From Devosia insulae DS-56 (GTDB taxonomy: Bacteria > Pseudomonadota > Alphaproteobacteria > Rhizobiales > Devosiaceae), in contig NZ_LAJE02000244.1 of NCBI RefSeq assembly GCF_000970465.2, positions 1 through 43,072 of the forward strand: a stretch of 43,072 bases of DNA, written 5' to 3'. The position numbers and the translations under genes were made by a program. Numbering within the stretch: the stretch's first letter is position 1; every line of letters starts with the position of its first letter. The notes below the pieces were generated by a model, which made no database searches, was not told the origin of the DNA, and worked only from the letters and a program-made list of their open reading frames with translations. This document shows positions 1 through 43,072 of the stretch, one piece after another.

Positions 1-127
1 TATAGAATGTACCAGGAGAGCCGGGGGTACACACTAGATGGGCGGGCGGCGGCGTAAGAGTGTGATAGGAGACAGGGGCAGGGGTGGGGGTCGGCTAGGA
101 CCGGTCGCGCGGCCGGCAGCTAATGCT
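1..127. other. Window edge without a recognised gene
   Basis: G-rich, compositionally odd sequence before the stop codon of the first minus-strand gene. I see no start codon with a ribosome-binding site, no family motif and no clear terminator. It differs in texture from the rest of the window and may be a contig end, so the genes expected to continue the operon to the left cannot be seen. Confidence 0.4.
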
Positions 128-1045
128 TCAGCACCCCATCGAGGGCAGCCAGTATTTCTTGCCGGTCAAGGCGCGCTTTTTGTCCATGCGGTCGAGCAGG
201 GCGCAGCCCTTCAGCGCCACGTCGATCGCTTTGGCGTGGCCGGCGCCGTGGCTGAACTCGGCATTGGTGATGACATTATCCGCCACCGAACATACCGAGC
301 CGCCACGGAAACCGTAGAGCGCCGCCAGCGTCACGACAGCCGCCGACTCGCGATCGCCATTGAGCACGCCGGCGCGGTTGTAGGTCGCCAGCATTTCGAT
401 GTTCCAGGGTTGCAGGTAGCCGCCGACGCCGGGCCGGCCGACGCCGGCGAAGTCGCTGTCGACCGACAGGGTGATGCCGACGTGATAGTCGGCACTGAGC
501 TCATCGGCAGCCTGCGCCATCGCCGCCACCACCTCGTAATGGCTGGTCGCCGGGAAGGCGCGATCGATATAGGCGCGGGTCATGCCTTCTTCGCGCACCA
601 CGCCCGATGACACCACGATGTCGCCGGGCTTGACGTCGGTGCCGATGCCACCCGAACCGCCGACGCGCAGATAGGTGTGGGCCTTGGAGAACTCCATGAA
701 ATCGTAGAGCAGCAGTTCGGCCTCGGACGAGCCGCTGCCGCCCGAGACGACGGTGATCCTCGCACCCTCGTAGGTGCCTGAGATCGAGGTGAACATCCCG
801 GATTCGCCGATCAGCTCGGCTCCCTCGAGATACTGCCCGATATGCGCGGTCGGATCGCCGGCATAGGCGATCAGCGGATCGCGCACCGTCACCAGTACGA
901 AGTCGCCAACTTTGTCGGGGTCGATGCGCGTCATCGCCGGGCGGCCTTCGACCATCAGGCCGCGATGCGGCACGTTGTTCCAGTAGGCGTAGCGCTCATG
1001 GATCTGCTGTAGGGCGGCGCGGCGCGCCACCTCGTCGCGGGACAT
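128..1045 (-). CDS. Nucleoside phosphorylase (uridine phosphorylase-like, PNP/UDP family)
   Basis: 305 aa, probably cytoplasmic. The family cleaves nucleosides with phosphate to give base and (deoxy)ribose-1-phosphate. Visible PNP/UDP hallmarks are the phosphate-binding segment around VSGGSGSSEAELLLYDF (about residues 100-116), the glycine-rich RVGGSGGIG core (about 127-135), and a C-terminal segment near GDRESAAVVTLAALYGFRGG, which corresponds to the sugar-binding Glu region. It is the last visible gene of the minus-strand operon, 36 bp after the ADP-ribosylglycohydrolase gene, so it probably acts on a product of the pathway. Several residues around the sugar site depart from E. coli Udp, so the substrate is unknown. 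AMP nucleosidase-like activity is an alternative. Fold confidence is high, substrate confidence low. Confidence 0.85.
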   Translation of the reverse strand: MSRDEVARRAALQQIHERYAYWNNVPHRGLMVEGRPAMTRIDPDKVGDFVLVTVRDPLIAYAGDPTAHIGQYLEGAELIGESGMFTSISGTYEGARITVVSGGSGSSEAELLLYDFMEFSKAHTYLRVGGSGGIGTDVKPGDIVVSSGVVREEGMTRAYIDRAFPATSHYEVVAAMAQAADELSADYHVGITLSVDSDFAGVGRPGVGGYLQPWNIEMLATYNRAGVLNGDRESAAVVTLAALYGFRGGSVCSVADNVITNAEFSHGAGHAKAIDVALKGCALLDRMDKKRALTGKKYWLPSMGC

Positions 1046-1081
1046 GGATAACTCCTCAAAACCGGGACGGGATGCCCGCTG

Positions 1082-3142
1082 CTAGTGGACCGCGTGGACC
1101 AGAAAACCATCGGCCACGATGGTGCCCTTCTCTACGATGAAGCCGGCGCCGCCGCTGGTAAAGGTGGCGTCGGTGGCCTCGCCGGCTGCGCGGCCGTCGA
1201 CCACGAGGCTCAGCCGATCGCCGGCCACGGTCAGCTTGAGGTCGCGCTTGCCTTCGGCGCCGACCTCCACCGGAACGCGCGACAGCACCGCAACCTCATC
1301 GTCATAACGCCTTATGATCAACGCTTCGCGACCGCGTAGCATGCCGGCATAGTAGCGGCGATGTCCACGGGCCCGGGCGACGAGGCCCGCGCCATCATTG
1401 ATCGAGTAGTCGAGGGAACTGGCGACCGAATAATTGTCCCAGTCGCGGCTGCCGGTGGTGGCGACGCCGTTCTCATAGGGGTGCGAGAAGCAGAGCGTGT
1501 ACTTGAAATCCGGCGCGAAGTGCTTGGCCGAGCTCACCCAGGCGCGGGTCCAGAACGGGGTGAGGTTCCAGATCGATTTGACCAGCATGCCCCTCGTCTC
1601 ATAGGCGACCGGGGCGCCCGACCAGTCGACGGATTGCACCGTCACCGCGCCGTCGAAGCGCCCGTCCGAGCCAAACTCGATCCCCAGCCGGTAGAGCGGC
1701 AATCCGTTGGTATCGGGCACCAGCCAGGCGAGGTCGCCGGCGTCCGACCACGGGCCCTCGAGGCGCTGCACGGCATCGTCGCGGTCGTAGATCAGGGCGT
1801 AGAGGCGCGCCTTGACGCCGGCGGGACGGTCGAGCATCGCCGTCACCGTCTGCCCCGGATAGAGTGTCGGGCTCGCCACCATGGCGAAGCTCGACTGCGC
1901 CGCGAAGGGCTCGACGAAAACCGGCGTCGAGACCGATCCGGTGACGCCGAGCGACAGGCCGCTGAGCTCGACCGACAGTCCCGACCCGGCATTGCCGAGC
2001 CGCAGCGCTCCCTGCCGGCCGACATGACGCGGGCAGAGTGCGAAGCCCTGGGTGGCGCCCGGGTAATCGAAGCCGTATTTCGGACGGGCCGCCGGGGCCG
2101 GCTCGTCGTTGAGCGCATTGGCTGCGGCGACGATCGTGCGGGTCTGCTGCACCGCGTCGGTGATACCGGCGGCGCCATCGGCGGTGACCACATACATGAA
2201 GTCGCTGACCGGGCCGCGCAGGTCCGGGCCGCGGTCGAGGGCTGCCAGCCCGAGGCGGATGCCGTTGAGGCAACCGACATTGCCGGCATTGCAATCGGTG
2301 TCCCAGCCGGCGGTGGTAGCAATCTTCAGCGACCGGCCGAAATCGTCGCCCGCCATCAGCAGGGCCATCAGCACGATGGCATGGTTGGGGACCATGTGGC
2401 AGGGGCCATCATAGTGGTCGTAGCCATGGTTGCCGGCGATCCAGGCGCGCACCCGATGCCAGTCGTCGGTTTTGGCGCACTGGTTGCGCAACTGGTCGAC
2501 GACGCTCAGCAGCTGGTTGTTGCCGACATATTTGAGGCCCCGGTCGAGCAGCTTGTCGACGCTCGGCTCCGAGAACGCCATCGCTTCCATGGTGCCGAGC
2601 AGTACGGCCGCATCGAGGGCGATGCCGTCATGGCTGACCGAGGCCGCGGCGCGCACCATCTGTGCCGCCCGATCCGGATCGTTCGGGTTGGCCATGGCGA
2701 AGCCATCCATGAAGATCTGGGCGCCGATCTGCGCCGGAATCCAGGGGCCATTGAGCTGATGCGAGCCGGTGAGCGGCGCTTTGATGCCGTTCTTCAGGTG
2801 GAGGAACGCGGTGTGCTCGGTCGAGCGCCCCAGGCCGCCCCACCACAGGATAGTCTTTTCCTCGATGATGTAGTTGAGCCAGGTCTTGCCGACGGTGTGC
2901 GGATCGAGCCGCTTGGGGTAGCCGTTATCCTCGAGCGCCCGGAAGAACGCGAAGGTGCCCGAGATGTCGTCGTCGGGCAGCATGATCGGCAGGTTCATCT
3001 TGCCATTGACGAAGTAATCCACCTCGCCATGCGTCTCCATGATCCGCTCGTACGACCAGCCCTCGACCGGCCGGCCGTGATAGACGCCGAGGATCTTGCC
3101 CAGGACGCCGGCGTAGATCTTTTCTTCGGTTGCGCGATCCAT
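1082..3142 (-). CDS. ADP-ribosylglycohydrolase-family protein with C-terminal beta-sandwich domains
   Basis: 686 aa, about twice the length of a plain ADP-ribosylglycohydrolase (ARH/DraG). Residues 1-345 carry the ARH fold: GVLGKILGVYHGRPVEGW near the N-terminus, LPDDDISGTF (about 55-64) where ARHs have the metal-binding TDDT motif, and GWDTDCNAGNVG (about 279-290) matching the C-terminal GGDTDT metal site. Residues about 345-686 look all-beta, ending in a LamG/keto-disaccharide-hydrolase-like stretch (RARGHRRYYAGMLRG ... SLVVDGRAAG) that may bind a sugar. There is no signal peptide, so it should be cytoplasmic. Inferred role: hydrolysis of an N- or O-glycosidic bond of a small ribosyl or sugar conjugate rather than of ADP-ribosyl-protein. 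It starts 3 bp after the nucleoside hydrolase gene, which implies co-translation. Confidence 0.82.
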   Translation of the reverse strand: MDRATEEKIYAGVLGKILGVYHGRPVEGWSYERIMETHGEVDYFVNGKMNLPIMLPDDDISGTFAFFRALEDNGYPKRLDPHTVGKTWLNYIIEEKTILWWGGLGRSTEHTAFLHLKNGIKAPLTGSHQLNGPWIPAQIGAQIFMDGFAMANPNDPDRAAQMVRAAASVSHDGIALDAAVLLGTMEAMAFSEPSVDKLLDRGLKYVGNNQLLSVVDQLRNQCAKTDDWHRVRAWIAGNHGYDHYDGPCHMVPNHAIVLMALLMAGDDFGRSLKIATTAGWDTDCNAGNVGCLNGIRLGLAALDRGPDLRGPVSDFMYVVTADGAAGITDAVQQTRTIVAAANALNDEPAPAARPKYGFDYPGATQGFALCPRHVGRQGALRLGNAGSGLSVELSGLSLGVTGSVSTPVFVEPFAAQSSFAMVASPTLYPGQTVTAMLDRPAGVKARLYALIYDRDDAVQRLEGPWSDAGDLAWLVPDTNGLPLYRLGIEFGSDGRFDGAVTVQSVDWSGAPVAYETRGMLVKSIWNLTPFWTRAWVSSAKHFAPDFKYTLCFSHPYENGVATTGSRDWDNYSVASSLDYSINDGAGLVARARGHRRYYAGMLRGREALIIRRYDDEVAVLSRVPVEVGAEGKRDLKLTVAGDRLSLVVDGRAAGEATDATFTSGGAGFIVEKGTIVADGFLVHAVH

Positions 3143-3145
3143 CGG

Positions 3146-4093
3146 TTACTCCAGCACCAGCGTCATCACCAGATCGAGGAAGCGCCGGTAGTCGGCGCTC
3201 GAAGCGACCTCGATTTCCGGCAAATGGGCCCAGCCGTGGTGGTGGCGGAAATCAGCCACGGTCTGCCCCAGCGTCAGCTCGCCCTTGGTCTCGACCCCGA
3301 CCCGCGCCGTGGTGGTGCCGATCAGGCTCGGATCGATCACCGCCGCGACGGCCATCGAGTCGATCAGCACGCAATAGGACTCGAACCCCCTGCCCTCGAC
3401 GAACCGCACCATCTTCTCGACGATATTGGCTTCCGGCCGGGCGGAGGCTTTCAGCGTCGCCAGCTGCTCAGCGGTGAAGTTGATGTCGAAATGGGTCGCG
3501 ACATCGAGGCCGACCGCCCGCAGCCTGACACCGGACTCGAACACGAGCCGCGCCGCCTCGGGATCGACGAAGACGTTCCACTCGCTCTGCGGGGTATCCC
3601 CGGTGGCGTTGGCGAAGGCGTATTTGTTGAGGCCGAAGGAGCCGGCAATTGAGACGACCTCCCTGACCAGCGGGACGATGTCCGGCTCCTTCATGAAGGC
3701 CATGGCGAGGTTGGTGAGAGGCCCCAGCGTAATCACCGTCACCTCGCCCGGGTTAGCGCGAACCAGGTCGATGATCTGATCGACGCCGTGTTTGCCGCTC
3801 GGCGTAGTCGTCGGCTCCGGTAAGTGGGTTTCGGCCTGGCCATCGGAGCCGTGCGAGAACGGATCCTTGGCGAGTGGGCGCGCCAGAGGCTTGCCCATGC
3901 CACGCGCCACCGGAATGTCAGTGCGCCCGATCAGTTCCAGGGTCTTCAGCGCGTTCTTGGTCGTCACCTCGATCGGGTAGTTGCCGGCGACGGAGGAAAT
4001 GCCGAGCAGCTCGACCGCCTTCGACTTCGCCGCGAGGATGATCGCGAGGGTGTCATCCATCCCGGGGTCGGTGTCGATCAGGATCTTCTTCAT
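3146..4093 (-). CDS. Inosine-uridine preferring nucleoside hydrolase family protein
   Basis: 315 aa, usual length for the IUNH family, which hydrolyses N-ribosides with a Ca2+-bound water. The N-terminal calcium signature DTDPGMDD (residues 7-14) is intact, as are ITLGPLTNLA (about 121-130), EWNVFVDPEAA (about 171-181) and the metal-ligand Asp245 in LIDSMAVA. The residue before that Asp is Ile244, where group I hydrolases such as the Crithidia enzyme have the His that protonates the leaving base; the HD pair reads ID here. This suggests a different leaving group or another acid. The start overlaps the stop of the PfkB gene by 4 bp (ATGA), so the two are translationally coupled. Family assignment is strong, substrate unknown. 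Confidence 0.9.
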   Translation of the reverse strand: MKKILIDTDPGMDDTLAIILAAKSKAVELLGISSVAGNYPIEVTTKNALKTLELIGRTDIPVARGMGKPLARPLAKDPFSHGSDGQAETHLPEPTTTPSGKHGVDQIIDLVRANPGEVTVITLGPLTNLAMAFMKEPDIVPLVREVVSIAGSFGLNKYAFANATGDTPQSEWNVFVDPEAARLVFESGVRLRAVGLDVATHFDINFTAEQLATLKASARPEANIVEKMVRFVEGRGFESYCVLIDSMAVAAVIDPSLIGTTTARVGVETKGELTLGQTVADFRHHHGWAHLPEIEVASSADYRRFLDLVMTLVLE

Positions 4094-5013
4094 GTGGTCT
4101 GCTCCAGCATAGTCATAAGTTCAGCGACGAGGGCGGCGGCGGCCGTGCGCGTCGTGGCGGCGCCCGCTTCGGGCGGCCCGTATTGCGAAATGGCGAGGCG
4201 AGCTGCGACGGTGCCCATGGCACCGGCCCGTTCGGGGCTTAGCCCCTGCGCCAGCCCCACCAGAGCCGCGCCGCCATAGGCGTTGCCGCCGCCGGTGACA
4301 TCGGTCGGCGCAACCGGCAGGCTGGGCACGAAGCGCACCGCGCCCCTGGTGATGACAAAGCTGCCGCGGGCCCCGGCCCTGAGAAACACCGTGCCAGTGC
4401 CGATGGCGCGAAGCCGGGCGATCAGCGTCGCCTCGTCGGCCGCGCCATAGATCAGCGCCGTCTCCTCGAGATTGATCGACAGCGCATCGACCTGCCGGGC
4501 CAGCTCCTCGATGCGCGCGCGGTTCTCCGGCAGGCAGGCATCGAGCGCGATCTCCCACAGGGTCAGCGGGCGGTGTGCGGCAAGCAGCGGCAGGGTTTCG
4601 GCCCAGAACGCGGGATCGAGATTGCGGAAGATGAAGAGGCTGCGAGCGCCCGTGATCACCCTCGCGATGTCAGCGGCCGTCGGCTCGATCTTGCGGAAAT
4701 GCTCGGCGCCATAGACCGGCGCCTCGGTGCGGGTGCGCTCGTCGAGGTAGCGCATGATGTTGCGCGGCGCGTGATCATCGGCGAAGCGCAGCCCGCGTGT
4801 GGTCATGCCGTTCCGATCGAGCCACGGGCCGAAGGTCTGCGGCAGATCGCGGCCGGTGCCGGTGACGAGCACGGCGAAATCGCTGAACAAAGCCGCCCCG
4901 GCGAGCGCGTAAAGCCCCGCGCCGCCCGGAATATCGTCACGCCGGCTGCCGTCGGCGTAGACGATATTGTCCATCAGCACCGCGCCAACGATGATGTCGG
5001 CGCCGTCAGCCAT
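4090..5013 (-). CDS. PfkB-family carbohydrate kinase-like protein (MAK32-like active-site variant)
   Basis: 307 aa, typical length for ribokinase-like PfkB enzymes that phosphorylate sugars or nucleosides. An N-terminal glycine pair (GGAGLYAL, 30-37) and the C-terminal signature TDVTGGGNAYGGAALVGL (237-254) are visible. The signature is normally DTTGAGD, whose Asp is the catalytic base; here it is Asn244 in GGGN. As I recall, the yeast MAK32 branch has the same GGGN form, so this may be a subfamily rather than a dead enzyme. The start overlaps the YjbQ gene by 8 bp and the stop overlaps the nucleoside hydrolase start by 4 bp. Context suggests phosphorylation, or only binding, of a sugar released from the imported compound. 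Activity is uncertain. Confidence 0.85.
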   Translation of the reverse strand: MADGADIIVGAVLMDNIVYADGSRRDDIPGGAGLYALAGAALFSDFAVLVTGTGRDLPQTFGPWLDRNGMTTRGLRFADDHAPRNIMRYLDERTRTEAPVYGAEHFRKIEPTAADIARVITGARSLFIFRNLDPAFWAETLPLLAAHRPLTLWEIALDACLPENRARIEELARQVDALSINLEETALIYGAADEATLIARLRAIGTGTVFLRAGARGSFVITRGAVRFVPSLPVAPTDVTGGGNAYGGAALVGLAQGLSPERAGAMGTVAARLAISQYGPPEAGAATTRTAAAALVAELMTMLEQTT

Positions 5014-5410
5014 GGCACTTCACGAAGAACTGGCGCTGGCGCGGCCCGTCGAACTCGTTGAAGAAAATGCCCTGCGAGTGGCCGAGCAGCGGCGCCCCGT
5101 CGACGATGATCAGCGTCAGGCTGACCCCGACAAGCACCGATTTCACATGCCCGGCCGCATCCTGCGGCGTGTCGAACTGGTGCTTGAAGTCGATGCGCGT
5201 CGGCACCAGCCGGTTGATATCGTCATGCACATCCTCGAGGCCCTTGGGGTCCCAGAACGAGCTGATCGACAGGCCGGCCGTGGTATGCGGCACAAAGACG
5301 ACGCAGAGCCCTTCGGTGACGCCGGAGGCCGCGACCGCCTCGCGCACGGTTTTGGTGATCTCGTAGGCTTGGTTCGCCGTGGTTGCGAGCTTGTGGTTGG
5401 AAAGGCTCAT
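5006..5410 (-). CDS. YjbQ family protein (UPF0047)
   Basis: 134 aa if translation starts at MSLSNHKL; an upstream in-frame ATG would add 20 residues that do not resemble the family. The chosen ATG overlaps the stop of the SIS gene by 4 bp (ATGA). Family marks: VFVPHTTAGLSIS (YjbQ proteins have HTSAGL), DAAGHVKSVLVG with the conserved His, and GAPLLGHSQGIFFNEFDGPR where the family has LGTWQGIYF. E. coli YjbQ can show weak thiamine-phosphate synthase activity and the family is annotated on that basis, but the physiological role is unsettled. Being locked between a sugar isomerase-like gene and a kinase suggests a role in the same catabolic pathway. Cytoplasmic. Confidence 0.88.
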   Translation of the reverse strand: MSLSNHKLATTANQAYEITKTVREAVAASGVTEGLCVVFVPHTTAGLSISSFWDPKGLEDVHDDINRLVPTRIDFKHQFDTPQDAAGHVKSVLVGVSLTLIIVDGAPLLGHSQGIFFNEFDGPRQRQFFVKCHG

Positions 5411-6567
5411 TTGCCCGGCTCCCAGATGGCGCTCTGCTGCACGGTGGCGGCCGTCAGGCTGTCGTCCCACGGTGGGTTGCCGCCGCGGCCATACGCGGCC
5501 CCATCGAGGGCACTGAGATGGGCTGCGAGCAGTGCCGGGGCGGCACTGGTGAGGAGCGGCGACCAGCGTTCATCGATCGCCGGGATCGGCAGCACGGCAT
5601 GACCGAGCTTGTGCGCTAGATCGGCCGCGGCCCCGCCACCGACCACCACCAGGCTGCGGCCGAGCTTGTGCATATAGGCCAGCAGTTCGACCGCCCGGCT
5701 CTCTGTGACGCTGCCCGCGGGCACCACCAGCACCGTCGCAATCTCGGCCGGCGCGTTATCGAAATAGTTGAGGTGGGTCCATTCCTCGAGGTCTCGCGCC
5801 AGCGCATGGCGGCCGGAGGCCTCGAGCAGCTTGGCGGCGCCATACTCGGCCACCGCGTAGTTGGGCCCAGCGCCGACGAACTCGACCAGCCTCCGGCCGG
5901 CCAGCGCGGTCGCGACCTGCTGCGTCGGCGTGTCGAGATCGGCGACCACGCGCTCGAGCGTCGCCAGCAGCGACTTCAGTTGCCCGCGCAAGGCCTGCGC
6001 CTCGTCCATGGTCATCGCCAGCTTCACTTCGCCAAAGCGGATGGCGAGCAGCTGCAGGCCGAGCACCGCAAACAGATAGGGCCCGAACCCAGGCGCGTTG
6101 GGCAGTTCGGGCACCGGCAGGAGCAGCTTCCGATCGGCAATGCCGGCCAGCCGACCGGTGTCGTTGCGGGTAACCGCCAGGACCTTGGCGCCGGTGGCCC
6201 GCCACAGCGTCGCGGCTTCGGCAACCCGGGCGGCGCCGCCGGAATTGGAGAGCGCCACCAGGAGGCTCTGTTCCAGCTCGCGCCGCGGATAGAGCTGCGA
6301 TTGATAGCGGCCGGTTTCGAGCGGCGAACGGATTTCCGCGGCGACCTCTGCGTCGATCCAGAACGACAGCTCGGCGGCCTTGGCGGCAAACCACGAATCG
6401 CCGCTGCCGGTGAGCACGACGCGCCGGGTACGGTAGATATCGGGGGTTTCGACGGCGAGCCGGGCGTTCAGCTCCAGCGCGTCGAAGCCCTTGAGCAGCG
6501 CGCCGGGCGTGGCAAAGACCTGCTCACGCATCGGGTTGGACAGTTCCACAACAGACCTCTTGATCAT
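5407..6567 (-). CDS. SIS-domain sugar isomerase/deglycase-like protein (GlmS-isomerase/FrlB type)
   Basis: 386 aa from ATG 6565-6567, preceded by GGGAG. The longer reading frame to 6657 adds a proline/arginine-rich stretch that looks non-coding. Two SIS repeats are seen: the first with VVLTGSGDSWFAA (about 51-62), the second with RLVEFVGAGPNYAVAEYGAAKLLE (second half). This double-SIS layout is that of the isomerase half of GlmS, AgaS and the fructoselysine-6-phosphate deglycase FrlB; no glutaminase domain is present, so it is not GlmS. With a PfkB-type kinase close by, a kinase-then-deglycase sequence like FrlD/FrlB is a reasonable hypothesis. The Shine-Dalgarno GGGAG lies in one arm of an 8-bp hairpin (6572-6594), so translation may be structure-controlled. 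Confidence 0.83.
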   Translation of the reverse strand: MIKRSVVELSNPMREQVFATPGALLKGFDALELNARLAVETPDIYRTRRVVLTGSGDSWFAAKAAELSFWIDAEVAAEIRSPLETGRYQSQLYPRRELEQSLLVALSNSGGAARVAEAATLWRATGAKVLAVTRNDTGRLAGIADRKLLLPVPELPNAPGFGPYLFAVLGLQLLAIRFGEVKLAMTMDEAQALRGQLKSLLATLERVVADLDTPTQQVATALAGRRLVEFVGAGPNYAVAEYGAAKLLEASGRHALARDLEEWTHLNYFDNAPAEIATVLVVPAGSVTESRAVELLAYMHKLGRSLVVVGGGAAADLAHKLGHAVLPIPAIDERWSPLLTSAAPALLAAHLSALDGAAYGRGGNPPWDDSLTAATVQQSAIWEPGK

Positions 6568-6571
6568 GGGG

Positions 6572-6719
6572 CTCCCGGCGCCGCGGGCCGGGAGGGGGAC
6601 GCGGACGACCGGGGGAGGTTGGTCGTCCGCGTCGGAGCCAAGCCGGGAGCGTTTCAACGAAACGCTCTTTCTTCTGGTCGCGCTTTCGAACCGGAAAAGT
6701 CTGCAACTTTTCCTGAAAA
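6572..6719 (-). other. Array of four hairpins between the binding-protein and SIS genes
   Basis: Read by eye, four inverted repeats are packed into about 150 bp. (1) CTCCCGGC/GCCGGGAG at 6572-6594, loop 7. (2) GACGCGGACGACC/GGTCGTCCGCGTC at 6598-6633, a perfect 13-bp arm with a 10-nt loop. (3) GAGCGTTTC/GAAACGCTC at 6647-6667, a perfect 9-bp arm with a 3-nt loop. (4) GGAAAAGT/ACTTTTCC at 6693-6713 inside the dispersed repeat. On the minus-strand transcript they follow the binding-protein stop codon and precede the SIS start. Such structures commonly protect the upstream messenger end or attenuate read-through, giving much binding protein and little enzyme. Hairpin 3 could alternatively be an operator. 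Confidence 0.75.
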
Positions 6720-6723
6720 CGCT
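6677..6723 (-). repeat. Dispersed palindromic repeat, copy 1
   Basis: 47-nt element with core CGCTTTC-gaacc-GGAAAAGT-ctgca-ACTTTTCC-t-GAAAACG. It differs at only three positions from the copy at 22207-22253. The stem GGAAAAGT/ACTTTTCC is perfect here; the outer arm has one mismatch. It sits directly beside the stop codon (6724-6726) of the solute-binding protein gene, in the same relation as copy 2 to the lysozyme gene. Likely a mobile palindrome serving as 3' end or terminator. Confidence 0.8.
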
Positions 6724-8040
6724 TCAGAGCGACGGCTTGGGGAGTTCCTGCACCAGGCCCTGCGCCTTCTCGTCGGCGTAGGTGGTCGCGGCCTTCTTGA
6801 GCATGTCGGCGGCGCTCATCTTGTCGAGCCAGACGCTCTCGATGTCCTCGAACATCACCTGGCTGGTGGCCGGCGGGAAGAAGGTGCCGATCTTGAAGCC
6901 GAAGGTGCCCTTGTCGACGGCCGTGGTCATGGCGGCCATGGCCTCGAGGAAGGACTTGGTGAGCCCGGTGGCGGCGGGATCGGACGGGAACTGCTTGAGC
7001 GGAATGCCCCAGTAGCCCGGCCAGACCTTGGCCATTTCGGCCGCGAACTCGGCCGAGAAGATGCGGTCGAGCACCAGGGCGGCGCCGTCCTTCACCTTGG
7101 AGTTGGCGTTGATCGACAGGGTGAACGCCACGCCCATATCGTAGATCGGATAGGGCTGGCTGGCATCGAGCTGCGGCACCGGCGCAAAGGCGAAATCACC
7201 CGCCGTGGCATCCTTGAAGTAATTGGTGGCCCACTGGAAGCCGATCGAAGGGGCAAAGAAGAAGGGCGACTTCTTCTGGCTCACCAGCGAGATCGACTCG
7301 TCGAAGTTGAGCGAGAAATAGTCCTTGCCGCCGAGATAGCCCGCCTTGAACCAGCGCGCCGATTCCTCGATCGCCTTCTGCATCTCGGGCGAGTCCCAGC
7401 CTTTGCCGGTTGACAGGATGTCGTAGAACTTGGTCGGCCCGACGATGTTGTTGATGAAGATCGAGGCGTAGTTCTCGTTGACCGGCTGCCAGCCCTTGTT
7501 GCCGGTGACCGAGGCGTAGAGCCCTTCTGCCTGGGCGGCCTTCATGACCGTCTCGACTTCCTCGAGCGTCTTGGGAACGGCCCAGCCTTTTTCCTCGAGC
7601 AGCGCCTTGTTGTAGAACATGCCGTCCGAGATCAGCGAAGGCGGCATGCAGTAGAGGTGGCCGAGCTGCTGGCAGGTATCGAGCACGGGGTTGAGCAGCT
7701 TGTCGTTCCAGCCGAATTTTTCCGCATAGCCCTCGAGCGGCTCGAGCACGCCGGCCTTGGCAAGCGGCGCGATGTAGGACGGCCCCGAGGTGTAGACCAG
7801 GTCCGGTCCCTCGCCGGCCAGCACCGAGACGCGGACGTTGTTATCGACGTCGTTGTTGTAGTCCATCTGCAGTTCGTACTGATCCTGCGAGGCATTGAAG
7901 GGCTCGACCAGCACCTTCTGAAACGCTTCCTGCAGGTTGGGCGGCGCGCCCCAGAACCAAAGCGTGACCGGCTCCCTGGCCAGGGCATTGGACGATACAG
8001 CGATCAGAACAGACGCTGCGGCGACGGCGACTTTCCACAT
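6724..8040 (-). CDS. ABC transporter extracellular solute-binding protein, family 1
   Basis: 438 aa, normal length for family 1 (CUT1) sugar-binding proteins. A Sec signal peptide is clear: MWKVAVAAASVLIAVSSNALA, with cleavage after Ala21 before REPVTLWFWG. The mature N-terminus, VSVLAGEGPDLVYTSG and the Trp/Tyr-rich ligand-facing segments fit the family. It is the first gene of the minus-strand operon, directly behind the LacI-type promoter at 8117-8146. No permease or ATPase lies in the visible operon; these may be beyond the left edge or elsewhere. The ligand is unknown. Because the following genes encode nucleoside- and glycoside-cleaving enzymes, a nucleoside-like or N-glycosyl compound is inferred. 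The gene is separated from the enzymes by a hairpin array. Confidence 0.92.
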   Translation of the reverse strand: MWKVAVAAASVLIAVSSNALAREPVTLWFWGAPPNLQEAFQKVLVEPFNASQDQYELQMDYNNDVDNNVRVSVLAGEGPDLVYTSGPSYIAPLAKAGVLEPLEGYAEKFGWNDKLLNPVLDTCQQLGHLYCMPPSLISDGMFYNKALLEEKGWAVPKTLEEVETVMKAAQAEGLYASVTGNKGWQPVNENYASIFINNIVGPTKFYDILSTGKGWDSPEMQKAIEESARWFKAGYLGGKDYFSLNFDESISLVSQKKSPFFFAPSIGFQWATNYFKDATAGDFAFAPVPQLDASQPYPIYDMGVAFTLSINANSKVKDGAALVLDRIFSAEFAAEMAKVWPGYWGIPLKQFPSDPAATGLTKSFLEAMAAMTTAVDKGTFGFKIGTFFPPATSQVMFEDIESVWLDKMSAADMLKKAATTYADEKAQGLVQELPKPSL

Positions 8041-8116
8041 GACGTATTCCCCTGTTGATGCCGGCGGGCCGACACTCCCACGACCTCGCTACGATCCCCG
8101 CTTGAGGTCCTGCACA

Positions 8117-8146
8117 ACTCTAGTTAAACGTTTCATGTATCGTCAA
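8117..8146 (-). promoter_or_regulatory. Sigma-70-like promoter with LacI-type operator
   Basis: On the minus strand TTGACG (8146-8141) and TAGAGT (8122-8117) are 18 bp apart, a plausible -35/-10 pair for the binding-protein operon starting at 8040. The palindrome AAACGTTT (8126-8133, extended TTAAACGTTTCA) lies between them. A CG-centred AAACGTTT core is typical of LacI-family operators; binding there would block polymerase. The divergent gene at 8193 could share this control. The matching repressor is not obvious in the window. Confidence 0.6.
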
Positions 8147-8192
8147 GCGAGAATCGATCCGCGGCCTCGGCCGCTGGAAACGGAGGGGTCTA

Positions 8193-9062
8193 GTGGGAAA
8201 GCTCGTCGTCCAGCAGTCGTGGATCAACGATTCCGAGTTCATCGGCTATTTCGTTGCCGCCGCCGAAGGGTTCTACCAGGCTGTGGGGCTGGAGGTGCTG
8301 CACCGCCCCGGACATGCCGGCCTGACACCCGAGCACACGTTGCTTGAGGGCACTGCCGATATCGCGCTCTGCGCGCCGGAATCGGTGGCCGCGACGATCC
8401 GCGACACCGGCGCCAGGCTCGCTGTCATCGGGGCGCAGTTCCAGAAGAGCCCGCTCGGCATCGTCAGCCGGGCCGACGATCCCATCCGCAATCTCGGCGA
8501 ACTCAGGGGCCGCACGCTTTCAGTGCCGGACATGAACCGGGCGATGGTGCTGGAGCTGCTGGCCTATGCCGGGCTCGCAATTGAGGCGGTTGAGATCGTC
8601 CCTTACGCGCACGACCCGCGGCCGCTGATCGAGCGGCGGATCGCCGGGCTGGTCGATTTCATCGTCGATCCGCAATACCGGCTCAGCCTCGCCGGGGTCG
8701 ACCCCTATGCGATGCTGCTGTTCGACCATGGCGCACCGCTGCCGAACAATCTCGCCGTGGTGACGGAGGCGACCCTGCTGGCGCGCCGCCGGGAGCTGGT
8801 CGACTGGCTGCTCGCCTCGCGGCAAGGCTGGCAGGAAAATTACCATGACCCTGCCTTCTACCCGGCGCGGCTGCGCGGCGACCCGCTGGTCGAGAGCCGG
8901 ACGCTGGCGCACGAGATCTATGCCAATGGCGCGTTTCAACCGCTGGTCGAGACGCCGGATGGCATCATGTCGATGAGCGACGGGCTGATCGACGGTGTCG
9001 TGGCGTATCTGGAACGGGTCCACCTGCCGGTAGAGCGCGGCCTGTTCACGCCGCTGATCTGA
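8193..9062 (+). CDS. NMT1/THI5-like ABC substrate-binding domain protein without signal peptide
   Basis: 289 aa from a GTG start with a strong GGAGGGG ribosome-binding site 4 nt upstream. The reading frame is closed by a TAG at 8121-8123 and offers no earlier ATG. The fold is that of NMT1/THI5 (SsuA/ThiY-like) proteins: EFIGYFVAAAEGFYQAVGLEV at the start, GTADIALCAPESVAATIRD, ADDPIRNLGELRGRTLSVPD and a C-terminal ANGAFQPLV...DGLIDGVVAYL. Family members normally carry a signal peptide and bind pyrimidine precursors, taurine or nitrate analogues. This one begins directly in the mature domain, so it may be cytoplasmic. It is divergent from the nucleoside-type operon and shares its 150-bp control region, suggesting a linked function. 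The ligand is unknown. Confidence 0.8.
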   Translation: MGKLVVQQSWINDSEFIGYFVAAAEGFYQAVGLEVLHRPGHAGLTPEHTLLEGTADIALCAPESVAATIRDTGARLAVIGAQFQKSPLGIVSRADDPIRNLGELRGRTLSVPDMNRAMVLELLAYAGLAIEAVEIVPYAHDPRPLIERRIAGLVDFIVDPQYRLSLAGVDPYAMLLFDHGAPLPNNLAVVTEATLLARRRELVDWLLASRQGWQENYHDPAFYPARLRGDPLVESRTLAHEIYANGAFQPLVETPDGIMSMSDGLIDGVVAYLERVHLPVERGLFTPLI

Positions 9063-9106
9063 CCGATCCCTTCCCGCGAAAGGCCGGATTGGTTCCGTGA
9101 AACGAT

Positions 9107-9496
9107 CTAGAACAGAATGGTTCGCGGATCGTAGGCCGCAAGGGCTTCATCGTGTGTGACGAGCTGCAAGCCCTCGACCTGGGCTTGGGCGAGCAACAGG
9201 CGGTCGAAGGGATCAGCGTGGAAGGCCGCGATCGTTTCGACGGCTTTGGCGTGTCTGGAGGTTACCGCTATCTCGCGAAGGCCGCTTCGCGCCGCCAGCT
9301 CCACGATGGCGTCCGACGCGGTAGTCGGCGCACTGCGCCGTCCCGACGCGCGCTTGGACGCGATCTCGAAGATGCTGATCGCCGAGAAGTGGACATCGTT
9401 ATGCGCGTCTTCGATCGTGCGCCGCAGTGGGGCCGGAAGCAGCCTCGTCGCAGTCATTGCCCACACCAGCGTATGCGTGTCGAGCAGCAGCCTCAC
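9107..9496 (-). CDS. PIN-domain toxin (VapC-like RNase) of a type II toxin-antitoxin pair
   Basis: 129 aa. PIN-domain ribonucleases cut RNA using clustered acidic residues: Asp6 in LLLDTHTLVWA, Glu44 in ISIFEIASK, Asp95/Asp98 in HADPFDRLLLAQA and Asp116 in LVTHDEAL are all present, so the toxin looks intact. It belongs to the PIN group usually paired with Phd/YefM antitoxins. The start overlaps the antitoxin stop by 4 bp, the usual antitoxin-first coupled arrangement. The substrate RNA is unknown. Confidence 0.93.
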   Translation of the reverse strand: MRLLLDTHTLVWAMTATRLLPAPLRRTIEDAHNDVHFSAISIFEIASKRASGRRSAPTTASDAIVELAARSGLREIAVTSRHAKAVETIAAFHADPFDRLLLAQAQVEGLQLVTHDEALAAYDPRTILF

Positions 9497-9813
9497 GCGG
9501 ACTTATTCCGCTTCCTGCCGTACTTCTCTTCAAGCTCACGCGAATGCCGCTCGAACCGTTCCCAGCGTGCGTCAAGAACATCCTTCCAGATCACCTCGTC
9601 AAGGGCTTGCCACTCCCTGAACCACTCCTCGTCAAGCGTCCCGAACTCACCCTCCGCGATGCCCAACCGCCGCTCGGGCTGCTCGATCGGCACGATCCGA
9701 GCAACCGGCTTGCCGTTGCGCGCCAGGATGATCTCCGTTTCCCTGCCACTCTCCACGGCATCAACCAACTTGGAGAGATTGGTCTTGGCTTCGAGCATGT
9801 TGACTTTGGGCAT
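9493..9813 (-). CDS. Phd/YefM-family antitoxin
   Basis: 106 aa. The N-terminal half is a standard Phd/YefM DNA-binding fold (VNMLEAKTNLSKLVDAVESGRETEIILARNGKPVARIVP). It should bind the operator at 9820-9844 and repress its own operon, while the C-terminal part neutralises the PIN toxin. The C-terminal tail (about residues 55-106) is longer than the roughly 80-residue antitoxins usual for this pair. It is rich in charged and aromatic residues (EEWFREWQALDEVIWKD, then a basic end), indicating a diverged toxin-binding tail. First gene of the two-gene operon. Confidence 0.88.
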   Translation of the reverse strand: MPKVNMLEAKTNLSKLVDAVESGRETEIILARNGKPVARIVPIEQPERRLGIAEGEFGTLDEEWFREWQALDEVIWKDVLDARWERFERHSRELEEKYGRKRNKSA

Positions 9814-9819
9814 GGACGT

Positions 9820-9844
9820 TACCTTAGCTAACCTGGCTAATGTA
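9820..9844. promoter_or_regulatory. Candidate autoregulatory operator of the toxin-antitoxin operon
   Basis: Imperfect palindrome TAC-c-TTAGC-N7-GCTAA-t-GTA immediately upstream of the antitoxin start (9811-9813). Phd/YefM antitoxins bind short palindromes of this sort at their own promoters, so the site is a natural repressor target. The assignment rests on position and symmetry only. Confidence 0.5.
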
Positions 9845-9858
9845 CGTCGCGACGGTCC

Positions 9859-10614
9859 CTAGAACAAGTCCAGCTGCCCACTACCGCCGGCGGCGACTTT
9901 CTTCTTCGGCTTTGCGGCCGCCGCCGCTTCGGCTTCCGCCTCTTCGGGGCTGATCGGGCGGATCAGCTCGGGGCCGTCGATATCGGCGCGACCGACCGCC
10001 TTGCTTACCGGATGGTATTTCAGCGCGCCCGGCGGCAGCGGCAAAGCCAGCTGGCGGGCGGCGGCAATATCGAAATCGCGGGTATTGAGCCACATGTCGA
10101 TGGCGTCGCCGGTCAGCATGGCCGGCATCCGGTCGTAGACCGAGCTGATCTCGAGGTTGGGCTCGACGGTGACGATGCAGGCGGTATCGATCTCCTCGCC
10201 GTTCGGGCCCGCCCAGTTCGAATAGAGCCCGGCAAAGATCATGGGGGAATCGTCCTCCATGGTGATGTAGTAGGGCTGGCGCTTGCCATCTGGCCCCTTC
10301 ATCCACTCGTAATAGCCCGAGGCCGGCACGATACAGCGTGAATGGCGCACCGCGTCGCGGAAGGACGGCTTTTCCGCCATGGTTTCGGCCCGGGCGTTGA
10401 TCAGCAGCGAGAACTCGCGCGGATCCTTCACCCAGTTGGGGACGAACCCCCAGCGCACCAGCTGGATGGTGCGGCGCCCCGACTGCTCCCACACCACCGC
10501 GATCGGCTGGGTCGGGGTGATGTTGTAGCGCGGCGGAAAGTCGATCTGGTTGAGCAGGTTGAACAGCTCGACCATCATCTCCGGCGGCAAAGTGGTGGCG
10601 TAGCGTCCGCACAT
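9859..10614 (-). CDS. yedK: SRAP-domain protein (YedK/HMCES family, abasic-site DNA crosslinking)
   Basis: 251 aa. SRAP proteins use Cys2, exposed after removal of the initiator Met, to form a thiazolidine crosslink with abasic sites in single-stranded DNA. MCGRYATT at the start, Asn73/Arg75 in LLINARAET and Glu103 in VPASGYYEW match the YedK active site. The segment that usually reads I-H-D/N-RMP is SSVYDRMPAML, with Tyr160 in place of the His that assists ring opening and crosslink reversal in YedK. A lysine/alanine-rich C-terminal tail (AAAAKPKKK) ends in QLDLF, which resembles a QLxLF sliding-clamp-binding peptide and may recruit it to replication forks. Confidence 0.92.
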   Translation of the reverse strand: MCGRYATTLPPEMMVELFNLLNQIDFPPRYNITPTQPIAVVWEQSGRRTIQLVRWGFVPNWVKDPREFSLLINARAETMAEKPSFRDAVRHSRCIVPASGYYEWMKGPDGKRQPYYITMEDDSPMIFAGLYSNWAGPNGEEIDTACIVTVEPNLEISSVYDRMPAMLTGDAIDMWLNTRDFDIAAARQLALPLPPGALKYHPVSKAVGRADIDGPELIRPISPEEAEAEAAAAAKPKKKVAAGGSGQLDLF

Positions 10615-10683
10615 AGTCGAGGCCTCTCTTCACCCCCTAGTTAGGCACTTGCCGCGAGGAGGACAAACCACAATCATCGGTTT

Positions 10684-11088
10684 ATGCCCGAGTCCCGCCA
10701 GCCTCCCAATGCTGCCAGCGTCGCCCTGATCGATCGCGACAAGGTGCTGCTGATCCAGCGCGCCAGGAAGCCGTATTTCGGCATGTGGAGCCTGCCGGGC
10801 GGGCGGCTAGAGCCGGGCGAGACGCCCGAGCAGACGGCCGAGCGCGAGATCATGGAGGAGGTCGGCCTCAGGGTCTGGCGGCTGCACCCAATCAAGCGGA
10901 TGTTGCTCGGCGAGGGACGCTTCATACTGCAGGTCTATGCCACCGAAGCGTTCGAGGGTGAGATCGTCGCCTCCGACGAAGTCAGCGCCTGGCGCTGGGT
11001 GCGGCTCGACGAGATCGGCAGCATGCACACGACGCCCGATCTCGGCGAGGTGGTCGCCGGCGCTTTCCGGGTCTTCGATCGCAGTTGA
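10684..11088 (+). CDS. Nudix hydrolase
   Basis: 134 aa. A complete Nudix box is visible from Gly40 to Leu62 (G-RLEPG-E-x7-R54-E55-x2-E58-E59-x-G), so it should be an active Mg2+-dependent nucleoside-diphosphate-X pyrophosphohydrolase. The sequence N-terminal to the box (VALIDRDKVLLIQRARKPYFGMWSLPGG) is like MutT/ADP-ribose pyrophosphatase-type housekeeping enzymes. The substrate cannot be told; ADP-ribose or an NADH-type dinucleotide is possible. It is followed by the TIGR02301 gene, its stop lying about 33 bp before the chosen start of that gene. Confidence 0.9.
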   Translation: MPESRQPPNAASVALIDRDKVLLIQRARKPYFGMWSLPGGRLEPGETPEQTAEREIMEEVGLRVWRLHPIKRMLLGEGRFILQVYATEAFEGEIVASDEVSAWRWVRLDEIGSMHTTPDLGEVVAGAFRVFDRS

Positions 11089-11120
11089 GGCAGGCGGGCG
11101 TTTCACATAAAGGTCAAGCC

Positions 11121-11492
11121 ATGCGCCTCCGCCCGCTTCGCATTGCTCTGATTGCCCTGCTGCTGGCGGCAGCGCCGGCGCGCGCTATCGATCCGCCCTA
11201 CCAGGCCGAGATGGAGCGGTTGTCCGAGATCCTCGGCAGCCTCTATTTCCTCAACCCGCTGTGCAAGCCCGCTGCGAGCTCTGACTGGCGCGGCGAGATG
11301 GCCGACCTGATCGCACTTGATGAACCCGACGACGACCGCAAGCAGCGGCTGACCGGCGCCTTCAATGCCGGTTACGAGGCCTACGCGCGGCTTTACCGGG
11401 TGTGCACAGTGTCAGCGGAACAGGCGATGTCGCGCCTCCTGGTCGAGGCGGAAAAGACCGCGCGCGATATCCACTCGCGCTATGCGGAGTAA
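11121..11492 (+). CDS. TIGR02301 family exported protein
   Basis: 123 aa from ATG 11121, which has AAAGGTCAAG upstream; the open frame extends 12 codons earlier, but that part does not look like the family. A signal peptide (MRLRPLRIALIALLLAAAPARA) precedes IDPPYQAEMERLSEILGSLYFLNPLC. The latter matches the TIGR02301 family, small periplasmic proteins of unknown function found mainly in alphaproteobacteria. Two Cys residues in the mature part could form a disulfide. Probably co-transcribed with the Nudix gene. Confidence 0.85.
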   Translation: MRLRPLRIALIALLLAAAPARAIDPPYQAEMERLSEILGSLYFLNPLCKPAASSDWRGEMADLIALDEPDDDRKQRLTGAFNAGYEAYARLYRVCTVSAEQAMSRLLVEAEKTARDIHSRYAE

Positions 11493-11514
11493 CACCGACT
11501 CCGGGGATTGGGTC

Positions 11515-11546
11515 GGTTAACAATAATTGCAGAGTGCATATTAACC
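11515..11546. promoter_or_regulatory. Inverted TTAACC half-sites upstream of the 93-residue protein gene
   Basis: GGTTAA (11515-11520) and TTAACC (11541-11546) face each other across 20 bp in the gap before the gene at 11600. TTAACC resembles one CtrA half-site, but the spacing is not the canonical 7, so CtrA binding is only a possibility. Confidence 0.25.
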
Positions 11547-11599
11547 TTTTGGAGACGGATGGGGCGCGCCGCCCGCCCGACCGTGCTACGGCCGAAGTT

Positions 11600-11881
11600 A
11601 TGAAACTCTCGAAGACCCTCAAGGGCGACAACGGCAGCATCGAGCGTCTCGCCGAGGCGGAGCGCGAAGAGCGCCAGGTGGCGCTGGAGTATATTGCGGA
11701 AGCCTGGAACACCGCCGAGGACGACGGCATCGCCACGCAGGCGCTGGCGCATGCCTCGCTGTTCGCGGCGATCACCTCGCTGGTCGAGCACCATGGAGAG
11801 ACCGCGATCGCCGAGCTGATCGCCACCCTGCCCGACCGCATCCAGGCCGGCGAATACAGCCTCAGCCGCTCGCTGCAGTAG
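11600..11881 (+). CDS. Conserved hypothetical protein, 93 aa
   Basis: 93 aa, MKLSKTLKGDNGSIERLAE..., from ATG 11600. The open frame runs upstream to 11402, but that part covers the end of the previous gene and its intergenic gap. The protein is soluble, mostly helical and acidic, with an N-terminal charged segment (AEAEREERQVALEYIAEAW) followed by ALAHASLFAAITSLVEHHGETAIAELIATLPDRI. I recognise no domain. Codon use matches its neighbours. No clear Shine-Dalgarno precedes the ATG; a TTG near 11550 is an alternative start. Confidence 0.65.
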   Translation: MKLSKTLKGDNGSIERLAEAEREERQVALEYIAEAWNTAEDDGIATQALAHASLFAAITSLVEHHGETAIAELIATLPDRIQAGEYSLSRSLQ

Positions 11882-11885
11882 CAAG

Positions 11886-12018
11886 CACCCCTCATCCGGC
11901 GCTACGCGCCACCTTCTCCCCGACGGGGAGAAGAATCCGGATAGCGCGGTGACCACCACTATTCCTCTCCCCGTCGGGGAGAGGGTGGATCGGCCGTCAG
12001 GCCGAGACGGGTGAGGGG
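11886..12018. repeat. Rhizobial-type composite palindromic intergenic repeat
   Basis: About 130 bp flanked by CCCCTCA (11888-11894) and TGAGGGG (12012-12018). It contains two perfect hairpins: CTTCTCCCC-gac-GGGGAGAAG (11913-11933) and CCTCTCCCC-gtc-GGGGAGAGG (11964-11984). This CACCCCTCATCCGGC...TTCTCCCC style of element is widespread between genes in rhizobia and relatives. It lies between convergent genes and may end transcription from both sides. Confidence 0.85.
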
Positions 12019-12026
12019 TTCGGTGG

Positions 12027-13349
12027 CTAAAGCGCTTCCAGAAACCGCATCGGCTGGCCGATGCTCGGCGTCAGCAGCTCGCCCTGCCACATCACCGTGT
12101 TGCCGCGCACGATCGTCCCTACCGGCCAGCCGGTGACGGTCACGCCATCATAGGGGGTCCAACCGGCGCGGCTTTTGACCCAATCGTTGGTGATGGTTTC
12201 GCGCCGCTTCAGATCCACCACCGTCAGGTCGGCATCGTAACCCACGGCGATGCGGCCCTTGTTGGCGATGCCGAACAGCCGGTTGGGGCCATGGCTCGAC
12301 ATATCGACGAAGCGCTCGAGGCTCATCCGCCCGGCATTGATATGGTCGAGCATGATCGGCACCAGGGTCTGCACCCCGGTCATCCCGGAATGCGACTGCG
12401 GGTAGGGGTGGTCCTTCTCTTCGCGGGTATGCGGCGCATGATCGGAGCCGAGCACATCGGCGACGCCGTTCTTCACCCCGGCCCAGATGCCGTCGCGATG
12501 CGCCTTGTCGCGCACCGGCGGGTTCATCTGCGCGTAGGTGCCGAGGCGCGTGTAGGCGGTTTCATCCAGCGTCAGGTGGTGCGGGGTCACTTCGACGCTC
12601 GCCACGTCCTTGTGTGCGGCCAGAAACACCATCTCCTCGGCAGTCGAGATGTGGAGGATGTGGACGCGCTTGCCGGTCTTCCGCGCCAGCGCCACCAGCC
12701 GGCGGGTCGAGAGCATCGCCGCCTCCGGGTCGCGCCACACCGGGTGCGAGGAGGGATCGCCAGGTACGCGCAGGGGTTTGCGCTCTTCGAGCCGATACTC
12801 GTCCTCGGAGTGGAAGGCAGCGCGGCGGGAGATGGCAGTTAAGATCGCCTCGACTCCGTCATCGTCGGGCACCAGCAGCGAACCGGTGGAAGAGCCCATG
12901 AACACTTTTACCCCGGCGCAACCGGGCAGCCGCTCGAGCTCGGGCAGCTGCGCCACGTTGTCGTGGGTGCCGCCGATATAGAAGGCGAAATCGCAATGCA
13001 TGCGGCGGGTGCCGAGGCGGATCTTTTCCTCAAACGTTTCGCGTGTCGTGGTCAGCGGGTTGGTGTTGGGCATCTCGAACACGCCGGTGACGCCGCCCAT
13101 TACGGCCGAGAGCGAACCGGACTCGAGATCTTCCTTGTGGGTCAGGCCCGGCTCGCGGAAATGCACCTGGGTATCGATGACACCGGGGAGGACGTGCAGG
13201 CCGGTGCAGTCGACCACTTCGCCGGCTGACGCCGCGCCCAGATCACCCAGGGCGACGATGCGCCCGTCGTTCACCGCGATGTCGGTCTGGTGCACCCCGT
13301 CATGGTTCACCACCGTGCCGTTCTTGAAGATCGTCTCGTACTGCGCCAT
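12027..13349 (-). CDS. Dihydroorotase-like amidohydrolase
   Basis: 440 aa from the ATG at 13347-13349; the frame stays open far upstream to 14423, but that region is covered by ygfZ on the other strand. The cyclic-amidohydrolase pattern is clear: GVIDTQVHFREPGLTHKEDLESG, Lys148 in GVKVFMGSS (expected carboxylysine), His180 in AFHSEDEY, His233 in HILHIST and Asp303 in GSDHAPHT. The first metal motif reads DTQVH (59-63) where dihydroorotases, hydantoinases and allantoinases have DxHxH, so Gln61 replaces one metal His. As I recall, this occurs in a set of alphaproteobacterial proteins annotated as dihydroorotase. The gene stands alone, without pyrB. It may be a second enzyme acting on a related cyclic ureide. 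Confidence 0.85.
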   Translation of the reverse strand: MAQYETIFKNGTVVNHDGVHQTDIAVNDGRIVALGDLGAASAGEVVDCTGLHVLPGVIDTQVHFREPGLTHKEDLESGSLSAVMGGVTGVFEMPNTNPLTTTRETFEEKIRLGTRRMHCDFAFYIGGTHDNVAQLPELERLPGCAGVKVFMGSSTGSLLVPDDDGVEAILTAISRRAAFHSEDEYRLEERKPLRVPGDPSSHPVWRDPEAAMLSTRRLVALARKTGKRVHILHISTAEEMVFLAAHKDVASVEVTPHHLTLDETAYTRLGTYAQMNPPVRDKAHRDGIWAGVKNGVADVLGSDHAPHTREEKDHPYPQSHSGMTGVQTLVPIMLDHINAGRMSLERFVDMSSHGPNRLFGIANKGRIAVGYDADLTVVDLKRRETITNDWVKSRAGWTPYDGVTVTGWPVGTIVRGNTVMWQGELLTPSIGQPMRFLEAL

Positions 13350-13394
13350 GTCTCTAGTCCGCCTGCCTTTCGGCGGGTGTAGCGGAACCATCCC

Positions 13395-14210
13395 ATGCCC
13401 ACAATCCTCCGTCCGTCCCGTGCCGCCTTCCGGTTTTCCGGTCCCGAGGCGCAGAAACTGCTGTTCGACGTGGTGACCGGGCGCTTGCTGGCCGAACCGG
13501 GCCCCGCCGTGTGGTGGGCGCTGCTGTCGCCGCAGGGCAAGGTGCAGGCCGAGGGGCTGAGCGGCTGGGCCGAGGACGCCTTCTGGCTCGATGTCGACGC
13601 CACGGTGGCCGATGCGTTCCTGAAGAAAATGAAGCTCTACCGGCTGCGCGCCCAGGTACAGATCGACGACCTCAGGGAAACCCATGCGGTGGGCTGGAGC
13701 TTTGACGGGTGGGCCGAGGGGATCGTCCACGCCGATCCGCGTGGCCTCGGCGAACGGGTCATCGCTCAGACAACCGCTACCACCGGCTGGCTGCCTGCCG
13801 ACGACAGCTTCGCGGCGCATCGGATCAGCGCAGGCATTCCCGAACAAGGCCAGGATTTCGGCATCGACCAGAATTTTGCCCATGACATCGGGCTCGACCT
13901 GCTCGAGGGCATCGACTTCATCAAGGGCTGCTATATCGGCCAGGAAGTGGTGAGCCGGATGAAGCATCGCGGCACCGCCCGCCGCCGCCCGGTGATCGTC
14001 TCCGGCATTGACGCCCCAGCCGGCACGTCGGTGGTCGCCAGCGGCCGTGACGCCGGCCCGATCGGCGAGGTGGTCGATGGTCGTGCCGTGGCCATCCTCA
14101 GGCTCGACCGCATCACCGATCCCGCGGCGGTCACTGTCGATGGCAAGCCGGTGACGGTGACGCTGCCGCCTTACGCCACCTATCAGTTCGGTGACGTGGC
14201 GGACGAGTAG
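13395..14210 (+). CDS. ygfZ: YgfZ/GcvT-domain folate-binding protein, Fe-S cluster related
   Basis: 271 aa, the shorter alphaproteobacterial length (E. coli YgfZ is about 325). The family signature KGCYIGQEVV (Lys177-Val186) with Cys179 is intact. It follows FGIDQNFAHDIGLDLLEGIDFI, a version of the usual leader. YgfZ is a tetrahydrofolate-dependent protein needed for full activity of some Fe-S enzymes such as MiaB. Divergent from the amidohydrolase gene, with only about 45 bp between start codons, and followed closely by the HD-domain gene. Confidence 0.93.
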   Translation: MPTILRPSRAAFRFSGPEAQKLLFDVVTGRLLAEPGPAVWWALLSPQGKVQAEGLSGWAEDAFWLDVDATVADAFLKKMKLYRLRAQVQIDDLRETHAVGWSFDGWAEGIVHADPRGLGERVIAQTTATTGWLPADDSFAAHRISAGIPEQGQDFGIDQNFAHDIGLDLLEGIDFIKGCYIGQEVVSRMKHRGTARRRPVIVSGIDAPAGTSVVASGRDAGPIGEVVDGRAVAILRLDRITDPAAVTVDGKPVTVTLPPYATYQFGDVADE

Positions 14211-14280
14211 GACGCCATCCAACTCGCGAATCAGCCTCGTTCCCACTACGTTCCCATGCTTCGGAGCACAGGGGACGATG

Positions 14281-14892
14281 ATGGCGCGTGGTAAGGAGCG
14301 GGCGTGGCAGCGCATGCTGTCGGGCAGGCGGCTCGATATCCTCGACCCATCGCCGCTCGATGTCGAACTGAGCGACATCGCGCATGGCCTCGCCCGCGTC
14401 GCGCGCTGGAACGGCCAGACCATTGGCGACTACCCGTTCTCGGTGGCGCAGCATTCGGTGCTGGTGCTCGAGCTCTACCGCGCGCTGAACCGCGACGCCG
14501 AGCCGCGCGCCCTGCTCTACGCCGTGCTGCACGACGCGCCCGAATATGTGATGGGCGACATCATCTCGCCGTTCAAGGCGGCGATGGGCGGCAACTACAA
14601 GGAGGTAGAGAACCGGCTGCTCGGCGCGGTGTATCTGCGCTTCTCACTCCCCGCGACGCCGCCGGCGGCGCTGCAGAAGCAGATCAAGCGCGCCGATCGC
14701 GAGGCGGCCTTTCTCGAGGCGACGCACCTCGCCGGCTTCGATGCCGAGGAGGCGCGACGCTATTTCGGCGAGCCGACATTCCCGGTGTTCGAGTTCGAGC
14801 CGTTCGAAAAGCTGATCCGCCCGTGGCCGACGCGCGAAGCCTATGACCGCTTCGTCGAGGTGGTCGAAAAGCTGGCAGCCGAACTGCCCTGA
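14281..14892 (+). CDS. HD-domain phosphohydrolase (YfbR-like 5'-nucleotidase)
   Basis: 203 aa from ATG 14281; an ATG at 14278 is equally in frame, and GGGGA upstream fits the later start better. Metal ligands of the HD fold are seen: His58 in SVAQHSVLVLELY, His84-Asp85 in AVLHDAPEYVMGD. The pattern (HD-APEyv-GDi-sP-K) is that of YfbR-type deoxyribonucleoside 5'-monophosphatases and related alphaproteobacterial hydrolases. Follows ygfZ by about 70 bp. Likely cytoplasmic nucleotide metabolism. Confidence 0.88.
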   Translation: MARGKERAWQRMLSGRRLDILDPSPLDVELSDIAHGLARVARWNGQTIGDYPFSVAQHSVLVLELYRALNRDAEPRALLYAVLHDAPEYVMGDIISPFKAAMGGNYKEVENRLLGAVYLRFSLPATPPAALQKQIKRADREAAFLEATHLAGFDAEEARRYFGEPTFPVFEFEPFEKLIRPWPTREAYDRFVEVVEKLAAELP

Positions 14893-14916
14893 GGGCCTGG
14901 CAGCGACAAACTCCGG

Positions 14917-14931
14917 TTAAGTTTACCTTAA
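14917..14931. promoter_or_regulatory. Perfect CtrA box TTAA-N7-TTAA
   Basis: TTAA (14917-14920), seven bases, TTAA (14928-14931), the full consensus for the cell-cycle regulator CtrA. It sits 74 bp before the exported protein gene at 15005 and just upstream of a TTGACA (14945-14950) that could be its -35. A further GGTTAAC lies near 14978. It predicts cell-cycle control of that gene. Confidence 0.65.
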
Positions 14932-15004
14932 TCGCTGTTCCATTTTGACACGCCTTCGGGCGGCATGGTTGATGGTTGGTTAACAAACCGACCGGAGAAC
15001 GGCC

Positions 15005-15526
15005 ATGGACGCGACGAAGACGATCATGCTTGCGGGAGCAATCGGACTCGGAGCGGCGGCGCTGCTGTCACTGCCCAACGTGCTGCCACGGGCGGTGGCC
15101 GAGGAAGAGCCGATGCGGACGCTGTTCAGCACGCCCCGGGAGACCTGGCCGCCGGCCTTCGATCCGGACCGGCTGATGCGCTGGAGCTACTATGTCCAGC
15201 CCGGCGTCTCGGTCGAGCCGATCAAGGAAACGGTGGTGCGCAAGATCGGCTACGGGCGCAGCACGTTCGTCAACGTCATGGAGACGGCGAGCGGGGTCTA
15301 TTCGACCGACGGGCTCGCCAGCCCACATATCCAGTATCCCGGAATCATCAAGGAGCCAAAACCGTCGCCGGCTGCCGGCCTCTGGTACTGGAGCGGCCGC
15401 CAATGGGTGGCCAGCGCGCCGATCTCAGCCGACTCATTCGTCTCGATCATCCCGTTCGACGACGGGAGCCTGTTGACCACCGAAGACGGCAACTGCGTGG
15501 CGCTCAAGAACAGCGTCTATTGCTAG
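15005..15526 (+). CDS. Exported protein of unknown function
   Basis: 173 aa with CGGAG upstream of the ATG. An N-terminal hydrophobic segment (MLAGAIGLGAAALLSLPNVLP, ending near RAVAEEE) looks like a signal peptide or anchor. The mature part is rich in Trp, Tyr, Pro and Ser, has two Cys close to the C-terminus (NCVALKNSVYC) that could pair, and probably is all-beta. I recognise no family. It is monocistronic, with a CtrA box in its control region, which suggests an envelope protein produced at a defined cell-cycle stage. Confidence 0.7.
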   Translation: MDATKTIMLAGAIGLGAAALLSLPNVLPRAVAEEEPMRTLFSTPRETWPPAFDPDRLMRWSYYVQPGVSVEPIKETVVRKIGYGRSTFVNVMETASGVYSTDGLASPHIQYPGIIKEPKPSPAAGLWYWSGRQWVASAPISADSFVSIIPFDDGSLLTTEDGNCVALKNSVYC

Positions 15527-15570
15527 GGCGCGGACTTCGCGAGCGGCGTGGTTTGGCTCGACCTTGGTCG

Positions 15571-15830
15571 CACCCACCGGCTGTCATCCAAACTCGGTGT
15601 CATCCCCGCGAAAGCGGGGAACTACGTTTGCGATCGTGCAAAGGCCAAGAAAACAGAGGTTCCCGCTTTCGCGGGAATGACCCGGTGGGTGGGGCACCGC
15701 CCTAACTTAGTGCCTACGAGCGAAAGCTGGGACCTAATTCCGCCGCGAGGGCTTTGCCCTCGTCCGCTAGGGCAGGCTCAGGCTGCGAAATGGGTCCCCA
15801 CTTTCGCGGGGATGACACCGAGTGGGTGGC
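15571..15830. repeat. Intergenic palindromic repeat cluster (three GCGAAAGC-type hairpins)
   Basis: This fills the 332-bp gap after the exported protein gene. Hairpins: CCCCGC-gaaa-GCGGGG (15604-15619), TTCCCGC-tttc-GCGGGAA (15660-15677) and CCCC-a-CTTTCGCGGGG (about 15796-15811). Outer sequence ACTCGGTGTCATCCCC reappears inverted as GGGGATGACACCGAGT, so the block is one large inverted arrangement. Translated, these repeats give the familiar artefact peptide PAFAGMT; no gene is present. Confidence 0.85.
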
Positions 15831-15858
15831 AAAATAGCGCCACCAACCGTGATCCGAT

Positions 15859-17061
15859 CTACAGCTTGGCGCCCTCGGCGACGGTGGCTGTACCGATCGA
15901 TACCTGCTTGATCACCAATGCATATTCGCTCCGCCCATCGGGCAGGAAGCGGAACACGCCGTCGCGGCCGTTGAATCCGGCCGGCAGGGTCAGCTGCGCC
16001 CGATCGTATTTCGGCGTGCCGTTGGCGAGCGAGCCGGCATTGGCGAGGATGGTGGCGGTATAGGCGATGGTGGCGAACTTATGCGGCGCCGAGCCGTACT
16101 TGGCCTGATACTCGGGCAATAACGCGTTATACCCGGTATCGTCGATGGCCGGGAAGATCGCCCCGGCGAGCGTCGTGGTGTTGAGAATCGACTGATCGCT
16201 TTCCCAATCGGCCGAACCGATCAGTTGCACCTTGCCCGGGGTGATGCCGGCCTCGTTGAGGAGGTTGGCAAAGCTCGGCGCCGTCGCCCGATCGGGGATG
16301 AACAGCGCATCGATCTGCCCGGCCTGCAGCATCGGCACCAGCTGGGTGACGACGTTGCGGGCCTCCTCTTCGGAGGAGAAATTGTACACGGCCCGGGCAT
16401 TGAGCCCCAGGTCGGAGGTGGCCTGGCGGAAGGCGCCTTCCTGGATGCGGCCGAAATCGGTTGTGGGGAACACGCCGGCAAAGGCCTTCTTGCCAAGCTT
16501 CTTGGCATAGCCCATCGAGCGCTTCACTTCGCTTTCGGGCAGGATGTTGAGCAGGTACACACCGGGCGAGGCGGCGCCGGAATTGTTGGAGAAGCCGATC
16601 ATCGGCACGCCGGCGGCCTTCGCCACCTGGCCCGCCGCCGTCACCTGGTCGGCCCGCAGCGGCCCGAGGATCAGGCTGGCGCCTTCGCTCAGCGCCTGCT
16701 GCGCCGCCTGGGTGGCGCCGCTGGCGGTGGCGCCGGTATCCTTCAGCACCACGGTGATGTTTTCACCGATATTGGGATTGGTCTCGACGAAGCTGATCGC
16801 CATTTCCGAAGCGTTGGCCATCGAGGTGCCGACGCCGGCGAGGTTGGGGTCGCCGGTAAGCGGCAGCAGCAGCGCCACGCGCACCGGCCCCTTGCCGAAG
16901 GTCTTGCCGGCGGCGAGCGGCTGCGATGCGCCGCCGCTGGTGCCGCCAGGTCCGAAATTGAAGTTGCCGGCCGAGCAGGCCGACAGCAGGGCCGCCGCGG
17001 CAAGGCCGAGCCCAATAGACCTGAGCCCAGTCAGCACGCCGGCGCCATCAGCAAATCTCAC
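15859..17061 (-). CDS. Penicillin-binding protein activator, LpoA/LppC-like lipoprotein
   Basis: 400 aa from a GTG at 17061 with AAAGG 8 nt upstream; a GTG at 17088 would add 9 residues. A lipobox LLSAC places the acylated Cys near residue 29, so it is a lipoprotein. The rest is a periplasmic binding protein type I fold (VRVALLLPLTGDPNLAGVG, LILGPLRADQVTAAGQVAKAAGVPMIGFSNN), as in the C-terminal domain of E. coli LpoA, which activates PBP1a. The N-terminal TPR domain of LpoA is absent. The position beside rsmI and yraN matches the classical proteobacterial order. A CtrA box about 95 bp upstream may tie it to cell-cycle-controlled wall growth. Confidence 0.9.
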   Translation of the reverse strand: MRFADGAGVLTGLRSIGLGLAAAALLSACSAGNFNFGPGGTSGGASQPLAAGKTFGKGPVRVALLLPLTGDPNLAGVGTSMANASEMAISFVETNPNIGENITVVLKDTGATASGATQAAQQALSEGASLILGPLRADQVTAAGQVAKAAGVPMIGFSNNSGAASPGVYLLNILPESEVKRSMGYAKKLGKKAFAGVFPTTDFGRIQEGAFRQATSDLGLNARAVYNFSSEEEARNVVTQLVPMLQAGQIDALFIPDRATAPSFANLLNEAGITPGKVQLIGSADWESDQSILNTTTLAGAIFPAIDDTGYNALLPEYQAKYGSAPHKFATIAYTATILANAGSLANGTPKYDRAQLTLPAGFNGRDGVFRFLPDGRSEYALVIKQVSIGTATVAEGAKL

Positions 17062-17154
17062 TTGCCCAACCTTTATCGAGTCCCGCACTGTGGCCTAGAG
17101 CGCCACTCCAAGCGTGGTCTATACAGAATCGAGCCCGGCTCATAAAGACCGAGC

Positions 17155-17169
17155 TTAACCTTGGCTTAA
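17155..17169. promoter_or_regulatory. Perfect CtrA box between the PBP activator and rsmI
   Basis: TTAA (17155-17158), seven bases, TTAA (17166-17169). The box is 14 nt before the rsmI GTG and about 95 bp upstream of the PBP-activator start, so it better fits the latter. A GAATC (17126-17130), a possible CcrM methylation site, lies between. Confidence 0.6.
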
Positions 17170-17183
17170 CTTTCGGGGGTGGC

Positions 17184-18068
17184 GTGGACGATCGCGCAAG
17201 GAGCTATTTCATTGCCGGGACTGAGTTTCCGGCGCCGCCGCTGGCGGCGGGGCTCTATGTGGTCGCCACCCCGATCGGCAACCTCAAGGACATCACACTG
17301 CGCGCTTTGGAGACGCTGGCGGCGGCCGAGCTGATCCTCTGCGAGGACACCCGGCATTCGGCGACGCTGCTCGATCATTACGGTATCCGCACGCCGCGAA
17401 AGTCGCTGCACGAGCATAATGAGCGGGCCCGCATCGGCGAAGTGATCGCTTCGATCGAGGCCGGCCGCGCCATCGCGCAGATCTCCGATGCTGGGACGCC
17501 TTTGCTCTCCGATCCGGGCTTCCCGCTGGTCCGCGCGGTGCGTGAAGCCAACCTGGCGGTGTTCGCCAATCCCGGTGCTTCGGCTTTGCTCGCCGCTCTC
17601 GCCAGCGCGGGCCTGCCCACCGATGCCTTCGGTTTCGTCGGATTCCTCCCCGCCAAATCCGGCGCCCGGGCCAATGCGCTCGCAGCGCTGAAGGCGCGCC
17701 CCGACACGCTGGTGTTCTATGAATCGCCGCGCCGGCTCGGCGATGCGCTCACCGCGATGGCGGAAGCCTTGGGCGATCGCCCCGCTGCGGTGGCTCTTGA
17801 GCTCACCAAGCGCTTCGAGCGGGTCGAACGCGGCACACTCAGCGAGCTCGCGATGCATTTCGGCGCCGGCGATACCAAGGGCGAAGCAGTGATCCTCGTC
17901 GGCGGCGCCGAAGACGTGGTCGTCGATGCCGCCGACTGGCAGGCAGCGCTCGACGAGGCGCTGGCCGCCGGACCGCTGCGCGCCGCCGTCGACGACATCA
18001 CCGCCCGCTTCGGCCTCAAGCGCAAGGAGGTCTACGATGCCGCCCTGGCCCGCAAGGCCGAACAATAA
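17184..18068 (+). CDS. rsmI: 16S rRNA (cytidine(1402)-2'-O)-methyltransferase RsmI
   Basis: 294 aa from a GTG start preceded by GGGGGTGGC. RsmI methylates the ribose of C1402 in 16S rRNA at the ribosomal P site. Family motifs: LYVVATPIGNLKDITLRALE, CEDTRHSATLLDHYGI, ISDAGTPLLSDPG and GFLPAKSGARANAL, in the normal order for the tetrapyrrole-methylase fold. It heads the conserved rsmI-yraN-gshB order; yraN begins within its last 32 bp. Confidence 0.96.
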   Translation: MDDRARSYFIAGTEFPAPPLAAGLYVVATPIGNLKDITLRALETLAAAELILCEDTRHSATLLDHYGIRTPRKSLHEHNERARIGEVIASIEAGRAIAQISDAGTPLLSDPGFPLVRAVREANLAVFANPGASALLAALASAGLPTDAFGFVGFLPAKSGARANALAALKARPDTLVFYESPRRLGDALTAMAEALGDRPAAVALELTKRFERVERGTLSELAMHFGAGDTKGEAVILVGGAEDVVVDAADWQAALDEALAAGPLRAAVDDITARFGLKRKEVYDAALARKAEQ

Positions 18069-18435
18069 CCAGAACCGCAGCAGCCGGCTCGACGCCGAGC
18101 TGTATGGCCGGCGCGGCGAAACGCTGGCCGCCTGGTATCTGCGGCTCAAGGGCTACCGGATCGTTGCGACGCGGGTGAAGACGCCGGTGGGCGAGATCGA
18201 CCTGATTGCAAGCCGCTTCGGCACCACCGCCTTCATCGAGGTGAAGGCCCGGCAGCATCGCAGCGAAGAGGCCGTGGCGCTCGAGGCGGTCAATACCAGC
18301 CGGATTTCACGCGCCGCGCAGTACTATGTTGCGCGCCACCCCGCCCTCGCCGAAACGCCGCTCCGCTTCGATGTGATTTTCCTTGCACCGGGCACGTGGC
18401 CGCGCCATGTGAAGAACGCTTTTCAGGGCGAGTGA
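18037..18435 (+). CDS. yraN: YraN family protein (UPF0102)
   Basis: 132 aa. The start is ATG 18037, which has a consensus AAGGAGG (18024-18030) 6 nt upstream inside the rsmI coding sequence and overlaps rsmI by 32 bp. The nuclease-like core GEIDLIA...FIEVKAR is the restriction-endonuclease-like (PD-(D/E)xK) motif of the family, after a helix with RRGETLAAWYLRLKGYRI. The cellular role of YraN is not established. Translational coupling to rsmI is likely. Confidence 0.95.
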   Translation: MPPWPARPNNNQNRSSRLDAELYGRRGETLAAWYLRLKGYRIVATRVKTPVGEIDLIASRFGTTAFIEVKARQHRSEEAVALEAVNTSRISRAAQYYVARHPALAETPLRFDVIFLAPGTWPRHVKNAFQGE

Positions 18436-18460
18436 GGCACTCCGTCTCCTTCTCCACCAG

Positions 18461-18556
18461 GTCATTCCCGCGAAAGCGGGAACCTCCGTTTGCGGAGTGT
18501 GCGGCGCGCCCGGAGAACAGAGATTCCCGCCTTCGCGGGAATGACCCGGTGGGTGT
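18461..18556. repeat. Intergenic palindromic repeat between yraN and gshB
   Basis: Two hairpins, TTCCCGC-gaaa-GCGGGAA (18465-18482) and TTCCCGC-cttc-GCGGGAA (18524-18541), in the order and flanks (ATGACCCGGTGGGT) seen in the 15.6-kb cluster. The element is inserted within an otherwise conserved gene order and ends only about 20 bp before the gshB start. Confidence 0.88.
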
Positions 18557-18576
18557 TTGAGCGTCGGAGCGTAACC

Positions 18577-19521
18577 GTGACTTTGAAAATCGCCGTGCAG
18601 ATGGACCCCATCGCTTCGATCAATCCGGCGGGGGATTCGACCTTCGCGCTGATGCTCGAGGCGCAGGCGCGACAGCACCAGGTCGACTATTACGTGCCGC
18701 AGACCCTGGCGCTGCGCGACAACCATGTCTCGGCCGAGGTGGCGCCGATCACCCTGTTCGACAAGCCGAAGGGCGAGCATTACGCGCTCGGCGAATTCAC
18801 CCGCGTCGAGCTCGCCACCTACGACGTGGTGCTGATGCGGCAGGACCCGCCGTTCGACATGAACTACATCACGCTCAGCCACCTCCTGGAGCGGATCCAC
18901 CCCAGAACCTTCGTGGTGAACCCGCCGGCGGCGGTGCGCAATGCGCCGGAAAAGATCCTCGTCACCGAGTTCCCCGAGCTGATGCCGCCGACGCTGGTGA
19001 CGCGCGACCGCGGCCTCATCCACGCCTTCCGCAAGGAGCACGGCAACATCATCGTCAAGCCGCTCTACGGCAATGGCGGCGCCGGGGTGTTCCTGATCCA
19101 GGAGGCCGACCAGAACCTCAACTCGCTGATCGAACTGTTCGAACAGAGTTTTCGCGAGCCGTTCATGGTGCAGAAGTACCTCCCCGCGGTGCGCAAGGGC
19201 GACAAACGCATCATCCTCGTCGATGGCGAGCCGGTGGCCGGGCTCAACCGCATTCCGGCCGAGGGCGAGGCGCGCTCCAACATGCATGTCGGCGGCCGCC
19301 CGGAGCTATCGCCGCTCACCGACCGCGAGCGCGAAATCTGCGCCACCATCGGGCCGGCGCTGAAAGAACGCGACATGATCTTTGTCGGCATCGATGTGAT
19401 CGGCGACTACCTCACCGAGATCAATGTCACCTCGCCCACCGGCATCCGCGAGATCAAGCGCTTTGGCGGCCCCGATATCGCCGTGCTGATCTGGGACGCC
19501 ATCGAGAAGCGGCGGGCCTAG
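18577..19521 (+). CDS. gshB: Glutathione synthetase
   Basis: 314 aa from GTG 18577 ([11 protein letters not shown], aligning with the E. coli start MIKLGIVMDP). The open frame reaches back to 18490, but that part is translated repeat. GshB joins gamma-glutamylcysteine and glycine with ATP to form glutathione. ATP-grasp features include [26 protein letters not shown] and a C-terminal [22 protein letters not shown]. Length matches the prokaryotic enzyme. Downstream of yraN across a palindromic repeat. Confidence 0.96.
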
Positions 19522-19526
19522 CGCCG

Positions 19527-20456
19527 ATGACCCCGCTCGCGACGCTGGTCGAGCGAGCGGGTTTTGCTCCAAGGACGCCGGTGGCGGTGGCGCGGGTGGT
19601 GGGCGACGCCGTCGAGGAGAGCGTGACCGGCGCCTGGCCCAACGGGCAGCCGGTGACGCCGAGCGACCGGTTCTACGTCGCAAGCCTCGCCAAGCAGATC
19701 ACCGGCGCGGCGATGGCGCTGCTGGTGCGCGACGCCCGCATCGATCCGGACCGGCCGGTCTCCGACACTGTCGGCGGCCTGCCGCAGTGGTCGACACTGG
19801 TCACACCGCGCCAGCTCGCCCATCACACCGGCGGCTTGCCGCCGGCCGGTGCGCTCGAAGCCCAGATGACTGGGGACTGGACCGAGGCGTTGGTGTTCGA
19901 GGCGCTGAACGATCTCGCCGAACTGCCCGGATCGCCGGGCGCCGCCTATCGCTACTCCAACCTCGGCTATGTGCTGCTCGCCCGGGTCATCGCAAACGCC
20001 AGCGAGATGCCGTTTACCCAGTTCGCCGCGACGCAGCTATTCGAGCCGCTCGGCCTCGACGGCATCGGCTTTCCCGACGATCCCGTCGGGCAACCGCAAC
20101 TCCCGCTGCTTGGCGCGAGCCTGCCGCTCACCCACGGCGATGGCGGCCTGTGGTCCACTTCCCGCGGCTTCGCACTGTGGCTGCAGCAGCAGAACCGCGA
20201 CACCCTCGGCATTGCCGACCTCGTCGCCACAGCGGGCCGGCTCAATGACGGCACCTCCGTCGACTATGGCTGGGGTCTTGGCCTCCGCCAGCGGCACGGC
20301 GAGGCATTGCTGATCCATGGCGGCGAATGGCAGGGCGCGGCGGCAAAGGCGGTGCGCAGCCCGGCACTCGGGATCGCGGTGGTCGGCATGGCGGCCGGCG
20401 CCGAGTTCGAAACGCTGAACCGGCTGGTCAGCGCGGTGCTCGAGGATATCGCCTGA
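19527..20456 (+). CDS. Serine hydrolase, class C beta-lactamase/AmpH-like family
   Basis: 309 aa. Active-site motifs of the penicillin-recognising serine hydrolases are present: Ser53-x-x-Lys56 in SLAK, Tyr143-Ser-Asn in YRYSNLGY, and HGGEW near the C-terminus in place of KTG, as in the beta-lactamase-related esterase/peptidase group. No signal peptide is visible, so a cytoplasmic hydrolase is more likely than a true beta-lactamase. It follows gshB by 5 bp and may be co-expressed with it. Its stop codon directly abuts that of the convergent DUF930 gene. Confidence 0.85.
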   Translation: MTPLATLVERAGFAPRTPVAVARVVGDAVEESVTGAWPNGQPVTPSDRFYVASLAKQITGAAMALLVRDARIDPDRPVSDTVGGLPQWSTLVTPRQLAHHTGGLPPAGALEAQMTGDWTEALVFEALNDLAELPGSPGAAYRYSNLGYVLLARVIANASEMPFTQFAATQLFEPLGLDGIGFPDDPVGQPQLPLLGASLPLTHGDGGLWSTSRGFALWLQQQNRDTLGIADLVATAGRLNDGTSVDYGWGLGLRQRHGEALLIHGGEWQGAAAKAVRSPALGIAVVGMAAGAEFETLNRLVSAVLEDIA

Positions 20457-21155
20457 TCACTCGTCGCTCTCGGCCGCGGTGAGATAGTGCTCCTCCCACA
20501 GCTCGTGCGGGATGAAGCCGCCGACCGAGAACTCGAAGCGCTCGACCGCCGAGTAGTCCGCCGCGGCGGCGCAGCTGAACTTCACCTCGTACCATTCGCG
20601 CCGGCTGCGGAAGGCGCCGCCATCGGCGATCAGCGCGCCGTCGCGGGTCGCCATGTCGGCCATGGCATAGGCGACGACGGTGTCCGGGTCGAATTCCGGC
20701 CGGGCGCGGCGGATCTGCTCGATCGCCTCAATGCTGCACAGCTGCACCAGCCGCTCGCTGCCATCGAGGGTCGTCATCGCCGCCCGCAGCCTGGCGCTTT
20801 CAGGTTCGGCCAAGAGGCTCCCGGCAAAGAACTCGGTGGCGCGGATGGTGCCACCGGGCGCCGCTTTGGTAGCGGGGGTCGTGGTGCTGGAACCAGGTGA
20901 CGCCGCTGTGGCCGGCGTAGTGGGCGCGGCAGCCGGCGGCGTTTCCGCTGGCGCAGTGAGCGCGGCAAACTGCGCTGCGGTCATCAGCTCCACGGCAATT
21001 GAAGGCGGTGGCAGCGGCTCTGGCTTGTCCTGGTTCGGTCCGAGCAGCAGCAGGCCAAACAGCACAGCGTGAAACCCCAGCGACACGGACGTGCCCCACG
21101 CCGATCGCTGCGTCGGCGGCACATCGATCGGGCTGTCGTCTAGGGTGATGGACAT
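20457..21155 (-). CDS. DUF930 domain protein, membrane-anchored
   Basis: 232 aa. An N-terminal transmembrane segment (about residues 24-40, VSLGFHAVLFGLLLLG) and a Pro/Ala/Thr-rich linker (about 60-105) precede the C-terminal DUF930 domain (ATEFFAGSLLAEPESARLR ... PHELWEEHYL), which contains two Cys. The layout resembles TonB-like proteins: anchor, flexible spacer, periplasmic domain. Function unknown; the family is restricted mainly to Rhizobiales. Stop codons of this gene and the serine hydrolase touch (TGA|TCA) with no spacer. Confidence 0.85.
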   Translation of the reverse strand: MSITLDDSPIDVPPTQRSAWGTSVSLGFHAVLFGLLLLGPNQDKPEPLPPPSIAVELMTAAQFAALTAPAETPPAAAPTTPATAASPGSSTTTPATKAAPGGTIRATEFFAGSLLAEPESARLRAAMTTLDGSERLVQLCSIEAIEQIRRARPEFDPDTVVAYAMADMATRDGALIADGGAFRSRREWYEVKFSCAAAADYSAVERFEFSVGGFIPHELWEEHYLTAAESDE

Positions 21156-21271
21156 GGCGGCGCCCTGTCAGTCGGGCGGCTTTGCGGCTGATTTGCGGAG
21201 CTTGTGGGTGCTCGGGGCGAAATCCTCATGGCCCCCTCGCCTTTCGGCGCCAGCTCAGCCATTGTCCGGCC

Positions 21272-21916
21272 ATGCCGATCGACACGTTCCTGCTTGCGCT
21301 GACCACCTTCTTTGCCACCCTCGGGCCGGCCGACCTGCTGGTCGTCTATGCGGCGCTGACGCAGAAGAATACCCAGGCCGAACGGCGTGCCATGGCGCTG
21401 CGCGGTACGGTGATCGCGGCGGTGATCCTCTTATTCTTCGCGGTGTTCGGCGAGGTGCTGCTGCGGCTGTTCGGCATTACCCTGCCGGCTTTGCGCATCG
21501 CCGGCGGCATCCTCTTGCTGCTGATCTCGATCGACATGGTGTTCGCCCGCCATTCCGGCGGCACCGGCACGACACCCGAAGAAGAGAACGAGGCGCAGAG
21601 CCGCGCCGATATCTCGGTGTTCCCGCTGGCGACGCCGCTGCTTGCCGGTCCCGGCGCGATCAGCGCGGTGATCCTGCTCACCACTGGCTCGGGCGGCTTC
21701 AACATCGAATGGGTCGTGGTGGTGCTGGCGCTGCTGGCGATCCTGTTGCTCTGCTATGTGGTGATGCTGGTCGCCATCCCGATCCAGCGGCTGCTCGGCA
21801 TTACCGGTCTCGCGGTGGTCAGCCGCGTCGTCGGCGTGCTGCTCGCGGCGCTGGCGGTGCAGTTCCTGCTCGATGGGCTGAAGAGCAGCGGGCTGATCCC
21901 GGGCTTGGCAGCCTAA
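21272..21916 (+). CDS. MarC family integral membrane protein
   Basis: 214 aa from ATG 21272 (MPIDTFLLALTTFFATLGPADLL); the upstream in-frame extension is not family-like. Six hydrophobic segments are apparent, with the MarC hallmark FPLATPLLAGPGAISAVILL in the middle. MarC proteins are inner-membrane proteins of unsettled function; the old link to multiple antibiotic resistance was not upheld. Ends just before a hairpin shared with the convergent small gene. Confidence 0.92.
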   Translation: MPIDTFLLALTTFFATLGPADLLVVYAALTQKNTQAERRAMALRGTVIAAVILLFFAVFGEVLLRLFGITLPALRIAGGILLLLISIDMVFARHSGGTGTTPEEENEAQSRADISVFPLATPLLAGPGAISAVILLTTGSGGFNIEWVVVVLALLAILLLCYVVMLVAIPIQRLLGITGLAVVSRVVGVLLAALAVQFLLDGLKSSGLIPGLAA

Positions 21917-21922
21917 AAAGCA

Positions 21923-21948
21923 AAGGCCGCGACGGGTGCCACGGCCTT
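21923..21948 (-). terminator. Rho-independent terminator of the 39-residue protein gene
   Basis: AAGGCCG (21923-21929) pairs with CGGCCTT (21942-21948). On the minus-strand transcript the stem is followed by TTTGCTTTTT, a good U-tract. It lies between convergent genes and may also slow transcription from marC. Confidence 0.75.
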
Positions 21949-21976
21949 CACGAATTCAAGAGCTCAAGTCGCCCGG

Positions 21977-22096
21977 TTACTTCTTCTTGGCCGGTGCGGC
22001 GGTGGCGGGGGTCATCCCGGCCGTTGCCAGCACTTTCACCTTTTCCTTCTTGGGCTTCTTGGCTTCCTTGTTGGATCTGATCTGACCTTTGGCCAT
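21977..22096 (-). CDS. Small basic conserved protein, 39 aa
   Basis: 39 aa encoded between TTA (21977-21979) and CAT (22094-22096). It begins MAKGQIRSNKEAKKPKKEK and ends PATAAPAKKK. GGAAGGGG lies 6 nt before the ATG; an ATG two codons earlier is possible. Nearly one third of residues are Lys/Arg. Proteins with the MAKGQxRSNxEAKKPK start are, as I recall, common unannotated small proteins in proteobacteria, possibly nucleic-acid or ribosome binding. It is followed by a good terminator, which supports a real gene. Confidence 0.8.
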   Translation of the reverse strand: MAKGQIRSNKEAKKPKKEKVKVLATAGMTPATAAPAKKK

Positions 22097-22206
22097 CGGC
22101 ATCCCCTTCCATTGTTGGCCGGCAGCAACTCCGGCAAATCACTAGGTGAGGCTAGAACCAAGGCAGAATCCTGACAAGATCACTGCCTGGGTGGAGTCTT
22201 TGATTT

Positions 22207-22253
22207 GTCGCGCTTTCGAACCGGAAAAGTCTGCGACTTGTCCTGAAAGCGCT
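22207..22253 (-). repeat. Dispersed palindromic repeat, copy 2
   Basis: 47 nt, 44 identical to the copy at 6677-6723. The outer arm CGCTTTC/GAAAGCG is perfect here, the inner stem GGAAAAGT/ACTTGTCC has one mismatch. It lies 9 bp after the stop codon (22263-22265) of the minus-strand lysozyme gene, the same orientation and position relative to a gene as copy 1. Confidence 0.8.
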
Positions 22254-22262
22254 CCGGCACCG

Positions 22263-23099
22263 CTACTTGTGGCTCTGGCAGCGGCCCTGCGGGCCCAGCC
22301 GATCGACGGCGCGCGGATCGCACCCGGTGAGCAGGAACGTCACCCAATCGCCCTCGCTGCCATAGAAGGCGTTGCGGTCGACCTCAGTGCGAACGCCCGA
22401 CATGGTGCCGGTCTGGGTCCACTGCCAGAAGATCCACGGCCGGTCGCCGTATTTGGTGTGCGGCTCGGCGGCAGTCGAGCGCAGCCAGAACGAGGAGTCG
22501 AAGTGCTCGCCGGCGAGGATGTCGTTGTAGAAGTTCATGTCGGTATAGATGATCGGCACCTTGCCGGTGTGCCGCTCCATCTCGGCCAGCATGACGCGGA
22601 CCTTTTCCAGCACATCGGTGCGGTTGAACTTGTTCTTGCAGCTCGAGTGGTTGTTCCACTCGAGATCGAGCACCGGCGGCAGCGCGTCGGGATCGTTGGG
22701 CACCATCTTTCTGAACCAAGCGGCCTGCTGCGAAGCGAGGCTGCACCAGGTCATGAAGTGGTAAGCGCCGCGCGCCATGCCGGAGGCCTGCGCGCCACGC
22801 CAGTTGTCGTAGAAATTGGGGTCGATGTAGTCCTTGCCCTCGGTCGACTTGATGTAGACGAAGTGCACCCCGCCACCGCGCGCCGCGTTGAAATCGATGC
22901 GGCCCTGGTAGCGCGCCACGTCGAGCCCCTGGATCGGCAGACCCCAGGCCCGGCGCACTCCGTCATGCGGGTCGTTATCGCCGGGGATGCCGCGATAGTC
23001 GTGCGAGGGCGAGCGCCCACAGGCAGCAAGCAGCAGGGTCAGCCCGACCAGCAGCAGGGTTTTGGCAAACGGCAAGGCGGGGCGGGCGGCGGCAAACAT
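22263..23099 (-). CDS. GH25 lysozyme-family lipoprotein
   Basis: 278 aa. N-terminal lipobox LLLAAC puts the acylated Cys at residue 27, predicting a membrane-anchored periplasmic enzyme. The GH25 (Chalaropsis-type muramidase) barrel is evident: GLDVARYQGRIDF, VYIKSTEGKDYIDPNF, VLDLEWNN holding the catalytic Asp/Glu pair, VPIIYTDMNFYND, and IFWQWTQTG followed by VDRNAFYG at the end. It should cut the MurNAc-GlcNAc bond of peptidoglycan and act in wall remodelling. A repeat follows the stop codon, and CtrA-like sites precede the start. Confidence 0.92.
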   Translation of the reverse strand: MFAAARPALPFAKTLLLVGLTLLLAACGRSPSHDYRGIPGDNDPHDGVRRAWGLPIQGLDVARYQGRIDFNAARGGGVHFVYIKSTEGKDYIDPNFYDNWRGAQASGMARGAYHFMTWCSLASQQAAWFRKMVPNDPDALPPVLDLEWNNHSSCKNKFNRTDVLEKVRVMLAEMERHTGKVPIIYTDMNFYNDILAGEHFDSSFWLRSTAAEPHTKYGDRPWIFWQWTQTGTMSGVRTEVDRNAFYGSEGDWVTFLLTGCDPRAVDRLGPQGRCQSHK

Positions 23100-23456
23100 G
23101 CGGGACGTCTGGCTTTTCGATGAGAGATCTAAAGCCTTTGAATCAACATAGCGCGCTTAACGAAACCTTGCGCTAACCCTTTGTTATTCCAGCATGGTTA
23201 ACACGGGGGCCGGATTCGACCCGGTAACTGCCGGCCGCTGCGCAGCATCGGCCGGATAGGGGCGACAGTCCTGGGAGTACGGGCGATGCCGGCCGGGCCC
23301 TCCAAGGGCTTTGGTGCCGATGGCACAGGCGCCAAACAGGTGGGCCGACCTCCCATTTGTACACCGGTTCACAGCAAGACTCCGCTTCCCACGCATAGTT
23401 TATTGTATTGGAGCGACCGCTAGCGCTAGATATTCGACATCATGGAGGGGGTTGTG
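23100..23456. promoter_or_regulatory. Divergent intergenic region with CtrA-like sites
   Basis: 357 bp without a gene I can support. It contains TTAA-N7-TTGC (23157-23171, one good half) and ATGGTTAA (23194-23201), the reverse of the CtrA 8-mer TTAACCAT, both upstream of the lysozyme gene, plus GAATC (23140-23144). The middle (about 23215-23330) is GC-rich with several short inverted repeats around GCCGGCC. I looked for tRNA, tmRNA or SRP RNA and could not support one; a small RNA is not excluded. Confidence 0.35.
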
Positions 23457-23975
23457 ATGCGTTATATTTTCGGGGCGCTGCTGATGGCGGTAGCAATGTC
23501 GGTGCTGTTTGCGGTACCGAGCCACGCCGGAGACGCCGAAACGGCCCTGCTCCGCTCCTATATCGGGAACTGGAGCGGCAGCAGCGTACTGCGTGGTGGC
23601 GACCAGCCCGAGGCCTTTTCCTGCCGCCTTAAGGTGACGCAGGGCCGGCTGGTCAAGATCAACTATGCCGGGCGCTGCAGCCTGGTGAACATGAATCTGT
23701 CGGTGTCCGGTACGATCTTTTTCAACGACAAGGCCAACCGCTACGAAGCGACGATGCGCTCCAATGTTGGGCTCTCGGCCGCCGCGGTGGGAGCAAAGCA
23801 AGGCGGCAGCATCATCTTCAAATTGAGTGAAAAGCAGAGCGACCGGGTGGGCACCCCGATTCAGATCAACTCGGTCCTCGAACTCAGCGGCAAGCAGATT
23901 ACCGTCGACTTCACGGTTGAGCTCAATCGATCCGGACAAACGCTGACGACGACGGTGCCGTTCCAGCGGCAGTAA
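23457..23975 (+). CDS. Exported protein of unknown function
   Basis: 172 aa from ATG 23457 with GGAGGGGG five nt upstream. Signal peptide MRYIFGALLMAVAMSVLFAVPSHA is followed by GDAETALLRSYIGNWSGSSVL. The mature domain is probably a beta-barrel or lipocalin-like sheet: alternating hydrophobic pattern, two Cys (FSCRLKV and GRCSLV) about 20 residues apart that could pair, and an IGNWSGSSVL...TGxx-type start reminiscent of small periplasmic proteins that bind hydrophobic ligands. No family recognised with confidence. Confidence 0.72.
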   Translation: MRYIFGALLMAVAMSVLFAVPSHAGDAETALLRSYIGNWSGSSVLRGGDQPEAFSCRLKVTQGRLVKINYAGRCSLVNMNLSVSGTIFFNDKANRYEATMRSNVGLSAAAVGAKQGGSIIFKLSEKQSDRVGTPIQINSVLELSGKQITVDFTVELNRSGQTLTTTVPFQRQ

Positions 23976-24082
23976 TTGCCATCGAGCTCGACAGGGCAAG
24001 GGACGGCGGTGAACGGCCTCGCGGATTGGACCCGCAGTGCCGTTGCTCTAAGTTGCACGGCAACGGAGCGCGGAGAATGATC

Positions 24083-24376
24083 ATGCTTTGGCGGGCCTGG
24101 GGCGCGGCGCTTTGCGGCGCCCTGGTTGCAGTGTCGGCATCGGCGGATGAGCCGCCCCGCATCGATCCGCAGGATGTGACGGTGAAAGCCTGCCTCGCGG
24201 CGGTCGCGCAGCAGACCGGCAACAGCCAGCTCGTCGTGCTGGGCAAGGACTATTCCGAGGCCAACTCGGCGGTGCTGATCGGCGTCGGCCCGGACCAGGC
24301 GCCCTGGCGCTGCCTCGTCTCGAACGATGGCGTCGTCGTGGAAGTGACGTTCACCGGCGACGAGGGCGCGCTGTAA
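24083..24376 (+). CDS. Small exported protein of unknown function
   Basis: 97 aa from ATG 24083, chosen because CGGAG lies 7 nt upstream; an ATG at 24077 is too close to it. A signal peptide (MLWRAWGAALCGALVAVSASA) is followed by DEPPRIDPQDVTVKACLAAVAQQTGN. The mature part has two Cys (VKACLAA and WRCLVSNDG), and the WRCLVSNDGVVVEV ending resembles small periplasmic proteins seen in Rhizobiales. Function unknown. It ends 5 bp before the acetyltransferase gene. Confidence 0.72.
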   Translation: MLWRAWGAALCGALVAVSASADEPPRIDPQDVTVKACLAAVAQQTGNSQLVVLGKDYSEANSAVLIGVGPDQAPWRCLVSNDGVVVEVTFTGDEGAL

Positions 24377-24381
24377 CTGCG

Positions 24382-24894
24382 ATGAGCAATCGTCTGGTCC
24401 TGAGGCCAAGCACCGCCGGCGATGCCGAGCGGGCCTTCGAGATCCGCTCGGAGTGGGAGGTCAGCCGCATGTTGAGCATGGCGTCCTACCCGCCGGACCT
24501 CCAGGTGCTCGGCGTCTGGTTCGCCGATCACCCGCGCCAATGGGAAGCCGGGGAAGCTTACCGCTTCGCCGTCGAACACGAGGCGCAGTTTATCGGCCTC
24601 GTCGACATCGACGGCATCAGCGAGGGCCAGGGCAAGCTCGGCTACTGGTTCGACCGAGGCGTCTGGGGCCGTGGGTTTGCCAGCGAAGCGGCGGCAGCCG
24701 TGGTCCGCTTCGCCTTCGCCGAGGCCGGCCTCAAGCAGTTGCAGGCCGGGCACGCCGCCGACAACGCCGCATCGGCGAAGGTGCTACTGAAGCTTGGCTT
24801 CGAACCGCTGGAGACAGTCGAGTTGCTGTCGCACTCGCGCGCCGAGCTCATCCAGCAGCGCCGCTATCTGCTGAACCGGCCAGTCGCCGGCTGA
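24382..24894 (+). CDS. GNAT family N-acetyltransferase (RimJ/RimL type)
   Basis: 170 aa. GNAT fold: LVLRPSTAGDAERAFEI at the start, LGYWFDRGVWGRGFASEAAAAVVRFAF carrying the acetyl-CoA pyrophosphate loop (R-G-x-G-x-A-like, WGRGFAS), then AGHAADNAASAKVLLKLGFEPLE, the Asn-Ala-Ser motif of RimJ/RimL enzymes. It probably acetylates an amino group of a protein N-terminus or small molecule. Begins 5 bp after the small exported protein. Confidence 0.9.
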   Translation: MSNRLVLRPSTAGDAERAFEIRSEWEVSRMLSMASYPPDLQVLGVWFADHPRQWEAGEAYRFAVEHEAQFIGLVDIDGISEGQGKLGYWFDRGVWGRGFASEAAAAVVRFAFAEAGLKQLQAGHAADNAASAKVLLKLGFEPLETVELLSHSRAELIQQRRYLLNRPVAG

Positions 24895-24902
24895 GGTCGT
24901 CA

Positions 24903-25832
24903 CTAACGCGTCGCCAGGTCGGCCAGCCACCGGGTGACCTCATCGAGCAGCCAGGAGCGCAGTTTGCCGATCGCAGCGAGGCGATTGCTCGAGGTCGGCC
25001 AGACCAGATAGTGGGCATGCACGTCGACGATCTCGTGCGTCCAGAGGCGGACCAGCCGGCCCGAGCGGAGTTCATCCTCGACAATGGAGCGGCGCGCCAG
25101 GAAGATGCCCCGTCCGGCGAGGGCAGCCTGGACGGCCAACAGGGTGTCCGAGAACAACACGCCATCCTGCGGCTCGACGAGATCGAGCCCGGCGGCCTGG
25201 AACCAGGGGGTCCACGGCTGCACCGACTGCCGGAGCAGCACGCAGTCTGCCAGGTCCGTGGGCAATACCGGGAGGTTGCCGCCGCGATAATCCGGGCTCG
25301 CCACGGGGAACACCACTTCGTCCATCAGATGCTCGGCCGTCGTGCCCGGCCAGGCGCCGCCACCGTAGCGGATGGCGGCGTCGATCCCATCACTGGCGTC
25401 GAGCCGGGCGAGCGTGGCGGACGTCTCGATCTCGAGCTCAATTTCGGGGTGGAGGCGCGTGAAGTCGTCGAGCCGCGGCATCAGCCATTTGGTGGCGAAG
25501 GCCGGGAGGGTGCTGATGACCAGGCGCTCGCGCCCAGCGGCCGCGCGGCGATGGTCGGATCCCCTGGGCATCTGGTCGAAGGCTCGGTCGAGCACGGTCA
25601 GGCCCTGGCGAACCTGCAACGCCAGCGCCTGTGATACGGCGTTTGGTTCGACCCCTGTAGCGGTGCGGACGAACAGCGAGTGCCCGAGGCGCTGCTCCAG
25701 CGCCCTGATGTGCTGGCTCACCGCCCCCTGGGACAAGGCGAGCTCGGCCGCTGCCGTGGTGAAGCAGCGGAGCCGCACCGCCGCCTCGAGGGCGCGCATC
25801 GTCTGAATGCTGGGGAGCCGTTTTCCGACCAT
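24903..25832 (-). CDS. LysR family transcriptional regulator (GcvA-like)
   Basis: 309 aa from the ATG at 25830-25832 (MVGKRLPSIQTMRALEAAVR); starts at 25838 or 25856 are in frame but would overlap the palindrome at 25835-25853. The winged HTH reads FTTAAAELALSQGAVSQHIRALEQRLGHSLFVR, typical of the GcvA group, followed by a substrate-binding domain. Divergent from the glutathione S-transferase gene, which is its probable target. LysR proteins typically repress themselves and activate the divergent gene with a co-inducer. Confidence 0.92.
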   Translation of the reverse strand: MVGKRLPSIQTMRALEAAVRLRCFTTAAAELALSQGAVSQHIRALEQRLGHSLFVRTATGVEPNAVSQALALQVRQGLTVLDRAFDQMPRGSDHRRAAAGRERLVISTLPAFATKWLMPRLDDFTRLHPEIELEIETSATLARLDASDGIDAAIRYGGGAWPGTTAEHLMDEVVFPVASPDYRGGNLPVLPTDLADCVLLRQSVQPWTPWFQAAGLDLVEPQDGVLFSDTLLAVQAALAGRGIFLARRSIVEDELRSGRLVRLWTHEIVDVHAHYLVWPTSSNRLAAIGKLRSWLLDEVTRWLADLATR

Positions 25833-25834
25833 GG

Positions 25835-25853
25835 CCATTAGTAGCACTAATGG
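25835..25853. promoter_or_regulatory. Candidate LysR operator
   Basis: Perfect palindrome CCATTAGT-agc-ACTAATGG directly upstream of the chosen lysR start, in the gap before the divergent GST gene. It contains an ATTAG...CTAAT core in keeping with the T-N11-A type of LysR boxes. Assignment by position and symmetry. Confidence 0.55.
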
Positions 25854-25957
25854 CACCGCTGGCGAAATGATGGTTTGAGCTTGGAGGCGGGTTCATCGAC
25901 GCTTGGCCGGAGATCGCAACACCAGCGGCCCCACAGGGGCGTGAAGGCATCCAAGCA

Positions 25958-26662
25958 ATGTACCAGCTGTTCTACGCCCCGGGCGCCTGCTCGATGGCCG
26001 TCCATATCATTCTCGAAGAGGTTGGCGCCGAGTTCGAGCTGTTCGCGGTGTCGGTCGCCAACCGCGACACGCAGCGCGAGCCATACCTCTCGATCAATCC
26101 GAAAGGCCGGGTCCCGGCGCTGCGCATCCGCGGCGAAGCGAAGGTCCTTACCGAGCTGCCGGCAATCCTGCGTTACCTCGCAAGCCGCTATCCGGAACAC
26201 GCCCTCGCCCAGTCGGCAGACCCCCTGCTAGAGGCGCGGATCACCGAATGGCTGGCCTGGCTCAGCGGTTGGCTGCACAGCGTTGGCTATGGGCTGATCT
26301 GGCGGCCGGAGCGGTTCGATCCGGATCCCTCGCATGCCCCGGCACTCGCTGCGCAGGGCAAGAGGGTCGTCGAGGCCGCCTATCAAGACATCGAGCGGGC
26401 CCTTGCCGACACCCGCACGTGGAGCGTCGAGGAGCGGTTCTCGATCGTCGACCCGTTCCTGCTGGTGTTCTATCGCTGGGGAAGCTCGATCGGGTTTTCG
26501 ATGCGGGACCGCTATCCCGCCTGGACCCGGCATGCGCAGCTGACGCTGCAGCGGCCCGCCGTGCAGCGCGCCATGGCGAGAGAAGGGATCGCGCTGCCAG
26601 TTGAGGCGTGCGCCGCGCTTTCGCCGCATGCGGCACTGTTGCCTCCACCAGTTGCCCTGTAG
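25958..26662 (+). CDS. Glutathione S-transferase family protein
   Basis: 234 aa. The thioredoxin-fold N-terminus MYQLFYAPGACSMAVHIILEEVG has Cys11 in the position of the active-site Cys of beta-class GSTs; NPKGRVPALRI and the TELPAILRYLA segment form the glutathione site, and a helical C-terminal domain follows. The extended C-terminal tail (ALSPHAALLPPPVAL) is not typical. Divergent from LysR, so probably inducible by an electrophile or aromatic compound. Confidence 0.9.
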   Translation: MYQLFYAPGACSMAVHIILEEVGAEFELFAVSVANRDTQREPYLSINPKGRVPALRIRGEAKVLTELPAILRYLASRYPEHALAQSADPLLEARITEWLAWLSGWLHSVGYGLIWRPERFDPDPSHAPALAAQGKRVVEAAYQDIERALADTRTWSVEERFSIVDPFLLVFYRWGSSIGFSMRDRYPAWTRHAQLTLQRPAVQRAMAREGIALPVEACAALSPHAALLPPPVAL

Positions 26663-26695
26663 CTTCTCCATTTGGGAGCACGTTGGAGGGGGGTG

Positions 26696-27658
26696 ATGGC
26701 TACTTCTGAAGTCGATGCCATTCTGGCGGTGATCGAGATGGAGCGTAAGGCCTTCTCGTCGCACGACTTCGACTCCTATGCTGAGGCCCACCACCATGCG
26801 CCGTACGTCTCCTGGTGGAACGCCTCGCCGATCGCCGGCAACTGGGTCAGAACCGGCTGGGACGAGACTGCACCGCTGGCGCGCCAATGGTTGAGCTCGA
26901 CCCAGCCAGAAACGCGCGGCGGCGAGAACGGCATCATCGAGAATCTCGTGGTCAGGGTCTCCGACAGCATCGCCTGGGTGAGTTTCACGCGGCGCTACCC
27001 CGGACCCGTTCCCGCGCACCGGGCCGGTCCCAATCCGGCCCATCAACTGCGCATCCTCGAAAAGCACGACGGTAAGTGGAAGATCGTGCTCGACGGCTTT
27101 CTCGACCCCAGCACCGGAGCGCCAAGAACATCGGTACTGCGGCTCGACCCGACCGGCTCGATCGTCTGGAAAAACGCCGCTGCCGACGCTGCGCTTGCCG
27201 CCGATGACGACCTGATCGTCCGCAACGGCAGGCTGCACATCCGCAATTCCGAGGCCGATCGCAGCCTCTATGACGGCATCCGCTGGGCCGATGATCTCGG
27301 CAAACAATTCATCCCGCGTCGCGGTTCACTTCCCATCGTGCTCCACACTGGCGAGGGCCGTCCCGCTAAGGTCTGGTGGGTCATCGGCGACGGGGGCACC
27401 ATCCTGTTTTCCCTGGGCGATGACGGCCGCACCGACCGACAGCTGGACGTCGCCGCCATCATTTTCGGCCTCTCGACGGCGCAGAAGGCGATTGCCGGTC
27501 ACGTGATCGCCGGGCGCTCGCTGGAACAGGCCGCCGCCCTGATGGGGATCAAGGAAAGCTCGTCCCGAACCCACCTGGATCGCGTGTACGAAAAGACTGG
27601 TGTCCGCACGCAGGGCGCGCTGATCCGCGTGCTGCTGTCGGTGGCAGCGCCGGTATAG
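26696..27658 (+). CDS. NTF2/SnoaL-like, PAS-like, LuxR-type HTH regulator
   Basis: 320 aa from ATG 26696 behind GGAGGGGGGTG. Three parts are visible. Residues about 5-130 are a SnoaL/NTF2-like cup (MERKAFSSHDFDSYAEAHHHAPYVSWW ... NGIIENLVVRVSDSIAWVSFTRRY ... KWKIVLDGFLD). Residues about 135-250 are the PAS-like module (SIVWKNAAADAALAADD...LIVRNGRLHI) common in alphaproteobacterial LuxR regulators. The C-terminal HTH (from residue 257) reads FGLSTAQKAIAGHVIAGRSL ... SSSRTHLDRVYEKTGV. The NTF2 cup in place of a usual receiver or PAS input suggests a small-molecule sensor. It leads an apparent operon with the oxidoreductase and kinase genes. Confidence 0.82.
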   Translation: MATSEVDAILAVIEMERKAFSSHDFDSYAEAHHHAPYVSWWNASPIAGNWVRTGWDETAPLARQWLSSTQPETRGGENGIIENLVVRVSDSIAWVSFTRRYPGPVPAHRAGPNPAHQLRILEKHDGKWKIVLDGFLDPSTGAPRTSVLRLDPTGSIVWKNAAADAALAADDDLIVRNGRLHIRNSEADRSLYDGIRWADDLGKQFIPRRGSLPIVLHTGEGRPAKVWWVIGDGGTILFSLGDDGRTDRQLDVAAIIFGLSTAQKAIAGHVIAGRSLEQAAALMGIKESSSRTHLDRVYEKTGVRTQGALIRVLLSVAAPV

Positions 27659-27744
27659 CGCCCATGTCCCCGTTGCGGGGGACAGATCGACACTTCGCAC
27701 TTGTCTATCCTCAGCCTCGCTATCGAAAGCGCCGGGAGGGGATC

Positions 27745-29121
27745 ATGGACGCAGAAGCAATCGGAATCTTCGCAGCAAATCACCGTGGCCCGGTGATCCG
27801 CGCCGGCGACGCCGGCTACGAGGAGGCGCGGCAGCTCTATAACGGGATGATCGACAAGCGACCGCTGGTCATCGCGCAATGCGTCGACGTGGCCGATGTC
27901 ATCGCCGCAGTCAATTTCGGTCGCGACAACAGGCTGCCGTTGGCGATCCGCGGAGGCGGGCACAATGGGCCGGGCTTCGCCAGTGTCGACGACGGGCTGG
28001 TCATCGACATGTCGCTGTTCAGAGGGGTCCGCGTCGATCCTGCAAACAAAACAGTGCGGGTCGCCGCGGGGTGCACGACCGGCGATGTCGACCATGCCAC
28101 GCATGCGTTCGGACAGGCGGTGCCGTTCGGCATCATCTCGACCACCGGCGTCGCCGGGCTGACCTTGAGCGGCGGTCATGGCTATCTCAGCCGGCAGTAC
28201 GGCCTCGCAGTGGATAGCCTCATCGAGGCAGACGTGGTGCTTGCCGATGGCAGGTTCGTTACGGCCAGCGAAACGGCCAACCAGGACCTGCTCTGGGCGC
28301 TCAGAGGTGGCGGCGGCAATTTTGGTGTCGTAACGAGCTTTCTGTTCCGCACCCATCCCGCCAAGACGCTCTATGCCGGGCCGATCATCTTCGACTTGTC
28401 CGACGCTCCGACAGTGATGCGCTGGTATCGCGAGTTCCAGGCGAATTCGGCCGACGACTTCTACGTCTGGCTGGGCCTGCAGACCGTACCGCCGGGAGCG
28501 CCGTTTCCCGAGGAACACTGGAACAAGAAAATGTGCGTGCTGCTGGTGGCGCATAACGGCGCCAGTGGTGAGGCCGACGTCAATAAGCTTCGGGCCAGCC
28601 TGCCAAAACCGTTGATCGACTGGTGCGGCCCGATGCCCTACACCGCCCTGCAAGCCATGTTCGACGCGCTCTACCCCAAAGGGCTGCAATGGTACTGGAA
28701 GGGCGATTTCGTTCGCGACCTGTCGGACGACGCAATCACCGAGCACCTCAAGCACGCGGCAAAGGTGCCAACGCCACTGTCGGCGATGCATCTCTACCCG
28801 ATCGACGGTGCCGTGCACCGCAAGCGCCCGGCCGACGCGGCCTGGAACGCCCGCGATGCGACCTGGTCGATGGTCATCGTCGGCGTCACCGGCGATCCGT
28901 CGGAAGCGGCAGCGACCAGGCAATGGGCACGAGATTACTGGACCGGCATGCACCCGTTCGACCTGAAGGGGGCCTACCCCAACTTCATGATGGCCGACGA
29001 GGGAAGCGAAAGGATCGCGGCCACCTACGGTGACAACTACCAGCGATTGGCCCAGTTGAAGCGAAAGTTCGACCCTGACAACCTGTTCCGGCTGAACCAG
29101 AATATCGAACCGGCGCAATAG
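27745..29121 (+). CDS. FAD-dependent oxidoreductase, berberine-bridge/BBE type
   Basis: 458 aa from ATG 27745 with GGGAGGGG upstream; the frame opens earlier in the gap after the regulator. VAO-type FAD domain: AIRGGGHNGPG with His73 as the expected 8-alpha-histidyl-FAD ligand, GVAGLTLSGGHGYLSRQYGL, DLLWALRGGGGNFGVVTSF, and a BBE domain ending YPKGL...FDPDNLFRLNQNI. The Cys used for the second FAD bond in bicovalent members appears replaced (ISTTGVAGL). Such enzymes oxidise alcohols, sugars or antibiotic precursors. No signal peptide. 86 bp after the regulator gene. Confidence 0.9.
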   Translation: MDAEAIGIFAANHRGPVIRAGDAGYEEARQLYNGMIDKRPLVIAQCVDVADVIAAVNFGRDNRLPLAIRGGGHNGPGFASVDDGLVIDMSLFRGVRVDPANKTVRVAAGCTTGDVDHATHAFGQAVPFGIISTTGVAGLTLSGGHGYLSRQYGLAVDSLIEADVVLADGRFVTASETANQDLLWALRGGGGNFGVVTSFLFRTHPAKTLYAGPIIFDLSDAPTVMRWYREFQANSADDFYVWLGLQTVPPGAPFPEEHWNKKMCVLLVAHNGASGEADVNKLRASLPKPLIDWCGPMPYTALQAMFDALYPKGLQWYWKGDFVRDLSDDAITEHLKHAAKVPTPLSAMHLYPIDGAVHRKRPADAAWNARDATWSMVIVGVTGDPSEAAATRQWARDYWTGMHPFDLKGAYPNFMMADEGSERIAATYGDNYQRLAQLKRKFDPDNLFRLNQNIEPAQ

Positions 29122-29153
29122 GTGGGCAGAGCGTCCCGGCAAGGCAGGTCGAA

Positions 29154-30305
29154 ATGGCCGCGGAACAGGAAGCCGATCGCCTCAAGTCGATTGCCCGGAC
29201 CCTGGGTCCGGGCGAATTCGCGGCCATCGCAGCTGCCGTGCTCGGCTCCGAAAGGCCGGCGCTGATCGGCGCGCCGAAAATCATCCGGCTGTCGGCGCAC
29301 CACTATGACAGCCGTACCATCGGCATGCTGCATGTCAGCGGCCAGGCGACCGACGCCGAAGGGCAACTCCAGGCCTGGTCGTGCGTGATCAAGGTGATCG
29401 ACTTGCTGCAGGCGCCTCGCGCCAACAGCTTCGTCGATGCCGCCAACGAGGTGCTCGTCTATCGCGATGGGGTGTTCGACACGGGTGAAGCACGGTTCCG
29501 TCCGGCGCGCTGCTACCTGATCACCGATGGCCCAGGTTCGACCACCCTGCTGTGGCTGGAGGACCTGACCGGCCTGCAGAAGCCGCCGTTCACCCTTGAG
29601 GAGCTCGATGGCATGGCGGCTCACCTCGGCTCATGGAACGCACATCAAGCCAGATCACCCGCCACGCTGCCGTTCGAGCCCCGGAGCAACTCCTTCCAGT
29701 TGCGGTGGGACCGCACTCCGGCGGTGCAGCAGGCCGCGCGGCTGCGAGAGCTGCACCAGCATCGCTACGTCCGCAACGCCTATCGAGACGTGTCACTCGA
29801 TAAAGCGGGCGAATTCCTGCGCCTGGTCGACAAGCTCAACCAGAAGGCGGCACTCCTCCCGGCATCGCTGTGCTTCGGCGACTGCAATGTCGGCAACCTG
29901 TTCAGTGGCGAGAACGAGACCGTCGCCGTCGACTGGGCCAGCATCACCCGCGACCCCCTCGGGGTCGACGCCGGCTGTATGGTCGGCTCGGCAATCTGCT
30001 GGGGACGTAGCGGCGCGGCTATTGCGGCGGACGAGCGATCGCTGTTCGAGACCTATCTGGCCTCAGTTGCGGCCGGCGGCGTCGTGCGCGCTACAGCCGA
30101 CGTTCGCCTCGCCTATCTGTCGCTCTACGGCTTTTACGTGTGGTTCTGTGCAGCAATGCCGGTGCTGCTCGTCGACGAGGTGTTTCCGATCCACCTGCTC
30201 GAACTTCGCTTTGGCGCGCGGGCCGAGGAGATACCGGGCCTCGTGTCGGGGGTGATCGCCGGACTGCCGGCGTATATCGAGGAATGTTCCCTGCTTGCCA
30301 GCTGA
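29154..30305 (+). CDS. Aminoglycoside phosphotransferase-fold kinase, atypical
   Basis: 383 aa. The eukaryotic-kinase-like APH fold is seen as Lys80 in SCVIKVI (ATP lysine), Glu99 in ANEVLVYRD (alpha-C partner), the catalytic loop CFGDCNVGNLF with Asp243 and Asn248, and metal-binding Asp260 in VAVDWAS. The usual HGD of the APH loop is FGD, with Phe241 replacing His; this occurs in some ecdysteroid-kinase-like and uncharacterised APH relatives. Substrate unknown. It follows the oxidoreductase by 32 bp, so it is likely in the same operon and modifies the same molecule or its product. Confidence 0.82.
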   Translation: MAAEQEADRLKSIARTLGPGEFAAIAAAVLGSERPALIGAPKIIRLSAHHYDSRTIGMLHVSGQATDAEGQLQAWSCVIKVIDLLQAPRANSFVDAANEVLVYRDGVFDTGEARFRPARCYLITDGPGSTTLLWLEDLTGLQKPPFTLEELDGMAAHLGSWNAHQARSPATLPFEPRSNSFQLRWDRTPAVQQAARLRELHQHRYVRNAYRDVSLDKAGEFLRLVDKLNQKAALLPASLCFGDCNVGNLFSGENETVAVDWASITRDPLGVDAGCMVGSAICWGRSGAAIAADERSLFETYLASVAAGGVVRATADVRLAYLSLYGFYVWFCAAMPVLLVDEVFPIHLLELRFGARAEEIPGLVSGVIAGLPAYIEECSLLAS

Positions 30306-30316
30306 GCGGGCGGATC

Positions 30317-30339
30317 GAAGAGCGCCACCGGCGCCCTTC
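30317..30339. terminator. Hairpin between convergent genes
   Basis: GAAG-a-GCGCC-acc-GGCGC-c-CTTC, a 9-bp stem with one A/C mismatch, in the 52-bp gap between the kinase gene and the convergent binding-protein gene. No U-tract on either side, so it may be a weak or Rho-assisted terminator. Confidence 0.45.
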
Positions 30340-30357
30340 GCTCGCTGTCATAACAGG

Positions 30358-31890
30358 CTATGTGCGCGCTTTGAGATAGGCGTCGCCCTGCTTGGTCAGT
30401 TCGGTCATGATCACGTCGAGGCCGGCCGCGTCGGCGGCCTTCTTCAGCTTGTCGAGCCCGGCATCGACGTCGCCGACGCCGTAGAACAGCGGGTTGGCAT
30501 ACTGGGTCATCACGTTGTTCATCTGCGCCGCGGCTTCCTTGACCGGGGTCACGTCGGCGATGAACGAGGCGAAGGTGTCCGAGGTGAAGTTGTCGTAGTT
30601 CTGGGCCCAGCCGAAGACCTTCTTTTCGGACTCGGTCATCGACGAGGTGAGGCGCTCGAGCCCGGCGCGCCACAGGATAGCATAGCTGGGGAAGCTATAG
30701 GTGCTGAGCTGCTCGAAGCCGCGGTCGCCAACCGCCTTCCAGTCCGTGCCCTCGATGCCGAGGCCGACCAGATCGTGGTTCTCCTGCACCGAGAACCAAT
30801 CCTGCAGCGCCATGGCGCGATCGACATCGCCGCCATTGGCATTGACCACGATCATGTTGTCGGCCTGGAAGGTCTGCACCGGCTTGACGCTGCCCAGCGC
30901 CCCGCCAAAGGGCAGGACCTGGCCCAGGGCCGCGGTGGGGACGGCCCGCTGCAATCCGGCCAACCGGTTGGATTGCAGGCCATCCGTCATCGACCAGAGG
31001 CCGGCGAAGCGGCCGGCGCCGAACTGGCTCTCGATGGTCGCCTGGTCGACGTTGAGCGCGTCGGCGTTGATGATGCCATCATTGTAGTACTGGCGGATCT
31101 TTCGCAGCGCCTCGACGGTGCCGGCATCGTCCCACCAGGGGATTGGCCGTGACGAGCCGGTCGTGGCGGCATCCTTGTCGAAGTAGAAGCGCAGCCCTGA
31201 CCCGGCCAGCGAGTACTGCATGGTGTAGGGATTTTCCCACGAGTGCTCATTGAACATGCCGGTGGGGGTCGCCACCGCGGTCTGCCAGCCGGTCTGCGAG
31301 GCGAGGGCGAACGGCGTGACCCCCGATTCCTTCTCCTTGATGGCGTAGAAGAACTTCTCGAGCGTCTGGAAGTCGTTGATCTCGGCGAAGCCGTACTTCT
31401 CCGCCAGATCCTGCCGGATGCCGAAGTGCTGGATGCGGCCAGCGCTGTTGACCTGCGGAATGCCCCACAACTTGCCACCCCAGGAATTGGCTTCGATCAG
31501 TTTGGGCGCGATCTGCTTTTTCAGGTTCGGCCACTTGTCGATCTGCCCGGTCAGGTCGGCGAGGGCGCCGCTCTGCTGCAGCTGCGCCATGTTGAGCCAC
31601 AGCGCCTGCAGCGCCGTGTCGAACTGGGCGCCGGCGGTGAATTTCAGCAGCGACTGCTGGCCGTAGTTGCTCCAGTTGATGAACTGGGCATCGAAGGTGA
31701 AGCCATGCTCCGCCATGAGCTTGGCATTAGCCAGGTCGAGCACGGCCTTCCAGTTGGTCGGCGCCTGCGACGGCAGCAAGGCCACCGAGGTGCCCGAACT
31801 GGCGCCGAATGCCGGCGACAGCCCCGAGAAGGCCGTGGCCATGCCCGCGGCCCCGCTGAGGGCCATGAAGTGTCTGCGTGTGAGTCTCAT
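30358..31890 (-). CDS. ABC transporter extracellular substrate-binding protein, Tat-type signal
   Basis: 510 aa, long for family 1 binding proteins and like the LplA/YtcQ group that serves LplB/LplC-type permeases. N-terminal TRRHFM fits the twin-arginine motif, followed by a hydrophobic stretch and AFGA cleavage near residue 30, so export as a folded protein is likely. The mature part (APTNWKAVLDLANAKL..., several Trp/Tyr-rich loops, DRAMALQDWFSVQENHDLVGLGIEG) matches the group that imports oligosaccharides such as uronic-acid or galacturonan fragments. Third gene of the operon, 48 bp after the second permease. Substrate not known. Confidence 0.9.
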   Translation of the reverse strand: MRLTRRHFMALSGAAGMATAFSGLSPAFGASSGTSVALLPSQAPTNWKAVLDLANAKLMAEHGFTFDAQFINWSNYGQQSLLKFTAGAQFDTALQALWLNMAQLQQSGALADLTGQIDKWPNLKKQIAPKLIEANSWGGKLWGIPQVNSAGRIQHFGIRQDLAEKYGFAEINDFQTLEKFFYAIKEKESGVTPFALASQTGWQTAVATPTGMFNEHSWENPYTMQYSLAGSGLRFYFDKDAATTGSSRPIPWWDDAGTVEALRKIRQYYNDGIINADALNVDQATIESQFGAGRFAGLWSMTDGLQSNRLAGLQRAVPTAALGQVLPFGGALGSVKPVQTFQADNMIVVNANGGDVDRAMALQDWFSVQENHDLVGLGIEGTDWKAVGDRGFEQLSTYSFPSYAILWRAGLERLTSSMTESEKKVFGWAQNYDNFTSDTFASFIADVTPVKEAAAQMNNVMTQYANPLFYGVGDVDAGLDKLKKAADAAGLDVIMTELTKQGDAYLKART

Positions 31891-31938
31891 GTTGGTCGTC
31901 TCCTCCTCATTTGGGCGCGACGGGCTCAGGTGCCGTCG

Positions 31939-32874
31939 TCACCCCTTGGTGGCGCCAAGGGTGATGCCCTTGACGAAGAAGCGTTGTGCGAATGGGTAGG
32001 CGAGCAGAATGGGGCCGACGGTGAGCACCGTCATGGCAAAGCGCAGCTGGTAGACCGGCGCCATCGCCGCCCCGGCCGAGCTCGGCAGGCTCGCCGCATT
32101 GGTGACGTTGGAGATGAGGTTCTGCAGGATCAGTTGCAGTGGGAACTTGTCCGGATCGGTGAGGAAGAGCAGGCCCGTGAACCACTCGTTCCAATAGGTG
32201 ACGGCGTAGAACAGCCCGAGCACCGCGAGGATCGGCTTCGACAGCGGCAGGACGATCTGGAAGAAGATGCGCAACTCGCCGGCCCCGTCGATACGGGCCG
32301 CATCGAGGATTTCCTCCGGCATCTGGCGGAAAAAGCTCACCGTCACGAAGATCAGGAAGGGCGCCAGCATCAGCGGCAGGATCATGGCGAACCAGCTGTT
32401 GGTCAGACCCAGCACCTGCGTCACCAGCAGGTAGAACGGCACCAGGCCACCGTTGAACAGCATCGGCACATAGGCAAAAATGGTCAGCGGACGGCTGATG
32501 AACGGCAGGCGCCGGGCAATGACCCAGGCGATCGCGGCGGTGCACGAGATCGAGAGGATCGTGCCGACCACGGTGATGAACAGCGAAGCGATGTAGCCGT
32601 TGAGCAGCGATTGCCCGGTGAACAGCAGCTCGTAGGCCCGCAGCGAAAAGGGCTGCGGAAAGAGGCTATAGCCGTTGAGGCCCAGCACCGACTCGTCGGT
32701 CAAGGAGCCCGCGACGATCATCCAGAGCGGCACCAGGCAGAACAGCCCGAACAGCGTGACGGTGACGTAGCTGACGGCCGCGAACGGCTCCATCCGGCGT
32801 CGCACCGCCTTGCGAACGGGTTGCGCCGCCATGTCCGCCGCAACCCCAGCACTATCCTGATCGATGGCGCTCAC
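31939..32874 (-). CDS. Carbohydrate ABC transporter permease (LplC/YtcP-like)
   Basis: 311 aa from a GTG at 32872-32874 that overlaps the TGA of the upstream permease gene by 4 bp; an internal ATG (MAAQPVRK) is an alternative. The frame is open far beyond, but that is antisense to permease 1. Six hydrophobic segments and the EAA loop DAARIDGAGELRIFFQIVLP are visible; LplC-type features include the N-terminal KAVRRRMEPF and YNEWFTGLLF-type YWNEWF. It forms the membrane pore with the preceding gene product. It pairs with no ATPase in this operon. Confidence 0.92.
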   Translation of the reverse strand: MSAIDQDSAGVAADMAAQPVRKAVRRRMEPFAAVSYVTVTLFGLFCLVPLWMIVAGSLTDESVLGLNGYSLFPQPFSLRAYELLFTGQSLLNGYIASLFITVVGTILSISCTAAIAWVIARRLPFISRPLTIFAYVPMLFNGGLVPFYLLVTQVLGLTNSWFAMILPLMLAPFLIFVTVSFFRQMPEEILDAARIDGAGELRIFFQIVLPLSKPILAVLGLFYAVTYWNEWFTGLLFLTDPDKFPLQLILQNLISNVTNAASLPSSAGAAMAPVYQLRFAMTVLTVGPILLAYPFAQRFFVKGITLGATKG

Positions 32875-33830
32875 AGGATGCTGCTCTCTTTCTGGAAGCG
32901 GCGCTGCACGAGGACCGCCGCCGCCACGAAGACGAAGCCGACGACCGACTGGAACAGGCCGATGGCGGCCGTGGTGCCGAAGTCGCCGATCATCCGCAGC
33001 GAGCGGAAGACATAGGTGTCGATGACGTCGGTGGTCGGGAACAGCACGCCATTGTCCTGGACGATGGCGTAGATGGTGGCGAAATCGCCGAAGAACATGC
33101 GGCCGACGCCCAGCACCACCAGCACCGCGAACGTCGGCAGCAGCAGCGGCACGGTGATCGACAGCGCCATGCGCCAGCGGCTCGCCCCGTCGATCTCCGC
33201 CGCCTCGTAGACCTCCTCGGAGATCGAGGTGATGGCAGCGAGGAAGATCACCGAGGTGTAGCCGCCCAATTGCCAGACCTTGACGATGGTGAGGATCCAC
33301 GGCCAGGCGCCGGGCTCGGTGTACCAGCTGACCTGCGGCAGATCGACGACGCTCAGCAGGTTGTTGACGAGGCCGCCGCGCCCGCCGACCCCCGAGAGGA
33401 TCACCTGCAGCATGATGGAAATGACGATCGGCGAGACGAAATAGGGAAAGAAGATCACCGACTGCATGAAGCGGCGATATGGGCCGCCGCGGATCTCGTT
33501 GAGCATCAGCGCCAGGACGAGCCCTGCAAGCAGCGATGCGCCGAGAAACAGCGCATTGAGGAACACCGTGTTGAAGACGACGGTCGCCGCGTCGCCGCTC
33601 ATCAGGAAGTAGCGGAAATTGGCGAGCCCGTTCCACGGACTGCCAAAGATGCCGTCGCGAATGTTGAAGGCCTTGAACGCCACCACGAGGCCGACCATCG
33701 GGCCGTAGGCAAACACCAGGAACCAGGCAATGCCAGGCAGCGCCAACAACAGCAGCACCAGGCTGTCGCGCGACGACAATCCATGTCGGCGCGCGCCGGT
33801 GCGGCCAGCCCTCGGTTTGGTGACGGTCAT
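32871..33830 (-). CDS. Carbohydrate ABC transporter permease (LplB/YteP-like)
   Basis: 319 aa from ATG 33828-33830 (MTVTKPRAG); the frame extends 16 codons upstream into the promoter. Membrane segments begin LVLLLLALPGIAWFLVF, with FKAFNIRDGIFGSPWNGLANF, a hallmark of the LplB group, and an EAA loop YEAAEIDGASRWRMALSITVP. First gene of a three-gene operon divergent from iclR. The missing nucleotide-binding subunit is probably supplied in trans by a multi-use ATPase such as the UgpC-like protein at 38180-39277. Confidence 0.92.
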   Translation of the reverse strand: MTVTKPRAGRTGARRHGLSSRDSLVLLLLALPGIAWFLVFAYGPMVGLVVAFKAFNIRDGIFGSPWNGLANFRYFLMSGDAATVVFNTVFLNALFLGASLLAGLVLALMLNEIRGGPYRRFMQSVIFFPYFVSPIVISIMLQVILSGVGGRGGLVNNLLSVVDLPQVSWYTEPGAWPWILTIVKVWQLGGYTSVIFLAAITSISEEVYEAAEIDGASRWRMALSITVPLLLPTFAVLVVLGVGRMFFGDFATIYAIVQDNGVLFPTTDVIDTYVFRSLRMIGDFGTTAAIGLFQSVVGFVFVAAAVLVQRRFQKESSIL

Positions 33831-33950
33831 CGGTCGTTCTGCCGCGGCGCCACGGGTGCGCCCGCCAAGGGTACGCACGCACAGCCAGTGGCGCGCGAGA
33901 TTCGACGATAGGTCACCAGGCCCCTCCCCGAAGAACAGTAACCGTGCAAC

Positions 33951-33979
33951 ACCAAAGTTTCTTATTTGAAACTCTTGGT
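33951..33979. promoter_or_regulatory. Candidate IclR operator
   Basis: ACCAA-AGTTTC-ttattt-GAAACT-c-TTGGT, a long palindrome with one extra base on the right, between permease 1 and the divergent iclR gene. IclR proteins bind palindromes with GTTTC/GAAAC-like arms, so this is the likely autoregulatory and operon operator. Confidence 0.6.
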
Positions 33980-34023
33980 ATCAGATGATAACCGTGCCGA
34001 CCAAACGGACAGGATGTCAAGCC

Positions 34024-34794
34024 ATGCGTGAGGCGGAGATCGAGGCGCAGAACCGCAATCCGGCGATCGAACGGATGATGGCTATTCTGCAGCAACTGGA
34101 GCGGGCCCCGAACGGGCTGGGCCTCAAGCGCCTCGTCGAACAGTCGGGGGTGACGCGCTCGACCGTCTACCGCATCCTCAACTCGCTGACGGCGCATGGG
34201 CTGGTCCGTCAGCTCGAAAATACCGATTATGTGCTGGGGAGCCGCCTGCTGTCGCTCGCCGACGCCGTCGGCATGCCATCCGGCGGGCAGGTCGCCAAGG
34301 CGGCGCAGCCGCATCTCGATTTCGTGGCGCGCTCACTGGGGGAGACGGCCAAAATCTCGATCTATGATCGCGGCCATGTGCTGGTCGTCGCGGTCGCCCC
34401 CGGCAACAAGCAGCACGCGCTGCATGCGAGGGTCGGCGAGCAGTTGCCGATCCATGCCGGCGGCAGCAGCAAGGCGCTGTTCGCCTTCCTGCCCGAGGCC
34501 GAACGGCAGCGCATCTATTCGCGGCCACTGACGCTCTACAACGAACGCACCATGATCGAGCCGGAAGCGCTGGAGGAGGAGCTGTCGCGGGTGCGCGAGC
34601 AGGGCTGGGCGCGCGACCATGGCGAGTTCAGCGCCTCGGTCAACTCCTACGCCGCGCCGATCCGCGATCGCTCGGGCGACGTGGTCGCCGCCGTCAGCAT
34701 CCCGTTCCTCGCCGGCCGCGACGCCGAATACGAACAACTGGTCCGCGCCACGGCGCTGGCCACGGCAGACCGCATCAGCGGCGGTCTCGGCTGA
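34024..34794 (+). CDS. IclR family transcriptional regulator
   Basis: 256 aa from ATG 34024, preceded by AGGA; the open frame starts 13 codons earlier inside the operator region. N-terminal winged HTH (NPAIERMMAILQQLERAPNGLGLKRLVEQSGVTRSTVYRILNSL) and C-terminal effector domain (GETAKISIYDRGHVLVV ... ASVNSYAAPIRDRSGDVVAAVSIP) are complete. IclR members often control sugar-acid or aromatic catabolism. Divergent from the three-gene ABC importer, which it probably represses in the absence of the sugar ligand. Confidence 0.94.
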   Translation: MREAEIEAQNRNPAIERMMAILQQLERAPNGLGLKRLVEQSGVTRSTVYRILNSLTAHGLVRQLENTDYVLGSRLLSLADAVGMPSGGQVAKAAQPHLDFVARSLGETAKISIYDRGHVLVVAVAPGNKQHALHARVGEQLPIHAGGSSKALFAFLPEAERQRIYSRPLTLYNERTMIEPEALEEELSRVREQGWARDHGEFSASVNSYAAPIRDRSGDVVAAVSIPFLAGRDAEYEQLVRATALATADRISGGLG

Positions 34795-34800
34795 AGCGTT

Positions 34801-34827
34801 GCCTGCCGGCGTTGTGGGTCGGCAGGC
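34801..34827 (+). terminator. Hairpin after iclR
   Basis: GCCTGCCG-N11-CGGCAGGC, a perfect 8-bp stem beginning 6 bp after the iclR stop codon. No U-tract follows, so a Rho-independent role is possible only in part. The remaining gap to the next gene end at 34966 has no recognisable feature. Confidence 0.5.
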
Positions 34828-34965
34828 GTCCCGAATTCCAGGGCTCTCGGTTTGCGTCGGTCAACCATGGGACTGGCGCTGGTGAAGCATGGCCCGTGCG
34901 CCGGCGGATACTGTCGTTCCGGCCCGGACCTCGACGACCGCCCGGTGATCCGGCACCTGGGCGGT

Positions 34966-35862
34966 TCAGGCAGTTGGGAGATACTTGCGCCAGTTGTGCT
35001 GTTCCTTGAACCCGAGAATGGTGCGGATCTTGCGGTTCGAGAGGGGGGCTTCGCGCTGGCCCATCGGGCGGGTGATCGGCGTGTTCGGCGCGTACTTGCG
35101 CAATATGGTCTCTGTCGGCTCGTTGGCGACGATCTCGTCATTGACCGCGTTGAAGACCTGAAACCCCAGCCCATCCTTGCCAATGCAGAGATCGACGATC
35201 TGGCCGAGGTCGCGCGCGTCGATATAGCTCCAGGCATTGCGTTTGCGGGATGGTGGATTGGCGAGATAACCGGGGAAGTTTGCGTAGTCCTCCGGCGACA
35301 TCACGTTGCCGATGCGCAGGGCGTAGATGTCGGCGCCGGTGCGCGCGGCAAAGGCGCGCGCGGTCTTCTCGTTGACCAGCTTGGAAAGCCCATAGCTGTC
35401 CATCGGGTCGATGTCGTAGTCTTCCTCGAGCGGGAACGCGTGGTAGTCCCGGTCGCCTTCTGCAAAGCATACGCCGTAGGTGGTCTCGCTTGAAGCGATG
35501 ACGATCTTCCTGATCCCGAGCTTGGTCGCAGCCTCGATCACATTGTACGTCGAAACGACATTGGCCTTGAACGTCTCGTTGTCGGGCTGCAGCAGCACAC
35601 GGGGAACGGCACCGAAGTGTACGACGGCGTCGACCGGGGCTGGCCCCCTTCCGGTCCTGAAGCCATCGAAGTCGAAATGCATCGAAAGCGCGTTGAACAC
35701 CTGGCCGCTATCCGTGAGATCGGCGTTGAGCGTGTTGACGCCCTCGATGTCGAGCGGCTTGAGGTCCAGGTTGAAGACGGTGTGACCCTGGGCAAGAAGA
35801 TAGGCCACGGCATGCCGCCCGGCCTTCCCACTGCCGCCGGTGAATACTATGCGTTTGCTCAC
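34966..35862 (-). CDS. NAD-dependent epimerase/dehydrogenase (extended SDR)
   Basis: 298 aa from GTG 35860-35862 with AAGGA upstream; the 11 residues before it are not SDR-like. A Rossmann start KRIVFTGGSGKAGRH, Asp33 at the end of beta-2 (NLDLKP, indicating NAD rather than NADP), and the Tyr157-x-x-x-Lys161 motif (SYGLSKLVNEK) after SSETTYG. Sugar-nucleotide epimerases, uronate dehydrogenases and related enzymes have this layout; length (about 300) and lack of a sugar-nucleotide pocket signature favour a free-sugar or sugar-acid dehydrogenase. Placed near the sugar importer genes, it may start catabolism of the imported sugar. Confidence 0.85.
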   Translation of the reverse strand: MSKRIVFTGGSGKAGRHAVAYLLAQGHTVFNLDLKPLDIEGVNTLNADLTDSGQVFNALSMHFDFDGFRTGRGPAPVDAVVHFGAVPRVLLQPDNETFKANVVSTYNVIEAATKLGIRKIVIASSETTYGVCFAEGDRDYHAFPLEEDYDIDPMDSYGLSKLVNEKTARAFAARTGADIYALRIGNVMSPEDYANFPGYLANPPSRKRNAWSYIDARDLGQIVDLCIGKDGLGFQVFNAVNDEIVANEPTETILRKYAPNTPITRPMGQREAPLSNRKIRTILGFKEQHNWRKYLPTA

Positions 35863-35989
35863 TTGATTTCCTTGCAGCTGCAGCCCGCGGGTCATCGGCT
35901 GATCGGCCTTCCCACTCGGACGATGATGTCGTCTTCCGGCAACGCCGCGGCAAAATCCGTTGCTGGAGCGCTTTCAGCGGTGAAATGCC

Positions 35990-36457
35990 CTAGATGGGAC
36001 GGGACAGCGTGGTGGCCCGGCCCGTGTCGCGGAAGGTGTTGATCGCAGCATACTGATCGCAGCTGGGAGCCATCTCCATGATTTCGATCCGATTGCCGTC
36101 GGGATCGACAATCCACATGCCGCGATTGCCGTCCACACCGCGTCTGGTGGGATCAAGCGGCGAAACGAGGGCAATGCCGACGTTCGCCAGGTGCGCGGCT
36201 GTGTCCTCGATGTCCGGCGTGGTCAGGCAGAGGTGATTGAGGCCTGCGGCCTGCTGGTCACCGGCGCGGCCGGTGCCCCCCGGCAGCAGCTCGATATAGA
36301 GCTCATCGGTGATGCGCAGGTAGACGATCCAGGTGCGGCCGTCGGCTTGGGTCAGGCGCAGGAACTCGGGAAAGCCGAGCTTGGCATAGAAGTCGATCGA
36401 GGCCTGAAGGTCGCTGGTCTTGAGGTTGAAATGACCGAGGCTGGTGAAAGGCTGCAC
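35990..36457 (-). CDS. VOC-superfamily (glyoxalase-like) metalloprotein, paralogue 1
   Basis: 155 aa from GTG 36455-36457 with GGAGA 6 nt upstream; the longer frame to 36529 starts in intergenic sequence. Two beta-alpha-beta-beta-beta modules are seen: GHFNLKTSDLQASIDFYAKLGFPE and LNHLCLTTPDIEDTAAHLANVGI, ending WIVDPDGNRIEIMEM. The four VOC metal ligands (His in GHF, Glu in YIELL, His in NHLCL, Glu in IEIMEM) are present. It resembles the gene at 41478 closely. Likely a metal-dependent isomerase, dioxygenase or lyase of sugar-acid-type substrates; the exact activity is open. Confidence 0.85.
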   Translation of the reverse strand: MQPFTSLGHFNLKTSDLQASIDFYAKLGFPEFLRLTQADGRTWIVYLRITDELYIELLPGGTGRAGDQQAAGLNHLCLTTPDIEDTAAHLANVGIALVSPLDPTRRGVDGNRGMWIVDPDGNRIEIMEMAPSCDQYAAINTFRDTGRATTLSRPI

Positions 36458-36605
36458 GTTGTTCTCCAAATCTTGGGGCGCGAGGCTCAGGCCGCTTTGC
36501 GCATCGGGTAGGCCACATAGGCGAAGCACCAGCTGCCGGGGGCCCAGCTGTTGACGCTGCCCGGCGAACCTTGGGACGCCGGAGCGCCGGTCGAAACAGG
36601 GAGGA

Positions 36606-36636
36606 CCGGCAGGGAGTTGGGAGGTCTCCCCGCCGG
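36606..36636 (-). terminator. Terminator-like hairpin after the binding-protein gene
   Basis: CCGGC-a-GGGAG-N9-CTCCC-c-GCCGG, a 10-bp stem with one mismatch, 10 bp beyond the stop codon (36646-36648) on the minus strand. It is followed on that strand by TCCTCCCTGTTT, a weak T-rich stretch. The gap between it and the VOC gene contains no gene I can support. Confidence 0.55.
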
Positions 36637-36645
36637 CCCCCGCGA

Positions 36646-37893
36646 TCAGTTGAACGTCAGGTCGTACGCGTCCTTGAGTGCAGCGACGGCATCGTCCGTC
36701 GTCTGGTTCTTGTCACTCCAGAAGTTGTACATCGCCGTCCAGATGCCGTTGTTCCAGTCGCCGGTGATGACGTTGAAGGGGTTCTTCACCGCGCCGTTTG
36801 GCTTGTTCATGGCGTCCATGGCCACCTGGTTGCAAGCATCGCGGAACTCGGTCGGAGCGTCGGCACGCGGGCTGGTCGAACCCTTCTGCTGATTGGCCTT
36901 GGCCGAGACGATCGGGTCGACGAAGGCAGCGACGAGGTCGAGTTCGGCCTTGTCCTTTTCCGCCGGCTGGCCGCCGAGGATGCCCATGGCATCGGAGGTC
37001 ACCGGAACGGCGAGCGCGCCGGGGATGACTTCGCAGCCGAAGTCGACCCCCGGGACCTTGCCGGCGGCGAGCCATTCGCCCTTCATCCAGTCGCCCATGA
37101 TGTGGAACAGGGCTTGGCCGGCGATCACCGTATTGGTGGTCTCGTTCCAGGGACGATTCTCGCTTTCGGGGGTGGCTTCGTTGGAGAAGGCCCGTACGAC
37201 TTCGATGGCCTTGCGCACTTCGGGCGTATCGAAGGCGGTCGGGTCGGGGGTTTCCGAATAGATGCGGTCGTAGATGTCCGGCCCGGCTAGGGCAGCGACC
37301 ATGGCATGGAACAGATATCCGACCTGGAAGGCTTGCCCACCGACGGCCGCAGGCACGAAGCCAGCGGCTTTGACTTTGGGGAAGTCGGCAATCATGTCGT
37401 CGACGCTCTTCCAGGCTGTCGGATCGACACCGGCTTTTTTGGCGACGTCCATGTTCCAGTAGACCATGCCGTCGATGTGCAGGAAGAGCGGCACCTTCAC
37501 CATCTTGCCGTCGACCGTGGAGAGTTCCTGCACGATCGGGAAGAAATTGTCGGCCGCGCCGATCTCCTTGTAGTAGTCGGTCAGGTCACGCTCGAGGCCG
37601 AGACCGGCGAGGTCGCGGAAGATATGCGGATCGGAGGTGACGAAGGCGTTCGGGGGATCGCCACCAGTCACCATGTTGACGATGGAGACGTTGACGCCCG
37701 AGTTGTGCGGAATCGCCAGATCCTTCCAGGTGTGGCCCTTTTCGTTAAGGGCAGCCTGGAGGATGTTGAGGGCCGCGACTTCGGCCTTGGACGACCAGCC
37801 GTGATAGACGATCAGTTCTTCGGCGGTGGCAGCGAGCGGCGCGGCGCTGAGCAGCAGTGCGGCTGCCATGGTCGCCAATGATTTCATATGCAT
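36646..37893 (-). CDS. ABC transporter sugar-binding protein, glucose/mannose type
   Basis: 415 aa, starting MHMKSLAT behind AAGGGAGAG. Signal peptide MHMKSLATMAAALLLSAAPLAATA is cleaved after Ala24 before EELIVYHGWSSKAEV. The mature protein follows the glucose-binding GtsA/GlcS group (VTGGDPPNAFVTSDPHIFRDLA, IHNSG/GVNVSIVNM, GAVKNPFNVITGDWNNGIWTAMYNF). Last gene of the operon; a structured gap of 286 bp separates it from the ATPase. Probably imports glucose, mannose or a related hexose. Confidence 0.9.
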   Translation of the reverse strand: MHMKSLATMAAALLLSAAPLAATAEELIVYHGWSSKAEVAALNILQAALNEKGHTWKDLAIPHNSGVNVSIVNMVTGGDPPNAFVTSDPHIFRDLAGLGLERDLTDYYKEIGAADNFFPIVQELSTVDGKMVKVPLFLHIDGMVYWNMDVAKKAGVDPTAWKSVDDMIADFPKVKAAGFVPAAVGGQAFQVGYLFHAMVAALAGPDIYDRIYSETPDPTAFDTPEVRKAIEVVRAFSNEATPESENRPWNETTNTVIAGQALFHIMGDWMKGEWLAAGKVPGVDFGCEVIPGALAVPVTSDAMGILGGQPAEKDKAELDLVAAFVDPIVSAKANQQKGSTSPRADAPTEFRDACNQVAMDAMNKPNGAVKNPFNVITGDWNNGIWTAMYNFWSDKNQTTDDAVAALKDAYDLTFN

Positions 37894-38179
37894 TCGTGTC
37901 TCTCCCTTTTGGCTCGCCTTCGGCGAGTCGACGTTTCACGTCCCTGCCTTGCGGCGGGGCCTGCCGGAAGATCCGGCCATCGGTCACGCCCAAGCCCTTC
38001 CTCAGAACGGCCGCTGACACGGCTCCCTTCCTCCAAGGCCCGCGTGCGGTCCGCCCGTTACCTGGGAGAACCTGGGTAGGCCGGGCCGGTGAGCCCGGGC
38101 ATTGGCGTCCCGTTGCCTTTCGGCGGGGTCGCCGCATCGATCACCGCCACCCCCAGCAAGATCGGGTGCGGTGCTCGAC
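37894..38179 (-). other. Structured spacer between ATPase and binding-protein genes
   Basis: 286 bp without a gene. Small inverted repeats include CTCGCC-ttc-GGCGAG (about 37913-37927), GACGT-ttc-ACGTC (37930-37942) and GCCGG-aagat-CCGGC (about 37970-37985), plus GC-rich stretches with GCCCGGGC. As after the first binding protein gene, hairpins here could raise the amount of binding protein relative to ATPase. A separate promoter for the binding-protein gene may also lie in this gap. Confidence 0.4.
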
Positions 38180-39277
38180 CTAGAGTCGGCGCCCGCTCTG
38201 GGCGTCGAAGACATGCAGCTTCCCCTGCGGGAAGGAAATGTTGACCGTATCGCCCTGCTTGAAGCGGCCGATCAGTTCGGGGTCGACACGGGTGGCGATC
38301 AGGCCATCGCCGAATTTGAGATAGGCGGTGGCATCGCTGCCGGTTTTTTCGCTGTGCTGGACGGGCAGCGAGAAATTTCCGGCAGGATCGGTCACGGCCG
38401 CGTCGGGCTCGCCGAAATGTTCCGGCCGCAAGCCGATGACGACGCTCTGGCCATCGCGCGGCGCGGTGAGAAAACCATAATGGCTGACGTCGAGGTCGAC
38501 GCCGGCGGCGCGCGCGGCAACCTTGCCGCCGGCCACCGAAAGGGTGGCGGGGCGCAGATTCATGGCGGGTGAGCCGATGAAGCCGGCGACGAACAGATTT
38601 GCCGGGCGGCCGTAGATCTCGTCGGGCGTTCCGAACTGCTGGATGACGCCGGCATCCATGACGGCGATGCGCGTCGCCATGGTCATGGCCTCGATCTGGT
38701 CGTGCGTCACGTAGACGATGGTCGACTTAAGCTCGTCATGGAGCTTTTTGATCTCGAGCCGCATCTCGGTGCGCAGCTTGGCATCGAGATTGGAGAGCGG
38801 TTCGTCAAAGAGGAACACGCCGACCTTCTTGACCAGCGCCCGGCCGATGGCGACGCGTTGGCGCTGGCCGCCCGAGAGTTGGGCCGGCTTGCGATCGAGC
38901 AGCGGCTCGATCTGCAACAAGCGGGCGGCCCAGGCGATGCGTTGCTCGATCTCGGCAGTCGGCAGCTTGTGAGCGGCCAAACCGAACTTCAGGTTTCCGC
39001 GCACCGTCTTGGTGGGATAGAGCGCGTAGGACTGGAAAACCATGGCGAGACCACGGTCCTTGGGGTCGAGGTCGGTGACGTCGCGGTCGCCGATGGTAAT
39101 CCGGCCCGCCGTGACATCGAGCAACCCAGCCAGCAGATTGAGCAGGGTGGTCTTGCCGCAACCGGAGGGACCGAGCAGCACGAGGAACTCGCCGTCGTCG
39201 ATGGCCAGATCGAGGTTCTTGAGAACCGTCAGCTTGCCGTAGCTCTTGATGATGTCTTCGAAGATGACCCGTGGCAT
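38180..39277 (-). CDS. Sugar ABC transporter ATP-binding protein (UgpC/MalK family)
   Basis: 365 aa, typical length with a C-terminal regulatory TOBE domain. Walker A GPSGCGKT (36-43), Q-loop FQSYALYP, signature LSGGQ (134-138), Walker B FLFDEP (155-160) and the H-loop in YVTHDQIEAM are all complete, so it is a working ATPase. GLRPEHFG and LKFGDGL in the tail are usual in the MalK/UgpC group. It follows the second permease by 6 bp. Such ATPases energise several CUT1 importers, so it may also serve the ATPase-less system at 30-34 kb. Confidence 0.95.
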   Translation of the reverse strand: MPRVIFEDIIKSYGKLTVLKNLDLAIDDGEFLVLLGPSGCGKTTLLNLLAGLLDVTAGRITIGDRDVTDLDPKDRGLAMVFQSYALYPTKTVRGNLKFGLAAHKLPTAEIEQRIAWAARLLQIEPLLDRKPAQLSGGQRQRVAIGRALVKKVGVFLFDEPLSNLDAKLRTEMRLEIKKLHDELKSTIVYVTHDQIEAMTMATRIAVMDAGVIQQFGTPDEIYGRPANLFVAGFIGSPAMNLRPATLSVAGGKVAARAAGVDLDVSHYGFLTAPRDGQSVVIGLRPEHFGEPDAAVTDPAGNFSLPVQHSEKTGSDATAYLKFGDGLIATRVDPELIGRFKQGDTVNISFPQGKLHVFDAQSGRRL

Positions 39278-39283
39278 GCCCGC

Positions 39284-40201
39284 TTACCCCTTGATTGCGC
39301 CGGCAGTGATGCCCTGGACGAAGAACTTGCCGAGAATGAAGTAGATGACGAGTGGCGGGATGGCGGTGAGCAGCGCTGCCGCCATGTTCTCGTTGTAGGC
39401 CGCCTCGCCGGTGGTGGTGATGACCACATTGGCGAGTACGACACTCATCGGCTGGGTACCGAGGCCGCCAAAGGTCAGACCGAGCAGGAAGTCGTTCCAG
39501 ATCGAGGTGACCTGCAGGATCAGAACGACGATGAAGATGTTGCCGCTCATGGGCACGATGATCTCGCCGAAGACGCGCCAGAAGGAGCCGGAGTCCATCA
39601 TCGCGGCGCTCATGATCTCCTGCGGAATGCCCTTGTAGTAGTTGCGGAAGACCAGCGTCAGGAAGGGCATGGAGAGCACCGCATGGATGATGGCGATGCC
39701 CCATATGGTGCCGTAGACCTTGAGGCCCGAACTCAGAATGATGAGCGGGATCATGATGATCTGGAACGGCACGAAGGCGCAGATGAAGAGGATGAAAAGG
39801 AAGGTGCCGGCCCAGCGCACCTTCCACAGCGCCAGCGCGTAGCCGGTGATCGACGACAGCGTCAGCGACAGCATCAGGCTGGGGAACAGGATCGCCACCG
39901 AGTTCCAGAAGCCGACCTTCAGACCCTCGCAGCGGATGCCGGAGCAGGCATGATCCCAGGCGTTGACCCAAGCCTCGAATGTGATGGGCGAGGGCAGCGA
40001 GAAGATCGCGCCTTCGCGGATCTGCTCCATCGTCTTGAACGAGGTGGTGACGATGACATAGAGCGGCACGCAGAAGAAGGCAGCGCAGATGCTCAGGAAA
40101 ACCAGGATGGCGATCGAGCGCCCCGAGATGCCCTTGCGCTTGCGGGGGAACCGCGGCGCTGCCTCGACGCGGGCGTCGCCCGAAAGCAGACCCGTGCTCA
40201 T
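39284..40201 (-). CDS. Sugar ABC transporter permease (GtsC-like)
   Basis: 305 aa. Its ATG overlaps the stop of the first permease gene by 4 bp (ATGA); the much longer open frame beyond is antisense to that permease. Typical features: FCVPLYVIVTTSFKTMEQIREG, CEGLKVGFWNSVAI, WAGTFLFILFICAFVPFQIIMIPL, and the EAA loop MSAAMMDSGSFWRVFGEIIVPM (with DS where DG is common), ending GKFFVQGITAGAIKG. CEGL...FWNSV is a mark of the glucose/mannose GtsC group, as I recall. Forms the channel with the gene before it. Confidence 0.93.
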   Translation of the reverse strand: MSTGLLSGDARVEAAPRFPRKRKGISGRSIAILVFLSICAAFFCVPLYVIVTTSFKTMEQIREGAIFSLPSPITFEAWVNAWDHACSGIRCEGLKVGFWNSVAILFPSLMLSLTLSSITGYALALWKVRWAGTFLFILFICAFVPFQIIMIPLIILSSGLKVYGTIWGIAIIHAVLSMPFLTLVFRNYYKGIPQEIMSAAMMDSGSFWRVFGEIIVPMSGNIFIVVLILQVTSIWNDFLLGLTFGGLGTQPMSVVLANVVITTTGEAAYNENMAAALLTAIPPLVIYFILGKFFVQGITAGAIKG

Positions 40202-41085
40202 GACGTCCTCGCCCGTTCGCGCCAGGCGGTGAGCAGCACCAGCGGCAGGAAGATCAGCGCCGTGATGCCCAGCATCAGCGCGGCGGCGGCGGAGGCATAG
40301 GCGAGGTTGGACTTCACCCAATAGGCGTTGATGGTGAAGTAGCCCGGCACCCAGGTGGCCTGCCCCGGCCCGCCATTGGTCATGGCCACGACGATGTCGT
40401 AGGCCTTGACCACGCCCAGCGAGAGCAGAATGGCGCAGGTGAGGAAGGTGAACTTCATCATCGGGATGATGATCTCGGCGTAGAGCCGCCAGAAGCTGAC
40501 CCCATCGAGACGGGCAGCGCTCCAGATCTCGGTGTTGATGGATTTGAGGCCCGAGAGCATCAGCGCCATGTAGAAGCCGGCGCCCTGCCAGACCGAGGCG
40601 AGGATGATGCCGTACATGGCGGTCTCGGGCTTGGAGAGCCAATCGAAGCTGATGAAGGTAAGGCCGATGGAATGCAGCGCACCTTGCAGGCCGAAGCTGG
40701 GGTTGAACATCCAGCGCCACGCCACGCCGGTGACGATCAGCGAGACCGCCAGCGGATAGAGGAACACCGTCCGGAAAAAGCCCTCGCCGCGCTTCTCGCG
40801 ATCGATCAGGGCAGCAAGAATGAACCCGAAGACGATGGCCAGAAAACTGCCGATGCCGAGCACCAGCATGTTCTTGAGCGCAATGGTCCAGCCTTTGTCC
40901 TTGAACAGCCGTTCGTACTGGCGGGCCCAGTCGGTAAAATCGATGCCGTAGGTCGCAAAGGCCTTCGATGAGGTGAACGAGACATAGATCGTCCACAGGA
41001 TCGAACCGATGAAGGCGACGACCGTTATCGCCACCGCCGGTGTCAGCGCGAGCTGCGGCGACATTCGGCTCCACCGAAAGGCCAT
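40198..41085 (-). CDS. Sugar ABC transporter permease (GtsB-like)
   Basis: 295 aa, first gene of the operon. Membrane start LALTPAVAITVVAFIGSILWTIYVSF, loop IDREKRGEGFFRTVFLYPLAVSLIVTGVAWRWMFNPSFG, characteristic of the glucose/mannose permease B group, and an EAA loop SAARLDGVSFWRLYAEIIIPMM. Codon use and spacing are like the other genes of the operon (4-bp overlap with the next). A divergent promoter with a candidate operator lies upstream. Confidence 0.93.
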   Translation of the reverse strand: MAFRWSRMSPQLALTPAVAITVVAFIGSILWTIYVSFTSSKAFATYGIDFTDWARQYERLFKDKGWTIALKNMLVLGIGSFLAIVFGFILAALIDREKRGEGFFRTVFLYPLAVSLIVTGVAWRWMFNPSFGLQGALHSIGLTFISFDWLSKPETAMYGIILASVWQGAGFYMALMLSGLKSINTEIWSAARLDGVSFWRLYAEIIIPMMKFTFLTCAILLSLGVVKAYDIVVAMTNGGPGQATWVPGYFTINAYWVKSNLAYASAAAALMLGITALIFLPLVLLTAWRERARTS

Positions 41086-41163
41086 GCGTCCCTCCCTAGA
41101 GCGCCACCCGGCCTCTGGACCGTGGTGCCGCCTCCCTGACCGTTGAGGCCGTATTATCGCTAA

Positions 41164-41191
41164 TCTAAATACGCGCTGACGATCTCGTCAA
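41164..41191 (-). promoter_or_regulatory. Candidate promoter and operator of the glucose-type ABC operon
   Basis: On the minus strand TTGACG (41191-41186) and TTAGAT (41169-41164) are separated by 16 bp. The inverted repeat TGACGA-tc-TCGTCA (41177-41190) overlaps the -35 and spacer and would be an effective repressor site. The whole gap of 392 bp (41086-41477) holds no gene; the divergent VOC gene also begins from it. A TTGACA at 41369-41374 may be its -35. Confidence 0.45.
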
Positions 41192-41477
41192 TGGTCAATA
41201 ATCTGAGGAGAGTCGATCGCCTCGGGTGGGAACGATCACGGCGCACGACGAAACCCGGCGATATGTGCCGGGACAATTGGACTATATATTCAGCAATATC
41301 AACATCTTATTAGCGCCTTCCCCTGGGGGATCGACATGAGAGCAGTCTGGCGGCGAAGAAAATGCTGATTGACAGGACCCCATGGTTCGGATGATCCCTT
41401 CGTATTAGCGTTCATACAAATTGCGCGGACGATCGGTTTCGGCCGGATCGAAAACGCCGCTTGAGGGGAGACAAAGC

Positions 41478-41924
41478 ATGCACGGAATCAATGGCGTCGG
41501 CCATGTGGCGATCAAGGTCACCGACCTCGATCGCTCGCTCGACTACTACATCAACAAGCTCGGCTTTCCCGAGATGCTGCGGCTCCACAAGGACGACGGA
41601 AGCGTCTGGCTCGTCTATCTGCGGATCACCGACACGCAGTATCTCGAAGTTTTCCCGGGAGCCGAAAACGATCGTGCGCCGGGCTGGAACGCCAACGGCA
41701 TGAACCATATGTGCCTTACCGTCGAGAACATCGACGATACGCTGGCGCAAGTAGCGGCCGCTGGGCTCGAGCTGCTGTTGCCGCTCAAGACAGCGATCGA
41801 CGGCAACCGCCAGGCCTGGCTGGAAGACCCGGACGGCAACCGGATCGAACTCATGGAGATGGCCGAGGACAGCCTGCAGCTTCAGGCGATCCGCCGGCTG
41901 CAGGAAACGCGAGCGATCGCCTGA
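41478..41924 (+). CDS. VOC-superfamily (glyoxalase-like) metalloprotein, paralogue 2
   Basis: 148 aa with GAGGGGAG upstream of ATG 41478. Same plan as the gene at 35990: GHVAIKVTDLDRSLDYYINKLGFPEMLRLH, VYLRITDTQYLEVFPG, MNHMCLTVENIDDTLAQVAAAGL and DPDGNRIELMEMAED, with His, Glu, His, Glu metal ligands intact. By eye about half of the aligned positions are identical to the other copy; this one lacks the short PTRRGV insert. Divergent from the glucose-type ABC operon and followed by the LacI gene, so it likely belongs to the same regulon. Confidence 0.88.
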   Translation: MHGINGVGHVAIKVTDLDRSLDYYINKLGFPEMLRLHKDDGSVWLVYLRITDTQYLEVFPGAENDRAPGWNANGMNHMCLTVENIDDTLAQVAAAGLELLLPLKTAIDGNRQAWLEDPDGNRIELMEMAEDSLQLQAIRRLQETRAIA

Positions 41925-42032
41925 TCGCGATGTCCGTTCCCATGGGCGATCGAGCCACGGTGACCAGCGCGACACCGGCATGCTATCGGTGTTGCAGAGC
42001 GACGGGCGAAGTATCGCCGGTGCAAGAATCAG

Positions 42033-43049
42033 GTGCCGAACTTGGGTAAGGGGATAGTGCGGTTACGTGACATTGCTGCGCGCACCGGTTTTTCACTGAA
42101 CACCGTGTCTCTGGCGCTGCGCAACAGCGAGCGCATTCCCGTCGAAACCCGGAACAAGATCCAGTCGGCGGCGCTCGAGCTGCGCTACGTTCCCAACCAC
42201 GTGGCGCAGTCACTGGTGAGCCGAGCGACCCGCACAATTGGCCTGGTGCTGACCGACATTCTCAACCCGACGCTGACGCAGACCGCCCAGTCGGTCGAGA
42301 TCGCGCTGGCGGAGCGGGGCTACGGCACGCTGTTCGCCACCTCGAACAACACGCTGGAGGAAGAGATCCGGGTGGTCGACATGTTCCGCTCCCGCCAGGT
42401 GGATGGCATCCTGATCTACCCGGCGCGACATCGTGACCTCGAACACCTCAGGCCGTTACGCAGCGCCAATTTTCCGCTCGTCCTGCTGATTGCCGATCCT
42501 GACGCTGGCATTGACGGAGTAAGCGTCAACGATCGCAGCGGCGGCTACCAGGCGACGCGCTACCTGATCGGCCGGGGCCACAAGCGGATCGGCTTTCTCG
42601 ACGCCTCGCATGCCAATGGCAATGACGAAAAGCTCGAAGGCTATCAGCAGGCCCTCTTGGAGGCCGGCATCGGCGTCGATGCGGAGCTGATCGCGCCGAC
42701 CAATGGTCACTATGCGCGGCACGGCTATTTCGCGCTCGACATGCTCATGAACGGGCCGAAGCGGCCGACCGCAGTGCTGACCGACAACGACTCGCTGGCG
42801 TTGGGGGCGCTGCGCTGGTGCCACAAGCAGGGCGTGCGTATTCCCGACGACCTCGCCATCATGGGCTATGACAACATCGCCTTCACCGAATTCGGAGAGC
42901 CGCCGCTGTCGACGGTGAACTACGACGCCCAGGCCGTCTCGCAAATGGCCGTCGATCGCCTGATGCACCTGATTGCAGCTGGCGAGAAGCTACCGCCCCC
43001 GCGGGTTACCCTGATCGATCCCGAGCTCATCATTCGCGAAAGTACCTGA
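42033..43049 (+). CDS. LacI family transcriptional regulator
   Basis: 338 aa from GTG 42033; a GTG at 42057 (VRLRDIAARTG), preceded by AAGGGG, matches the usual N-terminus and may be the true start. HTH: RLRDIAARTGFSLNTVSLALRNSERIP and the hinge helix YVPNHVAQSL. The ligand-binding domain (TIGLVLTDILNPTLTQ ... GFLDASHANGNDEKLEGYQQALLEAG ... AVLTDNDSLALGALRWCHKQGVRIPDDLAIMGYDN) is complete. About 110 bp after the VOC gene, it probably controls the ABC operon and itself. It ends 23 bp from the window edge. Confidence 0.93.
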   Translation: MPNLGKGIVRLRDIAARTGFSLNTVSLALRNSERIPVETRNKIQSAALELRYVPNHVAQSLVSRATRTIGLVLTDILNPTLTQTAQSVEIALAERGYGTLFATSNNTLEEEIRVVDMFRSRQVDGILIYPARHRDLEHLRPLRSANFPLVLLIADPDAGIDGVSVNDRSGGYQATRYLIGRGHKRIGFLDASHANGNDEKLEGYQQALLEAGIGVDAELIAPTNGHYARHGYFALDMLMNGPKRPTAVLTDNDSLALGALRWCHKQGVRIPDDLAIMGYDNIAFTEFGEPPLSTVNYDAQAVSQMAVDRLMHLIAAGEKLPPPRVTLIDPELIIREST

Positions 43050-43072
43050 CCGGTCGTGACGATGCTCTCCCC

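What the first reader, a model, noticed from the sequence alone, without database searches (positions are those of the whole stretch)
128..8040. Seven-gene coupled operon for uptake and dismantling of an unknown N-glycosidic or nucleoside-like compound
Seen: a minus-strand operon of sugar-type binding protein, double-SIS protein, YjbQ protein, PfkB-like kinase, nucleoside hydrolase, ARH fused to beta-sandwich domains, and a nucleoside phosphorylase, with 3-bp gaps or 4-8-bp overlaps at most joints. Known: nucleoside hydrolase, phosphorylase and ARH all break N- or O-ribosyl bonds; PfkB plus double-SIS is the kinase/deglycase pair of fructoselysine (FrlD/FrlB) catabolism. Inference: the cell imports a glycosylamine, Amadori-type or ADP-ribose-derived nucleoside and splits it in several steps. 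I do not know a described pathway with this set.
Basis: partly seen in the sequence, partly recalled or inferred. Interest (0 to 1): 0.8.

Follow-up and report, generated by a model that had tools for sequence, protein, structure and literature searches.

The report
Two-operon island importing unknown riboside
Some soil bacteria carry a self-contained set of twelve genes, sharing one control sequence, that probably takes up an unidentified sugar-linked compound resembling a nucleoside and breaks it down with several enzymes whose usual active-site residues have changed.

Summary
The seven genes are real, in order and coupled. They are part of a larger unit: in relatives a convergent five-gene operon (two permeases, second ARH, MalK/UgpC-type ATPase, LacI) lies just downstream. 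In the window's own assembly it ends contig C175, whose end faces the window's left edge on a relative's chromosome. Both promoters carry one operator, TKAAACGTTTMA; it occurs at exactly two places, these promoters, in 5 of 8 genomes searched; a relaxed form adds a sixth. So this is one 12-gene LacI-type regulon with its own CUT1 importer, read in four genera. A core quartet (PfkB, SIS, YjbQ, PNP-like) with CUT1 permeases also exists without ARH or nucleoside hydrolase. The 'phosphorylase', 'kinase' and hydrolase each lack a canonical active-site residue, so an ordinary nucleoside is unlikely. The fructoselysine analogy is weak: no BLAST similarity to FrlB, and the kinase has GGGN for GAGD. 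Best reading: uptake and stepwise dismantling of a furanosyl, probably ribosyl, glycoside with an unusual aglycone. Substrate unknown; ten searches of an open-access library showed no such pathway.

The parts
128..1045 (-). PNP/uridine-phosphorylase superfamily protein (305 aa) with changed phosphate and base site (VRDP and DRES signature)
   Evidence: PF01048; aligned to E. coli Udp
1082..3142 (-). ARH-A: ADP-ribosylglycohydrolase domain plus C-terminal CBM66-like beta-sandwich (686 aa)
   Evidence: PF03747; profile match to levanase domain 4b1m/4azz; DDD and GWDTDCNAGN motifs invariant in 19 aligned sequences
3146..4093 (-). nucleoside-hydrolase family protein (315 aa), DTDPGMDD kept, acid His replaced by Ile
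   Evidence: PF01156; alignment to RihA/RihC
4090..5013 (-). PfkB-family protein (307 aa) with GGGN in place of GAGD
   Evidence: PF00294; alignments
5006..5410 (-). YjbQ/UPF0047 protein (134 aa)
   Evidence: TIGR00149 above cut-off (tested on the longer ORF 5006-5470); start corrected
5407..6567 (-). double-SIS protein (386 aa), GlmS-isomerase-like
   Evidence: PF01380, TIGR01135 below cut-off over both SIS domains; start corrected
6724..8040 (-). CUT1-type solute-binding protein with an N-terminal signal-like stretch (by eye)
   Evidence: PF01547; PDB relatives are mostly named sugar-binding proteins
8124..8135 (.). LacI-type operator TTAAACGTTTCA, shared with the promoter of the permease operon on contig C175 (16975-16986)
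8117..8146 (-). promoter-like TTGACG (8141-8146) and TAGAGT (8117-8122), 18 bp apart, straddling the operator; read by eye
   Evidence: sequence printed

Best explanation
The window holds one half of a 12-gene catabolic island under one local LacI-family repressor. Operon A encodes the binding protein SBP and the enzymes SIS, YjbQ, PfkB, NH, ARH-A and PNP-like. Convergent operon B encodes permease 1, permease 2, ARH-B, the MalK/UgpC-type ATPase and LacI. The repressor would sit on the same palindrome in both promoters until the imported compound or a product lifts it (inferred). SBP and operon B's permeases and ATPase import a small furanosidic glycoside. Inside, ARH-A and ARH-B remove furanosyl (most likely ribosyl) residues; NH and the PNP-like enzyme break the sugar-aglycone N-glycosidic bond; PfkB, SIS and YjbQ process the sugar part or a sugar-aglycone intermediate. 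Shown: gene content, order, conservation, shared operators, importer. Inferred: co-regulation, direction of flux, furanosyl/ribosyl substrate, order of steps. The changed active sites suggest that the aglycone is not an ordinary nucleobase.
For: All 12 genes read in G000 (two contigs), G010 (Devosia sp. 66-14), G014, G423, G401 (Pleomorphomonas carboxyditropha) and G309: four genera. Operator: 2 places in each of 5 of 8 genomes, reversed-pattern control 0 in all 8; relaxed pattern 2 places in G309 too. Core quartet plus CUT1 permeases without ARH/NH labels in G324 and G119; all families again, some broken, in R. leguminosarum Gr 12/7. SIS relatives at E <= 1e-47: 6 of 397 order genomes (own included), all 6 beside PfkB, YjbQ and PNP-like. 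ARH beside a ribokinase-like gene (Deinococcus), a Bmp nucleoside importer, and PNP-like + PfkB. Changed residues. CBM66-like domain.
Against: CUT1 importers usually carry sugars, not nucleosides (recalled), and the binding protein's PDB relatives are mostly sugar binders. The CBM66-like domain points to fructosides as much as to ribosides. In several loci ARHs of about 40% identity stand with importer and LacI alone, so the ARH need not act on a nucleoside. No substrate, product or expression data. The island is rare: 4 of 397 order genomes (own included) at >= 58% SIS identity, own only among 385 class genomes at E <= 1e-30.
Confidence: 0.55

Rival explanations
1. Ordinary nucleoside/ribose salvage island, like the Bacteroides ribose-utilisation locus (ARH + nucleoside hydrolase + ribokinases, recalled) on an ABC importer: common nucleosides and ADP-ribose-derived ribosides are split to ribose and base.
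For: NH keeps the DTDPGxDD motif; the PNP-like enzyme keeps Arg91, Arg168 and Glu198 of Udp; ARH sits beside a ribokinase-like gene in Deinococcus.
Against: The NH has lost the His taken as general acid for common bases, the PNP-like protein has lost Arg30 and Gln166 (and Arg48 in five of six copies), and the PfkB is far below the cut-off of the ribokinase models (40 against 300 bits for TIGR02152). SIS and YjbQ are not needed for that route.
Confidence: 0.2
2. Amadori-type catabolism: PfkB phosphorylates a ketosamine, SIS is the deglycase (FrlD/FrlB-like).
For: PfkB and SIS stand together in the islands, the minimal cores and more distant loci, and SIS keeps the Glu-x-x-His of GlmS/FrlB. Distant PfkB-SIS pairs sit with BtpA-family proteins; the one tested matches phosphoribosylanthranilate isomerase weakly (E 8e-4, below cut-off).
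Against: No BLASTP similarity of the window SIS to FrlB at E up to 10 (best for two relatives E 0.9 and 1.0); catalytic Asp of the kinase replaced in all 7 quartet copies aligned and in the Rhizobium copy.
Confidence: 0.12
3. Uptake of a fructofuranosyl or other furanosyl oligosaccharide; ARHs are its glycosidases and NH/PNP homologues are recruited as accessory sugar enzymes.
For: CUT1 importer, LacI, CBM66-like domain; several ARH loci have importer, LacI and one ARH only.
Against: Does not explain two N-ribosyl-bond enzyme families, nor PNP-like + PfkB + ARH recurring with a PotABCD-like importer and a TRZ/deaminase-type amidohydrolase.
Confidence: 0.1
4. Salvage of a vitamin-like pyrimidine (thiamine or HMP derivative) carried on a sugar.
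For: YjbQ is named secondary thiamine-phosphate synthase in NCBIfam; a THI5/NMT1-like gene is divergent from operon A in the window and G423; 5-FTHF cyclo-ligase-like genes lie near the quartet in G324 and G119 and, by resemblance, in Rhizobium.
Against: No such THI5-like gene was seen beside the island in G401 or G309 (gene listing; not every neighbour was scanned); YjbQ is listed as of unknown function (PMC7954711, passages).
Confidence: 0.06

Closest known systems
E. coli yegTUV (nucleoside:H+ symporter, ARH, PfkB; repressor GgaR/YegW)
   Same: Transporter + ARH + PfkB under a local repressor; function of the enzymes also unknown (PMC10819704, abstract and passages).
   Different: MFS not ABC transporter, ARH gene of about 334 codons, canonical GAGD kinase, no NH, PNP, SIS or YjbQ in the operon.
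Bacteroides thetaiotaomicron ribose-utilisation system (recalled; paper not held)
   Same: ARH, nucleoside hydrolase and PfkB kinases in one uptake locus (recalled).
   Different: SusCD-type uptake, two ribokinases, no SIS/YjbQ/PNP (from memory, not tested).
Fructoselysine (FrlABCD) pathway, E. coli
   Same: PfkB plus SIS-type sugar-phosphate enzyme.
   Different: Window SIS unrelated to FrlB by BLASTP; PfkB lacks catalytic Asp; no counterpart of frlA or frlC among the 12 genes.
PNP-like/PfkB/ARH/creatininase operon with PotABCD-like importer in Hyphomicrobiales
   Same: Same PNP-like subfamily (VRDP found in 6 of 8 copies, DRES/DREA in 7 of 8), PfkB and often ARH in one uptake operon.
   Different: Different importer, canonical GAGD kinase, short ARH, extra amidohydrolase and creatininase; no SIS, YjbQ or NH labelled in the stretches read.
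PfkB-SIS-BtpA operons with Bmp-type ABC importer (Mesorhizobium huakuii pMHb and others)
   Same: PfkB next to SIS in a nucleoside-type importer operon.
   Different: BtpA family protein instead of YjbQ and PNP-like; canonical GAGD in the six kinases aligned; SIS 27-35% identical.

Membership tests
CUT1 ABC importer | SBP_bac_1 binding protein, two BPD_transp_1 permeases, ATPase with MalK-type TOBE/OB domains | tested here: met
   (permeases and ATPase tested in L003; own copies 92-99% identical)
LacI-family local regulon | LacI gene in the unit and the same palindrome in both promoters, absent elsewhere in the genome | tested here: met
   with the relaxed pattern G423 has two further sites; repressor binding itself not testable here
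ADP-ribosylglycohydrolase (PF03747) | domain above gathering score and metal-binding Asp motifs | tested here: met
   that these motifs bind metal is recalled
ADP-ribosylglycohydrolase (PF03747) | hydrolysis of ADP-ribosyl bonds | not testable with these tools
   needs enzyme assay
Uridine phosphorylase | phosphate site Gly26, Arg30, Arg48, Arg91, Thr94 and uracil site Gln166/Arg168 of E. coli Udp (roles recalled) | tested here: not met
   Arg91 and Arg168 kept; Gly26, Arg30, Thr94, Gln166 changed in 6 of 6 copies aligned, Arg48 in 5 of 6 (kept in L063); N-terminal part of the alignment uncertain; 130.7 bits against cut-off 280.3
Nucleoside hydrolase, RihA/IU type | DTDPGxDD-type motif | tested here: met
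Nucleoside hydrolase, RihA/IU type | His of the late His-Asp pair as leaving-group acid (role recalled) | tested here: not met
   Ile in 4 of 4 island copies aligned, His in RihA and RihC
PfkB sugar kinase | catalytic Asp in GAGD (role recalled) | tested here: not met
   GGGN in 7 of 7 quartet copies aligned (5 islands, 2 minimal cores) and in Rhizobium L085; GAGD in FrlD and YegV
FrlB-type deglycase | sequence similarity to FrlB | tested here: not met
   no BLASTP hit for the window protein at E up to 10; nearest model is GlmS
FrlB-type deglycase | cleavage of a ketosamine 6-phosphate | not testable with these tools
   needs enzyme assay
YjbQ/UPF0047 | TIGR00149 above cut-off | tested here: met
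   109.7 bits against 67.75
Bacteroides ribose-utilisation system | ribokinase and SusCD in the locus (recalled) | not tested
   reference sequences not fetched; paper not held

The most novel reading that the evidence does not exclude
The quartet PfkB(GGGN)-SIS-YjbQ-PNP-like is a new route for breaking a sugar-aglycone N-glycosidic bond in a natural ribosyl compound whose aglycone is not a standard nucleobase. The PfkB protein would not be an ordinary kinase and the PNP-like protein not an ordinary phosphorylase; YjbQ, a widespread family listed as of unknown function, would gain a dedicated catabolic role.
Probability: 0.3. Interest if true: 0.82.

Novelty: new variant of a known kind. Interest (0 to 1): 0.58.

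Why it matters
ARH, YjbQ, PfkB and GlmS-like SIS proteins are common families whose roles in such loci are poorly explained. Here they are tied to one importer, one regulator and one compact regulon, in at least one named isolate (Pleomorphomonas carboxyditropha), so the substrate could be found with one binding protein and one repressor. If the compound is an unusual riboside, it would reveal a soil nutrient and a way of using it that is not yet described, and would help explain the yegTUV operon of E. coli.

Tried and rejected
Chance ORFs: rejected; all seven have Pfam matches above the gathering score, conserved order and dN/dS 0.04-0.36. The window as a random cut through an operon: the window is the whole contig C244 and the rest lies on C175; no exact overlap of the two ends was found, so adjacency rests on relatives.

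FrlB/FrlD membership: rejected on similarity; mechanism not excluded. Ordinary uridine phosphorylase or RihA: rejected as membership. ADP-glucose/glycogen role as proposed for yegTUV (PMC10819704, abstract and passages): not followed, no glycogen gene among the 12.

Led nowhere: genome-contig scan with ARH-A gave 2 relatives from 22 candidate stretches; class search with SIS found only the own genome in 385 at E <= 1e-30; phylum search with the PNP-like protein only the own genome in 398 at E <= 1e-40. Ten literature searches showed no description of this gene set in the titles and abstract beginnings listed; one search listed 20 of 30 papers and 10 of 25, the others all they found.

Results against my reading: ARHs of about 40% identity also occur with importer and LacI alone, without any nucleoside enzyme, and the binding protein looks like a sugar binder. 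The window SIS itself does not match E. coli GlmS pairwise (best E 0.23), although its relatives and the GlmS models do.

Rows dropped: in the SIS order search, 6 of 12 matching genomes (E 4e-25 to 5e-21) have SIS without YjbQ or PNP labels in the stretches read and were not counted as quartets (L071 ends just after SIS). Of the 11 second-type PNP-like rows (43-48% identity) I read 8: PfkB beside 8 of 8 (in L120 and L121 recognised by N-terminal sequence only; Pfam-tested in L117), ARH in 5 of 8 (Pfam-tested in L115, L117, L119; in L120 the frame holds stops), none seen in L114 and L116, L121 cut by the contig end. G427, G238, G325 and G121 are more distant rows (33-35%); of these only G427 was read.

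A second sending lacked fields and was not accepted.
Full report
OBSERVATION. The seven minus-strand genes are present at the stated coordinates with two start corrections: YjbQ 5006-5410 and SIS 5407-6567. All seven have Pfam matches above the gathering score. Four of six joints are a 3-bp gap or 4- to 8-bp overlaps; the others are gaps of 36 and 156 bp.

THE REST OF THE UNIT. The window is the whole contig C244 (43,072 bp) of a 5.75 Mb draft genome in 410 contigs. In Devosia sp. 66-14 (L003) and Pleomorphomonas carboxyditropha (L004) the same seven genes are followed by a convergent operon: permease 1, permease 2, a second ARH of 715-716 aa (ARH-B), a MalK/UgpC-type ATPase and LacI (Pfam of the L003 copies). 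In the window's genome these five genes end contig C175. The end of C175 and the left end of C244 align to G014's chromosome facing each other, with 114 bp between the aligned parts and 109 bp of unaligned contig ends; the ends do not overlap, so adjacency is inferred.

CONSERVATION. Protein identities to the L003 proteins run from 58% (SIS, PfkB) to 99%. dN/dS for the seven genes is 0.04-0.36 in three comparisons. Among 397 order genomes, 12 have an SIS relative at E <= 1e-20; six of them (own included) at E <= 1e-47, and all six have PfkB, YjbQ and PNP-like beside it. A class-wide search gave only the own genome in 385 (E <= 1e-30).

ONE REGULON. The promoter regions of both operons carry the palindrome TGAAACGTTTAA/TTAAACGTTTCA, near TTGAC and a -10-like hexamer (sequences, read by eye). 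The pattern TKAAACGTTTMA occurs at exactly two places in each of G000, G010, G014, G423 and G401, and nowhere in G309, G324 and G119; the reversed control is zero in all eight. The relaxed TNAAACGTTTNA gives two places in G309 as well, and two extra places in G423; its reversed control gives 0-2 per genome. The sites were placed directly before SBP or permease 1 in the window, L003, L004, L016, L061, L063 and L072 and some 50-70 bp before permease 1 in G309 and G423. In the window the site is at 8124-8135; the mean in shuffled windows is 0.00. That the local LacI binds it is inferred.

MINIMAL CORE. In G324 and G119 an operon holds permease, permease, PfkB, SIS, YjbQ and PNP-like, with a binding-protein-like gene upstream (recognised by BLAST in G119, by eye in G324) and no ARH or NH label in the 20 kb read; SIS 38-39%, YjbQ 56-57%, PNP-like 57% identical. 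In Rhizobium leguminosarum Gr 12/7 plasmid pRL1, PNP-like, YjbQ and SIS are divergent from SBP, perm, perm and PfkB, followed by an ARH C-terminal remnant, ATPase, second SBP, a GntR-like ORF and NH pieces, several of these in broken frames. So the quartet looks like the constant core and ARH and NH like additions.

CHANGED ACTIVE SITES. PfkB: GAGD is GGGN in 7 of 7 quartet copies aligned and in the Rhizobium copy, but GAGD in E. coli FrlD and YegV and in the six second-type kinases where the motif was found. PNP-like: of the E. coli Udp residues, Arg91, Arg168 and Glu198 are kept; Gly26, Arg30, Thr94, Gln166 and Met197 are changed in all six copies aligned, Arg48 in five of six (the N-terminal alignment is uncertain). 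NH: metal motif kept, but the His of the late His-Asp pair in known enzymes is Ile in 4 of 4 copies. The functional roles of these residues are recalled. SIS keeps the Glu-x-x-His of GlmS/FrlB and the S-x-S-G loop of GlmS; it matches GlmS models (1e-14, below cut-off), and two relatives match E. coli GlmS pairwise at 9e-12 and 3e-14, while the window protein itself does not (0.23) and FrlB is not matched.

ARH PROTEINS. Nineteen ARHs of about 700 aa align with invariant DDD and GWDTDCNAGN motifs (one row begins late, and several rows are copies of the island itself). Their last 130 or so residues match a levanase domain (E 7.5e-7; that this is the fructan-binding CBM66 is recalled). Their neighbours are usually sugar-type ABC importer genes, often with LacI. 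In Deinococcus aetherius a ribokinase-like gene (290.8 bits, cut-off 299.65) lies between two ARHs. The own genome has a further ARH behind a Bmp-type nucleoside ABC importer. E. coli yegTUV joins a putative nucleoside symporter, ARH and PfkB.

A SECOND OPERON TYPE. Homologues of the PNP-like protein at 43-48% identity (VRDP found in 6 of 8, DRES/DREA in 7 of 8) lie in operons with a PotABCD-like importer, a canonical PfkB, often an ARH of about 350 aa, a creatininase-family protein and a divergent TRZ/deaminase-type amidohydrolase (families tested by HMM mainly in L117). I read 8 of 11 such rows: PfkB beside 8 of 8, ARH in 5 of 8. This independent recurrence of PNP-like, PfkB and ARH is the best argument that the compounds are nucleoside-like.

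MECHANISM. Shown: gene set, importer, shared operators, conservation. Inferred: repression by LacI, import of a small furanosyl glycoside, trimming by ARH-A/ARH-B, cleavage of an N-glycosidic bond by NH and PNP-like, processing by PfkB, SIS and YjbQ. The order of steps and the substrate are unknown. Loss of the leaving-group His in NH and of the base-contact Gln in PNP-like fits an aglycone other than a common nucleobase.

KNOWN OR NEW. Ten literature searches (listed under Tried and rejected) showed no paper describing this set in their listings; the library lacks most subscription papers. For PMC10819704 I saw the abstract and passages; for PMC7954711 passages, where YjbQ is listed as of unknown function; others as search listings. 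The Bacteroides ribose-utilisation paper was not held and is cited from memory. I file this as a new variant of a known kind: a LacI-type, ABC-import catabolic island with an unusual enzyme set.

Noticed in passing
window 8193-9062 (+): THI5/NMT1-like protein without an obvious signal peptide, divergent from operon A; a homologue sits in the same place in G423 (L063 7194-8066), and similar ORFs in L003 and L072; not seen beside the island in G401 or G309.
   Followed up: partly
L114-L121: Second operon type: PotABCD-like importer, PNP-like, canonical PfkB, often ARH, creatininase family, divergent TRZ/8-oxoguanine-deaminase-like amidohydrolase (HMM-tested in L117); unknown pathway, at 43-48% PNP-like identity in several Hyphomicrobiales genera.
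   Followed up: partly
L066, L067, L069, L070, L071, L088: SIS genes, mostly with a PfkB gene beside them, a BtpA-family gene (tested in L066, annotated in L088, by resemblance elsewhere) and mostly a Bmp-type nucleoside ABC importer; in L066 a cyanuric-acid-amidohydrolase (above cut-off) and an amidase are near. Looks like heterocycle-nucleoside catabolism.
   Followed up: partly
L062 13900-19989 (G309): The island in G309 lies near a class-V aminotransferase, an ABC_cobalt-family permease and other ECF-like transporter genes, and a ring-opening amidohydrolase (cyanuric acid type).
   Followed up: partly
L086 (Streptosporangium plasmid): BtpA and SIS genes near FolE, QueE, QueD and a phosphoribosyltransferase, suggesting a 7-deazapurine product cluster.
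   Followed up: no
L017 5785-11252 (own contig C172): Two tandem ARH genes followed by a CoA-transferase family III gene and an HpcH/HpaI-type lyase, behind LacI and ABC importer genes; similar order in L079, L080 and L013.
   Followed up: partly
window 9107-9813 (-): Small two-gene cassette that looks like a PIN-domain toxin with its antitoxin (from sequence appearance only).
   Followed up: no
L085 15793-20770: Rhizobium copy of the system shows an ARH remnant and ATPase, second binding protein and NH genes in broken frames, as if the accessory part were decaying while the quartet ORFs stay open.
   Followed up: partly
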